A stretch of DNA of 64,000 bases from Crambe crambe. Taxonomy: Eukaryota; Porifera; Demospongiae; Poecilosclerida; Crambeidae. This document shows positions 1-64,000 of the stretch, piece by piece. A program made the position numbers and the translations under genes. Position 1 is the stretch's first letter, and each line of letters begins with the position of its first letter. The notes beneath the pieces were generated by a model, which was not told the origin of the DNA, did not search any database, and was given only the letters and a program-made list of their open reading frames with translations. The DNA is taken from NCBI GenBank assembly GCA_963924555.1, contig OZ004588.1, forward strand, positions 6,607,205-6,671,204, written 5' to 3'.

Positions 1-597
1 ACCAATTAAAACAATGTTCACATTCAACCATGTTGCCATATGTCTCTGGCATAAGGCAGTTACAGTATAACTCCAGAATCCAACAGAGGAAGTAATTATC
101 CCTATGCCCCCTTTCCCCCAACTTTGGAAAAGGAGAAAAAGTTTTCTTCCATAAACATTTAGAAAGATGGCTCCTCATTTCTTCCTGCTGGAATTCAATC
201 TCTCCCACATTTTCTCCTAGTGCTGCATGGACAGCAAAAGCTATCACAAATACTCCACAATCCACGATACCACTTTGTTGCTGCACAGGAGGAACATGTA
301 TGTATAGCATATTCCTGTATTCCATTGTTTCATCATTTTCAGCATCCACTTATTCCTGAGCATGAGAAAAACAAATTATAGCTATAATAGCTACCTATGC
401 ATGTATGTACCTACGTATACGTATTGTTTCACCATTCTGAACTGGAATCAAGGCATCGTTTTGGCAGAGCAATGGTGACTGAAATCCACCAATATTCAGA
501 AATTGCATCTTCAAGATATGCTGAGCAAGGATGATATGTTCATCACAGATCCATTTCCCACCCAGCACTATATTTTTCATCTTCTTTGGATCTTTCT
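1..597 (-). pseudogene. Ulp1-type cysteine protease with PHD finger, damaged fragment running off the left edge
   Basis: Read on the minus strand, an exon at about 597-420 encodes a segment around GGKWICDEHIILAQ and KMQFLNIGGFQSPLL, the kind of sequence that precedes the catalytic core in transposon-associated Ulp1/SENP-like (C48) proteases. A second coding block at about 350-1 reads VQQQSGIVDCGVFVIAFA, with the active-site Cys in DCGVF, followed by an alpha-helical tail. It then enters LYCNC and MVECEHCFNW, the start of a PHD-type zinc finger cut by the window edge. The expected HWV histidine segment is not visible between the blocks, so the copy looks degraded or the segment lies in an exon I could not place. 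Such proteases deSUMOylate or are carried by DNA transposons such as the KDZ group; which applies here is unknown. The family call rests on motif recognition. Confidence 0.6.
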
Positions 598-837
598 CTA
601 CAATAATATATTATGGATTGGTAGCTATTATAGTTGACTATTGATTTTGAAGCAAACTGTAGCAGATAATCTGTTTTGAGGGGAAGTTGACGAGGATAAT
701 TACTAGGTACCTCCTTATTCTGCACAATCTTAGTATGTAGCACAATGGTCCATTACAATATCCTGACCTTTTGGGAACCAGTTTTGAGGGGAGATTGACG
801 AGGCGAATTTCCAGGCATGAATTATCAATAGACATGG

Positions 838-1140
838 AAGGGAATCATTTCATCCTCAGCATGAATGACTCCCTAAATGGAAGGGGAGTCATTTCATCCT
901 AGGCATGAATGGCTGCCTGAAAAATCTATAGCCATGGAAGAGAATCATTTCATCCTAGGCATGAATGACTCCCTGAAAAATCTATAGCCATGGAAGAGAA
1001 TCATTTCATCCTAGGCATGAATGACTCCCTGAAAAATTAATAGCCATGGAAGGGAATCATTTCATCCTCGGCATGATTGAAGGGGAGTCATTTCATCCTA
1101 GGCATGAATGACTCCCTGAAAATCTATAGCCATGGAAGAG
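838..1140. repeat. Tandem repeat, roughly 55-60 bp units
   Basis: Five or so imperfect units carry the phrases GGAAGAGAATCATTTCATCC, TAGGCATGAATGACTCCCTG and AAAATCTATAGCCAT. They separate the two damaged copies of the Ulp1/PHD gene, so the array probably lies at the junction of a local duplication. Confidence 0.85.
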
Positions 1141-1185
1141 AATCATTCCATCCTAGGCATGAATGACTACCAGAATATGCATGCA

Positions 1186-1455
1186 TTAAAGTTCAAAGGA
1201 AGATGCATCATATATAGTGCTTACACAAAGGACAGTTATAATAAAATATGCACAGTTTTGGTGAAACCAGTTCAAGCAATCTTCACATTCCACCATATCT
1301 CTGGCATCATGCAGGCAGTCACAATATGCAGAATCTGACAGGAGCAGTAAATCCATGACACCATTTTTGTTGCTAGCCAGCTATATAGCTATACATAAAA
1401 ATTGTCCCACAGGTTCATCATCATCTTCAGCATCAACTTCTTCCTGAGATAAATT
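1186..1455 (-). pseudogene. Second, internally deleted copy of the Ulp1/PHD gene
   Basis: On the minus strand this stretch aligns with the copy at 1-360. The acidic lead-in (QEEVDAEDDDE) is better preserved than in the first copy, but most of the protease core is deleted. The frame then reads a clear PHD-finger half: SAYCDC, DMVECEDC, LNWFHQNC, with the C-x-C, C-x2-C and WFH-x2-C spacing of the family, and terminates at 1186. The fragment cannot be a protease. Together with the first copy it shows that the protease and the PHD finger belong to one gene. Confidence 0.6.
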
Positions 1456-1489
1456 AGCTAGCTACATGATTTATTGTGATCAGGCGCCA

Positions 1490-1600
1490 AGGCAGGAATG
1501 ACCGTGTGGGGAGTCATTTCCACCAGGGGGAGTCATTTATGCCTTAGGCAGGAATGACTGGGGGAGTCATTTTCCGGGGGGAGTCATCCGTGACTTTGAC
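1490..1600. repeat. GGGGAGTCATT motif array
   Basis: Four or five irregularly spaced copies of GGGGAGTCATT with intervening AGGCAGGAATGA. It resembles the core of the tandem repeat at 838-1140 (GAATGACT, AGTCATT), so it is probably a diverged relative. Confidence 0.6.
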
Positions 1601-4429
1601 AACGGTATGGACAAGATAATATAGTATCTCCAAGAAACATTCCAGGAATCACTAACCCAGACAAAAGTAGCCCATCTATTGACCTATGAGGTCACATAGG
1701 TAGAAACTGCACATTTCCAGGTAGCTAAAGCCATTATGAAACAAAGGTCACGAATAAAACATTTAAAAACATCTCTTTGCTGAAGCTCACAACAAATCTG
1801 GAAGTTTTTCAAGACATTTGATAACAAGAATTGTATTTACAAAAGGTAGATTTGCATGTGTCTCTTTAGTTTGAGTTGCTTCTCATTTTTCCTTGAGGCT
1901 AGACCTATGCAAAGAAACACCATCTTTAGTGGTAAATGTTCATCTTTAAGGACTGTTAAATACCTGCAATGGAGAGAAAACAACCTAAATAATCACAGGT
2001 AGTAGTTTATAAGTGTTTGACTCACCAACAGATACTTGCTTGATACAGTTGGCCCAACAGTACCCCCGTCCCGTTATCTCTCATCTAATAACCTGTGGCC
2101 ATTATAAATAACTTGAAGGGAATCACTTCACAACCCTCTACATATGCTCTACATATGAACTAGATCTCAAATACTTGGCTGGGGACTGTCAAATTACTCT
2201 CAAGCCTGTTTAAAAGAGTGACCATTGGAAGGAGAAGGGGTCGGGACTGAGACATGGATGGCTCAAGTTGTAAATAAGGTCTATTATTGTAAATATAGGA
2301 CTGCCAGTGCTTACTACTAAAGCAATAGAACACTTTATGGCCACCTATGGGCCTTCTAACTCTTGTTACAGAGAGGAATAGAGTAGAATCCTAGAAATTA
2401 ATCCTTCTACAAGTAACTGTACATGGGATTTAATTGATTTTTGCTGACCTCGTAGCGCATCCAGAAAAGTGAGAAGCCAACTAGCTTCCTAGAAATTGTT
2501 ACAGCTCCCAAAGGGCTCCAACTCAGTATCCTTCAATAAGCCTGATAAACTTCTGATTTTGAGATATTTAGCGATTTAGTAGTGTGAATAGAGCGCCATA
2601 TTTCAGGCTTTACTTTTCAGGCTTTACTTGGTCGATTTCCTTGCTTCTTGAAAAAATCAAAGAACAAGCCTATGTCAACATGGAGGTTTTTTTGTTAATG
2701 TTATAGAATGAATTTTAGATTATTATACATTGTCCTGTCTTCTGTGTAGATGTAGGGATAGGGCCATGACTTGTGAGAATCTGTAGAGTAAGGGTAGAAG
2801 AGAAAGAAGAGTTTTTAGTTTATACTGTCCTATGGACTTTGACCTGCCATCCCTACTTAGAGAGTGCTACTGCACTCTCTGATACCGCACTCTCTGATAC
2901 TATAGCTACATGACACATAACAGCATGCTAGAAACAGTCATTCCTTTTGTATAAGTACACACTCTTGTTTTTGCAGTGTAATGAGAGGACTTGGGGGTAA
3001 TGGCTCCCTAGCCTATGCTCATGTTTAGTATTTCTTTTTCTAATTACCGTATAAATAATTATTACTATGAACTATGGCACATGCACTTGTGGAAAAGGAA
3101 ATTTTTCTATTTGTTCTAATTACCGTATAAATATTACTATGAACTATGGCACATGCACTTGTGGAAAAGGAAAATTGCCAAATACATAGCTATGTTAGAT
3201 TGGCCATGATTGTTGACTCAAGGATTCCTGGAAAGTCGATCTAACATAATTATTAGCTGTTATGGAGATCACACTGTAAAAATGAAAGTGCACACCATTA
3301 TTGTCCCAATACACATGCAGTACACACTTTCATTAAAAAACAATAACTATAGTTCTCATGCACTGATGTAAGTGTAACAATGAAAGTGTTTAGCTACTGT
3401 ACACCTGACCATTTTGTCCCAATAGCTACACATGGACCCTCATGACAGCATCATCAGAGCCGTCAATGAATGACCTATGGATGTGAATGCAGAAGCAGTC
3501 CCCAATAGTGCATGCCAGCAACACCAATGGGGCTTTGCATAATATGATCTACTTGTCGGAATTGTATTGCATTGGCATTAAATGTTCTCCCTATGGAGAA
3601 GGCAATGAGCTCTCCTGTGTTGTATGTATATGCACCTAATGAATATAGGTGCCAGCTACTGTATTATCATTAAGCTAGCTAATGCATAGAGAAATCCTAT
3701 AGCTATAGCTGTACCATGCCTTAATTAATGTTATATCCAATAAAAGTACAACTTACAGGAACATTTATTGCAGTTGAATGGTTTGATGCTAATTATAGTG
3801 ACAGCTAGCTATGCATGCAAAATGCATTAGCTATGTACCTTGAGGGTTATGTATGTTTCCTGCATGCAGAATTGCACAGACTCTTTTCCATGCTCTGTAG
3901 CTATATTGGTACACTCATAGAGCAATGTACGTACATAGCTACCGATGATAATTATGAGCATACAATTTCCACATGATAATTCAAGAGATCAAGTTTATAG
4001 CTATATATAATGTATACATAGCTAGCTAGCCACCTATCTACTCTGGACACAGGAGCAGCATGTTGTAGCTATGACAACATTCTCATCATGAGTGAAGCAG
4101 GTCATATGAAGCTAAATTTAATGTTAATGTTAACTTTAGGTTTTTGGTTGTGAAGGTCATGTTGATTGATTATTACTAGACAGGGAAGGTCCATTGCACC
4201 CCCTTTTTGGTATGTGGACTAAATGATGGAATACATAGCTATAGATGTGCCAGCAAGCTAAGTGTGGTAACTGAGTCGCACACTAGCAATAACTGAATTC
4301 AATAATGACACACAAACTAATAACAACTGATAATTTATACTATAACATAAGGAAGTGACACAAAACCACATGCTTTAATTAATGATTATAAAATAAGTTA
4401 TTAGTCAGTTATCACTGATTTGGGTTGGC
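1601..4429. other. Gene-free stretch, short direct duplications only
   Basis: I see no convincing coding region or RNA gene. About 65 bp containing ATTACCGTATAAAT and ATGAACTATGGCACATGCAC is duplicated in tandem at roughly 3040-3100 and 3115-3175. A looser duplication with AATGAAAGTG and TTGTCCCAATA lies at 3270-3430. The rest is AT-rich with many TAGCTA strings. Confidence 0.6.
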
Positions 4430-4790
4430 AGTGTCGACTTGACTGTCGAGTGGGAGGGGCAGACTGTTAACTGAGCATGCCTGCTGTGTATGAGGTTGGT
4501 GCAGTGGTGATGCAGGGACAGCTGAATTGTCGGGGTGTGTGGCAGGAGGCAAATCAGGTTGGTAGTAGGTTCATTGGGTGGAACAGGAGCAATATTCCTG
4601 CTACGGACAGCATCAATATGACAACGTACAGTGCGACCAGAGTCTAACTCAACATGGTAGGAGAGTGGAAAGTAATTTTTGTTACTTTACCTGGAAGCCA
4701 GGTATTCTTAGTGGTTGAGAAGTCTTTCAAATACACAGTATCACCTGCACGATAACTCCTGAGTGGTTTGTGTAAGAACTAAAGAAGATG
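4430..4790 (-). mobile_element. Fossil fragment of a Ty3/gypsy-type LTR retrotransposon, C-terminal pol
   Basis: On the minus strand the sequence resembles the region after the integrase core: a YRAGDTVYLKDF segment, WLPGK, then GRTVRRHIDAVRSRN and a Pro/Thr-rich tail. This matches the GPY/F-like end of gypsy-type integrases. No LTRs, reverse transcriptase or gag were seen beside it. It is an old, broken remnant with at least one break. Confidence 0.55.
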
Positions 4791-4879
4791 AGTGCTGTGG
4801 CCAGAGCCCTGAATGTGGTATAGATGCATTGACTCTGAGTGGGAATATGGCTTCAGGAAAAGCTAATCAAGTTTGCACT

Positions 4880-5065
4880 GAGTGGTGATAAGGCCGTGGG
4901 GGGAGATAACCTCAGCCTATATAGCACCTTGATGATGTGGTCGAGATATGGACTATATATACAGAGCTAAGGCAAAGGAAGTGAGAAATCACACTGTCTG
5001 ATGATAAGGCCTGGGGGGAGATAACCTCAGCCTATATAGCACCTTGAAATGTGGTCAGAGATAAT
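4880..5065. repeat. Two direct copies of a ~60-bp unit
   Basis: The strings GGGGGGAGATAACCTCAGCC and TATATAGCACCTTGA occur in both halves (about 4898-4955 and 5012-5070). The strings GAGTGGGAATA (4837) and TATTCCCACTC (5070) form an inverted pair around the two copies. Confidence 0.7.
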
Positions 5066-5099
5066 TAACTATTCCCACTCAGTGCAAAGGTCACACATG

Positions 5100-5480
5100 G
5101 CCTTCGTGCAAGGGTTAATTAGCTAGTAAGTGTGCTAGAGTCACATTTCACGCAGCATGTATAACTATGCAGGGATTGGATGCCCCCTCCCTCCTTCCTG
5201 CTTCTTAATATTACTTTATGATTGTGTTGAGCTAGACATGAGATAGTTCAGACTGAGACACTTCCACCTAGCTACTTATAGCTGCAGTTGTATAGCTATG
5301 ATATCATGCATGAAGGTCAATCAGCTAAGAAGTGGGAGTTTGAGTGCTATAGAGTCTCATACTAGAATGATGGGCAGCATGCAGCTATGCAGGGATTATG
5401 CCCCCTCCCTCCCTCTTCTTTATGATTATGAAATAATCCAGACTGAGACATATCCACCAATGGAGTCCATGCACTGCACA
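5100..5480. repeat. Tandem duplication of about 180-bp units
   Basis: The markers GCAGCATGTATAACTATGCA, GCCCCCTCCCTCC, TTTATGATT and CAGACTGAGACA recur in the same order in 5100-5290 and 5300-5480. No coding signal is apparent. 5481-5690 shows nothing further. Confidence 0.65.
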
Positions 5481-5691
5481 ATGACTTCTAATCATTAGCA
5501 GGACGCTCAGAGAGGGTGGGGGCAGTCCTGTCTTGCAATGTCCATGACTGCATGTGATGAATATCTTGTTTTGCATGTGTATGAATATAAACAATAATTA
5601 TATGATTCAACCCAGCCACATCTCATGCAGTCAGATTCACCTAGGATTATTGGAGTAGAAATAAACTATAGGTATATGGTTATATGCGGTA

Positions 5692-6554
5692 GAACAGGTC
5701 AGGCCAGTCAGGCCCAGGCCTGACCTGTCACCAATATCTTGGGAAAATAGCAATGGCTATATCAATCGATAACAAAGAAAGAACTCTAGCAAATTATAGT
5801 GAATTTAGAGCTTCAGTGCATGGTCTGGGAGATTACAATGATTTCAATTTGGAGCCCAACCAATCAAATCTTGCTTCCAAAACCTCTGTTATGGGTCATC
5901 TTTCTGGCAACCTGGCAACACTGTGCAGTCTCCTTTGGTGTGGTATGTGCATGGGACTTCTATACACATCACTTTTACCGCTACAGTGAATTGCAAGTTG
6001 GTTGTCCAATGTAAATGGTCTAGACTACCAGCTTCAATGAAGAATTGAGGAATAGCCATGGACATGCATGCACATCTATTCAGGAACAGCTTCAAGTTTA
6101 GCTGTTTTAAATTTTGCATCTTGCCAACTTGCTCACCTGGGTCTTGTACAGTGACTCAGTAGAACAAAAGGTTTGTATCAACTGTGGTTTTAAGACCTCT
6201 GGCTTTGCAAGGCAAAGGTGGGGAAATTTGCTGTACTCTGAGTGATAACATGGTTGCAATGTGCTTTGGACATGAAATCCCCATATCCTTGTGCACTCTG
6301 AGTGGAAATATGGTTGGCAATGTGAAAGTTTACATAGATAGGACATGCATAGCAGAGGTGTTGGAAGCAAGATTCTATTAGTCAGGCCTGAAATTGAAAC
6401 GTAATCCATTGAAGTTCTACAATTTGCTATTATTCGGGCATCATAAGTAGGACACTTTCTTAAGTTATTGATTGATAGCCACATAATAATTAACCTTGTT
6501 TTTCCCAAAAATTAATATTGATCAGGCCTGAGCCTGACTGGCCTTACCTGTTCC
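5692..6554. mobile_element. Foldback element with GAACAGGT-AGGCC inverted termini
   Basis: The left end reads GAACAGGTCAGGCCAGTCAGG and the right end is its approximate reverse complement, finishing ACCTGTTC. The subterminal TTGGGAAAA and GATNGATAGCCA strings are also inverted. A truncated relative with similar internal sequence (TTGCTTCCAA, TTTCTGGCAA) lies at 22944-23420. There is no credible ORF, so it is probably a non-autonomous DNA transposon. No target duplication could be read. Confidence 0.65.
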
Positions 6555-6564
6555 ATCGCCTATG

Positions 6565-7184
6565 CATAGGTGCCAACTTTCCCCAAACTTCGGGATGGTC
6601 CCCAAATTGGCAGCTTTGTCCCCAAGTCCCCAAAGAAGTACTGATTTGTCCCCAAAGAGGTACTGATTTGTCTGTCCCCAAGTCCCCAAAGAGGTACTGA
6701 TTTGTCCCCAAAGAGGTACTGATTTGTCCCCAAAGAGGTACTGATTTGTCCCCAAAGGCCAGGGTCCTGACTGAGCATTGTGGTTTCATGGTTCACAGGT
6801 GAGGCTGAGCTGGCAACTTTATATACATGCTAATTAACATGTACTGTATACATCACTCAGTGTACTGTACAATAGTTTGCAGAATAATTGTCAAGCATCA
6901 GGCAGGGATAGGTGGTGGCCTTGAAGTATTTATGGCTTGGGAACAATAAAATGTTTTCATAGCCCTAGCCACCACAGCCGCATACCTTATGCATGACAAC
7001 TGTTCTACAAACTACTGTATACAGTACTGATGTACTAGCTACCTCCAAAGCTGTCAAACCTAACTAGTGCTATTTTGTAATGATGATAATCTTTTGCATA
7101 AATGGGTGTGGTTAATGGGTGTGGTTGGGATGTGACCTGTGTACGTGTGTCCCCAAAGTCAGTTTGAAAACGTTGGCACCTATG
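6565..7184. mobile_element. MITE-like element with CATAGGTGCCAAC terminal inverted repeats
   Basis: CATAGGTGCCAAC at 6565 is matched by GTTGGCACCTATG ending at 7184. GTCCCCAAA strings occur inside both ends. It carries a 22-bp minisatellite near its left end. There is no coding capacity. Confidence 0.75.
6605..6765. repeat. 22-bp minisatellite
   Basis: Unit GTCCCCAAAGAGGTACTGAT plus TT, present six to seven times, two of them shortened (CCCCAAGTCC). It lies inside the element at 6565-7184, whose GTCCCCAAA terminus probably seeded the expansion. Reading frames across it are a by-product of the period. Confidence 0.9.
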
Positions 7185-7288
7185 GACATGAAATCTTCCT
7201 TGTGTAGAGTATAGCTACTCTGAGATATGATTACCCATCACATAGTGCACTATCTTCATAATTAGCTCCATATGAGTTCAACATACCA

Positions 7289-7922
7289 CACTACAAAAAA
7301 TCAATGTCAAAATTACCCACCAGGATTAAAACAACTATAGTCCCTACTTTTGTCATCTTAACCTCTCTTAGTTCTACTAACCATGATGGGTGAAATGGTC
7401 ACTATTACAGCAGATGTTAAAATGACCCTATATTAATCACCATACATTGGGTCATTATCACCATAATCATGACACCTTATTCTGGAAATAGAGCCATTAA
7501 TAATTATTTATCTCAATAAATAACCAGCATCAATACTATGTAGTGTAGACGAAGAGTTGGCAGTCTGGTCGGAATAACCTAGCGACCTCTTGCATCATGG
7601 GTAACTATCTGCATGGTTACTTTGATATACTTATAGAGCTTCAAAGCTACCCCTTGATCTAGGTAAAGCTACCACTGTGTGATGTTTACAATACCGCACA
7701 GTTAATAGGTCATACGTAGTAACCTCCATAAAGGTTAAAATAATAATTTTTGTCATTACTAACAAAGCAACCACGTTCAGTAGTCAAAATTATCATAATT
7801 TACATGGTTGATGTACCACCTACTAATAGAGGTTAGTTTCATTTCTAATAGTTATTCTGACCCATGCTATGAGTTGCAAGCAAAAAAGGGGGGTTATACT
7901 TAACCCATTCATTTTTGTAGTG
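7289..7922. mobile_element. MITE-like element with CACTACAAAAA termini
   Basis: CACTACAAAAA at 7289 and TTTTTGTAGTG ending at 7922 are perfect inverted ends. The interior contains no ORF. The class is not certain because no clean target duplication is visible. Confidence 0.7.
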
Positions 7923-8004
7923 CACAATCTGTATAGACATGCAAATTATAAACTGCTTACAGGGAACATTCCTTGTACACACTCTTCCTCTCAGCTATAG
8001 CTAA

Positions 8005-8263
8005 GGCCAGTGTTAATGACATTCATGTTTCTGGTCAGGATTTTTCCTCACAACCATGCGGGCGGGCGGTAGTTATTATCCATTATACCATTATTATCAA
8101 TGTAAAAAAATGTCCATTTTTCTAGCCACAAAATCATCACAAATACAAGCTGCAGCTGCTCAGCTGAATAGCTGTATAATTAATGCAATAATGGCTTCTG
8201 GAGCGGTGCCATTTTTCCAATGCGGGCGGTTGACCAGAAACATGAATATCATTAACACTGGCC
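8005..8263. mobile_element. Harbinger-type MITE with TAA target duplication
   Basis: GGCCAGTGTTAATGACATTC at the left is mirrored by its near-exact reverse complement ending at 8263, giving arms of about 33 bp. TAA stands immediately outside both ends (8002-8004 and 8264-8266), the 3-bp TWA duplication typical of PIF/Harbinger transposons. At 259 bp it is non-autonomous. Confidence 0.8.
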
Positions 8264-8270
8264 TAACATA

Positions 8271-8320
8271 AAAATTAGCTTTTATGAAACAAACCACCGA
8301 CATTTCATAAAGCTAATTTT
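8271..8320. repeat. Hairpin, same family as 56318-56396
   Basis: Arms AAAATTAGCTTTTATGAAA and TTTCATAAAGCTAATTTT flank the loop CAAACCACCGACA. The same arm core and loop (AAACAAACCACC) recur in the longer hairpin near 56.3 kb, and AAACCACCGACATTTC recurs at 34325. Confidence 0.8.
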
Positions 8321-8339
8321 TATTGCAGTGTGTTTTAGG

Positions 8340-8570
8340 TATTTTTTGGCAAGCATTACAGGCATGCAGCTCCCTACATGCAGCTGCCTGGCTGATACAG
8401 TAACCTACCACATGATTTATAGGCAATCACAGGCTTCTTCGTGCATATAATTGCATTCGAAACTGTCTAAAATTGCACTCTGCTTCACCTTGCTTCCTTA
8501 TGCAATTAGCTACCTAGCCAGTTTCTCATGCAATTATACCCAAATTGCACTCAGCATGTGATTATTTCTT
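8340..8570. repeat. Dispersed repeat, copy at 17330-17540
   Basis: Shared landmarks in the same order are GGCAAGCATTACA, CTGCCTGGCTGATACA, TACCACATGATT, AATAGGCAATCACA, ATAATTGCATTC and TTTCTCATGCAA. Neither copy has a coding signal. Confidence 0.7.
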
Positions 8571-9813
8571 TGTAGCCAGTTATAACCTACAGGCATTCTA
8601 TAAATTCTCATGCCAAATCATGCACTTAGCTATTCAAAGCTTATTGCTGTCTCTCTATGGAGTAGCTACTTCATTGATGTGCACAGTGCACCTATTACTA
8701 ATAATGCAGATAACTAGCTGGCCACACCTTACCTCAAGATTGCTCGCGAAATTCGTGAAATGACTCACCGCCCACGCGCGCATGGGACACACCAGCCACT
8801 GCTAATTAAACCATTCAATTAAACAAGTTAGTCTTTTAAAAGACTGGTGTCTCGGCACGTAGTAAACTCTTTCAGCTTTCTCAGCCTTTGCAGCTTCTGT
8901 TGCTTGCTTTCTTGCAGGCTCTCTTGCTAGATGATCTTGCGCTATTAAGGGTTTCATATTGGTTTTTTCTTGCTTACTTTCTGTTATAGCTTGGCTCTCT
9001 TTCTGCTTTCTCACAATTAACGGTTGTAGCTTCTGTTATTCGCTATTTAAGGCTCACTCTTGCTGTTCAGACGATCATAATCACACCTGTTCAGACAGCC
9101 GTTGACCTTGTAAGGTCAAGGTCATGTGCATGCGTTTGATCCATTCTTTAGTAGCCTGAGGCATTCTTTTCTCTGGGCCATGCGGACATGCTTAATTTCT
9201 TGATCTACGCTTCCTAAGGCGTCCAACATGTCTTTTACTGTCAACAGTATTTCAACATGGAACAATCTCCCGGCAGATGCACTGCAGACTTAGTCACTAG
9301 TTACTTTTAAGAGATTAACTCCGCCATTATTTATGTAGTTGTTTTTTTTTGTGGTTACACACTGGTGTTAGCAGTTCACTGCTAGCTATTTGTGGAACCC
9401 TTGAATTTATTATTTTTTTAAAATAAGACAGTCTATGTAATGTAATGTTACCAGAGATGATCATCGCAGAGAGAAATAAAACGTAGCCACGAGATTATAA
9501 TATAATGCAAACTCCTGCAGCCAACATGCCAGTGCTCGTGCTTATCCCATAATGCAAAGTGTATTCCAGCCATAAATTATTTCATGCTTCTTCAAGACTC
9601 CTGTCGCAGATCTTCTAAGAGCATATAATATAGCTACTTCACTCTTAAAATATATTATGCAAATAGAGTGTATGCGAAACAAAATTAATGTAAAAAAACC
9701 AAAATGGGTTGTTTTTACATGTTCATTTTTACAGTCAACTGCATGGGCTAGCTACATCTATATATAGCTAACATACTAGCTATTATTATAGTTCAGTTAA
9801 TAGCAATACATCC
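8571..9813. other. Gene-free stretch
   Basis: No supported gene. It contains a CT-rich segment at 8870-9070 with diverged repeats of the TTGCTTNCT type and AT-rich DNA. An imperfect hairpin at about 9687-9722 uses GTAAAAA and TTTTTAC arms, like the MITE at 60645. Confidence 0.5.
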
Positions 9814-10322
9814 TTAATGTATGAAGGAGATTGCAATAGCTGCCATCAGAACCAGTATCATTGGTACAGCATGAAACATGATCGAGCCATTGCAAACTAT
9901 ATGATGGAGGTGGGGGGGAAGGAATTAGTTTAGTGATAAACCTACATACGTACATACAATTCTCAAAGACTAGCTATAGCTAGCTACTGTAACACGAATT
10001 TCTTACAGTTATTGAATGCATCGGCTATATCAGCTCTTCCGCAAGCTCTGTAAGCACCAGTTGCGAGATTTCGACACTCCTGATTTCTGCATATCGTTGC
10101 GGGCTGTATATATTATGTGAATTCCTGAATTAAAAACAAGCAGAACAATAGACTTACATCACTAGGGTTTGTGGTACCGCAGGCATTAGTTACGGCTGAG
10201 CCTTGGTTTAATAAGTTTCGAACAACGCATTGGAGTTGATCTGAAGTTGGAACTGGAATATTCTGGCAGCTAACAGCTGCGAGGACGCAAAATAGGACTA
10301 TTCCACTCAAAAAGATCTTCAT
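9814..10322 (-). CDS. Small cysteine-rich secreted protein, probably GPI-anchored (paralog A)
   Basis: Three exons on the minus strand: 10322-10158, 10103-10007 and 9896-9814, with GT donors (GATGTAAGT, AACTGTAAG) and CAG/TAG acceptors. The joined frame gives 114 residues. A signal peptide (MKIFLSGIVLFCVLAAVSC) leads into a short Pro-containing N-terminus and then a helical-looking domain with cysteines in QC, AC, IC, EC, AC and NFC contexts. The third exon encodes NGSIMFHAVP followed by a hydrophobic stretch to the C-terminus, the layout of a GPI-attachment signal with a small-residue omega site. The paralog at 61690-62251 has the same exon structure, and its second and third exons are the same lengths. 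Function is unknown; a cell-surface recognition, defence or structural role is possible. Confidence 0.8.
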
Positions 10323-10404
10323 TTTCGCTTGAAAACTTATAAGGTGACAGCAGCAACGATCAAATAATGAAGCGGTAGTGAATAGCTATAGCTAGCTACA
10401 AGCG

Positions 10405-10412
10405 CTTTTATA
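10405..10412 (-). promoter_or_regulatory. TATA box of paralog A
   Basis: TATAAAAG followed by CGC on the minus strand, about 83 bp before the ATG. The paralog at 61690 has TATAAAAA followed by CGC at the equivalent place (61620), so the element is conserved between the duplicates. Confidence 0.55.
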
Positions 10413-10694
10413 GTCAGCCTCCGCCGCTGTGGCGTACGCGCGCATGTACTCATTTTCTTCGGACGGATACTCGATTTTACAGGAAATTGCAACACTCTTC
10501 TAAGGAACCGCGCTGCGCATCCGTACAAACTAGCACTGAAATGGAGCAACTTAACCGCCGCCCAGGCCCAACGGTGACTGTACAGTAATACATGCGTGTT
10601 GAATAATTTTCCGAAGCCAGTTGCGAACACATACATCGCCCTTGAAAATCGCTGATACAACTTCCAGCCGTTCAGGCTTCAGGCCTGTCAAGCC

Positions 10695-11034
10695 ATATTT
10701 GGTCCTGCCTTAATCTGGTCGGACACAGTTGACCTTTGAGTGAACTTTAGCAATAATTGCATTCCATGTTGATCACGTGCACCGTAGCTGGAAGTATTGA
10801 ACAAGAAACTCTGAGGCCTAGAGGCGTTGCTAGAAGGACTATCAAGCAGCGCTAACCAGCTGATCAAGTGGTAATTCTAGTAAGGGCCAGAAATAGCGAT
10901 TAGAGCTAGAGGCTACCACTAGTGTAGTCACGTGACTGCTGAGGAATGCTAATCTTCAAGCTCATTATTGCTAAAGGTCACTCAAAGGTCAACTGTGTCC
11001 GACCTCCTCTGTAATCTGTCTGGCAGGACCTAAT
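10695..11034. mobile_element. Foldback element with GGTCCTGCC termini
   Basis: The left arm (GGTCCTGCC, GGTCGGACACAGTTGACCTT, TGAGTGA, AGCAATAAT) is repeated in reverse complement at 10965-11034. The arms are about 60 bp with a short gap. It lies in a segment present in this arm of the inverted duplication but absent from the other, so it arrived afterwards. Confidence 0.8.
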
Positions 11035-11210
11035 ATGGCAGCCATATTTTGTCCAGATAAAATATGGCTGCCATGTTAGGTGCCGGACCACATATTGCTG
11101 CTATATTTGGTCCCATAGAGCAGTATTTTGTCCCACCAGACGACATACGGCTGCCATATTTAGTCCCACCAGACAAAATATGGCTGCTGTATTTGGTCCC
11201 GCTTAAATTT
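11035..11210. repeat. Degenerate tandem repeat, ~45-50 bp unit
   Basis: Units contain CATATTTGGTCCC, CACCAGACAAAATATGGCTGC and variants, four to five times. A similar fragment lies at 57310-57345. Confidence 0.75.
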
Positions 11211-12256
11211 ATTATGGCAATTGCATTGTATTATGCCACTGCCAAAAAACTAGTTTCGCAGCAAGGAAAATTTTAAATTTATAGCTAGCTACCACTGACA
11301 TTATATAGTTAGTGGCTATTAGCTATACACCAAATGTGGTTGCTTGTCCAGCCAAAGTATATTTATCCAGGTGTGCCTACGTTATAGCTATGCATGTTTC
11401 ATGGGACACTATAGCCATAATTTTCGGTAAAATATAATCACATGTAGTTACTCCAATAATCATCAATACTTTGTTAGGACAAAATGTATCTGTCATTATC
11501 ACTCAATCAAAAATCATGAAAAAGAATTTGTAGCAGCTAGCTAGTTGAAGTTATTTACAGTTTTGACAATACCACTTCAAATTCTTGGGAATTGAATACA
11601 CTGATCATGAAACCATTCATAGCCAGCACAAACACTGTATCATTTTCCCCTTTTCAATCTGTGCCTGCACATAGGTACAATATACCTTAACTGTGAGTGT
11701 TTGTTGATTTAGCTATTTGTTGTGTAACAGTTAGACCTTCCCGTCAACTACTGCAGGGGTGAGTCAGCCACAGCCTTCCACAGTGAAATGGCAAGTCGCT
11801 GGAAAAGTGTGCATTCAGCAGCAGGGGCAGAAACACCATGACAAAAGTGGGTGGGGGGGAGGGGGGGGGCTAGAGCTAGAGCTAGGGCTAGGGCTAGGGC
11901 CACTGAGCAGGCAGCCTAAGGCCCTGCAGTTCGCCGATGTCACGAATAGTGTGAACTGCACCCTCGCACCATCCTCCCAGTGTCTCCATGAGCAAAAGTG
12001 ATCCACATTCTTCAGCATGGGCTGTCCCTCACCAATCTTCAAAGCATATCCCATCCCGGAGTATTGGAGGCTCCCTGCCAAGTCAGCTGTTGCATGGTAG
12101 AGATAACAGTCGCTGCTGGTCGCCCTCTTACGGCTACATACTTACGTAGCTACCTATATACGGGTCGGATAATCTATGGCGCAACGGGACTGAAAATTGC
12201 AAATTTTTTGTCCGCCCCGGACCGAATATTGCCCCGGACCAAATTTTTCGTGACAG
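11211..12256. other. Gene-free stretch
   Basis: AT-rich DNA, a G-run/GCTAGG microsatellite (11850-11900) and, at 12165-12245, a fragment with TTTTTTGTCCG and CCCCGGACCAAAT. The last has an inverted relative at 57005-57085. I could not support a protein here. Confidence 0.5.
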
Positions 12257-12510
12257 GCTAGGTATTCCTAGCTCTTTAAACACAGCTCGACTTGGTTACT
12301 TCTCCATAGCTCTAGCTGGAATAAATCGTGGGTGTGTCTCGCCAACATTAATACTACTTCACGTGACTGAATAGAGCAAGCTGATTGGCACGCAGCTATA
12401 GCTGCGCGCGCGGGCGACACAGATAGTTGATGCTCTAGTAGAGCCACCAGACCACTTTTCTTCCTCCTCCCCCCAAAAAAGAAGAAAAGCTGGGCTGGCG
12501 ACGCCAGACT
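12257..12510. repeat. Inverted copy of 61208-61450
   Basis: In reverse complement this block matches 61208-61450: AGTCTGGCGTC, CAGCCCAGCTTTTCTT, GTGTCGCCCGCGCGCGCAG, TGTTGGCGAGACACACCCAC and GAGCTGTGTTTAAAGAG occur in the same order. It belongs to the large inverted duplication that also carries the GPI-protein paralogs. Its right end is the TAGTCTGGC terminus of a Mutator-like foldback element. Confidence 0.8.
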
Positions 12511-12548
12511 ATGTGCAGACTGAGCCAACCTTTGACCTTTGCGCCTTG

Positions 12549-12750
12549 ATTTCACTTCCCTTCGAACTTCCGTGAACATATCCGTGGGGCGTGGCAGGTG
12601 CTAGAGTGAAGCTATCTGTACGCTCTTAGCAGCAACTTGAAACTCTTGTTCTGAAGTAGCTCTTGTGTAAAGAGCGTAGAGATAGCGCCTCTCTATCACG
12701 AGCCACGCCCCACGGATATATTCACGGAAGTTCCAAGGGAAGTGAAATCA
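12549..12750. mobile_element. Foldback element, 48-bp arms
   Basis: GATTTCACTTCCCTTCGAAC, TTCCGTGAACATATCCGTGG and GGCGTGGC at the left are mirrored by the reverse complement ending GGGAAGTGAAATCA at 12750. A second inner inverted pair around AGAGCGTA and GATAGC gives it a compound stem. Confidence 0.85.
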
Positions 12751-12764
12751 ACAGTACTAGAGTG

Positions 12765-12900
12765 TTCATGTTAGGAAACATTACTATCAGCATGCATGTC
12801 AGCTCATTGGTAACCAATGCAGTTATGATCCCATATCTTCCTCATGCTGCTATAATGATTATATATATACATGCAGAACACACTATATTAATAATGACTA
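12765..12900. repeat. Dispersed repeat, copy at 24060-24160
   Basis: AGAGTGTTCATGTTA, AACCAATGCAGTT and GATCCCATATCTTCCTCATG plus CTGCTATAATGATTA occur in the same order in both. No coding signal. Confidence 0.75.
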
Positions 12901-13580
12901 TATTATGACATAAGCATGCATGTATGCTCAGTCCAGTTTACATGATTCTTAGATCTTTGATGTGCCCTAGCTACTACAATCAGGTTCCAGTGCCTCCAAC
13001 CTGTGAACTTTGATTTCAGTATAAAGTGCTCCCATTTTCAGTATTTTCACATTTTTCATAGTAATGCTAATATAAATGTGTATAGTAAGTTTACCCAGTA
13101 TTTTTGAAAATTCTGATCAAATTTCAGTAAAATACTGATGAATCAGTCTCTGAGGTTCTCTAGCTATAGATATGTGTTCAGTTGTGAAAATATAGCATGG
13201 ATGATTGACTGAAATCCCAACTTCAACACCATGGCCTGTGAACAAACGGCTCAGCAGGCATAAGAAGATAATGTGTGCCATGAACAAGTACATAATTATA
13301 CACTATATTGATTTTGTTTGCTGCTGCTCTTTGTAACTTTTGTAACCATGCAGTTACTTTGCAACCGTGTAACTTTAGTATCAAGGTTAGCTACACACAA
13401 GTGGTAGGATGACCTCTGTAACCAAAGTACCCTATATGATAAGCCACACATGTAAGGAGCTTTTCAGATTTAGTATTATATCTGTTCATGCAGACATTCG
13501 TCATGCAAGCATGTGAAGTAGAATCTGAGTTTCAATGCTTAGGAACCATTTTTCTGGGTAGCCAGCCACATTTCTCCTAT

Positions 13581-13581
<1 letters not shown>

Positions 13582-13612
<31 letters not shown>

Positions 13613-13866
13613 AGAGCCTGGTATCAATCGTTTGTGCATGTGTATGTGTGTAGTATACAGGCGATAACCTGAAAGTTTACTGAGTGAGATTCCTTTCTCC
13701 TTTTCTTCATTCCCGTTTTTCCATACCATTCACTACTGTGGTACTTATGCTCAATAAGACTGTCTTTAAGCTGGTTTGGTTTTTTTTTCACGAATGAGTG
13801 TACGAGGAATATATTGAAGCCTCGAAATTCCAAGGCTAACGCGTACAACTGATACCAGGCTCTCTT
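13582..13866. mobile_element. Homopolymer C tract plus inverted-repeat element
   Basis: A run of 31 C (13582-13612) directly precedes AGAGCCTGGTATCA. The reverse complement TGATACCAGGCTCT lies at 13850-13863, enclosing about 250 bp. The G/C homopolymer next to an inverted terminus is a pattern repeated elsewhere in the window. 12901-13581 contains no gene that I can support. Confidence 0.6.
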
Positions 13867-14239
13867 TTAGACAGGTCGCAGAAGAGTGCCTGAGGCTACC
13901 CCTCCTCCGTTTCCACATGAGCATATTATACTCAAGCAATACTGACAATCATTTCTAAGATTTCAGATAATGCAAGTGCAAACTGGTATGTATCAAGGGC
14001 GTTGATTGTTGATCAAATTCTCTGCTGCATTCATTTCCATGGTTAGCCATCATGTGCCAAACTATGAAGCCATAATTAAGTCCTTTTGAAAGGAGGTTAT
14101 GTAAATTTTGGTTTGGTGCATGCATTTGCAGTAGAGTATAGCTACTAAGGGAATTCAGTGGGACTGCATGCATGACCCTTGTACTGACGAAATCCTCCTC
14201 TGCCCTTGCACTTATAGGTGTGGCATAACAACTATACAA

Positions 14240-15960
14240 TACTGAAAGACCAATAGGATGTCACTTATCCAAGAATTCATCCCCCCCCCCCCCCCCCCCC
14301 CCTTTGCACACAACAACAACTACATGCACTTGTACCTTTATCTCTTGATGTTGGTCTCTCAATGCTCAGAGAGTAAACCCTAGGCACTAGTCTCAAGCAC
14401 TTGGTTGCTACAGATTAGAAAACAACAATAACAACAATAACAACAACAAAATTATTGTAAACAGGCCCTCTTTTTGTGAATCATAATTAAAAAAGAGGGC
14501 CTGAGAGACAAGCTAGCTTATAGGCAGGATGTAATTAATTTTATCACCTTTGCCTGGGTTCAGCCCACAAAGGCATGCCTAGTGCTGCATCAAAGGAAAG
14601 CCACCAGTATAATTCTAGTACATAGTGGCACCAGACAGTTGCCTATGAGCATGCATGGTTGTGTGATAGTAACAATTAACAGTTTCCTGGAATGTATCAT
14701 GCAGGCCTGCATGTCTAGACACTTAAATATCACCCCTGGAAATTATGGTGCACTATAGTTGGTTTGCTGAAGTGACTACCACACTGGGGAAAGTTACATT
14801 TTTTTCTTCTTTGCATGCAGGCTCAGCCACCATTCACTGGGAAAAGCAATTGAAACAAATCTTTTCAGCACTAAGAATAGTTGTTTCTTAATAGTTTCAG
14901 CTTCTTCTATATTCAATAAAGATAGTGATAACTATATATAGTTGTAGATTCAGATATCACCCAGCTAGCTATTACAATAGTGTAGCTGGCTTGCCTAAAA
15001 GTACTGTAGCTGCATGCATATAGTTATACCTTAATTACAGTTTTGCCAGGTTGCTCTCTTAAAAAATCCACAGACAGAAAAGGATAAAAAATCCACAGAC
15101 AGAAAAGGATATCATAGACATCCATAGAAAATTTTACGCATAATTTTCTTTGATGTAATGAGGTCATTATATATAGCATAGTGCATCAGATTACAGTGGT
15201 AATGACACTGTTTTGAAAAATAGAACATGCATGAGTAGACCAAACAGTTACGTATTGCAGGGAAGCAGAAAAGTCACAAAAATAACAACAAAAAGCTATA
15301 GAATCACATAATTTCACTATTTTCATTATTACTGGATTTTGAAACCTCGTGGTTGGGCAGTGAATGATGCAATAGTCACCTCCCTCACCTGGGTGACTAT
15401 TGCATTATACTCACAGCCCTCCCACTTGGTTTCTAAACTTCCTAGATGTCTATACTAGGTCACTAACCTAGACATAGACAATTTTCTTAATCCACAGATA
15501 GTGGATAAATCCATGAACCTGGCAACACTAGTTGCCTAGATACAGCCTGCATGCATGCATATGATGTAGCTATGTAAACATTGATTTTACCATCACATAC
15601 AGCCCTTGAAGGCATGCTACTTGTCACATCTTAGCTTGCTCTAATCACCTTGTAGGGTACATTTTTGTGAACAAAATTAGGGTGCATGAAGTGAGCCTCT
15701 ATTTGCAAGTGAAGCAGGGGTGCATGTTACTATATATTTATATCTTATATATGTATGCACATATGTTCTTCCAGTCCTTTGCAATAAGGTGACATCAACG
15801 ACTAACCACAATGCAATACATTCATTATGACCCCACGAGAATTACGCATGCCCATAAACACTTGGCAACAATCGTAATTGCATTTTGTCATGGAGGCAGA
15901 TTGTAGCTTGGCTTATCTAAGTGGTTGAAGCAAGCATTACACCAGACTAAATGTCCAGTC
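14240..15960 (-). repeat. Dispersed ~1.6-kb repeat, copy A
   Basis: In reverse complement this matches 59600-61030 and, in part, 62750-63610. Landmarks are GGATAAGTGACATCCTAT, CCACTTAGTG-type ends, AACAAC-rich microsatellites, GCCTGGGTTCAGCCC, GGTGGCTTTCC, GACAGTTGCCTAT and GGGGTCATAATG with GACGTCACCTTAT. No ORF spans it. It includes a hairpin with GCAATAGTCACC arms at 15370-15406, and a 22-C tract at 14281-14302. Confidence 0.65.
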
Positions 15961-17330
15961 TGAGATTGTACTGGTATAGTGCCAGTAGTACTATAATATA
16001 CTTCAATAAGATAATATTGGGAACATTCCTTTGGTATAAAGTAAGCACACTCTTGTTTTTGCAATGTGTTTTAGAGCAAAATTATTAAGTAGCTAAATTA
16101 ATAGCTATACCTGCCAAATACTATATAGCACTCACCAACTGCTACCCTCAAAATTACTAGCTCTTTCTATTATGCTTCCTCTATAGGTACTTGCTTTCAA
16201 GAGTACAGGCATGCATTCCTGTGCCCAGGCTAAACACTTGTAGCTGTCACTACATGCTACAGGCATTTTACACAATTCTCACGCCAAATAAAAAGCTTGC
16301 ATGGGAGCCTGTATTATTTATTTGCCACTATAGTTCCTAGAAGTGCATATCATCCTGCATACCTCTGAATGACACTTGCATGTTAACATTGTCTTGCACA
16401 AGAAATAGAAGGCCATAGAATCTACTATGTTTGCCACTTGTAAAAGCTAGTCAAACTCTACCCTCCCCTCCATTCCACTTCCCTCCCTCCCCGTACAAAA
16501 CTATCCTTACGTACGTACCGGTTTAAAGCTACCATTACCAAATAATTATACACCAGTGACACCACCTGTAGCTATCTGGGTGTCTGCATGACTGGACCAT
16601 TGGACTGCACTACTGGGGAGGGAAGGAAGTGGAGTGGAGGGGAGACCAAGAGTAGAGCTTGACTAGTAGCAAATTTTATGCTAGTTCTTACAATTACAAG
16701 CAGCAATATGGCCTTAACATGTAATTTTGCAGGCTATACTGACAAGAAGTGCAGGGTCTGGAGACTAGCATGTCTTCAGGCGTTAATAATGTCCAAAAAT
16801 GCATTTTTGTGGTCAAGTTTAAGGTGAAAGGTCAGTCCAGTAGTTAGTCCAGTCCGTCCAGTGAATTCAGGCACCCTTTTCAGGTTAACCAACATAAAAT
16901 TTGCTGATAGTGCAGAATTAAAGTCTGTGCTCACTACCACATTGCATTTGTATGACAGATTATTTTGCTCAATTCTACTGGTCAACCAACCTGAAAACCT
17001 CATATTCTGTTTATGTGCCACACAAACTTTCGCCTGCATCATATTTTTTTATGGAGTACAATTTTTTATATTGAATTGAGATTTTGTGGTTAAATTCTTA
17101 TTGCGCATGCGCACTAAAGTGTATCAGTCTGCATTGCGAGCGGTTTGTAATGACCGGAAGTGGGTGTGGTTTCAATAAAAATGGAATAAAAACGCATGAC
17201 TTTCTGGAAAAAAATTGCCTGAGAAAAGTTTATGTACTCTATGTAGCATAGCCATAGTAACTGAAGTTCGGTAAGCTAGCTTAACGTTTTTTTATGCTTA
17301 TCTAAGTGGATTATTGGCCGACCTGCTAGG
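15961..17330. other. Gene-free stretch
   Basis: I see no supported gene. 16165-16260 (TGCTTCCTCTATAGGTACTT, AAACACTTGTAGCT) is a dispersed fragment also found near 53410-53500. The rest is AT-rich. Confidence 0.5.
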
Positions 17331-17540
17331 CTGTAAGCGTTTTGTGGCAAGCATTACAAGTTCACATTAACAGCTTCCTGCCTGGCTGATACAAGTAATT
17401 TACCACATGATTAATAGGCAATCACATGCTTTTTGGTGCAATTTGGGGTATAATTGCATTCAAAATTGCACTCAGCTTCGCCTCGTGCAATTACCTAACC
17501 AATTTCTCATGCAATCACTCAAAAGCATGTGATTACCTAT
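17331..17540. repeat. Dispersed repeat, copy of 8340-8570
   Basis: See 8340-8570. The two copies are in the same orientation and about 9 kb apart. Confidence 0.7.
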
Positions 17541-17642
17541 CAGAGAGTGCAGTAGCACTCTCTATGTAGGGATGACTCGGACGGCCGCGCGCGCCGCCTA
17601 GGCTATAGACTAAGAGTGACTAATACAAAAGTGAAATTCTAG

Positions 17643-17756
17643 TTCCCCCACTTAGACCTAACAAAAGCTACTGTGAATGATTATCCAGCCTACTACAATG
17701 TGCAGACCAAGTTTCAGGACCAGGGAGCTTACCATTTCAGAAAATACGGCAAGCAG
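17643..17756 (+). CDS. Isolated Ig-like domain exon (copy 1)
   Basis: The exon is bounded by a TTCTAG acceptor and an AAGCAG/GTAGGG donor and encodes 38 residues, including FPHLDLTKATVNDYPAYYNV. It ends with HFRKYGKQ, the C-terminal strand region of an immunoglobulin fold. The usual D-S-G-x-Y motif is altered to NDYPAYY. A second exon of the same family, in inverse orientation at 22216-22121, keeps NDSGAYY. No partner exons were recognised nearby, so this may be a stranded fragment of a receptor or adhesion gene. Confidence 0.45.
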
Positions 17757-18340
17757 GTAGGGGTGTCCACATTATTCTTATTTTTTTGGCCCCAATATGC
17801 TTTTCAGAAATTCCAGTTAAGATTACCCATTATGCTTCAATTTTATCCCATTAGCTATGCTTCAATAATATTCATCGTTTATTATTGCAATATTAAAGAA
17901 GTGTCTTCAAGTGAGTTTGTTTGGGTATGGTTGAAAGAGTTTGCTAGGAGAGAAAAAAATCAGATGATGAATCAGATGAAGCTGGAGCTTTCAGTACATC
18001 CAGTAGGGACCTCACAGAACCATCGGTGTCACTAGAACTTGTAGCAGTAAAACTAGGACTAGGACTAAGGAGCTAGACCCACTAAAGTGCATATTCTAAA
18101 CTAGTCTCGTTCCCTATTAGGCCACTCCAATAAAATGATTAGTTTCTGGTCAACGAAAATTTGATCTGCAAATCAATTATTATTATTATTGCACATGCTC
18201 AGATAATGCTGACACAGCAAAACTAGTTCAAGCTGCTTCTCCTTCTCAATGTCTGTGTTTCGCTAGAGTGCGGGCAAAAGAACAAGTGAAAAGTCCGGAA
18301 ATGACTTTCGGTAGCTTTTTTCGGGCCCAGATAGTGCCAT
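17757..18340. other. No gene seen
   Basis: The open frame after the Ig-like exon runs into AT-rich DNA without recognisable domains and is better explained as intron. Confidence 0.4.
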
Positions 18341-18344
18341 CAGC

Positions 18345-18428
<84 letters not shown>
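18345..18428. repeat. (TC)n microsatellite
   Basis: About 80 bp of CT dinucleotides with one TTT interruption near the 3' end. The Ser-Leu repeat readable through it is not a protein signal. Confidence 0.95.
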
Positions 18429-18941
18429 GTTTAGCTCTCTGACATTGTTTGCTTTATAGGTTGATAGTTCACTAAATGTGCATCAACATTTGGACAGTAT
18501 GTGAAATTCATGGTAAAAAGTAAGGAAAATGACACCAGCAGAATCTCATGATTATAACCTCTGGAGGATGCAAAGATTTGCCTCCTATACACAAGATGGA
18601 AAATGAATGGACTTTTAAAAAAAAATAATTTTTTTTTTCGAGATGATACAGTATATGTGACTGTGTGTGCACATACTATGTTTTGTATTGATGTTTTGAA
18701 GTAGCTAAGTGTTCTGTATGGAGAAGAAAATTCCAAGTTAGTAGTTATAAATTTCAGGTACCTGGTATTCATAAATAATAATAACCAGCTTCCCCTCATG
18801 GAAATATAGAAAGCACTAAACCAGAAACTCAAGATTTTATTGGAAAGGCCTTATTCTTGTATGCTAGGGCAGCTCATTATGCTCAAAATTATGCTAGCAT
18901 AATGTGGACATCCCTACAAGCAGGTAAATGGCTGGATTCTT
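18429..18941. other. No gene seen
   Basis: AT-rich, with short A and T tracts at 18618-18640. No coding or RNA signal. Confidence 0.5.
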
Positions 18942-19525
18942 AGCCTCGTACCCAGGCCCGCTTTTTTCGCGGGGCCGGCGGTGGAAAAGCATAAGTTGCA
19001 TGCGCATGCGCTTAATTAGACACGAAATAATACGTAAAATTTCGTGCTTGATGAATGATGTAATCATAAAAATGTATGTAACATGTGCGCTGCAGCTAGC
19101 TTAAAGTGCTAGCTAGCTAGCTAGATCTGGCTCCAGACCTTATCCACATCAGTGAAATAAACTAAGACACAACAAGAACAGCACTATCCCTCTCAAGCCA
19201 AGCTTATGGTCAAAACAAAAGGTAAGACATGATACTTTGATAGCAGCGACTCTTCTCGTCTAACCAGTTAGTAGCGACACAAACAAATAATAAACAGCTT
19301 GCACAGAACGCTTCTGGGAGTGAGGTGAGTTGAATCTAGCGCAGAAAAACAGAACAGTCTACTGACTCAGCTCTCAAAATTACGATGATGTAATGTTTAT
19401 TACGATTTGTATGTAACGGACGTGCCCGAACCCCGGATGGAGCGCATGCGCATGCAACTTATACCAGACTGGCCCTTCGCTTTTTTCCACCGCCCCGCGA
19501 AAAAAGCGGGCCTGGGTACGAGGCT
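18942..19525. mobile_element. Mutator-like foldback element, TAGCCTCGT family
   Basis: TAGCCTCGTACCCAGGCCCG and CTTTTTTCGCGGGG at the left are mirrored at 19470-19525 (CCGCGAAAAAAGCGGGCC, TGGGTACGAGGCT). GTTGCATGCGCATGCGC arms lie further in. Relatives with readable 9-bp target duplications are at 48610-49273 and 57662-58235. Here the flanks do not match, so the copy may be recombined or old. Confidence 0.75.
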
Positions 19526-20030
19526 CTCTATTATTATTATTATCGCTGTGGCTATACGTCCGGCAGCCGGATACTATTTTCAGAGCTATAGGTCCGGCAG
19601 TGCTGGCACTCTTTAAAGATTGATCCCATTTCCATCCTTCTTGTTTCCTTACTTTTTTGATCCCTACATCTTTTTTTTCATTTCACAAAATGCTTTTTCC
19701 CTTATACTAATCTCAACCCCAAGGCCACAGTGTATATACGTATAGTATTGCATCTTTAATATCGGGTCCTCTCTTTGGGATTTCTTCATGCATCTAGAGG
19801 TGACATGCTGCATAACTAGAGTGAGTAAATAGGTCTGTCTGATTCCACTGCAGCTATCAATTATTATAGCTAGTTATAAATAGCACTCTTGACTTTTGGA
19901 ATAATTTACAAGTAATAATGACAACACAGAATAATGCGTTATGTGATTATTATGATGCAGTTGGTTCCACACTAGCTATATAGTGTTAAAATCTATGCAA
20001 CCTTGAGTGTCTTTTATTGATGCACACCTA

Positions 20031-20699
20031 TCACTTTCTGCCACCATAGAGTGACCTGAGTAGCGAACGAAACTGCTCATCAGCTTCCTCTCCCTTGCCA
20101 TCACTTGGAATCTGGTCAACTTGTTCAGCATTGGCCGGTGATTCACGGAAACCCTTTAACAGATCCAGGAGATTCTCTACTTCTGCTTTCTTGAATGGAA
20201 AACTCAAAGGACTCTCAGCCTGTGCTTTCTTCAACGGACGAGAGTAACCAATATTCCAACCTTCAGCCTCTGCTTTCTTCAACGGACGAGAGTAACCAAT
20301 ATTCCAACCTTCAGCCTCTGCTTTCTTCAACGGACGAGAGTAACCAATATTCCAACCTTCAGCCTCTGCTTTCTTCAACGGACGAGAGTATACAATATTC
20401 CAACCTTCAGCCTCTGCTTTCTTGAATGGAAAAAACCTCTCTTCTTCTGCTTTCTTGAATGGAAGAAACCTCTCTTCTTCCGCTTTCTTGAATGCTGCTT
20501 TCTTGAATGGAAAAAACCTCTCTTCTTCTGCATTTTTGAATGGTAAACTCAAAGGACTTCCAGCCTGTACTTTCTCCTTTGCAAGTGGATGGGTGTAGCC
20601 AAAAGTAAGTCCATTGCTCGAGGCCTTTTTCTGCGCTGCTGGAGCAGAGTGGCCCACGATGAAGAATGATGCTATAAGAAAAAGAGCAAGCCCTTGCAT
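20031..20699 (-). CDS. Secreted multi-copy peptide precursor (KK sites, AEAE/AEEER spacers)
   Basis: A single open frame of 222 residues. A signal peptide (residues 1 to about 18, ending VGHS) is followed by serial peptide units separated by dibasic KK. Residues 99-156 hold four 16-residue units: GWNIVYSRPL once, then GWNIGYSRPL three times, each followed by KK and all but the last by AEAE. Residues 61-93 hold RFFPF, RFLPF and RFFPF units with AEEE spacers. Related single copies are GLTFGYTHPL (30-39), SPLSLPF and SPLSFPF. The C-terminal part is acidic and ends SLYGGRK, where G-R-K could act as an amidation signal. The layout is that of neuropeptide or pheromone precursors cut by prohormone convertases. 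A repetitive structural or adhesive secretion is the main alternative. I do not recognise a named family. The start is the only Met ahead of the signal peptide. Confidence 0.8.
   Translation of the reverse strand: MQGLALFLIASFFIVGHSAPAAQKKASSNGLTFGYTHPLAKEKVQAGSPLSLPFKNAEEERFFPFKKAAFKKAEEERFLPFKKAEEERFFPFKKAEAEGWNIVYSRPLKKAEAEGWNIGYSRPLKKAEAEGWNIGYSRPLKKAEAEGWNIGYSRPLKKAQAESPLSFPFKKAEVENLLDLLKGFRESPANAEQVDQIPSDGKGEEADEQFRSLLRSLYGGRK
20220..20425. repeat. 48-bp coding tandem repeat
   Basis: Four nearly identical 48-bp units (TTTCTTCAACGGACGAGAG on the plus strand marks each) encode the four GWNI-type peptide copies. Their near-identity points to recent expansion or homogenisation by unequal exchange. 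Confidence 0.9.
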
Positions 20700-20832
20700 C
20701 TTGAATCGTAATGAGTGGAGTGTGGATGTGAGAAAGCTACAGGCAGAGGAGGGGTGTAGTTATAGCTGCTGATGAAATGTCGTTGCTAACCTTCTTCTTG
20801 GGAAGTAGCTAGCTATATAGAGCAGCTTGCTG

Positions 20833-20840
20833 CATTTATA
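20833..20840 (-). promoter_or_regulatory. Candidate TATA box of the peptide precursor gene
   Basis: TATAAATG on the minus strand, about 135 bp upstream of the ATG. A second candidate, CTATATAG, lies nearer at about 20815-20822. Confidence 0.35.
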
Positions 20841-20844
20841 GGGA

Positions 20845-22120
20845 GAATTTTAAAAAATCCCCAAAAAGATTTCCATAATCTTTCTATCGATCATAATCAT
20901 GCATGACGTCACATAAATATTGGTGTTTGGGAAGCTTGGCCAGCATGCAGCAAGCTACCATTCACTCTTTTTAAAAATATTCTCTAGCTAACTGTATCAG
21001 TATCTAGCTACATACTATGCTTGGGAATTATATTCATGATTCTCTTGTGAATTGGGTGAATGCACTTGAACTACGTACGCATGTAGAATCACCTATTATA
21101 ATAATTATTGATCATCTCATGAGAATTTAACTATATGTGACTCTCTGCCATTTAATTTCCCATAGACAATTAATGTATGGCATTCTTTGGAATATCTTAA
21201 TTTAGCATATGCACCATCTTTTTTCCCCAGCATTCGAATGATACGTGGTCAACTGATGGCTATCACTATATCCCCAAGAACTTTTAGCTGCAATGTGACA
21301 GTTCCATGCTCCATACATGGACAGGTAGAAATCACCCCATTCAGCCATTTCTCAGATGTGCATTGATGAAACAGTCCCAAATTCCTGTCGAATACATTTC
21401 CGTGAAATGAAAAAAATTTTTTAAAAATGTAGGGATGACCATTGCTCAAAAAGTAAGGAAACAAGGGTATAGGGAGGAAGGATGGAAGGATCAATCTTTG
21501 TTCTGTATATCCAGCCAACAATCCCTATAGCTATACGTCAGGTAGCTTCAGATAATAGTGCGTATATGTAGGTGGATATGCAGAATAAAGATTGATCCTT
21601 CCATCCTTCATCCCTACCCTTGTTTCCTTACTTTTTTCCCTACATTTGGAAATATTTTTCCCATACTTGTTCCTGGTCTTTTTTCCCTCCCTTTTATGGT
21701 TTTATGTATAGAGTTCATTCTTCTGTGTATGCAGGGACAGATGAAAGAAGAATATAGTTCTCTAATAGCATAGCAGCCCAATGAATATTTATCAGTGAGT
21801 CAAGGCTTGAAGTGTTGAGCTATACTTGGAGGTCGAGGATGCAGAATCTGAAAGAGTCTACTGGTAGATGGATTGATAACATGCACATGCGTATTATCGA
21901 GAGGAAAAAATGGCTTCCAATAGCTAATTAAGTTAGTCGAGAGTACTGTGCTCCATACTGTCTCCTTTTACATCGACTCTTCCAAGGATTGATGAGTACA
22001 AAAGATCGTAGATGGTAGAATTTGGAGCAGATTTATCCTGAAATCATAGCTGTAGCTTGAGTGGTTCGAGAAATATGGTTGTCTAAGAAGAATAACAACA
22101 ATAGAGAAGAAGCGATTTAC
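20845..22120. other. Gene-free stretch with an imperfect foldback
   Basis: No supported gene. Around 21390-21700 the strings AATGTAGGGATGA, AAGTAAGGAAACAAGGG and GGAAGGATCAATCTT are mirrored by AAGATTGATCCTTCCATCC, TTGTTTCCTTACTTTTTTCC and CTACATTT. This is an imperfect inverted repeat whose right-hand type also occurs at 19615-19700. Confidence 0.55.
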
Positions 22121-22216
22121 CTGCTTGCTGTATTTCTGAAATGGTAAGCTCCCTGGCACTTTGTAGTAGGCTCCAGAATCATTCACAGTAGCATTTGTTA
22201 AGTCTAAGTGGGGGAA
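22121..22216 (-). CDS. Isolated Ig-like domain exon (copy 2)
   Basis: Bounded by a TTCTAG acceptor (exon from 22216) and an AAGCAG/GTAAAT donor, it encodes 32 residues: FPHLDLTNATVNDSGAYY then KVPGSLPFQKYSKQ. The D-S-G-x-Y signature of an Ig F-strand is intact, although the expected Cys after YY is Lys. It is homologous at nucleotide level to 17643-17756, including the flanking intron. No other exon of a parent gene was recognised. Confidence 0.45.
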
Positions 22217-22554
22217 CTAGAACTTCACTTTTGTATTAGTCTATATGCGGCGGGAGAAAGAAAGAAATACGGTTCAAAGGTCAATAGCTACTGCGACTGC
22301 AGCAAGCCTAGCCAGGCTGGTGAAGATAGAAACAAGCAAGGGGCTGGAGACTGCAGTAAGCCTAGGCCAGCAGAGAATGCATGGCTGCAGCAAGCCTATA
22401 GATAGCAAGAAAAACTGCATAGGAAAAGCCTCACTGAAGGAAGACATAGGCTTAGCTAAAAGAAACCAGCCCCAATAGCATGCAATTTCAAATGCAAAAT
22501 AAGATTGCCATAGATTTTCTGTGGGTGCAGGCTAGTTTATATTACTAACCCATA

Positions 22555-22575
22555 TATTTCCATAGCCTCTTCCCC

Positions 22576-22606
<31 letters not shown>

Positions 22607-22645
22607 AAATATATATATATATATAGGCCTGGGAATGAGGCTATT
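22555..22645. mobile_element. Short TAGCCTC foldback element with a poly-C core
   Basis: TAGCCTCTTCCCC, then a run of about 25 C and an A/TA tract, then GGCCTGGGAATGAGGCTA. The termini match the TAGCCTCGT family, here reduced to about 90 bp with a homopolymer in the middle. Confidence 0.6.
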
Positions 22646-22943
22646 CCAGTGTGATACAGAGTTTTTTCAGCTGGTGGGATTAAGAATCATTACACAAGCC
22701 AACAATTTCCCCTGGATAGGTGAACAGAATTTCAGATAGCAAGCTGTATTGTGAATGTTATGATTGTGAATAAAAATAGTAACTTAATGGATCAACAAAA
22801 TTAAGAGAATAGGCATAAAAATAGTTGACTAAAAATTAGCTGCTGGATTCAAGTGATAATGTTTTATCTCTTGCCATTATAGAGCTTTGTATCTTGGGTA
22901 AGAATTGTTCATTTCCCCTCATGTTCAGTAGTGTTAGTTTAGT

Positions 22944-23420
22944 GGAACAGGTCAGGCCAGTCAGGCCCAGGCCTGACTGGCCTGACCAATATTTTGGGAA
23001 AAACGAGGTTACGATTACTAATTATTAATGGCTATCGATCAATAACAAAATACAAGTTAATAATTATTATTAAGTGGCTATAAATCAATAACAAAATATT
23101 TGCTATTAAGTGGCTATCAATCAATAACAAAATACTAAGTGGCTATAAATCAATAATACAAGTTAATATAAATTATTATTAAGACTAAAGTGGCTATCAA
23201 TCAATAACGAAATATAAGTTAACTATTTGTATGTGGCTATCAATCAATATGTCTCAAGAAAGTGTCCTTTGTATGATGCTTGTAGAACTTTAGTGGTCTG
23301 GGGATTACATTTCAATTTCAAGCTTGACCAATCGAATTTTGCTTCCAACATCTCTGAGATTGGCTTTCTTGGCAACTATAATTGAGTGGGGTTGTCAGAC
23401 CATGCACCTTTAACTGAGTT
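22944..23420. mobile_element. Truncated relative of the 5692-6554 element
   Basis: It starts GGAACAGGTCAGGCCAGTC and shares internal strings with 5692-6554. It carries several direct copies of GTGGCTATCAATCAATAAC (23030-23260). The right inverted end is missing. Confidence 0.6.
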
Positions 23421-24828
23421 TTGGATGATTTGTATATAGTCCTTGCAAAAAATGGGGTATGACAAAAAAGGTCCAACCTCATTGTGCACTGTTGACATGT
23501 CATGTTGTGTCCTTGTGTTTATAGTCCAGATATGTTCACTAATGGAGTCTGTGCAATTTAGAAACACTCCCTTCCCCTCCCTCCCCCAACCACTCTGGTC
23601 GGTCCAGTTTTCACCAGACCACTCCATGCCTGCAGAGTTAGCTAAGTGATTATGTGTATATGAAGCACCATGACCTTCAAGAATCATGATCACACTAGCA
23701 TAGCTTTATCGAAACTCCTTCTGATAAGTGGGTGAAAGATAAAGTGGGCATGGCGATCTCACGCACAGGCATACTGGGCCACTCAAATTCTGTGGATACA
23801 CCCCTGTCCCCTCCCCCTCTTCCCGAATGGAACACCACCCTCTTATAGTCCAGATATGTGGGTTTAGAAGCACTCCCTCACCCCCTTGGAAATATCACTT
23901 AGAAGCACACAATAATATAGTCTTCTTTCTATTCTACAAATTAGTGATTCCATTTTCATTAAGTCTCCTATTTTGATTCTGTAAGTGACATCTTCATCAA
24001 TATTGTGTACTCAGCAGATGTAGTTCCATGGAACAGGAATTAAAAGACAGATATTAGCTAGAGTGTTCATGTTAAGAAATAGCATCTCATTGATAACCAA
24101 TGCAGTTGTGATCCCATATCTTCCTCATGCTGCTATAATGATTACAGAACATAATGACTATTATGACATAAGCATGATGTAATAACTACTATGACATAAG
24201 CATGATGTAATAACTACATTATATGAGCATGCTCCAGTAGTACAGTACATGCTGTACACTGAAAGTGTGTGCAACACATTATACACACCCCCAACTAGTC
24301 AGTTATATCTTGAGCTGTGAGTATCATTAGCTATAAACAAAGGCCATTACATGTACCAATACCAATCACATGACTGTGTGATTTAGCGCCCCCCCCCCCC
24401 ACACACACACACACACACACACCACACACACTAAAATCTTGAAAGAAACTCTGCCAAACCCTTCCCTCCATTAATGTGTGTGTATATCATTTGAACTTGA
24501 CATGTACACCAGTAGAGAGGTGCATGCATCTGTGATCAGATAAGCTGAATTGATATTTGTCATGGTAACCTTAAAATTTGGTGGAAGTGTGGGTGTAATT
24601 TGGTACATTTTGTTACCACACCCACTTTAGTCTACTTCAGGTTGCAAATAAATTCGCCTCAAAACTTACATTAGGGCTATGGATGTCTGGGCTATTGGAT
24701 TGACCTATTTAAACACTCGTGAAGAATTCTGATGTGATCCAGCTAAACCTAAAGGATGAACAAAATCTAGACTACTTAGCTAACGATAAGCCTATATCTC
24801 TGCTGTTAGGCGGCGCCTACCCTTTACC
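23421..24828. other. Repeats only
   Basis: 24060-24160 is the second copy of the 12765 repeat. GACATAAGCATGATGTAATAAC is duplicated at 24150-24220. 24387-24425 is a C run followed by (CA)n. No gene is supported. Confidence 0.5.
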
Positions 24829-25199
24829 TAGTCTGGCATAGCACCGCCCACCGACTTGAGTAGTGGTCTGGTGACATATAATACAACGAGTTGTGCCGTT
24901 TAGCAGGAAAACTGCTAAATCAATGAATATCATTAAATGACGTTTAATGACGTAAAATTACGCAAACACTTGGGGCCTTTTCCTGTAAGTTCGCACGCTA
25001 AAATTGTACCTGCCATGCTCGCCAATTAAATTAAGAATAACTATGACAACTGTGATGTCACTGGCTGATTATAATACCGCTTCCTACGACACTTCCTGTT
25101 AGTAACGCGCATGCGCAATAGAATCCACCGGCACAACTCGTTGTATTGTATGTCACCAGACCACCTACTAAAGTCGGTGGGCGGTGCTGTGCCAGACTA
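24829..25199. mobile_element. Mutator-like foldback element, TAGTCTGGC family, perfect 9-bp target duplication
   Basis: TAGTCTGGCATAGCACCGCC and GGTCTGGTGACATA at the left are mirrored by GGCGGTGCTGTGCCAGACTA at the right, with arms of roughly 75 bp. CCCTTTACC stands directly outside both ends (24820-24828 and 25200-25208). A 9-bp duplication with long inverted arms is the Mutator (MULE) pattern. There is no coding sequence. Confidence 0.85.
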
Positions 25200-25208
25200 C
25201 CCTTTACC

Positions 25209-26540
25209 TCCTTTTCCCTCGAGTGTGCAACGTTGTACATGCACGCGCACATTGTTGATCGGACGTACGTACACGCGACCATAGCCTGGGCCCCAGGCTA
25301 TGATTGTTACTAGGAACAGATTAGCTTTACGAAAAAAGGTAGCTAACACCCCATAGCATAGTTAATAACTTTACAACCTTACTTGTGCCATAATTATTTG
25401 CTGCATATGTGCCAGCCTGCTTGTGGCTTTGTAGCTATCCCTTACAATAAATAAATTTGCAACTTACAGTTCCAGAGTTTAGACCTTAGTACACCCTCAT
25501 ACCTTTTTAGCCAGTGCAATTTTTGCATGTATTCAATAAGTTCAGCCAATAGTTCACATTAGCTCAGAACTTCGAGAGGTTGATTCCTCCAGCTACATTA
25601 TATTTTTTTTTGGTCTCTTCCATGAGAGAGGCTTCGATATGTGAATTCACTCATAGGTTTGGGCAAGGTGCAGAGATGAAGAAACTGAAGGAAGTTATGG
25701 CTGCACACTTGATACCAAATTTAATATGTTATAGCTATTAATGTGGGCATGCGCAATGAAGAGTACATGGCCTGGCAGTTTTATATTGCCAGTTACATAC
25801 ATAATTATAGTCTAGGGCACCATAGATTGCATAGACTACGTAACCGGCACGGTGCACAGTTGACCATCCTTGAGGAATATAATATATTATAGCTGTTATA
25901 AAAAAATAATGTAGCTACTCTTTTCATTTCATTGCTTAGGACACATTACAGCACCAAGGAATAAATGAAGAAAGGGTCAATTCTATTATATAGGATGGAG
26001 CCTGACTTACATGGAGTCATATCATCATTAAGCAAAGGGGGGATTTGCAATATGAATTTAGTATGAGGGCATACATGGCAAAATATGCTCGGTGAGTTCC
26101 AACAAGAAGGGATTAATTTGATGCAAAAATGAAGTGGCAGCAGGTACCACATGTACTATTCATATAAGAGAGCTTGAACTGTTGTAAAGCCAAGCGCTGA
26201 TGAATTAGAGTGACAGCAGTTAAAATTATACAATGTCCACACTTACTTCGCTGGTGCGCTTCTGCAGAACTGTCACTTCTTGACTTGCAGTTTCTTTAAT
26301 GGGGCGGCAAATTGCGGATTATAAATCCTCTATTAGCTAGTATGGATATGGCTAATTATCTACGTAGCTAAATGTAATGGAAGAAATGTCCCTGCCATAT
26401 GTCACATCAAAGTATGTATAGCATAAGTGGAGTAATTCCAAATGGCATGGTAGCTAATTCTGAGACTTCTGAGCTCAAAGATGGTGAGTGGATTATGAAC
26501 TAGAGCTCATAAGCTTGCAAATTACCCTACCATTTGGGCC
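25209..26540. other. Gene-free stretch
   Basis: Only AT-rich DNA and a short palindrome (ATAGCCTGGGCCCCAGGCTAT, 25283-25303). No ORF with recognisable features. Confidence 0.5.
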
Positions 26541-26549
26541 GGCTGGCCT

Positions 26550-26658
26550 TAGTCTGGCATAGCGAACCCTTTACCTCCCCTTCCCCCCCTTTCCCCCCCC
26601 CCCCCCCCCCCCCCCCCCCCAAGAAAAAAGAGGTAAAGGGTCAGCTACACCAGACCTA
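26550..26658. mobile_element. Mini Mutator-like element, TAGTCTGGC family, 9-bp target duplication
   Basis: TAGTCTGGCATAGC and CCCTTTACCTCC, a 28-C core, then GAGGTAAAGGG and CCAGACCTA. GGCTGGCCT is repeated on both sides (26541-26549 and 26659-26667). At 109 bp it is a stem with a homopolymer loop. Confidence 0.85.
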
Positions 26659-26789
26659 GGCTGGCCTATCAATCCCTCTCTGGCCTCCAGGTCCAAGCTC
26701 TCCAACTCTTTGCTTTTCATAAGAGATACTCAGAGAACCTTGGACTGACTGATGCCCAGAAGCAAGATAAACCTGGCACCTTGATCATT

Positions 26790-26863
26790 TAGTCTCGTGA
26801 GCCAGCTCACTTATTTTTTTTTCGCGAGCGATAAAAAAATAAGTGGGCTGGCTCGCGAGACTA
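26790..26863. mobile_element. Mini Mutator-like element, TAGTCTCG family, perfect 9-bp target duplication
   Basis: TAGTCTCGTGAGCCAGC and its reverse complement ending CTCGCGAGACTA form a 74-bp foldback. TTGATCATT occurs directly on both sides (26781-26789 and 26864-26872). It is inserted in the gypsy gag fossil. Confidence 0.85.
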
Positions 26864-26869
26864 TTGATC

Positions 26870-26935
26870 ATTGACTATAACTGTTATAGCTAACTTCTCA
26901 ACTCTTAAAAATTCAAACACCAGCAGAGAGTGGAT
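26870..26935. mobile_element. Half copy of the 43335-43464 element
   Basis: GACTATAACTGTTATAG, ACTTCTCAA and AACACCAGCAGAGAG match one half of the foldback element at 43335-43464. The other arm is absent. Confidence 0.55.
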
Positions 26936-28027
26936 TCTGTTGATCAAGGTGCCAGGTGAATGCAAATAGAGTCATAGCAGCCTTGAAGCAACACGTTGAA
27001 GGACGCATCAATGAAACTGTAGGAGAGGAAACCTAGCCTCAGACAGAGAAAACAACAGTTTGGTGAATCTTTTAATGATATCCTCATATCTCTTTGTGAA
27101 CATGTAACTTCTGTACTAGCTAATATATGCATGTCTGCAGAAAGCAACCAGAGGCTTCCATGTATTCAGTTCAAGTCCAAGATTTCAATGTTGACCAAAC
27201 CATCACTAAATGTTGTGCTTTAGAGGCGGCAAAAAAATCCCTGACAGACATCAAAGGATCATCTGATATCAGTTAAAGCTAATCCCACCGACAGCAGTAC
27301 ACTCAATCCATGCAGAGGTGTGCAACAGACACCATGAGAGTTGCCGAAAAAATTGCCCTGCATATAGGAAAGCATGCTGCAAGCGTGGCAAGATAGCCAG
27401 CAGAAACCATTAGTCAGTGGAAGGACACAGGGTTGACCACACCCAAAGCTAGATACAACACTTGAGAATGCACAAGGCAACACCTCAGAGTCTAATATGA
27501 ACTCCAGCTCCACCCCAACCATCAAGATGCCAGCTCGGGTATTCTTCCAGAATGCTATCCAAAACACACCACGTCCGTGAAAGCATTCCAAATAATATAA
27601 TCTATAAATAATGACCTAGCTACCAATGGTGTCTGCAGAGGAAATTTTGTCCAAATTCCAACCATATTTGATGGCCAGATTCCCACCAATTCTATGATCA
27701 TGTGATTGCGATGTAAGACCACCCTTAAGGAGGAGGATGCTGCCTCTATGGTAGCTATTATGTCAAATTGAAGAGATAATTATTGGTAATGTTTTCCCCC
27801 CCCTGTGTATTGAACAGTCTGCATCAGGTTCCAGTGATTTTTCAGAAGAATAATTATTGTAGGTATAGTTACCTACATAGCAGGATTGTAGCATAACCAA
27901 GCATTATAATCATTATTTCACACAGTCATTACTATCTACAAGACTTAATACAATTCCTATACTTATTGGTTCTCTCAGTCATGTATCCTTATAATTATGA
28001 GTCAGTCCCTTCTTTTTTCTGGCATAA

Positions 28028-28417
28028 TTAGTAGTAGGCCCAGTGACAGCGTGTCAAGGGATGGTAGTGTTTGTAGCTGGTGATGCATACGCGAAGGTGG
28101 TTTCTGTAATAGTGATGCAGATAATAATACTGGCTCTTGGCTTTTTTCCCACCATCTTCATCTCCTGAAATGAGTGCGCCTCCATCTTCATCTTCTTTCT
28201 CTTGCAGTTGGGCCAGGATATGTTGTAGCCTTGCATCAGGGTCCTCCCCATCTCCTCCCTCGGCTGCCAGTGCTGCTTTGCCTTCATCGGCTTGCTGGAT
28301 TTCATTCATTATCCGCCCCATTTCAGCTGCAGAGAGCTTACTCTTTCGATCTTGTCCAGGCATGCTGAGAGCAACAGAAAGAGTTGCTGCAAAAAGCAGA
28401 GCAATGAGATACTTCAT
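28028..28417 (-). CDS. Secreted His/Tyr-rich peptide precursor (type C, copy 1)
   Basis: 129 residues in one exon. A signal peptide (MKYLIALLFAATLSVALS) is followed by a charged pro-region (MPGQDRKSK, then a Glu/Asp-rich helix to about residue 90, KEDEDGGALISGDEDGG). Lys-Lys then leads to a tail of about 37 residues starting SQYYYLHHYY, very rich in His and Tyr, with two cysteines (VCITSY, TRCHW) spaced to form one loop. An acidic pro-part before a cationic or metal-binding tail is typical of antimicrobial-peptide precursors. The tail recalls histatins only in composition. The paralog at 39496 is inverted and differs at few positions. Function is unproven. Confidence 0.75.
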   Translation of the reverse strand: MKYLIALLFAATLSVALSMPGQDRKSKLSAAEMGRIMNEIQQADEGKAALAAEGGDGEDPDARLQHILAQLQEKEDEDGGALISGDEDGGKKAKSQYYYLHHYYRNHLRVCITSYKHYHPLTRCHWAYY

Positions 28418-28522
28418 CGTTTACTTGTTGCTGAGAAGTAAGAGGCTTTTAGTGATCTCAATCGATATAATTATGGTCGCTATTATATGGTGTTCAGTGA
28501 CTAAATAGTTGTCTCTCAGCTG

Positions 28523-28531
28523 CTTTTATAA
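28523..28531 (-). promoter_or_regulatory. TATA box of type C copy 1
   Basis: TTATAAAAG on the minus strand about 110 bp upstream of the ATG. The upstream region differs from that of the other type C gene although the coding and 3' regions are nearly the same. Confidence 0.5.
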
Positions 28532-28539
28532 GAAAGGAA

Positions 28540-29760
28540 GATCATAATATTAAGGTACTTATGATAGGGCCTATAAACACATTAATTGAATTGAAGCTTC
28601 TCACTATTTTTTCCTGTGTATGTACACATGAGACCGTAGGAAACAATCAATATGAAAAATGCTGAGAATTCCTTCAGTAGCTAGCTTGATAATGGAAGGC
28701 CTATAGCTACGTATGAAAAAATGTTTGTTTCCTTTCTTTTACAGCTTGCTTGCACAATATATTTTTAAAGTGTGACTTTCAATTTCTTACTGATGTGATC
28801 GAGGCACTATTAATGATGCTGTCGGAATTATAGTGTGACTTTCAATTTCCTAATTATTGTCTATAGCTTGAAAAAACTGATGTGATCGAGCCATAACAAT
28901 GATGGTTGAATTAGGAAGGAGCTAGCTATGGCTAGCTATATAGCTTTACATTATACAGTGTGACTTCCAATTTCCTATTTTGTCTGTAGTTGTAGTTAAT
29001 CGAAAAAAACAACAACTGATGTGATGGTTCTGGTGCTGTTGATGGAGGAAGTATAGCTAGCTAGAAATTTAGAGATCAACAAAGGGTTCAATAGGTATAC
29101 ATATGAATCCTGAGCTATGGTTTTTGAGTGAGAAGCATTGGCTATTATTATTATAATAATAATGCAACACTTTTGACTGAGAAAATTGTCTGAAGTTTAA
29201 AGTTTTTAGAGCTCCAACTAATAGCTACTTAATACTATAATTATTCTAAAGGTAAAATTTCACACCATACAAAGTGCATGTGTGACTATGAGTGTTCACG
29301 CGGCTAGCTATAGCTGACATGTGGCAAATAAATATACATAGGATAAGCCATTGCTCCTGTAGGTCTTCATAAAATTTAATATTGTGTTATAAAAAGTTTT
29401 GCTTCTTTATAATAGAAAAATTAAAACTGTATCTTTAACCTTAAAATTAGTATAATAAGTAATAATTATGTAGGGTGCAGACTTTACACTCAAGGATGTA
29501 CCAATATTACTCTCCTTGGGTGCAGCAAAGGGTGTAGATAGTTCCCACCAGTTTCATTTCAGAGTATATAGCAGTCCTGTGCTTCAGGTCTACCTAGAAT
29601 GTGGGGGGAGAAGGTGCTCCAATTCATGAAGAGATTAAGCATGCATTTCTATAGATAACTAAGACAATTCCTTCTATCTAATTATATGCATGGTTGAGAT
29701 TGGGAAATAATTATTGTATTACACCACAATGTGATTATAACTCAGAGTACGAGTTAATTA
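28540..29760. other. Gene-free spacer with short repeats
   Basis: GTGTGACTTTCAATTTCCTA and ACTGATGTGATCGAG recur three times between 28760 and 29040. No coding signal. Confidence 0.55.
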
Positions 29761-29889
29761 AGATAGCCAACACATTCTTTATAGATGGTCAATTTAGCAA
29801 TGAGATTTATAGATGGTCGATTTAGCAATGAGAAGCCCACACATTCTTAGAGCATTAGCTATTTCAGTATGAAGATTTTTGATGGTTCT

Positions 29890-29936
29890 ACCCATGTATT
29901 ATGCATTCAGTGGCAGGGAATAAAAGCTAGCAACAC
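29890..29936 (+). promoter_or_regulatory. Conserved type A promoter block, copy 1
   Basis: CCCATGTATTATGCATTCA, then GTGGCAGGGAATAAAAG and GCAACAC. AATAAAAG (29919-29926) lies 74 bp before the ATG and is the likely TATA-like element. Near-identical blocks precede the genes at 32227 and 34881. Confidence 0.6.
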
Positions 29937-29992
29937 AGAATTTCCACACTAATTGCTCATGGTTTGATAGGAAGCTTCAAAGAGCAGTGACG

Positions 29993-30328
29993 ATGAAGTG
30001 TTTGTCTATTTTTCTCTTTCTTGGGATCATTCTGACTATTGTTGTTGCCTTTCCATCAAAGCGTACAGAGGAATTGTCAAACAGAGATGACATTGAGGCA
30101 GAGTTAAAAGAGAATGCCAGATCTTCAGATGCAATGCATGCATCCGAGTCTGATGAATATGAAGACGACATTGAAGAAGTTTTAGCTCAAGATGAAGATG
30201 GGGATGATGAAGTTGCTACTCTTGCATTAATAAGGTCCACACGCTGTTACTGGCATTTTTGCAGTTTCAGGCTTTCTGGATTAAGCTGTCGCAAAGTGAG
30301 AAAACTAAGCTGCAGACCTTGGTTTTAG
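29993..30328 (+). CDS. Secreted acidic-pro/cationic-tail peptide precursor (type A1)
   Basis: The start is the ATG at 29993, since the frame upstream has only a non-ATG codon. 111 residues: signal peptide MKCLSIFLFLGIILTIVVA, then a pro-region dense in Glu and Asp (DEYEDDIEEVLAQDEDGDDE), then a basic tail from about residue 80 with four cysteines spaced C-x4-C-x8-C-x7-C and ending CRPWF. The tail shares C-x-F-x6-C with A2, A3 and B. The architecture matches antimicrobial-peptide precursors such as Hydra arminins or periculins in layout, not in sequence. An antimicrobial or defence role is inference. Confidence 0.75.
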   Translation: MKCLSIFLFLGIILTIVVAFPSKRTEELSNRDDIEAELKENARSSDAMHASESDEYEDDIEEVLAQDEDGDDEVATLALIRSTRCYWHFCSFRLSGLSCRKVRKLSCRPWF

Positions 30329-30584
30329 GGGTGAAGATCCTTTAGTTTTATCAATAATTAAATTGAACGTTATAGCCAATTAACTACCATGACAATGTGC
30401 CTAACCATTGATGAATGAACATGCTCAGTAAATTTACTGTGGAATAGATGCATATAAATTCATTAATTTTATCCACGAGTCTTATACGTAAGCATCCTGT
30501 TCATTGAATTTTTTTTTTTTTTTTTTTTTTTGGTCATGGTGCAATTTGATGAATCCAATTCCATGGATATCTGATAGCACCCTC

Positions 30585-30720
30585 TGGCAATGTATAGACC
30601 CCTCAATGAAATCTCTAGCTTGCAATTAAGACCCCTCAATGAAACCCTAGCCCTAGTCTGAAATTCATACCCCTCATTGAAACCCCTAGCTTGCAATTCA
30701 GACCACCCTAGCCCACTTGA
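30585..30720. repeat. Minisatellite after type A1 (GACCCCTCAATGAAA units)
   Basis: Units such as GACCCCTCAATGAAACCC and TAGCTTGCAATT, four or five times, preceded by a 22-T tract at 30509-30531. The same family follows A2 and A3 (33110-33375 and 35685-35880), so it travelled with the gene unit. Confidence 0.75.
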
Positions 30721-30869
30721 CATCAATTTGAAATCTTTGTTCAAAGTAGAGCACAGGAGCCTCGGGATTTTTTTTTTGAATTTAAAAATGTATTTAAAAA
30801 AAGGTTCACTTGAGTAGCTATAACATAGCTAACCTGACTCCAGCTAGAGGAGTTCTGTGTGGCTTCATG

Positions 30870-31200
30870 CAGTAAGATGCTCAAGAACTTCCACAACAAC
30901 TATAGCCATACAAAGGCACAATCAAAAACATCTTTTGCCTTCCTTCTCATGGGGATCGTTCTTGCTACAGCTTTCGGAGCTCTTGCTAAAGATAGGAAAG
31001 AAACAGCAAGTGTATAGAAGATACTATTACAACTGAATCAAAAGGGACAACTGGAATGGTTGCTAATTACTCAGAGTCAAAACTTGAGAAGGTGCTAAGG
31101 GAGCTGGAAAAGAGATCCTCCGCAGGTGAGTTTGTTGCTAGATTTTTTCTTCAATTTAGTTGAACTTTCGTTAGATCCAATCGTGTGTGCTATGTAGTAC
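30870..31200 (+). pseudogene. Relic of a type B peptide precursor gene
   Basis: The DNA aligns with the intact type B gene at 33651 from the 5' leader (CTGTGTGGCTTCAT) through the signal-peptide region (CATCTTTTGCCTTCCTTCT, TACAGCTTTCGGA) and pro-region (GGGACAACTGGAATGGTTGC) to the start of the tail. It is broken in several places and no longer encodes a usable precursor. Its position after A1 mirrors that of the intact type B gene after A2, which shows that the ancestral unit was an A-B gene pair. Confidence 0.75.
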
Positions 31201-31309
31201 TACGTATAAGTAACATGTGTGTCTTATTAGTAGCGCGCGCAAACATGTGCAAGCTAGCTATAATAAAGAAGCGGCAAACGAGTTAACAGTTATCTGAGAA
31301 TTTACAGTG

Positions 31310-31670
31310 GCGGCTGAGGGTGGGGGCGAGAGGGGCTAGAGCCCCCCACCCCCCACTTTTTAGCAGGTGGGGGCTGAGCCCCCCCCCCCCCCCCCCCCCC
31401 CCCCACTTTTTTGACCCATTATATAATTGACTAACTGCAGCAGTAAAGTCTACTGTCTAGTCACTAATGATGTTGCACATTAGTGACTGCATTGTTGTTG
31501 GCCACAACATGTATAGAATCAAAACCTTTTTGTGTCCTCGACTCAGCCACCCCTGGCTAATTGCTGGAATGTACAAATTGTTATTTGGTACATAGCAATC
31601 CAGCATGGTGCAATGGGGCTTGGGGTTGGCCCCCCCAGGTAAATTTATGTTCCTCCGCCTATGAGAAAGT
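31310..31670. mobile_element. Possible foldback element with GGCGG ends and a 27-C tract
   Basis: GTGGCGGCTGAGGGTGG at the left and GTTCCTCCGCC at the right are loosely complementary. C tracts occur at 31350-31360 and 31378-31404, and GGCCCCCCCAGGTAAATT near the right end. The boundaries are uncertain. Confidence 0.4.
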
Positions 31671-32130
31671 ATTGTTAGCAAGCCTACATGAAAGCCATAG
31701 TGAGAGCAGAGCTAGAGGCAAGGTTTTATGATCCGTAAAAAAAAAGCAGCAAGAGAGCCTAAATATTGCAAGAACAGAAACTATACAAAGTCATAAGTTG
31801 GCTAACAGTCCTGAGAAAGCTGAAGAGAGCTAGCCAACGCCGGTTACAATAAAGCTAAGCTATGACCTCCATAAATACTATATTGTGAAGCTAGCTTACT
31901 CAGCTACAACAGCATAGAAAATAGAATTAGATGTAATAACATGCATGCAACTAACGTGCAGAGTTAATTAATTATCTGAGATAGCCCACACATTCTTTAG
32001 ATGGTTAATTTAGCAGGGCGCGTTGTTAATATGATAAGAAACGCATACTTTCTTCCTGAATTTGATTTAAGACAGCCCAAACATTCTTAGAGCATTAGCT
32101 ATGTCAACTCACAGTGTTCCTGGTGGGAAC

Positions 32131-32178
32131 CACCCATGTATTATGCATTCATTGGCAGGGAATAAAAGTTAGCAACAC
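32131..32178 (+). promoter_or_regulatory. Conserved type A promoter block, copy 2
   Basis: CACCCATGTATTATGCATTC, ATTGGCAGGGAATAAAAG and TAGCAACAC. AATAAAAG at 32161-32168 is 66 bp before the ATG. The similarity with the A1 upstream region begins earlier, at about 31985 (CACACATTCTTTAGATGG). Confidence 0.6.
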
Positions 32179-32226
32179 GCAGCACTTCCACGCTAACTGC
32201 TCGTGGTTTGATAGGGAGCAGTGACG

Positions 32227-32628
32227 ATGAAGTGTTTGTCTATTTTTCTCTTTCTTGGGCTCATTCTGACTATTGCTGTTGCCTCTCCATCAAAGCGTGC
32301 AAAGGAATTGTCAAACATATATATAGATGACATCGAGACAGAGTTAAAAGGGAATGCCAGATCTGCAGATGATGAAGATGATATTGAGACAGAGAAAGAG
32401 AATGCCATATCTGTTGGTGCATCTGAGTCTAATGAAGATGAAGACGACAATGAAGAAGTTTTAGCTCAAGATGAAGATGGGGATGACAAAATTGCCACTC
32501 TTGCACATAATTATTGGTTTAAAAGGCGCATCCGTTGTTTGGTGTATACTTGCAGATTCGGCCATAATTCCTTCACCTGTCGCCGACGACGACGCTGCAG
32601 ACGACGAGGACGCTGGGGCCGGAGGTGA
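32227..32628 (+). CDS. Secreted acidic-pro/cationic-tail peptide precursor (type A2)
   Basis: 133 residues from the ATG at 32227. Signal peptide MKCLSIFLFLGLILTIAVAS, a pro-region longer than in A1 because of an extra Glu/Asp-Glu/Lys segment, and the conserved EEVLAQDEDGDDK block. The tail starts near WFKRRIRC and has four cysteines, C-x4-C-x8-C-x5-C, with an extreme Arg cluster (CRRRRRCRRRGRWGRR). The signal peptide and pro-region are almost identical to A1, while the tail differs strongly. That is the usual pattern of conserved leader and rapidly diversifying mature part in defence peptides. Confidence 0.75.
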   Translation: MKCLSIFLFLGLILTIAVASPSKRAKELSNIYIDDIETELKGNARSADDEDDIETEKENAISVGASESNEDEDDNEEVLAQDEDGDDKIATLAHNYWFKRRIRCLVYTCRFGHNSFTCRRRRRCRRRGRWGRR

Positions 32629-32765
32629 AGACCCTAACATTTTCTCTTCAAGAGTGTTTAGATAGCTAGCTAGCTATAGTACTTTTTGCATACAGATAGC
32701 TAATTGAATAACTTTAGTATCTTAGCGCTGTAGATTTAGCTTTGTAGATTTTAGATTTTAGCTAT

Positions 32766-32766
<1 letters not shown>

Positions 32767-32808
<42 letters not shown>
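32767..32808. repeat. (TC)n microsatellite
   Basis: About 21 CT dinucleotides in the 3' flank of A2. Confidence 0.95.
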
Positions 32809-32810
<2 letters not shown>

Positions 32811-33109
32811 ATTTACAATTTTAAACTGAACGCTATAGCCAACTACCACCATGGGGGGAAGTTGTAGTGACAATGTGTCAATAACCATTGATGAATGAAC
32901 GTAAACAGTACATGGTCAAAAAATTAATACATGTACTCATCACGAATCTGTTCATTGGTCATTTTTTCTGGTCATGGTCAATTTGATGAATCAAATTCCA
33001 TGGATATCTGGTTTCTAGCAACCTCTGCACTGTAGCTACGTATGTGAGAGTATGACAGCTAGCACTCTCTATCCATGCATGCATATAGCTACCATGCATG
33101 TTTTGTTTA

Positions 33110-33380
33110 ACTGCAGACCCCTCACATCATTGAATGAGACTCCTATAGCTAGCTCTCAATGCAGAACCCTCAATGAACCCAGAACCCTCAATTATATAGC
33201 TCTCAATGTCTAGCTCTCACCTCAATGAAACTCCTAGCTAGCTCTCAATGCAGAACCCTCAATGAACCCCAGACCCCTCAATGCACCCTTATATAGCTCT
33301 CAATGTCTAGCTCTAACCTCAATGAAACCCCTAGCTAGCTCTCATGCAGAACCCTCAATGAACCCCAGACTCAATGAAGC
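33110..33380. repeat. Minisatellite after type A2
   Basis: Units CAGAACCCTCAATGAACCC, TAGCTCTCAATG and GAAACTCCTAGCTAGCTCTC, eight or more in alternating order. Related to the arrays at 30585 and 35685. Confidence 0.8.
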
Positions 33381-33650
33381 CTTAATTTACCTAGCTGTCT
33401 GTGGCACTTTGAAGATAGATGACTGCACGCACGGCAGCAATTGTATACTTTATCAGTAGTCGCTGACAGGCACATGTTACAGCTTCTTATCATTTGAAAA
33501 CTAACATTGAAAAAATTAATGAAATTGAAAAAAAAAGTTCACTTGAACAGCTATATAACCTGACTCCATCTAGCTAGTTAGAGCAGTTCTGTGTGGCTTC
33601 ATTCAGTCAGCTATACTCGTCTATGCTCAAGAACCTCCACGACACATGCA

Positions 33651-33995
33651 ATGATTCAAAAACATCTTTTTGCCTTCCTTCTTATGGGGATTGTTCTTGC
33701 TACAGCTTTCGGATCTCTGACTAAAGATATGAAGGAAATAGTAAAAGATATCACAACAGAATCGAAAGGGACAACTGGAATGGTTGCCGATTACTCAGAG
33801 CCAAAACTTGAGAATGATATTAAAGATCTCTTATCTCAAGATGCTAAGAGAGCTGGAAAAACAGTTGTAGAGGGCTGCCGCAGGCGGGTTTGTCGCTGGA
33901 TTTTTTCTTCTAATCAATATGTATGTCAATTCAGTCGAGCTTTTGTTAGATGCAATCGTCAACGAGTGCATCGCTGTCACTATCTCAAAGGATGA
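33651..33995 (+). CDS. Secreted cationic Cys-rich peptide precursor (type B)
   Basis: The start is taken at the ATG at 33651, which opens the signal peptide MIQKHLFAFLLMGIVLATAFG. The frame upstream of it lacks signal character. 114 residues in all. A less acidic pro-region with IVKDITTESKGTTG and DIKDLLSQD leads to KRAGKTVVEG and a tail with five cysteines, C-x4-C-x10-C-x8-C-x7-C, rich in Arg. The last three cysteines share C-x-F-x6-C-x7-C with A1 and A3, so type B is a diverged member of the same family. A TATATAA at 33552-33558 may be its TATA box. A defence role is inferred. Confidence 0.75.
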   Translation: MIQKHLFAFLLMGIVLATAFGSLTKDMKEIVKDITTESKGTTGMVADYSEPKLENDIKDLLSQDAKRAGKTVVEGCRRRVCRWIFSSNQYVCQFSRAFVRCNRQRVHRCHYLKG

Positions 33996-34780
33996 AGAAG
34001 AAAAGAAAGAAAAACAAAACAGAAATAAAACTCAACATAATATATGTAGCTAGGACTATAGCTAGGGTAGCAATAGGCTATTTTATTTTTTAAAGATTTT
34101 TCAGGTGTAGAAGAAATTGCTTTCTTGAAACAATGTCATCCCTTATTCCTGTATGTGTATTGTCCATGTTAGTTTATGATCATACTAGGATCCTGCAGGA
34201 CTATAATAATTATAGTATAGCATACTAGCATACTAATATTATGCTATTAGCTAATATAGTGCCAATGAAAACGATCAAAATGATGTAGGGTTGTGGACCT
34301 GGTTCACTCTTATAATACCTACTTTAAACCACCGACATTTCAACCAGAATATCCTGGCCTTCATTAGGGTGATACTAGAGTATTCTGGTTGAAACATCAG
34401 AGCTGAAAACTAATAATTATGTTAGCTGAGAGAAGTCAGCCAATAGTTAGTGCAGAATTAATCCACAGACCCATGCACATGAAGAGTGGTTGTCAAATTA
34501 ATTTCAATCAGCTAACTTCCTGAAAGTGATCCATGTTTGTTTGTTGTTGTTTTTTATAAATTATTATGTGATTTTTTTTTCAGATTAATTTTAAGAAGAT
34601 GCATAATAGAGTATCAGATCAATTCTAAAAAAATCCATGCAGTTTCAATTCTGTGAGTCAAGTGTCATGTAATTATCTCTGTGAAGCAAGGTGGTCATAA
34701 ACATCATCTCCTCCATAATAACAATGAAAATGATAAAAATCACTAACATCAATAATTATTATGGAAAACATGCATAATTT
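33996..34780. other. Spacer, no gene
   Basis: AT-rich. Contains a hairpin around 34335-34400, with TTTCAACCAGAATA mirrored by TATTCTGGTTGAAA and the AAACCACCGACATT motif next to it. Confidence 0.55.
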
Positions 34781-34784
34781 CTGT

Positions 34785-34815
34785 GTCAGTGGCAGGGAAT
34801 AAAAGTTGGCAACAC
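34785..34815 (+). promoter_or_regulatory. Conserved type A promoter block, copy 3
   Basis: GTCAGTGGCAGGGAATAAAAG and TTGGCAACAC. AATAAAAG at 34798-34805 is 83 bp before the ATG. Confidence 0.55.
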
Positions 34816-34880
34816 GTACATAGCACATCCATGCACACTAACTGCTCATCTTTACCTAGGAGTTTTGAAGAGCAGTAACA

Positions 34881-35234
34881 ATGAGGTATCTCTTCACTTT
34901 TCTCATTCTTGGGATCGTTCTGGCTATAGTTATTGCCTCTCCATCAAAGCATGCAAAGGAAATGTCAAATGTGGATGACATTGAGACAGAGGTGAAAGAG
35001 AGTGCCATGTCTGCTGGTGCATCTGAGTCAGATGAAGATGAAGATGACATGGAAGCTCAAGATGAAAATGGGGATGATGGAGTTGCCGCTCTTGCATGGC
35101 GAAGGCCCACCCGTGTTCTACGCTGTTCCTTGGTCTACACCAACAAGCATACCTGTAGCTTCAACCGCACTTACTTCACCTGTCGCCGAATGAAACAGCG
35201 ACGCTGCAGATATATTTACAAGAGAAGAGGGTGA
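34881..35234 (+). CDS. Secreted acidic-pro/cationic-tail peptide precursor (type A3)
   Basis: 117 residues. Signal peptide MRYLFTFLILGIVLAIVIAS, then PSKHAKEMSN and an acidic pro-region (SESDEDEDDMEAQDENGDD). The tail begins near WRRPTRVLRC with four cysteines in C-x9-C-x8-C-x7-C order (SLVYTNKHT, SFNRTYFT, RRMKQRR) and ends YIYKRRG. Its spacing links the A1/A2 forms to type B. Two disulfides are expected. It lies last in the tandem series and is not followed by a type B copy. Confidence 0.75.
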   Translation: MRYLFTFLILGIVLAIVIASPSKHAKEMSNVDDIETEVKESAMSAGASESDEDEDDMEAQDENGDDGVAALAWRRPTRVLRCSLVYTNKHTCSFNRTYFTCRRMKQRRCRYIYKRRG

Positions 35235-35684
35235 AGATTTCAATGATACCCCTTGAACATCGAGTGTTGCTGTTAGAATTAGCTAGTACTTTTAGCAGAC
35301 AGATAGAACAACTTCATTCAATAGGCATTATTGTATCAGTCATTCATTTACTCCGTGTGTGTATACAATATTATACTAGCTATGATAATAACAATTCTTT
35401 AATAAATCCTCCATTGAATGTAGCTTAAAACTATGGGGAACTACCATGGGGAGAAGGTTTTAGTGACAATGTGTCCAACCCTCGATGAATGGTAAACAGT
35501 GTATAGAAAACTATGAGTCTCGTTACATACTGTGTAAGCTAACTAACATGTTATCTATTGTCGTTACTATTCTCAGCTTGCTTCAATAAAACTCATTCAA
35601 TAACAATGTTTCGACTTGATGCTCAGCTATTTTCTGATTATTCAGCACCAAAGTGCTGAGGTGTAGTGCTGGAGATAGACAACT

Positions 35685-35880
35685 CTCAATGCAGACCCCT
35701 CAATGAAGGGTTTCCCTTAGCTCTCAACACAGACCCCTCATAGACCCCCTAGTTCTCAATGCAGACACCCTAGCCTTCAATGCAGGCTCTCTATGCAGAT
35801 CCCCTGCATGGCTCTCAATGTGATCTACCTGTCAATGATCATAGCAGACCCCTCAATGAAACCCCTAGCTTTCAACTCAA
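35685..35880. repeat. Minisatellite after type A3
   Basis: CAGACCCCTCAATGAA, GCTCTCAATG and variants, about seven units. Confidence 0.75.
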
Positions 35881-36377
35881 GGGGTAAAGTAGGAATAGGG
35901 TAATATTGTTGGTACAGTTAGAGGGGTTATCAGTAAGGGGTAACGAGTCTCTTATAATTATTTATAACATTGTTGAAAAACTTCACTCAATGTCCCCCTC
36001 AGAAACCTTATACTATACATGAAGTCATGGGCAAATGAAGGAAGATGACTGACTGGGCTGGGGGGCTAATGGTATTGGGGCCAATAGCAAGTGTGTGTAG
36101 CTATGTGTGTTTAATAATCTTTGGTGCTCCCTGCCCCCCAGTTCACAAAAAGTAGGGCCCCAGAACCAGACAGCTAAACTAGCTGCAATCACGGCATTTT
36201 TAGTATAGAGAATATAATTCTGACCTTGAGATTGATTATTATTTATTTATGTCTCACTGTTAGACATGCCAGCTGCATACCGGCAGCTGCATGAGTTGAC
36301 TTTCATTTCCACTAAACAACAACATAATTTGTGATTATGAGTTATGTACGTATGAGTTACATATGTAGCTACAAAGC
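35881..36377. other. Spacer, no gene
   Basis: No coding signal; AT-rich apart from GGGGGCTAATGG around 36060. Confidence 0.5.
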
Positions 36378-36506
36378 CAACAGGCTTATACTTGCTTGCA
36401 TGCATGCCAGCTGGGATTGAGAAAAATAAACTTAAAGCACTAACTGTCTTGTGGTTATATATGCATCATTGAATTCATGCACATAATTATTATGTGCCAA
36501 GTAGTA

Positions 36507-36850
36507 CAGTAGAACCTCGTTTATCCGTACCTCAATTATCCGGAACCTCGATTATCCAGATTCAGAATTCAATCAGCCACGCCCCCATTTTTCATTTAAT
36601 TAGAACATCAGCTGTTGGCGATCAGGTAGCTTTTGTTGTTGTTGCTTGTCTTGCTGGCTAGTGGTGGGCTTCTGCTAAACAGAAGAGAGTAGTTTGACTG
36701 TTAAGGAGAAGGTGGCAACTGTTAAGCAGCTAGTAAAACCTTATTTCCAATTAATCTTACTACTACTTCAGTTATCCGGACTATTTCACTTATCTGAACA
36801 GCAAACAAATTTCTGAGGACAAAGCTGTTCGGATAACTGAGGTTCTACTG
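36507..36850. mobile_element. Pogo/Tigger-type MITE with TA target duplication
   Basis: CAGTAGAACCTCGTTTATCC at the left and GGATAACTGAGGTTCTACTG at the right, with TA at 36505-36506 and 36851-36852. The terminal sequence is that of pogo/Tigger elements. Extra ATTATCCGG and TTATCCGGAC strings occur inside. The uninserted site is readable at about 37408 (GTAGTAACAG). A PHD-bearing pogo-type transposase remnant lies at 53753-54870. Confidence 0.9.
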
Positions 36851-37429
36851 TAACAGTATGTGACAGTCCCAGTTTCTATAATCATATCATCCATATATAG
36901 TCTAGATATGTATCACAAGCTATGGTCTTTAATCCAGCAACAAGCTATTATAGATCACTCAACATGCAGTTGTAGCTATGACCTAGAGTATTGCGATTTC
37001 TCTCTAATGTCCTCATGCAGTCAAGGCCATTTATAAACCATTGCATGGATTTAGCTATGCAATGTAATTACTGCATGGGTTAATGCAGACTAGCCTATAT
37101 ACTCACTCTAAGGACCTATTATAAACACCATGAAGAATTTTAGCTCAATTGACTAATTCATCAGAGAGTAGCAGCTGTCGATAGCTCATAAACAATATTT
37201 GCCAAACAGATATAATACCCTTTGAGCTTGACTTTATTATTCTCTTGACTTCATGACTGACCTTTTGTGTAATAATACAGTCAATAGACAGTGCTTGAAA
37301 TTTACTCCGCCAACAGGCTTACTTGCTTGCATGCATGCCAGCTGGGATTGAGAAATAAGCACGAACTGCTTGTGGTTATATCACATAATTATTATTATGT
37401 GCCAAGTAGTAACAGTATGTGACAGTCCA

Positions 37430-37605
37430 AGTAGTAATGGACACACTGAAACAGTTGCTCTACTGCTTCAAAATGGTGCACAAGTCAACATGCAAAATAA
37501 CGATGGGTGGTCTTCTCTGATAATTGCAAGTGGAAATGGACAGTTGCTCTACTGCTTCAAAATGGTGCACAAGTCAACATGCAAAACAATGGGTGGTCTT
37601 CTCTG
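37430..37605 (+). pseudogene. Ankyrin-repeat gene fragment
   Basis: Reads SNGHTETVALLLQNGAQVN then MQNNDGWSSLIIASGNG, a canonical ankyrin repeat followed by the start of the next. A damaged second repeat of the same DNA follows from about 37540. No exon boundaries or neighbouring repeats were found, so it is an isolated fragment. Confidence 0.65.
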
Positions 37606-37730
37606 GTCTTTAATCCAGCAACAAGTTATACTTTGCAAACAAAGTCAGGCCCATAGGAAGCAAAATTTTAATGGTCAGGCCAGGAAATGGGTGTGGCTAC
37701 ACAATAATACTCACTAGGGCTACATAAATT

Positions 37731-37809
37731 TAGTCTGGCGTATAGTGGCGACCCTTTCCCTTCCCTTAGGTGGGTAAGGGTCACTGCTAAGCTACGCCAT
37801 GCCAGACTA
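37731..37809. mobile_element. Mini Mutator-like element, TAGTCTGGC family
   Basis: TAGTCTGGCGTATAGTGGCG and ACCCTTTCCC at the left, then GTAAGGGTCACTGCTAAG and CTACGCCATGCCAGACTA at the right. The flanks ACATAAATT (37722-37730) and GCATAAATT (37810-37818) match at eight of nine positions, a slightly decayed 9-bp target duplication. Confidence 0.8.
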
Positions 37810-38122
37810 GCATAAATTATGCTGGTGAACATTATAGGTCTGTTGAACATTATAGGACCTTAGAATTTTGGGCAGTGACTGGCAACTTGCTGATTCCCTT
37901 TTGACATGCATGACATGAATAAGGGTGCATTGAGTCGTGAAGTGGCGAGAGGGCATGCAACTGCCAATGCTCTATACATAGATGGCATAGTGTAAATGTT
38001 AAATGGCTTAGTACATGGTAGCTCTGTAGCTAAATATAATACCGATTTATATTTCGCCATCTACACTAATTGCATGCCCTCTCGCTGCTTTGCGGCTTGA
38101 TGCACAGCTGCTTAGCATCATC

Positions 38123-38640
38123 TTAAGTCAGCATTTTAACTAATATAAAAGATGCCTGAATGTTAATTTTGCTGGTTCCATTTCGACATGCATGACATGA
38201 TGAATAACATGCACACAGCTGCAGCATTGACTTAGCAACATCTGAATCACTAAAATAAATTGTTTTGCTGATTCCATTTCGACATGCATGACATGATGAA
38301 TAACATGCACACAGCTGCAGCATTGACTTATATAGCAACATCTGAATCACTAAAATAAATTGTTTTGCTGATTCCATGCATGACATGATGAATAACATGC
38401 ACACAGCTGCAGCATTGACTTAGCAACATCTGAATCACTAAAATAAATTGTTTTGCTGATTCCATTTTGACATGCATGACATGATGAAAATAACATGCAC
38501 ACAGCTGCAGCATTGACTTAGCAACATAAAATAAATTGTTTTGCTGATTCCATTTTGACATGCATGACATGATGAATAACATGTTGTAGCTACACAGCTG
38601 CTGCAGCCAGTCGGCATTGACTTAGCAACATCTAGGTCAA
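38123..38640. repeat. Satellite array, ~88-100 bp unit, five to six copies
   Basis: Units start TTTTGCTGATTCCATTT at 38163, 38263, 38362, 38451 and 38539. They contain GACATGCATGACATGATGAA, CACACAGCTGCAGCATTGAC and TTAGCAACATCTGAATCAC. Length variation between units comes from small deletions. Long frames on the minus strand across it reflect the period only. Confidence 0.9.
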
Positions 38641-39075
38641 CATGTTTAGTTATATTGATACCGAAAGAAAAGATGCCTGAAGCTTTTCTGGGAAAGAAAT
38701 TGAGCCTGAGCCTGAAGTTTCTAGCATTATCAGTAGTATTATGTCTTTTGAGTAAATTGACAAGTCCTGCTCCATCAGACCTCGAGAAAGAGGAAATCAC
38801 TAATATTTGGGCATTATAACAAAGCTAGGTAGATATCAAAGCATCATGGGCATGTATAGTGTGCTTGAGAATATGAGAATAGCATTATAGTTGAGTGAGC
38901 CCTAATGCTCGCTTAGGGGTACCGGGTCAAAGGTTTAAAAGTGGTCAGGCTATGACCTGACTGACCTGACCGGTTGCTACGGGCCTGAAAGTAGACATAG
39001 CTAGCTACTTGACTGCCAATAAAAATGTCATAGCTACTCAATTTCTGTATCTTATTTGTATCGTAATGCTGACAT

Positions 39076-39118
<43 letters not shown>

Positions 39119-39355
39119 CTAGCACTAAAGAGTATAGCTACTGTACTTTGCTAAATTTTGAGGTTCACTGCATGTTATAAGCAAAAACTTTACATATTTT
39201 CTCTGTTGGCTGCATGAAACAAGTCAGGGCTATAGAAACAATGAATACTACAGTATATCCTTGTTTATGATGACATCATTGTTTATTTCTGTGACAGCTG
39301 CTATTGGTCATAATAGAGGCAGCAAATGTAGTTGTCATGGTAAACAAATGTATGT
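38641..39355. other. Spacer; (CA)n at 39074-39115
   Basis: About 20 CA dinucleotides. The TGACCTGACTGACCTGACC string at 38958 recalls the 5692-type element ends. An open minus-strand frame at 38640-38800 was not recognised. Confidence 0.5.
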
Positions 39356-39360
39356 ATGGC

Positions 39361-39368
39361 TATATAAG
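39361..39368 (+). promoter_or_regulatory. TATA box of type C copy 2
   Basis: TATATAAG, 135 bp before the ATG at 39496. Confidence 0.5.
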
Positions 39369-39495
39369 GAATTCTCAGAAGAGAGATCTACCTTAACTCT
39401 TCTTATCCATCATCTTCATCACTTCTATAGTTCTCTGAAAAATTAAATTGTAATCATTTCTGTATCTTGATCCTATATTCAGCAAAGAACTCCAC

Positions 39496-39894
39496 ATGAT
39501 GAAGTATCTTTGGGTTTTCCTCTTCGTTGGAATCGTTACTCTTTCTGTTGCTCTCAGCATGCCTGGACAAGATCGAAAGAGTAAGCTTTCTGTAGCTAAA
39601 ATGGAGCGGATAATGAATGAAATCAAGCAAGCTGATGAAGATAAAGCAGCATTGGCAGCCGAGGAAGGAGATGGGAAGAACCCTGATGCAAGGCTACAAC
39701 ATATCCTGGCCCAACTGCAAGAGAAAGAAGATGAAGATGGAGGTGCACTCATTTCAGGAGATGAAGATGGCAGGAAAAAAGCCAAGAGCCAGTATTATTA
39801 TTTGCATCACTATTACAAATACCACCTTCACGTATGCATCACCAGTTACTCCCACCACCATCCCTTGACACGCTGTTTCTGGACCTACTACTAA
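39496..39894 (+). CDS. Secreted His/Tyr-rich peptide precursor (type C, copy 2)
   Basis: 132 residues. Signal peptide MMKYLWVFLFVGIVTLSVAL, pro-region MPGQDRKSK, then an acidic helix and EKEDEDGGALISGDEDGRKK. The tail starts SQYYYLHHYY and ends CFWTYY with two cysteines (VCITSY, TRCFW). It differs from the inverted copy at 28028 mainly by conservative changes, and the 3' flank (AAGAAGGGACTGACTCATAA) is shared for about 150 bp. The two genes bracket the A/B tandem series, so an inversion or an inverted duplication built the cluster edges. Antimicrobial or metal-binding activity is inferred from composition only. Confidence 0.75.
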   Translation: MMKYLWVFLFVGIVTLSVALSMPGQDRKSKLSVAKMERIMNEIKQADEDKAALAAEEGDGKNPDARLQHILAQLQEKEDEDGGALISGDEDGRKKAKSQYYYLHHYYKYHLHVCITSYSHHHPLTRCFWTYY

Positions 39895-40059
39895 TTATGC
39901 CAGAAAAAGAAGGGACTGACTCATAATTATAAGGATACATGACTGAGAGTAGAGCTACAGGAATTGTAATTTGTCTTTTAGATAGTAATAACTGTGTGAA
40001 ATAATGATTATAATGCTTGGACAATAATAAATGCTACAATCCTGCTAGCTGTCTGTATA

Positions 40060-40870
40060 ATTATTTTAACTTATGCCTATGAACATATTGTTAGGTCTTA
40101 CAGTCCACAATTGGAATAGACTAAAGTATATATGTACACTTCAAGTCCAAAGTCACAAGCACACAAAGCAGGAATCACAACCATGATACAATGGTGATAT
40201 AATCATAAGTCCTGTAGATAATGACACTAGCTAATCAGTAATTACATGATTAAAGTCAGAAGAAGATAGCTACAGACACTGACCTAGAAACTGGCTATCA
40301 CATATTATGCCATTTCACTCACAAGTATTTCATGCTGCAAGCATCATACTCGTGTGTCCTATTGCTATATATGTTCGCCATTATGGATGAAGATTATAAC
40401 AAACCCATGACTTTGAAAAATGCATGACTCTAAAATAGTTACTGCATGACTTTCTAAGAGAGTTGCTACTCTTAGTTGTCTTTCAGGGGAGATTGTGTAT
40501 ACAACTGTATGATTACGTGTATATAATGATGATCAGCAAACTTTAATGAAATTGTCTGAAACTTCTGTCATGCATTCTATAATGGTTGGACTATCTCCAC
40601 ACCAAATTTTAGCCTCAGTAATTATGAGTTATGGATCTACATACTACTATCTGGGAGACTGTCTGTTCCATGCAGTCATGCAGTAGCTATATATAACCAT
40701 GCATGCAGCTGGAAGCTAAATCAAATAACTTGCCACACTCATTGCATCATAAATATGTGATTTAAAAAAAATAAATAATGATAACAAGAAAAAATAGCCA
40801 CTAGATTTGTTAAATAATGATCTCCATGACGACGTACTATAATTATGCATGTAACTATGTACCATGGATA
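40060..40870. other. Spacer between type C copy 2 and the MTRR 3' end
   Basis: AT-rich, no coding signal. GGTTGGACTATCTCCACACC at 40582 has a relative in an MTRR intron at 51012. Confidence 0.5.
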
Positions 40871-42506
40871 TTAGCTCCATGCATCTACCAAGTAACGGCC
40901 TTCTTCTTTCATGGCACGAATCAACTCTTCCGGACTGTCAGAGGAGGAGGAAGAGGAAATAGGAGAAGAGATGTACTTTTCGACAACTTCCAACAGAGCT
41001 GCATTCACATCTTTTGCCATATTTTTAGCATCACTATTAAAATAACACAAATTTTAATAAGTTTAGTGGCAAATGAAATCCATATAGTACTATAGGGAAG
41101 TTATAGACATTTCAGCTGGGGAGTCTGTAGCTACATGACTCAGATTGCTTAAAAGAAGTTCACTTTCATTTTGTAGACTTACCCACACACATACACTAAT
41201 GCTTTCTCCTTCACAATCCACGATCCTAGCTCCTTCCAGGTCAACCTCATCACATCCTGCACATATCGCAGAGGGGGAGGAAGGGGAGAGTTCTCGGGAC
41301 CAGGAGGAGTTTCAGGAGGATTATCACCGGGAGTAACGATTGTGGGAGTGGCCAGATCACTAGAGGGAGGAGTTTCATGAGTGGTAGGGAGAGGAATTGG
41401 GGTATAAGAAGGAAGTGTTTTCGATGGAAGTGTCTGAGAGTAGACAACATGAAGGTAAGTCAGGCAACCCACATCCAGATAGTGCTCCATTTCTTCCCTG
41501 CATGATGAAGATATCAAAAATTGATATTATACACAAAATACCTGTGAATAGTTTTTGATGAAGTCATAGCAGTAATAGGATATATGAAGTCATAGCAGTA
41601 ATAGAATATATGAAGTCATAGCAGTAGTATGACTTCATCGAAAATTGCAGTATACTGTTGGTATTGAGCTGCTCAAGAATAAAACAAGTTACAGCAGGGG
41701 CAAGTATAGCTAACAGACAAAATTGCAATTTGGCTGACCACTATTATAATAGAAAGTATATAGCAAGTATTTGAAATTCAGTGTTTTGCCATCGAAATGT
41801 CAGGTCAACTGCAATTTATCCAGTTTAGATTAATTCTAGCAAATATTTGAGGTGAAGAATGGACACAAGCATGCAGCATAAGATTCCATAATTTACTTGT
41901 AAAGATGATCAGTGTCAGGATTCCTACAGCCAAAGAAGAGCCAAGTCTTTCCAAAGGATTTGGACAGCGATGGGAATTGATTCAGCTGAGCTTCTCTGTG
42001 TTGTAGAAATCCCATAAACGGGGAAACCCCTGTCCCAGGACCAATCATCACAATGGAATGGGAATGATCATCAGGCAGGTGGAATGGATTCAAAAGTCTA
42101 GGAAAAATTGGTACCTACAGTAAAATACATGTTACTGAAATTGGTAATGGTCATCACTAGAACAAGTTGTATTCTAATACATGCCCACCTTCTGATTAAT
42201 GCCTGTAAGTTGAACCTGTGCAGCTGCTCTGTCAATCCATCCACTGGCTAAGCCACTCCTCTCTCTCCCAAGGCCCTCACTCTGCCATAGCCTTGCTGGC
42301 AGCTGCTCCACATTGAAAGCTATCTTCAGCTTTCCAGGAGAACTCAAAGGAGAGCTAAACATCAGGAAGGGAGAGAGAAAGAGATAGCCAGCCACTGTAC
42401 ATACATGAATCAATTACCTTGCAGCAGAGTAATAGCGAGGCTGTAATTTTGGGAGAATTTCTGCATTAAGAAAATCATTCACAGAAAATAGAGTACATGT
42501 GCGTAT

Positions 42507-42575
<69 letters not shown>

Positions 42576-45500
42576 GGTACCTATGATTCTTCCCAATGGA
42601 GGCTGGCAAGATGGGAAGGCACAGAGAAGATCAAGAAAGTTAGTCCTTTCCTCTATAAACAGGGAAGAGTACTCCATAGAACCTGCAGAAATAGCTATGT
42701 AAACTTGTGTGTGCATACCACAATCATAAGACAATTTCTTCCCTTTGTTCTTCTATTATAGCTATACATTTTAAAACTGCTATACATTATAAAGTCTGTG
42801 TTCACTTGATCCGTCGATCATTCATTACCGTATAGTGCGATATTTTCGTGGATAAAATTTTCGTGGATTTCGTGGTTTCGAAAAAATAATACACGAGAAT
42901 AAGGGAATTTATATGGTTCATACAATCATCAATATTTGCAAAATCACGAAAAATTTGACCCACGAAATTTTTTCGCTATAATTATAGCAATACCAAAGTA
43001 TCAAGTGATCACAGCATTGACTTGGTATTATGAAGAGCCAACTCATCTATAATTTTATTGCTTTCATTGCAGCTATATGTAATATTTGTGAGAGACCTTG
43101 TCTACTGGAGAGCTCCTGGAGTCTTCTTTCCTCTTTAGGGTTAGAGCAGAATGATGACAACAAACATAAATGTGCCTATGGCAAAAAAACAACAACAAAA
43201 TAAAACAAACAAACAAAAAAATTACAATGGAGACACATGCACACAATGAAAAACACCCAACCCAATCCTCCAAATAGCTTCATCCAACCCAAATAGCTTT
43301 TTACAAGACTGAAGTCTATTTGCATTCGCCTTCATTCACTATAACTGCTATAACTTTCTAGTTCAATGCATCAACAGAGAGCTGATTATCACTCTCTCTG
43401 CTGGTGTTTAAAATTTGAAATTTGGTTAAGAATTGAGAAAGTTATAGCAGTTATAGTGAATGATCATTAATGAGGGTCTTACCTTCTTTGGAACAGCTCT
43501 GAAGTCAGCACAGTAAGTAAAGAACTGTTTCACTGAGCAGGACTTGGGAATGTGCATAGGAAGAACAGGATCTGCAAACAAGTCATGAAATTTCATAACT
43601 ATAATAATTATGAGAGTTCCAAAACATTTGGCTACTCATAGCATCAGGGGTTAAATTTGGAGTAGATAGTCTGACCATTAATTTTTTATGACAAAAGTTT
43701 TGGAAAATCTGTCTCCCATAGCTCACTCATAATAATAATAATCTTACTTCGTTTAGTTGTTTCTGATAAAATGGAGAGATCCATCATATTATCTTCAACA
43801 AGCTTCAGTCTGTGCATGCATGGGTATGTTATGGAGCAGGAAAGTAAAAAAATAATCATCAACAAAGCAGAGTTTCACGCAAGACACAGAATAATACATT
43901 TATTATAGCTGCACTAGCTACAATGAACTTATCGCTGATCCTTCATTGTATTGTACGTTGATTATGCATTTAAAGGTTCCCCCAAAATTTATACTTTTTC
44001 ATCTTTTATCATGGTATCATCTAATTCCCAATAACTCGATCTCAATTCCCAAGGACAGATGTGCACTGTTTACAAAATCAAGTACTATGTATGTATTATA
44101 AAGCATGATGTTGTCCAAATTTGAAGTCATTATATCCAAATGAAGATGAAAATTGCAGTTTGCACACTACTGATAGCTAATTATCATCAATGATGGATAA
44201 TCAAAAACTATATTAAGTCACTCATCATAATTATCATCCTTTTCTAATTCTTTATCATAACTCTGTTGATTCCCAAGGATACTATTTACCAAAAGTAACA
44301 AAATCAGGTATTATAATACTGTAAAAAGAAGTTGAAGGGACGAATTCAAATGAAGATGAAGGTCGTTGTGTGTCTATTCTTGCATGCTCTGCTGATATCA
44401 TCAAATCATGGATCTTACTGTACAATCAATTCAAGTGAAAACTTGAACGATATCAATTTTCAAACTTGTAATGAAGTATTTTTTGATATTGAGCATCTTG
44501 AAGTCAATAGGACTATCAGTGCTACATCTATTACCGGCAACATTGTATTGAAAGGACATCAAAATCATACCAAGATGTTCTGCTCAACTGGAGCTGGTTT
44601 TAAATTTGATCACATCAACGACTTAAGCATACTCGATGTGGAAGTTATCAACTGTGGCACTTTACATAGCTATGGCTTCGAACAAATTGAGTTCAGAGCT
44701 GCAATCTTTGTGCTTCATAGCAGGAACGTGACTATTCTGAATTCTAGTTTCAGCGAATCAGATGGCTCAGGACTGGTGCTGATTAATAACCACATGGTTC
44801 AAATTGAAGACAGCACCTTCACTGGTGGAATATCCAACACCAAAGCAGCTATTCTTGGAGGAGGAGGGATATTTGCTGCATTAGATTGCAAATCGATACC
44901 AGGGAATCTTACCGGTTACCCTAAAAGATACATTTACTGTGACAATTCAACGCTTCTTATCGATGGCTGCCACTTTATTGACAATCATGTAGAAGAAGTG
45001 CCATTCATCTCCACATTTAGCAGTTTGAGGGGCACTGATAACACAATGACTGGATGGAGAGGAGGAGGAGGTGGAGTCAGTTTTATCATACAAGACTCTT
45101 CAGGAAATCATGTGTCAATCAGAGACTCTATGTTTAGGAACAATTCAGCCGAATATGGTGGAGGTCTAAGAGTTCTCTTTTGCCACCAAGCAAGGAACAA
45201 TAATATAAGTCTACAGCACTCTTGTTTTGATCATAATAAAGGTCACAGAGGGGGTGGTTTTCTTATAGAAATAGTCGGCCTTGATGTAATCCGAAATTCA
45301 ATTGAAGTCAATTTTTTGACATTAATGAACAATGAAGCCCACCATGGTGGTGGCAGTATGCTCTACACGTACCTTTGGTCGATGAAAAAAGAAAATGTCA
45401 TAAAGTTCTCAAATTGCACCTGGGAAGGTAACAGAGCTCATCATGGAGCTGCCTTCTATGTCCAACCACCACTAAGAAATGTCAACATAATACCCCACCT

Positions 45501-48500
45501 GATGTTTGATACCTGCTCATTCAAGTCCAACCAAATAGAGAATGATGATTCCAGCAGTGTCGAAAAAATAGGAGAAGGCATCGTCATGGTGACTGGATAC
45601 AGTCTCATTTTCAAGGGAAACACCACATTTAGTCACAATCGAAACGGTTCATGTCTGCATGCTACTTCAAGTACTGTACACTTCGAGAGTGGTACTCACA
45701 CTCTGTTTTACGACAACACAGCTATAAATGGAGCAGGAATGGCTCTGTATGGTTACTCTTCAATCATTGCAGATGACTTAGCACATGTAACGTTTTGCAA
45801 TAATTCTGTGATGGATAAAGGAGCAGCTCTGTATTATTTTTCTACTGATATTCATTCACACTCTGAAACTTGCTTTATTCAGCGATATAACATCACTTCA
45901 GGGAAAAAAATCATTTATAATTTCTTCGGAAACAAGGCAGACCATGCGTATGATGATGGGGAAAAGACACTGAATGACTCCATTTATACCACCTCTTTAA
46001 TGTCATGTCAATTACAATCAAATGACAGCCAGTACAATGTCAACAATGTAGGAGAGTTTAGATACTATAATACATGCGAGATATGCATGATTCTGAGCCC
46101 AAATCTGACAAACAGCACAGGTAACTGCTCATACGAGTATGATACTCCTGAAATATCAAACGGTGGAGACATAGAATTCAATGAAACAGTTATTCATTTT
46201 GTACCTGGACATAAATTCAAACTAACCATACAGAAAAGCACAGCCTTGTATAGAGTATTACTAAGAAACAATGATGGTAATATTGTTCTCCCAATGGAGT
46301 ATAAAATCATTTCTGAGTATTTATCCTTACGTGGATGCCCTGAGGACACAGGATCGGTGACTCTGTTTGAATATGGTATGCATAGGCATTCAATGTCTTT
46401 TCAGGTGGAAGCTCGACATTGTCCACCCCTTTACAAGATGGAGAATAAATCATGTGTCTGTCATAGCACTGAAGATATCAATTTCGTGGAGTTCCATAAA
46501 TGTGATAACATCGAGCATCAAGCAAGCATTAGACTAGGATACTGGATTGGCATGGTTGAAAATGATACAAGTTCTAAGCGAATGAATGAATGCAAAGAGA
46601 ATCTTTATACTATGCTTACCAGCTACTGTCCGTTTGGATATTGTTCGTTGAAGACAGATAATGATGGTTACATAAAGCTGCCTGACACAAATGACAAAGG
46701 TCGTCTGGACGAAGCCGTATGTAATTCTCGACAGGGAACTCTATGTGGTCAATGCAAAGAGAACACTTCAGTCTACTTTCACAGCGAGTGGCTTAAATGT
46801 GACAAAAACGACTTGTGTTATCTTGGACCTCTATTCTACCTTCTCTCCGAAATCTTACCACTCACTCTGCTCTTTCTTTTCATTATATTTTCCAACATTA
46901 GCTTCACATCTGGAAATTTGAACGGTTTCATATTCTTTGCTCAAGTGTATGACTCAATAACAAATGTGGGTGCTAGTTTCATAGCAAAGGAAGATACCTA
47001 CAGCAAATTCAGCATCATACATCGAGTTGTTTATAAACTCTTCAATTTCGATTTCTTCAACATTGAAAATGAATTCACCTTCTGCCTTTGGAAAACTCCA
47101 TCAACATTGAACATCTTAGTGATCAAATACTTAACTGGAATATACGCTCTGGTGCTCATTCTCAGCACAATTTGGCTCCTTGGATTTTGCAGCAAGTTCA
47201 AATCCATGAAGATACTAAGACGTCAAAAGTATTCAACCATTCACGGCATATCTGCTTTCCTGGTCATGACTTACTCCCAATTGTTGAAAATCTCATTTTT
47301 AATACTCTATCCGATCACAATTCACAGGGCAATAAAAGGACTTGGAGAATATAAAGATGTTGTTTTTGTACAAGGAGACATAGAATACATGAGCAAAGAA
47401 CATCTTCCATATGCTCTTCCAGCAATAGCTTCCATCTCTCTTGCTATCATCCTTCCTCTTTTGCTAATATCCTACCCATTATGCAATAAAGTGACTGCAT
47501 ATTTTGGAATTGAAGGAAACTGCATCATCAAATTCATATCAAAATTAATACCTATAATCAAATTGAAGCCATTTCTTGACAGCTTCCAAGGAACGTTCAA
47601 AGATGAATTCCGTTTCTTCGCTGGTCTCTACTTTGTCTACCGTGCAGCTATTCTCATGTCCAGATTAATTGACGAAGCTATGAACATCTATGTGATAATA
47701 CAGCTTCTCTTGATGACAATCCTGGTTCTACACACAGTCACTTTCCCTTACCAAAAAAAGGTACACAACATTATCGATTTGTTTGTTTTTGCCAACTTAT
47801 CTATCATCAATATTTTGAAGTTGCTGAACTTTTCCTATGCACAAAATGGTAAGAGATCCAAAGATAGTGCTCATGTCATTCACTTGATGCAGTTATTCTT
47901 CATCTATCTTCCCCTTGTTGTCCTGTTCTTCTCCTGCATTCACACACTCTTTTGGAAGCTTAAAATTTCATCGAGACTGAAGAAAATGATGGGACGTGAA
48001 GAAAGGCTTGTTGACAGTGACTACAACGATGATGAACTCCCAATGGAGAGAGGATTCTCATCAGAAAGTTACCGCAAAGTAAACGAAAGACAGCTAAAAA
48101 TATTCAGCTAGCTAATAATTTTTGTCAATTAAAGTTTGTCTGTTTTAGTAAAAGCTAGCTACTAGCCACCTCATTGAGCATTTCTTTCTTTTTGGAGTTA
48201 AAGGTTCATAGTGTAAATATTTATGCATGAACTCCATTATTCATTTACATTATACTAGGGAAAATGCAAAGCATTGTGGCGAGTGCAGCTTTAGCCTATG
48301 ATGTCACCTAATCACAAAGGACGGAACCGGAAAAATGTACATAATATACATAATACAATATACAGCACTCCTCATTCGACCCCACTTCGCTCACAATAAA
48401 AAAGGATTCTAGGAAAGTTCATGAACAAGTGAGCGCTTAATTTCAATAACCACACCCACTTTATCCAAGTACTTAACCCAAAGTCATACCAGTCACTCTG

Positions 48501-51500
48501 GCTGGCAACACAGGATGTTAATTGACAAAATTAATGTTGCTATGACTGTGGTTTGATATGAGATCAAGACTTCCTATTTTGGAAATTGCATTGTAGTGTG
48601 CCAGTGCCTTAGCCTCGTTCCCAGGCCTTCCTCTCTCACGTACCGCACGGGAGGAAGAGAAGAAGAAAAAGAAGAAAAATAAGCGAGAGGAAGGCCTGGT
48701 ACATCTTATCACGTGAGTGACGTCACAAACAGCGTGATATTTAATGAGCGTGGGCGATGTACAAGCTAACTCATGACGTCAGAAAACAAGCGCCCACGCG
48801 ATCTCTTCCGCAGGATCTAGGAAGGACTGAAGCGATTTAGATCGAGCAGACTTTAGACTTCTACACGAGATAGATAGCTGATTTTAGCTGATTTAAGTAC
48901 ACAGTCCCAGCTTTTTTGTTACGTAGCTAACTAGTAGTAGCTAGATAGTTAGCTCAATACTCTTGGGTCTACTCCTGATCTTAGATGTCACAGACTGCTC
49001 CAGTATAGGCCTAGGACAAACTGAAGCATTCAAACTTACGATCGCAAAGACGGTCTGATCTGTTTGATGGTCCTGTCAGAAGGCGTAGGCATGGTCATGC
49101 TGCAGAGTAAAACATGCCCACGCGCAATTAAAGTCCTCTCTACCTCCTCTCTACCCTTGACGTCACTCACGTGATAAGATGTGCCAGGCCTTCCTCTCGC
49201 TTATTTTTCTTCTTTTTCTTCTTCTCTTCCTCCCGTGCGGTACGTGAGAGAGGAAGGCCTGGGAACGAGGCTACCAGTGCCTGGTACAGGGCTTTGCAGA
49301 ATCTTTGCAACAGCTGAAGACCCTTGACCTTCCTTATTTGGAAGTAGTAGCTGAGTAGAACAATAGGCCTGGACCACAGCAGTATAGCTCCATCACAACA
49401 ATTTGAGCATATTCTTGTTGAAAAGATTCTGCAAAACCCTTCACTCCCCTCAATTACGTAAGGTGATGTCATAAATTAAAATAACATAGGGTACATGTCT
49501 GACCAGATTATGACCAATCTTTCATCTCTATCCGATGCATGCACTGTGTACCTCTGAAGTAGCCACAATGTCTCGTCTGCTGCATTGCCACACACAAAGC
49601 CAAAAGCATCTCCAGGTTCATACTGTACACCAGGCACCTGCAGTGTTCATAGAGACAATGATAAGCACTATAGTGGTGTCTAACCTAAAACTTGTCATCT
49701 GCTAGGATACCTTTATCTATGTAGGTATGTAGCTAGGCTTATGGTATCTGTATTATAGTGTTAGAAGCAGCTGCTTATACAGCTATAATATTATTTACTC
49801 AAATTACAACACAGTAATTGGTCTTTCTCTTACCATCAATTCCACTTCCAAAGTCCTCTTCTTTGATCCTTCCTTAGTTAGAAGGCGTGACCCTAAAATA
49901 GTCGCCATGGAAACAGGAGGGGTATTGATACCATGACGTATGCTTGAATGAGGGAAGTCAGGTACTCCTTTGTCTCCGATCTGTGCATGGAAACACACCA
50001 AATAACACTACAAGACAACGAGGCTCATTATAGCTAATGGTGACCTTTCTCAATTCAACTTTCACATAAGCTGCTGAAAGAGATGGTAGAGTAAAATATG
50101 TATCAATGGGGCTTGAAGAAGTTCTAAGTTTAGTCATTTCAGTTCGATCATCTGAAATGCCAGTGCCAGTTATAGGCACTTGACCTTTGACCTGGAATTC
50201 ACCAGGAGTCTCATGACCACCACAATCAATATTATCAGAAGAGCTTGATGATGCGGTGATGTTCACACTTTCTTCGAAGTTTGAAGCAAGTACATCTGTC
50301 GAATCAGCTTCAATCCGGCCACTCCTACCACCCAGAGGTGCTTTCCCAGTTTCGATTTTGTCGATTTTTGGAGAAGTGTCACCAGTGATGATGGCCTGGC
50401 CAAGTTCGGTACCACATTCAGGACTATCATTAGGGTTGGATCCCAATGTAAGCACTTGCATCAGAGGATCCCATAAACCTTCAATCCATGGCTCTACCAC
50501 AATGTCCAACCTATACAGAGACATTATTTCAATGTGAATTTTATGAAATGCTAACCACTTCTCTAATAAGGATATCCATTGCAACATAATTCACCTCTTG
50601 TAATAATTGACAGCTCTCAAATCAGGACACTTCTCTTATCAGGACACTCTCTAGTCCCACATTATTATAATTAGGGTGTGTAGTTTACAAGGGGTATATG
50701 ATAATTAATTTTGTTCAAAGGTGGTTTTTTTATGCAGTTGCCTACTCGAGTAAATACGGGAATGCAGGTGTATTGACTTACCCTACGCCATCATCAGCGT
50801 ATCCAGGGGGATAGAAATGGCGGGCTCCTAACTCCAGCAGTCTCTTGTTTAGTTTCTTCCCCATGTTGCAGAAGTTGGAATAGTTAGTGTCCCCTAAGCC
50901 TACAAGCATGGTGGTGACACTGTTGTAAGTATACAGGATTGGTGACAAGACTACTTATGGAAGCTTTAAGCCATGCTTTGATGGAATGGAATTATCTCAA
51001 ACTTTTTGTCATGTGGCTGGACTATCTCCATATTAAATTTCAGCCCCAAGATTATTAGAAGAAATCCAGTATCTAATATTAATTTTAACCTGAGACTATC
51101 AAATTGCAGTTAGTACATGCAGTACCTAGTAATGCAAAATTACAGCTGGCCAAGTGGTTGCTAGGTAGCGTTTTCTTCTTTAACTTCCTCCAGAATTTGA
51201 TGACATTGTCAGGAGGGTCTCCATCCCCCGTTGTGCTTACCACCACAACAAATACTTGCTCCTTCTCCAAACAAAACTAAAAAAATTATTAATGTGTGGC
51301 AACCTTATCACAACAAAAGCTAAATTACTAGCTAGTCCATAGAGAAAACTAGAGGTCAGAGTTCAATGCCCTGTTGTAAAGTGTCTGGTTGAAGCATAAT
51401 GACCAGGGGACATTGGTCTAGGTGCACAACCTGGTAAGGATCATTAATTTTAACACCTGTAATTTCACGTGCACATACAAGTTATATCGATATCCAGCAG

Positions 51501-52002
51501 GATCGAATTAACTGATAGCCTTGGAGGCAAGAAAAACAGGCATTCAAGTCACCAAGAAAGCATTCTTTTATGCTATCAGTGGCTTCAAGAAAACATAAGT
51601 ATGTAATAAGCACGTAAGTTTTCAAAATTTTTGGCCCCAGTCATATCTTCTATCATGAATCCTGCTTAATCCCTTGCTGCACATGCACAACGGGGCAAAA
51701 AAAAATCTTGTTGAATCAGCAGATTATTTTTGACCCTTTACCAACCCAAGGGATTGGCCTCTATGGGCATGGTTTGACATCTAACAATGTTCTAGAGTTA
51801 ATCATAAAGAAGTCATCTATAAGCAAGATCATAGGCAACTGTGTGTGTGTCTATTGCTTGCCTCTTTCTCGGATTTATCCAAACAGTGTAAATCTGCTTC
51901 CAAGCCTTTCCTGAGGGAATAGTCTCTAATCTGCTCTGCTATAGCTTGGGCCTGGCCTGTCTGGGATCCATAGAGAAGTAGAAACTTCTTATTCAAATCC
52001 AT
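40871..52002 (-). CDS. MTRR: Methionine synthase reductase, complete 15-exon gene
   Basis: Exons (minus strand): 52002-51862, 51276-51126, 50899-50782, 50510-50045, 49980-49834, 49637-49552, 43809-43748, 43571-43483, 43175-43097, 42682-42581, 42460-42418, 42354-42189, 42114-41897, 41497-41183, 41033-40871. They join in phase to 781 residues (human about 700). The enzyme reduces cob(II)alamin on methionine synthase, passing electrons NADPH-FAD-FMN. The FMN flavodoxin domain is residues 4-155 ([38 protein letters not shown]). A disordered linker follows (160-300). The FAD part has YEPGDAF, FPSCQPP and [10 protein letters not shown]. The NADPH part has [24 protein letters not shown] and [13 protein letters not shown]. 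The C-terminus is DAWS with the stacking Trp. Exon 14 adds a Pro-rich insert of about 55 residues. Intron 1 uses a GC donor. The match to MTRR rather than P450 reductase rests on [24 protein letters not shown] and NPFHLPDD. Confidence 0.93.
42511..42572. repeat. (GA)n microsatellite in MTRR intron 10
   Basis: About 31 GA dinucleotides only a few bases downstream of the exon 10 donor. Confidence 0.95.
42835..42985. mobile_element. MITE-like element in MTRR intron 9
   Basis: TATAGTGCGATATTTTCGTGG at the left is loosely mirrored by CCACGAAATTTTTTCGCTATA at the right, with several TTTCGTGG and CACGAAA strings between. No target duplication was resolved. Confidence 0.5.
43335..43464. mobile_element. 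Foldback MITE in MTRR intron 8
   Basis: ATTCACTATAACTGCTATAA and CTTTCT are mirrored by AGAAAGTTATAGCAGTTATA and GTGAAT. The arms are about 27 bp. A half copy sits at 26870-26935. Confidence 0.75.
44350..48111 (+). CDS. Beta-helix ectodomain multi-pass membrane protein, nested in an MTRR intron
   Basis: A single exon of 1253 residues. The start is the ATG at 44350; the codon six in-frame positions earlier is TTG, so it is not used. Residues 1-24 are a signal peptide ([20 protein letters not shown]). Residues 50-560 form a right-handed beta-helix-like region with Gly-rich turns ([45 protein letters not shown]) and many N-glycosylation sites. A Cys-rich juxtamembrane part (690-825) includes RQGTLCGQC. 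About eight or nine hydrophobic helices follow between 824 and 1202 ([62 protein letters not shown]), then a cytosolic tail of about 50 residues with Ser/Glu/Asp. I have seen this domain layout in uncharacterised sponge and cnidarian proteins. Ligand and function are unknown; a receptor-like role is inferred. ATTAAA at 48127 may be its polyadenylation signal. Confidence 0.85.
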   Translation: MKMKVVVCLFLHALLISSNHGSYCTINSSENLNDINFQTCNEVFFDIEHLEVNRTISATSITGNIVLKGHQNHTKMFCSTGAGFKFDHINDLSILDVEVINCGTLHSYGFEQIEFRAAIFVLHSRNVTILNSSFSESDGSGLVLINNHMVQIEDSTFTGGISNTKAAILGGGGIFAALDCKSIPGNLTGYPKRYIYCDNSTLLIDGCHFIDNHVEEVPFISTFSSLRGTDNTMTGWRGGGGGVSFIIQDSSGNHVSIRDSMFRNNSAEYGGGLRVLFCHQARNNNISLQHSCFDHNKGHRGGGFLIEIVGLDVIRNSIEVNFLTLMNNEAHHGGGSMLYTYLWSMKKENVIKFSNCTWEGNRAHHGAAFYVQPPLRNVNIIPHLMFDTCSFKSNQIENDDSSSVEKIGEGIVMVTGYSLIFKGNTTFSHNRNGSCLHATSSTVHFESGTHTLFYDNTAINGAGMALYGYSSIIADDLAHVTFCNNSVMDKGAALYYFSTDIHSHSETCFIQRYNITSGKKIIYNFFGNKADHAYDDGEKTLNDSIYTTSLMSCQLQSNDSQYNVNNVGEFRYYNTCEICMILSPNLTNSTGNCSYEYDTPEISNGGDIEFNETVIHFVPGHKFKLTIQKSTALYRVLLRNNDGNIVLPMEYKIISEYLSLRGCPEDTGSVTLFEYGMHRHSMSFQVEARHCPPLYKMENKSCVCHSTEDINFVEFHKCDNIEHQASIRLGYWIGMVENDTSSKRMNECKENLYTMLTSYCPFGYCSLKTDNDGYIKLPDTNDKGRLDEAVCNSRQGTLCGQCKENTSVYFHSEWLKCDKNDLCYLGPLFYLLSEILPLTLLFLFIIFSNISFTSGNLNGFIFFAQVYDSITNVGASFIAKEDTYSKFSIIHRVVYKLFNFDFFNIENEFTFCLWKTPSTLNILVIKYLTGIYALVLILSTIWLLGFCSKFKSMKILRRQKYSTIHGISAFLVMTYSQLLKISFLILYPITIHRAIKGLGEYKDVVFVQGDIEYMSKEHLPYALPAIASISLAIILPLLLISYPLCNKVTAYFGIEGNCIIKFISKLIPIIKLKPFLDSFQGTFKDEFRFFAGLYFVYRAAILMSRLIDEAMNIYVIIQLLLMTILVLHTVTFPYQKKVHNIIDLFVFANLSIINILKLLNFSYAQNGKRSKDSAHVIHLMQLFFIYLPLVVLFFSCIHTLFWKLKISSRLKKMMGREERLVDSDYNDDELPMERGFSSESYRKVNERQLKIFS
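48610..49273. mobile_element. Mutator-like foldback element, TAGCCTCGT family, perfect 9-bp target duplication
   Basis: TAGCCTCGTTCCCAGGCC, CTTCCTCTCTCACGTACCGC, a purine-rich stretch and CACGTGAGTGACGTCA form arms of about 115 bp, mirrored at 49155-49273. CCAGTGCCT flanks both ends (48601-48609 and 49274-49282). It lies in the same MTRR intron as the nested gene. The 430-bp interior has no ORF. Confidence 0.9.
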
Positions 52003-52140
52003 AATAGAGCAAAATGCCGGTTTCGCGCGCGCTCATAATTTCGCGCGCGCGACCGAGCATGTATAGTATATCATGTGCGCATGCGCAAGCCCTTACCCTG
52101 TATGCATAATATGGTCGCCTCCCAACTCTCCCCTCTCTAG
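52003..52140 (-). promoter_or_regulatory. CpG-rich MTRR promoter with NRF1-type site
   Basis: GCGCGCGCGA and CGCGCGCGAAA strings lie just upstream of the MTRR ATG in an otherwise AT-rich window. TGCGCATGCGCA (52076-52087) matches the palindromic NRF1 consensus about 75 bp upstream of the start codon. There is no TATA box, which suits a housekeeping gene. Confidence 0.5.
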
Positions 52141-52269
52141 CTCTAGACGGGGTACTCCGACTAACTGACTTGTTTGTTTGTCTGTTTTGGTTTATTTGTC
52201 TTAAATTGTGTATTCTTTGTATAGTAAACTACATGGACGATTACATAGCTAATCTGTATGTATACACAG

Positions 52270-52340
52270 AAGTGCTAGTCACTTAATGGAAATATTTTTG
52301 TCCCCTCTCTGCCTTAGCTTGCATTTGGCTGCTGCAGGTT

Positions 52341-52375
<35 letters not shown>

Positions 52376-52500
52376 AACAAACAAACAAACAAACAAACAA
52401 ACAAAAAATAAACTGGTAGCTATTATGTATATTGTAAGCATTTACCATGGAGGCTGTTACCTGTAATTTGCCCTGGGCTCAGGTGATAACAGCCCTCAAA
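52270..52500 (-). repeat. Partial copy of the 59600-61030 repeat, with (CAA)n/(CAAA)n
   Basis: In reverse complement GAGGGCTGTTATCACCTGAG, CCCAGGGCAAA, the GTT/TTTG microsatellite and CACTAAGTGAC-like strings match 60410-60625. The microsatellite spans 52337-52405. Confidence 0.75.
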
Positions 52501-52982
52501 CAATTTTAGGTATACTCCTGAGCATCAGGCATGATCCTAGAATTTTCAGGTATATTAGCTATAATGTGTTACCAAATAATAAACGCTAAAAGCAAGTTAT
52601 CTCATGAACCATATTTATTTAAAGCATAATAGCTAGCTATATGACATTATACATGGCTGAACAATATTTAGGCTGAGCAGTGTTGATTTTTCAGAATTAT
52701 GGACACGATCTAGAACATGATGATGGGGTCAAACAGGCATATTAAAAAATTACCTTGGGGAATTGCTCAGAACCATAAAAGACTGATGCCTAGCTAGCAT
52801 GACCCATGCCTATTATACCTAGCTACTTCAACAAGAGTAGCTAGCTACAAACACTGCAGTGTGTTTTAATACCTGCAAATATTAGCACACACTAAACTGC
52901 TAACTTTAGTACCCTAATTGAGGTTATCTTGTGCCATCTTCTTTTACTTATATTCCAGCCAAACCCAAACCTTTCCCCCCTA
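52501..52982. other. Spacer, no gene
   Basis: 52900-52975 (TACCCTAATTGAGG, TTGTGCCATCTTCTTTTACTT, ATTCCAGCCAAACCC) is the inverse of a fragment at 57545-57640. Otherwise AT-rich. Confidence 0.5.
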
Positions 52983-53374
52983 TAGACCATTTTTTGTCAG
53001 GGGTGTGACTCGTAAGCTCACATGATAGACCCACCCATGCGATTAGCCAGGGCGCGCTTGTCGCATGCGTAGCCAAACGAACATGGCAGCTAATTTTTTT
53101 TTTTTTTTTCAGAGAGCAAGCTATAGATGCCTGTATCAGAGCATTTTACGCAGAACTCAACTTTGTCATTAGACTTGCTTGATCCATGGTACCTGGAGCT
53201 ATGTGGATTTAAGTGGCCAAGCATCCAGTTTAGAAATTCTAGAATCTGTCCTTTTTCTTTACTGTACCGCTTAGACATTCTTCAATACAGCTAGCCAGCT
53301 TCGAAGCTTCTGCCCTACATAAGAACAATTTGTAGGTAAGGATCATCATACCTTCTACAGTAAAAAATGGTCTA
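52983..53374. mobile_element. Tc1/mariner-like non-autonomous element with TA target duplication
   Basis: TAGACCATTTTTT at the left and AAAAAATGGTCTA at the right, with TA immediately outside both ends (52981-52982 and 53375-53376). 392 bp. A T tract at 53093-53111 and short minus-strand frames inside are not recognisable as transposase. Confidence 0.65.
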
Positions 53375-53376
53375 TA

Positions 53377-53752
53377 GTAATTTAATTGTGATGCCATGCC
53401 CCTTCTTTCTAACATGCTTCCTCTATAGGTACTTGCTTTCAAGCTTAGAGTACTACATGTGTCCTCTTCCCCAGACCGAACACTTAATTGTAGCTAGAGT
53501 AGGGTATGTGTGGGTATTATGAGACACCTAACTATTTTTCCTTGGCATTTCAACAAAAATCACCCTATTGATCTGAAACTTTACAGTGAGATAAGACAAA
53601 GCAAGTAGTTATATAAAAAATATTTGAAGTTGATTGAAACCACAATGTTTACATTTGACAGCCACAAAAGTGCACACAACAAAATGAGGTAATATGGGAC
53701 AGATGTCTTATTATGGGACAAGTAAAAACAGCAATTTAAAGGGTTTGAGAGT
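53377..53752. other. Spacer, no gene
   Basis: 53410-53500 is a dispersed fragment shared with 16165-16260. Nothing else supported. Confidence 0.45.
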
Positions 53753-54870
53753 TCACTTATCACATTTCTCACAATAGTACACATCTGGAACATGTTTTTC
53801 ATGTTTTATAGTTGTGCATTTCATATCAAACCATTGGTTACAACCATCACAACATATCCAAAAAACCCCATCATCTGGATATATAAGACCACACTTTGGA
53901 CAAACTGCTTCATCACTTGAATTATTATCACTCTCAATTTCAAGTTCTCTTTCATCCCTCCTTCTCAATTGTCTCTTAGGTATATACCTGCTTCTCCTTT
54001 GCCTTATGTAACTCTCTTTCACCCTTCTTTCTTCTCCGTTCGTACTCTTGAATCTTCCGTTTTTCTTCCCTTTCTAGCCTTTTTGTTTCTTTTTCCAACT
54101 GCTTTTCTTTCTTTCTCTCTTCTCTTTCCAGCCTTTTCTTTGCCCTTTCTGCCTGATTTTGTTTCCAAAGTTCTTCAACTTCCAATTTTTCAGCCTCCTT
54201 AACCTTTAGTTCTTCTAATACATCCAAGTCTGTGATACAAATTGCTTTATTATTAATTGCTTTCTTTCGTTTCCCAGTTGCTTGCTTTGGTTGAGGTAAA
54301 ATCAGGACCTCACGGAGTATAGCTGAAGAACTAGAGCTGCTCTTAGATCCTTGCTCAGAGGCAGAACTGCTGCAAGCTCTTATGACATCAGACTCAGATA
54401 CACCAGAGCGGGGTTCACTCCTTGCATCAATGGGATGTGTGATTCTTAACCAGGCTTCATATTCAGGATCTTTGAGATCGTAACCTTCTTGAAAACGTTG
54501 TTCAAATAGTTTTTCTTGCTCTGGTGTAAACAGGACACTATCAGCTGTAGCTGCTTCTTCCGATTGCTGATCAGAGGCTCCCTCATTATCCATGAATTTG
54601 TACTGGACGGCTTTGCTGGGAGCTAAATCCCTATCATCAATTGCACCAGAATTTAATGGGAATATACCAGTTTTCCTAAAGCCACCCATGATGTTGTTGG
54701 GAGTAAAAGAATTTGGCCATGCTGTAGCAACTAATGATGCTAACTGGTCATTGGTAATAACACGACCTTTGTTTTTAGAAAGGTAGACACTGCTTGCCTT
54801 TGAAAAGTGTGCCTTAAAAGATTTCAATACTCCCACATCCAGCGGGCACAGGATGTGAGTGGTGTGAACC
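53753..54870 (-). pseudogene. Pogo-type DNA transposase, C-terminal remnant with PHD finger
   Basis: From about 54870 the minus strand reads HTTHILCPLDVGVLKSF, the segment after the last catalytic acidic residue in pogo/Jerky-like DDE transposases. It is followed by NNIMGGFRKTGIFPLN and a long charged coiled-coil region (EREERKKEKQLEKETKRLER). Near 54010 the frame shifts by one base, and the new frame (to 53753) encodes a PHD finger: CPKCGLIYPDDG, WICCDGCNQWFDMKC, YYCEKCDK. The HTH and most of the DDE core are missing. The one-base shift could be a mutation or a sequencing error. As a plain DNA transposon it may be the source family of the pogo MITE at 36507. Confidence 0.75.
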
Positions 54871-55080
54871 CCATATCACTGACTGGTCCCTATAGCAAAA
54901 GCTTTTATTTTGAAAATTGAGGAGGCCCCATATCACTGACTGGTCCTATAGCAAAAGCTTTTATTTTGCTAGGAAGCTTGGGCCCCATATCACTGACTGG
55001 TCCCTATAGCAAAAGCTTTTATTTTGCTAGGAAGCTTGGAAAATCGAGGGCCCCATATCACTGACTGGTCCCTATAGCCC
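54868..55080. repeat. Tandem array, ~50-60 bp unit, four copies
   Basis: CCCCATATCACTGACTGGTC, CCTATAGCAAAAGCTTTTAT and TTTGCTAGGAAGCTTGG repeat four times with variable tails. The array cuts off the transposase remnant at its 5' side. Confidence 0.9.
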
Positions 55081-56317
55081 TAGGAATATAGGGACTATGG
55101 GGTCCCCATAACCCTAGTTGTATGCCCCCCCCCCCCCCCCCCCCAGCCCTAAATCTCTAGTGATTTGGGGATGGGGGGCCCCAAAACCAGGGGGGCCCCA
55201 TTTCACTACTACACCGGTAACTGCATGGTATCAAGGCGGCTAGGGGCTGGCTAGGGAGCTATAGGGCTAGGGTTAGGAGTATACATTCAACTGATTTCTG
55301 CAGCATTGCCACTATCGATTAGTGCCATGTGCTATTGAATGTGCAGTCTCTGGTTCAAATCCCGAATTGGACTTTTTTTTCTTTTTCAATCTTAGAAAAT
55401 TTTTCTAAGTGTCCTGCCAGTACTGCAAAAGTAAACTTCCGTACTGGTGCTGGTGCAGAGACACAGCGTAAAATAATAATTATGGTGGCACGCGATAAAA
55501 TAAAAGTGCACAAACGTTGTTGCAAAAACATGGTCTATTGCTACTTTAGACGAGATGGCTACTTCAGACTTGTGCCTGGCTTGTGGCGAATCAGCTGTAA
55601 AGAAGGACAGACGAGTTCTTGGAGGAAGCGGTAATACTTCTGAGCAAGTGACAGCAAAGACATCGCACTCCAATATTCCTGCCACGACCTGCAACTGTAT
55701 TTCTTACTCCAAGCTCCCTGAATGCTTTAGCTAGACGCTACTCTCTCAAACCACTAGACTAAATATAATTGCGAGTAATAATGGTAGTTCGACTTTGTGG
55801 ACCTCGATGGATGTACGTAGCTACGGCTAGTCTCTTTTTTTCCACTAATTTAGTTAATTGGTAGGTAGTGATCATATGTAAAGTATGCCATCTAGGGGGG
55901 TCCGGGGGCATGCTCCCCTGGGAAAATTTTGTCTTTTATATCTGTAATGATGAATTTTGGGGGGATATTGGGAAGTTTTGTGTAGAACTTTCTACCCTGA
56001 TTGAATCCTATTGCTAGCTATATTAATATTATTGTAAACATCTATATACAGTAGAATTTATAGAAACAATTAAATTGTTTGCAATTTCATTTTTGGTTCA
56101 GTTCATCTGTAAATTGCTTATTAATCATGTTCTTGGGAAGTTAACAAGCTATTACCCTGGTTCCTACGCCTATGCTATGGACTAATTGCTCTAATAATCC
56201 TATAGCTAGCTAGCTATATTAATATTAAAATAATAATAGTAATAATGAATAATAATAATAATAATGAATAGTAATATTATTCAAACTCTGCTTATTCTCA
56301 GCTAACATGATAAAAAT
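55081..56317. other. Repeats and AT-rich DNA, no gene
   Basis: A C tract of 20 lies at 55125-55144. A GGTTCAAATCC string at 55352 resembles a tRNA B box but has no matching fold. 56025-56200 is one half of a direct duplication with 56397-56600 (TTGTAAACATCTATA, ACAATTAAATTG, GTTCTTGGGAAGTTAACAAG). Confidence 0.5.
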
Positions 56318-56396
56318 TCAATAGAATTAGTTCTCATAAAATTAGCTTATGAAACAAACCACCATAAGCTAATTTTATGAGAACTAATTCTATTGA
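56318..56396. repeat. Perfect 34-bp-arm hairpin
   Basis: TCAATAGAATTAGTTCTCAT plus AAAATTAGCTTATG is matched base for base by the reverse complement at 56363-56396, with the 11-nt loop AAACAAACCAC. It sits exactly at the start of the second half of a direct duplication. Confidence 0.9.
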
Positions 56397-56600
56397 GTAA
56401 TATTATTGTAAACATCTATACAGTAGAAATTATAGAAACAATTAAATTTGTTAAGCTGAATATAAAAGAGAAAAATAAAAGAAATTAAATTGTTTGCAAT
56501 TTCATTTTTGGTTCAGTTCATCTGTAAATTGCATGTTCTTGGGAAGTTAACAAGCTATTACCTGGTTCCTACGCCTATGCTATGGACTAATTGCTCTAGA

Positions 56601-57661
56601 GTATCAGTGTATGAAGTCTTCCAGAAACAAGACCCACCAATTCTGTGCATACGTGTGCACTGCTGCAAACAGATTGTTTTTTTTGTTGACCACATATTTT
56701 TGTTGACCACATATTGTATTTTAAATTGAAGAGAACAGCACATGGTTTCAATCCAGAGGATGATACAAAATTTTCGTTTGAATAGAAAAGTGCCACCCAC
56801 TACTATTTAATACTGTAAGTGGAAATGGGCATGGTTAATCCCAGTGCATTGCTTATTTTAGCCTATACCCTGTATCATAATGTTTTTGGGAGACCCCCAT
56901 TTCCAAATTATATATACGTAATTATGGGGGCCACATCTCTAGACTTGGTTGCGTATACCAAAAGTACAATTTTAATTAATTTTGACCTCGATACAGAGAC
57001 CTATCACGGAATATTTGGTCCGGGGAAATATTTTGTCTGGGGTGGACGAAAATTTTGCAATTTTTTGTCCGGCGCTGCCATAAATTGTCCTCTTGAGAAC
57101 AAAGCCTCTCTTCGTAAAACTGTGCTATCTTTTCCCTGATTGACCTCATTGCATGCATTAGCTATAATAGCTACTATAGCTGCATGCAGTCTCAGTCTGT
57201 CAGCTATCACAACAGTTTGTTCAACCAACAAGTCAAACCCCTCCATACCAACTCTGGTTTTTATCATCTGTGCTCTAGCTAATGTCTGCAGGGGACCAAA
57301 TTATCATATTGTCCAGTGAGACAAAATACGGCAGCCATATTTTTTCTATACAATTCATGCATATCAGTTTCCATAATAGCTAATACAAGTTGGTAGGCCT
57401 AGGGTCATATAACTAGCTATAGCTAATTGATGTAAGCCCACATAGTTGACCAGATAATAGTCTGTTGTGTTCTCCATTAGCAATAGGTATGCTATTGGCT
57501 ATGTATGAAGTAGCTATAATAGGCGGATCTGCAACAGGAGAAAGGGTTTGGCTGGAATATAGCTAGCTAAGTAAAAGAAGATGGCACAAAAGGCATGCAG
57601 TTAGACCTTAGTAGTAATTTTGAGGGTACAAAAAGTAGGTATGGGCATCCATGGGACTAAT
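56601..57661. other. Gene-free stretch with repeat fragments
   Basis: 57005-57085 (TTTGGTCCGGGGAAATATTT, TTTTTTGTCCGGCGC) and 57300-57350 (GACAAAATACGGCAGCCATA) match, partly inverted, fragments at 12165-12245 and 11035-11210. No coding signal. Confidence 0.5.
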
Positions 57662-57734
57662 TAGCCTCGTACCCAGGTCCGCTTTTTTCGCAGAGCAGTG
57701 GAAAAGCAAAGGGCCTGGTATAAGTTGCATGCAT

Positions 57735-58143
57735 CAGGGGCGGATTTAGCCAGTCTTCTTCCGTGTTCAGGAAGACGGTCAATATTTTTGTTATTAGGTA
57801 AAGATCGTCAGCGCGTGCGCAGACTGATTTTACACTCCGCATTTGATTAGGTTTCAGCCTATTGCTAGCAGCTAGCTACAGGCTACAGCTACTGAAGCTT
57901 AGCTAGCTACAGAATGTTATGAAGCTTTACTATATTAGATAGCTGGGCCATCAGAATTCTTCATCAATCAACTTCGAAATAGGCGTGGCTGAGCAAATGT
58001 GTGGGCGTAGTCAGATAAATTTCCCCGCGCGCAACTGATTTACCACTGGTGGAAGTAGTGAAGTAGTCTCGCGGGTTGGTAAGGGTCGGACCCGCGAGAC
58101 TATGGTGGAAGACTGTCAATTTCAAGGGCTAGATCCGCCCCTG
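57735..58143. mobile_element. hAT-type non-autonomous element nested in the TAGCCTCGT element
   Basis: CAGGGGCGGATTTAGCC at the left and GGCTAGATCCGCCCCTG at the right, the termini expected of hAT MITEs. The related element at 18942 shows what the target looked like before insertion (GTTGCATGCGCATGCGC). The target duplication is blurred by GCATGC repeats. Confidence 0.75.
58064..58102. mobile_element. Tiny TAGTCTCG foldback nested at the third level
   Basis: TAGTCTCGCGGGT and ACCCGCGAGACTA, 39 bp, inside the hAT element. TGGTGGAAG occurs at 58047-58055 and 58103-58111, a 9-bp duplication if eight extra bases (TAGTGAAG) belong to the insertion. Confidence 0.65.
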
Positions 58144-58235
58144 TGCATGTGCATGCGCTTAATTAGACACGAAATAATATGTAAAATTTTGTGCATGAGT
58201 ATAGTAAAATTTCATGCATTTCATGTACGAGGCTA

Positions 58236-58670
58236 AGGGCTAATATGCTAGCATAATAAAGGGAATAATATAGGGTTTCATGGAATACAGATCGAATGGG
58301 TGGATGAAAGGAGTGGTACCGTGCTAACGGTGCTATATCTGCATGTCATAGTGATACAGCACTGTTTTTGAATTGGCTGTGCTGTATTAAACTCATACAG
58401 TTCAGCCCTACAGCACAGTGCTGTATGCATGCAATGCAGCACTTAATTGCACAAAGCACCGTGCACCAATTGGAACACACCAGAACAGTTATAGTCTTAT
58501 GTCAGTTATTGACCAAAAAAATCTCAAGACTCAATGAATATCATTAAAATTGTAAAAATTGAACACAGTAAAGAAATTAATCCAACTGTACCATGAACAT
58601 TCACTTGATTGACTCTACCATATATTTATTATTTTATTATTATTATTATTATTATTATTTTTTTTTTTTT
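58236..58670. other. Spacer, no gene
   Basis: TACAGCACTG and CAGTGCTGTA strings at 58355-58440. ATT microsatellite at 58625-58660. Confidence 0.5.
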
Positions 58671-59041
58671 GGGGGGGGGGGGGGGGGTAGTCTGGTAACA
58701 TACAATACTGCGAGTTGTCAGATTGGAATTTCCATTATGGTCAGCTCGTTGTCATGCTGCGTAATTGTGGTAAGTAATAAAAACAACACAGATAGCCCAA
58801 CTTCAGGGCAGGCTTACTGCTGTGCACTGTGGTTCACACTGATATTCATGAGTAGCAGATTTTCTGCTACTTCTGACAACTCGGTGTATTGAATGTTTCC
58901 AGACCACCGAGCGCGAACTTCTGACAACTCGGTGTATTGAATGTTTCCAGACCACCGAGCACGAACTTCTGACAACTCGGTGTATTGAATGTTTCCAGAC
59001 CACCTCGCGCTTCGCGCTCGGGGGTGTGGCTACGCCAGACT

Positions 59042-59066
<25 letters not shown>
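58671..59066. mobile_element. Decayed TAGTCTGGC-family element between two G tracts
   Basis: 17 G then TAGTCTGGTAACATACAATA and CTGCGAGTTGTCAG at the left. CTGACAACTCGGTGTATTGA, CCAGACCACC and GGCTACGCCAGACTG then 25 G at the right. It matches the arms of 24829-25199. The right arm contains three 48-bp direct copies (starting 58871, 58919, 58967). Confidence 0.7.
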
Positions 59067-59073
<7 letters not shown>

Positions 59074-59599
59074 ATAACATTATCAATTGTACTCATCAAA
59101 TTGCATACTCACCTCATGTCCTCATAGATAGTGTCATACTGCTCCTTTGTAAATCCGTGCACCCAATATAGCACTCAGCTTCCCCTCATGCTATATTGGC
59201 CTCTTACCACACTTCAAGTGTTATAGTGCTATGACTATTACTAATAGGCTGTAATTATTCTTGACTTGGCACCAAATTGATACTGGTGTGTACGAGTGAG
59301 ATCTTGATTTTAAAAGCATCCTTTGGGGGATCATGCATCGGGACGTAGCTAAACACTTTCATTCAGTTTTACAATGTACAAAAAGCATGACATTATAGTT
59401 GAGAATAATTATACTACTACAGATAAATCGGTCTGCTGGAGGAGCACTGCAGAATAGAATATTAGGCCAAAAAACCCCATGCTTAATTAGGTAGTATACT
59501 GATGGCACTTTACAATGCAATTATGGTTACTAGTACAGTCATTTAGTCGGCTGTAATGCATATATATATATAATATACCACAATCACTTAGATAAGCCA
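59067..59599. other. Spacer, no gene
   Basis: AT-rich, nothing recognised. Confidence 0.45.
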
Positions 59600-61030
59600 A
59601 GAGCCTATATAGTCCGCCTCTATGACAAATGCTATAGAAAGCAATTAAGCTATTCTGATTGTTGCCAAGTGTTTATGGGCATGTGTATAATTTGTGGGGT
59701 CATGATGAGCGTATTGTGGTTAGTCGTTGACGTCACCTTATCGAAGAACATAATAGCTATACATAAGATATAGCTACCCCCGTTTCACTCACTCACTTCA
59801 TTCACCATTTTGGTCAGTACATTACTTTGTTCACAAAATAATTACCTTACTGTACAAGGTGATTAGAGCTATAATTAAGATGAGAGTTAGATTGGGATCT
59901 GACGAACATAATAGCATATACCTTCGAGGGCTATATGTGATTTATAGAGGTAAAGCTTGCCTGGTAAAATCAATGTTTACATAGCTACATCATCCTTAGC
60001 TAGCTATAATAATAATTATGCAGGCAACTAGCTATTATTATGCATACAGCTACAGTAAATTTAGACAAGCCATGCAGCTGCACTAGTGTAATAGGATATC
60101 TTTAGAAGAAGCTGAAACTATAGTGGTAAGTGCTGAAAAGATTTTGCTGTTCGGAGTGAGTGAATGGTGGCTGAGCGTACAAAGAAAAAAATGGAACTTT
60201 CCCTGAGCTATAGCCAGTCACCATCAATAATTTCCAGTGCTAATATAGAAGTGTCTAGAGAGGCAGGTCCCAGGAAACTGTTGTAGCTACCTATTGAGTC
60301 ATTATCACAAAAACCATGCATACAATTGATAGGCAACTGTCTGGCGCCACAATGACTGGTGGTTTCCCTTTAATGCAGCACTGACTCCAATTATAGGCTA
60401 TAGTGATAACGAGGGCTGTTATCACCTGAGCCCAGGGCAAAGGTGATACTGTAGCTAACTATATTTACAGCCTGGTAAATGAAACATGTAGCTACCATGC
60501 AGTTAATTATTTTTTTGCTTGTTTGTTTGTTGTCGTTGTTGTTGTTGTTGTTGTTTCCAACCTGATGTAAGCTAGGGCAGAGAGAGGACAAGAATATTTC
60601 CATTAGGTCCCACTAAGTGACTACCATGCACTTCTGTATTATAGTACACTGTAAAAAGAAATGTGTAAAAACAACCCATTTTTAGGTTATCTGATTTGCA
60701 ACTCAGATAACCTAAAAATGGGCTGCTTTTAACACATTTGTTTTTTCTTTAGTAGTAGCCAGCATGATAATCCCCACCCATCTTCCTACCCCATTCCAGC
60801 CAGAGGCCACTTAGCCGATAGCTATACAGACTGCAGACTTGTTGCATCATGCATATAGTTATATGAATGGATGTGGTCTCGTGTGGTTGTATACCATAAC
60901 TAACTCAAATGGAGCAATGCATGGCATTTAATCATGGCAGCTAACACCTAAGTGTAAGGGCAGAGGAGGGGACAAAGACAAATAAGGGTCAGTCCCATGA
61001 ATTCTATTGGATAAGTGACATCCTAATATT
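59600..61030 (+). repeat. Dispersed ~1.5-kb repeat, copy B
   Basis: Same order of landmarks as copy A (14240-15960, inverted) and copy C (62750-63610, direct): TGCCAAGTGTTTATGGGCAT, GGGGTCATGATGAGCGTATT, GACGTCACCTTAT, GACTCCAATTATAGGCTATA, CACCTGAGCCCAGG, GTTGTTGTT runs and GGATAAGTGACATCC. It contains a 110-bp MITE at 60645. Confidence 0.7.
60645..60755. mobile_element. MITE hairpin with ACTGTAAAAA-type ends
   Basis: GAAATGTGTAAAAACAACCC and ATTTTTAGGTTATCTGA are mirrored by TCAGATAACCTAAAAAT and GGGCTGCTTTTAACACATTT. The stem is almost continuous, with the short loop TTTGCAAC. Confidence 0.75.
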
Positions 61031-61207
61031 ATAAGACCCTACAAGTGTGGTTATTATGTTACACCTACATAAGTGCAAGGTACATGCATGTATAAAGTTT
61101 GAAGTAGCTATAGGTATATCTATAGCTACACACAGTGAAGATGACTGGTAAAAGTCAAGGGAGGGTCTAGTTAATCAATGAAATTCTAAGGTTGACCATG
61201 TGAGAAA

Positions 61208-61243
61208 CTAGTCTGGCGTCACCAGCCCAGCTTTTCTTTCTTT

Positions 61244-61275
<32 letters not shown>

Positions 61276-61570
61276 CGGGGTGGGGTCTGGTAGCTCTAGC
61301 ATCAACTACTCGTGTCGCCCGCGCGCGCAGCTATAGCAATCAGACTGAAGTAGTATCAATGTTGGCGAGACACACCCACGATTTATTCCAGGTTGGCAGA
61401 GCTAGAGCTATGGAGAAGTAACCAAGAGCTGTGTTTAAAGAGATAGGAATACCTGGCCTAAAGCTTGAACGGCTGGAAGTTATTATTCTTGAGAGAGCGC
61501 GCGGGCGTGCTCCCAGACCATTTTTCTTCCCCGTCCCAAAAAAAAAGAAAAGAAGAGCTGGCCAGACTAG
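61208..61570. mobile_element. TAGTCTGGC-family foldback with G tract, part of the inverted duplication
   Basis: TAGTCTGGCGTCACCAGCCC, AGCTTTTCTTTC and a 21-G tract at the left. AAAGAAAAGAAGAGCTGGCC and AGACTAG at the right. Its left 240 bp match 12257-12510 in reverse. A clear 9-bp target duplication is not present. Confidence 0.65.
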
Positions 61571-61619
61571 TGACTAGTGCACGTATAGAAGTACAACATG
61601 CGCGGAATAATTAATTCGT

Positions 61620-61627
61620 TATAAAAA
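61620..61627 (+). promoter_or_regulatory. TATA box of paralog B
   Basis: TATAAAAA followed by CGC, 70 bp before the ATG. Equivalent to 10405-10412 of paralog A. Confidence 0.55.
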
Positions 61628-61689
61628 CGCTGTATTATAGCTACCGCTTCATTTTACGGAGTCGTTGCTGGCTACTTGAAAGGGCGAAA

Positions 61690-62251
61690 ATGAAGATCTT
61701 TATGAGTGGAGTAGTTCTATTTTGCATTCTTGCATCTGTCAGCTGCCAGTTTCCAGCTCCAACTCAAGCTGAAATCCAATGTGCTAGTCAAAATTTGGCG
61801 AGCCTCGGCCTAAACAAAGCGTTAGACTGCGCTAACAGGTTCTCTAATGTAAGTCTATAGCTATTATCTATCTTTATTAAAGAGATGTTCTCTGTATGCA
61901 CATACAGCCCTCAACGTTATGCAGTGATCGGGAGTGCATAAATGCCTTAACTAATGCTTACAGAACTTGCGGAAGAGCTGATATAGCCAATGTAATCGGC
62001 AACTGTAAGGAAATTATTCTGATTCTTGATAGTTGTATTCTAGTAATTAGCCACAGTGGTGAAATTATTTCCATTTATGATACTGCATGATCTTGCAGTA
62101 CTGTATGTAGCTAGCTACTCTGCAAGAATTGTATTTAAATAAATTCCCTCCACCCCACCCCATCATAGTTTGCAATGGCTCGATCATGTTTCATGCTGTA
62201 CCAATGATGCTGGTTCTGATGGCAGCTATTGCAATCTCCTTCATACTTTAA
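61690..62251 (+). CDS. Small cysteine-rich secreted protein, probably GPI-anchored (paralog B)
   Basis: Exons 61690-61848, 61908-62004 and 62169-62251, with donors AATGTAAGT and ACTGTAAGG and acceptors ACAG and ATAG. They give 112 residues. The signal peptide MKIFMSGVVLFCILASVSC precedes FPAPTQAEIQC. Cysteine contexts QC, DC, LC, EC, TC and FC give six in the mature part. Exon 2 shares YRTCGRADIA with paralog A's YRACGRADIA. Exon 3 encodes CNGSIMFHAVPMMLVLMAA and IAISFIL, a GPI-signal-like tail. Without the intron after the second exon the frame runs on for 26 more residues to another stop, so retention of that intron would give a secreted rather than anchored form. Confidence 0.8.
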
Positions 62252-62749
62252 GGATGCTGTATTGCTATTAACTGAACTATTATAGCATAGTAACTGTTTG
62301 TTGTGTGTCATGTAGCTAGTATTATGTATGAGTTAGTGTCTATATAAATTTAGATTATATATATTTTTGAATTATAATAGCTATTATTACAAGAAAAAGA
62401 AACCTAGCAGTTGCCCCAGAAAAGTTAAGAGCTAATTATTGTTGGCAGGCTTTTCTGGTTGAAGAGCATGAGTTTCAGATGGAACAGCTACTATGGCCTG
62501 TTCGAACATTTTCCAGTTAACATGGGGGAATCTAGTAGGCACTATCTATAGCTAGATAGCTCATGGGAATAGTGTGACAATTTATTAGCAAGCTTTGAAT
62601 AACGTTCCCCTATGTAATCTAATTGCAATGCCATACGTGCCCCTTTTTTCTTCGATTCTAAGCAGCACACAACTTGCATGCTTCTATAGCTCTAATTAAA
62701 ATATTCAGGCATCCTCAAAGTAAGAATTGTAGTGAATAGGACAATAACT
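62252..62749. other. Spacer, no gene
   Basis: AT-rich, no coding or RNA signal. Confidence 0.45.
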
Positions 62750-63610
62750 AAATAATTGAGGTTATAGCTGCATGCCTATATTGTGCCCTAGGGCATCATC
62801 TTAGATATCTAATAACCTTGCTCTGTTGCCAAGTGTTATGGGCATGCATAATTTGTGGGGTCATAATGAACATATTCAGTTGTTAACGTCACCTTATATC
62901 GTAAAGCACTCTAAGACTGTACATACATATGACATAAATATATATCAATACCCCAGCTTCACTTCATTTGCCTAATTTGGTGACAGGTCAGCGCACTTTA
63001 ATTGTTCCCAAAAATAATTACCTTACAAGGTGATCAGAGCAAGCTAGCTATAATTAAGATGAGTTGGGATCTGAATCCCATTTGTTGGCTGAAACTGTTG
63101 AGAATCAGCATAGTGCTGGAAAAAAAAAATTTTTTTTTTTCATTGCAAATGTGGCTGAGCCTGCAGAGAACTTTCCCTGAGTGCAGACAGTCAGGCTTGA
63201 GGGAAACTAGACAAAAACCATGCATGCCAATGATGAAATAGTCTGGCGCTACAAAATTAAACTGGTGGTTTCCCTTTGATGTAGCACTGACTCCAATAGG
63301 CTAGTTATAGCATGCCTTTGAAGGCTGTTATCACCTGAGCCCAGGACCAAGGTGGTAAATTACATACTGCCTCTCAGTCTGGTAAATGACAATAAAGTTT
63401 GTTTGTTTATTTTATTGTTGTTGTTATTGTTGTTGTTGTTGTTTTCTAACCTGTAGCAACCAAGTACAAGGTAGCTATAGGGGCAGAGTAGGGGACAAGA
63501 ATATTTCCACTAAATTCCATTAGGTCCCACTAAGTGACTAGCTTCTGTGAATTAGTACCAGGGTCAGTCCCTTCAAGTTGGATAAGTGACATCCTATACT
63601 GGTCCTCAGT
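62750..63610 (+). repeat. Dispersed repeat, copy C (shortened)
   Basis: Direct relative of copy B with internal deletions. Landmarks include GCCAAGTGTTATGGGCATGC, AACGTCACCTTATAT, TGGTGGTTTCCCTTTGATG, CACCTGAGCCCAGG and GGATAAGTGACATCC. It ends at the same point as B. Confidence 0.7.
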
Positions 63611-64000
63611 ATAATTATAGGTGTACCTGTGGGCTAGTACTTAAGGGGGCTCCGACATGACTACGCGCGCGCGCAACTAAATAAGGACTAATAACAGAAC
63701 TCATTATTGTGGAAAACGAGCTGAAAAACCACAAGAAGGTTAGGAATGTAACTTTGTGCAGGTAGTACATGAGCCATACAAGCAGGAAAAGTAATAATTC
63801 ATTCAATTGCATGTAGCTATAATAGCTAGTATAGGTAGCATTCCTGAAGAAAAATAACGTAGGCAATCTATAATTATTTCCAGCGCCAGATTCAGAGCCT
63901 ATTCCAGAGCCAGTGTCACCGGAAGAGTCTGGCCCGAGCGAGACTAACTCCAGAGCTAATCTGGGCTAGCAGACCTCCGGTACAAAGAGGTGTTGAGATC
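63611..64000. other. Possible terminal exon of an unseen gene (63884-63969, plus strand)
   Basis: A TTATTTCCAG acceptor is followed by a frame PDSEPIPEPVSPEESGPSE, then TNSRANLG and a stop at 63967-63969. The Pro/Glu-rich reading is unlike the surrounding AT-rich DNA, but no partner exon was found and chance cannot be excluded. The remainder shows nothing. Confidence 0.25.

Follow-up and report, generated by a model that had tools for sequence, protein, structure and literature searches.

A tandemly duplicated family of apparent secreted multi-peptide precursors in the demosponge Crambe crambe

The genome of Crambe crambe, a demosponge of the order Poecilosclerida, carries a tandemly duplicated family of genes for what appear to be secreted multi-peptide precursors, and one member, P1, is apparently a functional copy. 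P1 lies within a stretch of 64,000 nucleotides (the window, C11:6607205-6671204), and contig C11 is given as chromosome 8, of 7.66 Mb, in the genome note for this species (PMC12166358). A first-pass annotation, made from the letters alone, had described a multi-copy peptide precursor from a probable sponge; its observation is real, and the host is indeed a sponge. The account that we favour, with a confidence that stops a little short of even, is that P1 encodes an intercellular peptide signal.

The gene can be read without any intron and its anatomy is complete, with a TATA motif, a signal-like start, ten peptide units and an AATAAA sequence. The frame is the one first described, from ATG to stop on the minus strand. 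Its parts are as follows.

20031..20699, minus strand: precursor gene P1, 222 aa, single exon, open reading frame from ATG to stop; 92% amino acid identity to copy P2, omega 0.55
20830..20842, minus strand: TATA-type motif CCTATAAATGCAG, putative promoter judged from sequence and conservation; its 12-base core is common to seven copies when aligned
20643..20699, minus strand: putative signal peptide MQGLALFLIASFFIVGHSA, a hydrophobic N-terminus common to the family, with very little synonymous change between copies
20583..20612, minus strand: unit GLTFGYTHPL, with spacer ASSN before and AKE after
20538..20558, minus strand: unit SPLSLPF
20505..20519, minus strand: unit RFFPF, copy 1
20457..20471, minus strand: unit RFLPF
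20424..20438, minus strand: unit RFFPF, copy 2
20376..20405, minus strand: unit GWNIVYSRPL
20328..20357, minus strand: unit GWNIGYSRPL, copy 1
20280..20309, minus strand: unit GWNIGYSRPL, copy 2
20232..20261, minus strand: unit GWNIGYSRPL, copy 3
20193..20213, minus strand: unit SPLSFPF
20034..20072, minus strand: C-terminal tail FRSLLRSLYGGRK, with a possible amidation signal at its very end (GGRK in P1 and P2, GKK in P3-P5)
20013..20018, minus strand: AATAAA polyadenylation-type signal, beginning 13 bases past the stop codon

When the window was simulated 100 times with an order-2 Markov model, no ATG-initiated frame exceeded 196 aa, so that P1, at 222 amino acids, is longer than all of them. 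That P1 is coding is supported independently by the open frames of its relatives, by the TATA motif of the seven copies, and by omega values of 0.55 (P1-P2) and 0.32 (P3-P4). The hydrophobic start, which ends in GHSA in P1, is shared across the family; it was judged to be a signal peptide, a feature of neuropeptide precursors, from composition and conservation alone. The protein has no cysteine.

All ten units listed by the first pass are present: GWNI[G/V]YSRPL four times, RFFPF/RFLPF three times, and GLTFGYTHPL, SPLSLPF and SPLSFPF once each. They follow a common grammar, KK-A-x-x-[E/N]-core-P-[L/F/M]-KK, to which P1 and P2 adhere strictly and P3-P5 more loosely. In P1 every unit ends in P-[L/F], and nine of the ten have E or N directly ahead of the core, in the manner of cnidarian and placozoan precursors. 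The units had been described as nearly all bounded by KK, and this is so for eight of ten on the C side and eight of ten on the N side, but the N-side pair sits four residues ahead of the core. The arrangement is less regular in P3-P5, whose units still open with K-A-[S/L]-S-N and close with F-P-[M/L], several then being followed by SKE, AKE or EAE in place of KK. Because several of these units have no dibasic site after them, cutting at KK cannot account for every unit. The picture of KK on both sides holds for the majority of P1 and P2 units, but only in part for the remaining copies. The patterns P-[LFMI]-K-[KN] and KKAxx[EDN] each occur nine times in P1, against a maximum of two each in 20,000 residue shuffles, counts that are inflated by the tandem repetition of a 48 bp unit at the DNA level. 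An amidation glycine, common though not universal in neuropeptide precursors, follows none of the ten units; GGRK or GKK is found solely at the terminus of the complete precursor. Two prolines are found in two units, SPLSFPF and SPLSLPF (two in seven residues), and a single proline in the other eight, so that most P1 units do not have the proline-rich core (two or more) of sponge PRMP precursors. As for the unit consensus proposed across divergent copies, G-x3-(G/V)-Y-(S/T)-x-P-L, it comes close without quite fitting the P3 and P4 units GPWSIGYTHPL and GPWSISYTRPL.

P1 does not stand alone. A search of the sponge's own genome (assembly of 143,139,886 bases in 119 contigs) found seven close copies about 95-105 kb to the right of P1, two of them broken; they form an array in the opposite orientation to P1, from which it is about 95 kb away. 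Ten more distant relatives, with the same type of signal and other cargo, flank the close copies.

C11:6723059: P2, 92% identical to P1
C11:6725131: P3
C11:6726430: P4
C11:6727898: P5
near C11:6729249: P6, broken, signal region lost
C11:6730851: P7, frame changed near its end
C11:6732188: P8, broken
C11 6696106 to 6720930, minus strand: nine relatives
C11:6734077, plus strand: one relative

Amino acid identity of P1 to P3, P4, P5 and P7 is 33-51%. A search of 264,796 bases on both strands found the 12-base TATA core at seven places only, one ahead of each of P1-P5, P7 and P8; these are the seven copies that keep their start codon. Among the minus-strand relatives, the one at C11:6719926 is interrupted as read, and the one at C11:6711362 (594 aa) has many tandem copies of a unit of 15-16 residues, near FTGSTQPTNEMADRMK, that has no KK. 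Pfam gave this latter protein two scores above cut-off with zero passing stretches, and these were treated as repeat artefacts. A distant family member was found at C13:7226892 (E 0.03), weak matches at C19:2387677 (E 0.02) and C18:5417973 (E 0.13), and a partial match at C11:6718282-6718563.

How have these copies evolved? The block coding for the signal is almost unchanged between copies even at silent sites, while the mature parts have dS around 1; between P1 and P3, there is one synonymous change in 14 signal-block sites versus a dS of 1.36 in the remainder. This block could have been kept by gene conversion or by constraint at the DNA level. Over the 50 bases immediately ahead of its ATG, P1 is closer to P3 and P7 (0.90 and 0.92) than to P2 (0.48, ungapped), while the coding sequence is P2-like, and this mismatch in affinity suggests conversion or recombination.

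For whole genes, omega is 0.55 for P1-P2, a weak test alone that rests on 8 synonymous and 17 nonsynonymous changes, 0.32 for P3-P4 and 1.0 for P5-P7; six wider comparisons gave 0.44-0.74. A clearer signal comes from the units A-[S/L]-S-N-G-[F/I]-S-[I/V]-[S/G]-F-P-[M/L], here called SFPM/SFPL, present three times per precursor in P3, P4 and P5 and separated by sequence that is dissimilar by eye. Nine pairs of these units from P3-P5 were compared over 13 codons, those of P7 being listed and left out of the test. The synonymous proportion was 0.30-0.98 versus a nonsynonymous 0.03-0.15, with a one-sided Fisher p <0.02 in eight of the nine pairs and 0.19 in the ninth (counts were rounded and the pairs are not independent). 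As judged from these substitutions, the SFPM/SFPL peptide of P3-P5 is shown to be under purifying selection. Selection on the peptide itself had been proposed from the repeated units, and it is on these diverged SFPM units that the proposal stands. The GWNI copies do not carry it: they are uninformative on selection because they are nearly identical as DNA, and the ten units of P1 and P2 together differ at only three codons.

The searches for relatives elsewhere gave little. Pfam had no match above cut-off for P1, P2, P4 or P5 (P3 and P7 were outside the scan), the best PDB sequence match to P1 had an E of 0.67, and neither comparison revealed homology to a known neuropeptide family. Pattern searches returned 147 matches in prokaryote genomes and 156 in viral contigs, none confirmed, as expected because this is an animal gene. 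No homologue was found outside the C. crambe genome in searches that took in no other sponge genome. Within that genome, cysteine peptidases, the group of the sponge marker silicatein, gave 121 matches. A description of the P1 family was not found in the literature searched, which covered part of the whole, and a prior description is possible.

The window holds other genes as well. Small secreted precursors of an MKCLSIFLFLG type lie at 29924-30325 (+), 32215-32625 (+), 34869-35231 (+) and possibly 33582-33992 (+); they have an acidic middle and a basic tail with several cysteines, defensin-like in look, and match no Pfam family above cut-off. A related pair of small secreted precursors, at 28031-28420 (-) and 39454-39891 (+), has an acidic pro-region and then a Tyr/His-rich tail with two cysteines (YYYLHHYY...C...C). 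A single-frame protein of 1264 codons at 44317-48108 (+) gives a weak match, below cut-off, to a right-handed beta-helix, followed by several membrane spans as seen by eye, and at 53756-54875 (-) a remnant resembling the end of a DDE_1 transposase (weak, below cut-off) adjoins a PHD finger (above cut-off). Rfam found nothing in the window.

What would become of the P1 protein? Its signal-like start would take it into the secretory pathway. A convertase of furin/kexin type would cut after KK, a carboxypeptidase would remove the basic residues, and an aminopeptidase or endopeptidase may trim the A-x-x-[E/N] spacer, on the model of preprohormones in cnidarians and placozoans. This would free many copies of short peptides, non-amidated and with a Pro-[Leu/Phe/Met] end, such as GWNIGYSRPL, RFFPF, SPLSFPF and GFSISFPM, and perhaps a single amidated peptide from the C-terminus. 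These products would most likely be messages between cells or conspecifics, perhaps received by some of the many rhodopsin-type receptors.

Candidate genes for most of these steps are present, in keeping with the multi-copy secreted layout first proposed. The convertase P domain has 7 matches in the genome, and two frames compared with PDB were closest to furin and kexin. M14 carboxypeptidases give 19 exon-level matches, DPPIV_N 4 matches and prolyl oligopeptidase, an enzyme present in many animals, 6 exon matches. Cu2_monooxygen has 32 matches, and at one of these loci an exon has its nearest counterpart in the PHM domain of the amidating enzyme PAM; for PAL, the other half of that enzyme, the match was not significant (E 0.4). 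For receptors, 7tm_1 has 126 matches (best E 5e-37, 3 below cut-off). The receptor-like genes stand in tandem arrays on C10, C1, C12 and C11, many as single open frames. All of these processing and receptor genes are candidates by homology. Against the receptor side, a 2025 paper (PMC12716839) states that orthologues of bilaterian rhodopsins are not detected in sponges.

We regard it as probable that the precursor is processed into short peptides, and, if it is, a signalling role is moderately likely. Supporting the favoured account are the complete gene, the TATA motif and signal common to the family, the selection on the SFPM/SFPL units, a grammar repeated across different cores with flanks like those of cnidarian and placozoan preprohormones, and the enzyme and receptor candidates. 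Counted against it are the P3-P5 units that have no dibasic site behind them, the lack of an amidation glycine on the P1 units, the nearly frozen signal block beside a diverging mature part, the omega of 1.0 for P5-P7, the altered frame near the end of P7 and the non-significant PAL match. Single-cell work (PMC10580291) also describes sponges as lacking the conserved peptidergic/neuronal expression seen in placozoans.

Might the same layout serve another purpose? It could also free linear or head-to-tail cyclised peptides for exocrine defence, or as RiPP-type metabolites, stored or exuded against microbes, competitors or predators in the manner of the sponge proline-rich macrocyclic peptides (PRMPs), and this we hold to be quite possible, if distinctly short of likely. 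Exocrine defence and venom peptides typically keep the signal block nearly fixed as the mature part diverges, and here the conserved signal and divergent mature part are joined to a tandem array. The window also has the several other small secreted precursors with cysteines or basic tails, and two P1 units have two prolines per seven residues. Moreover, the proline-rich macrocyclic peptides of sponges are cut out of ribosomally made precursors, according to PMC11382151, which cites Lin et al. 2024. The frozen signal and diverging cargo, the tandem duplication and the sponge RiPP precursors fit defence nearly as well as they fit a message.

Other features speak against defence. The charge of 16 tested unit forms, some with spacer, spans only -2 to +1 and is neutral or +1 once the spacer is left out, and eight of the ten P1 units have a single proline. 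The C-terminal tail as an amphipathic antimicrobial helix found no support in P2-P5 when the hydrophobic moments of 11 tails were compared with those of shuffles: 0.19 to 0.82 of shuffles reached the P2-P5 values. The short tail of P1 is borderline (0.046), and those at C11:6734077 and 6697447 are near 0.07, but the relative at C11:6720930 does have an amphipathic tail (0.0015 of shuffles). Net positive charge combined with amphipathicity, as in a cationic amphipathic antimicrobial, was not found. A dedicated target would suit both the repetition of identical copies and the purifying selection that acts on units. Given processing, we lean somewhat to a message over defence because the units without spacers are neutral or +1, are identically repeated and, in P3-P5, are under purifying selection.

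Or is the protein perhaps never cut? A repetitive secreted protein used whole, as adhesive, mucus or matrix, would have KK pairs merely as part of a charged repeat. The 48 bp repeat, with a GWNI copy number that varies from 4 in P1 to 6 in P2, would suit such a protein, as would the KK-free repeats of the C11:6711362 relative; however, the cores differ while the basic site, the spacer and the P-[LFM] end stay, P3-P5 retain their SFPM units although the intervening stretches look dissimilar by eye, and P1 is without cysteine, all of which makes this reading improbable. That P1 is a decaying or non-functional duplicate is very improbable: broken copies near C11:6729249 and at C11:6732188, the end of P7, and the distance and opposite orientation of P1 relative to the array would agree with decay, but the TATA motif, frame, tail and AATAAA of P1 are intact, and its omega versus P2, weak test as that is, points the same way.

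Sponges have no neurons. A family of several genes for multi-copy, non-amidated precursors, with unit borders like those of cnidarians and placozoans, offers a concrete candidate, open to test, for how an animal without nerves might communicate by peptides. According to a 2022 study (PMC9004410), no neuropeptides had been found in sponges before phoenixin and nesfatin, and a mass-spectrometry survey aimed mainly at amidated peptides turned up none in Ephydatia fluviatilis, another sponge (PMC9525235). Surveys with that focus would miss the P1 units because these are not amidated. If the peptides are really cut out, the logic of peptide signalling reaches into sponges, with defence chemicals nearly as possible; if they are defensive instead, they would be a new branch of animal-encoded peptide metabolites beyond the proline-rich macrocycles.

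How does this family compare with systems already described? In yeast precursors of the alpha-factor type, processed by Kex2 and Ste13, each copy is preceded by a dibasic cut site and then a Glu/Ala spacer. P1 likewise has dibasic sites and a spacer, but its A-x-x-E register gives no X-Ala dipeptides right after KK, and there is no homology. Closer to home are the sponge PRMP precursors, which Lin et al., in PNAS in 2024, reportedly described as bearing signal peptides, being built of repeated recognition-core units and resembling neuropeptides. As far as the papers citing that work allow the comparison, both are encoded by sponges, secreted and built of repetitive recognition-plus-core units, whereas P1 has one proline in eight of ten units, a KK-bounded grammar and a poecilosclerid host. 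The P1 family is a variant of these already reported repetitive multi-core sponge precursors (Lin et al. 2024) and not a new kind. Sponges also have secreted peptide precursors for phoenixin and nesfatin/NUCB (Yanez-Guerra et al. 2022, PMC9004410); these are conserved across animal phyla, and they have no evident resemblance to the P1 repeats.

The nearest likeness in organisation is to the preprohormones of cnidarians and placozoans, such as those of Antho-RFamide and PRWamide type. In these, as PMC9545775 describes, each peptide has basic residues on its C side and is preceded on its N side by Asn or an acidic residue, and P1 shares with them a signal peptide, many short copies, basic residues after and acidic residues or Asn before. 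It differs in having non-amidated units with Pro-hydrophobic ends, no similarity to known families in Pfam or PDB, and a host without a nervous system. The wider proposition, that a sponge uses classical multi-copy dibasic regulatory-peptide precursors with this unit grammar, the logic either predating the split of sponges from those animals or having arisen twice, seems to us rather unlikely. The match, one of logic, is close.
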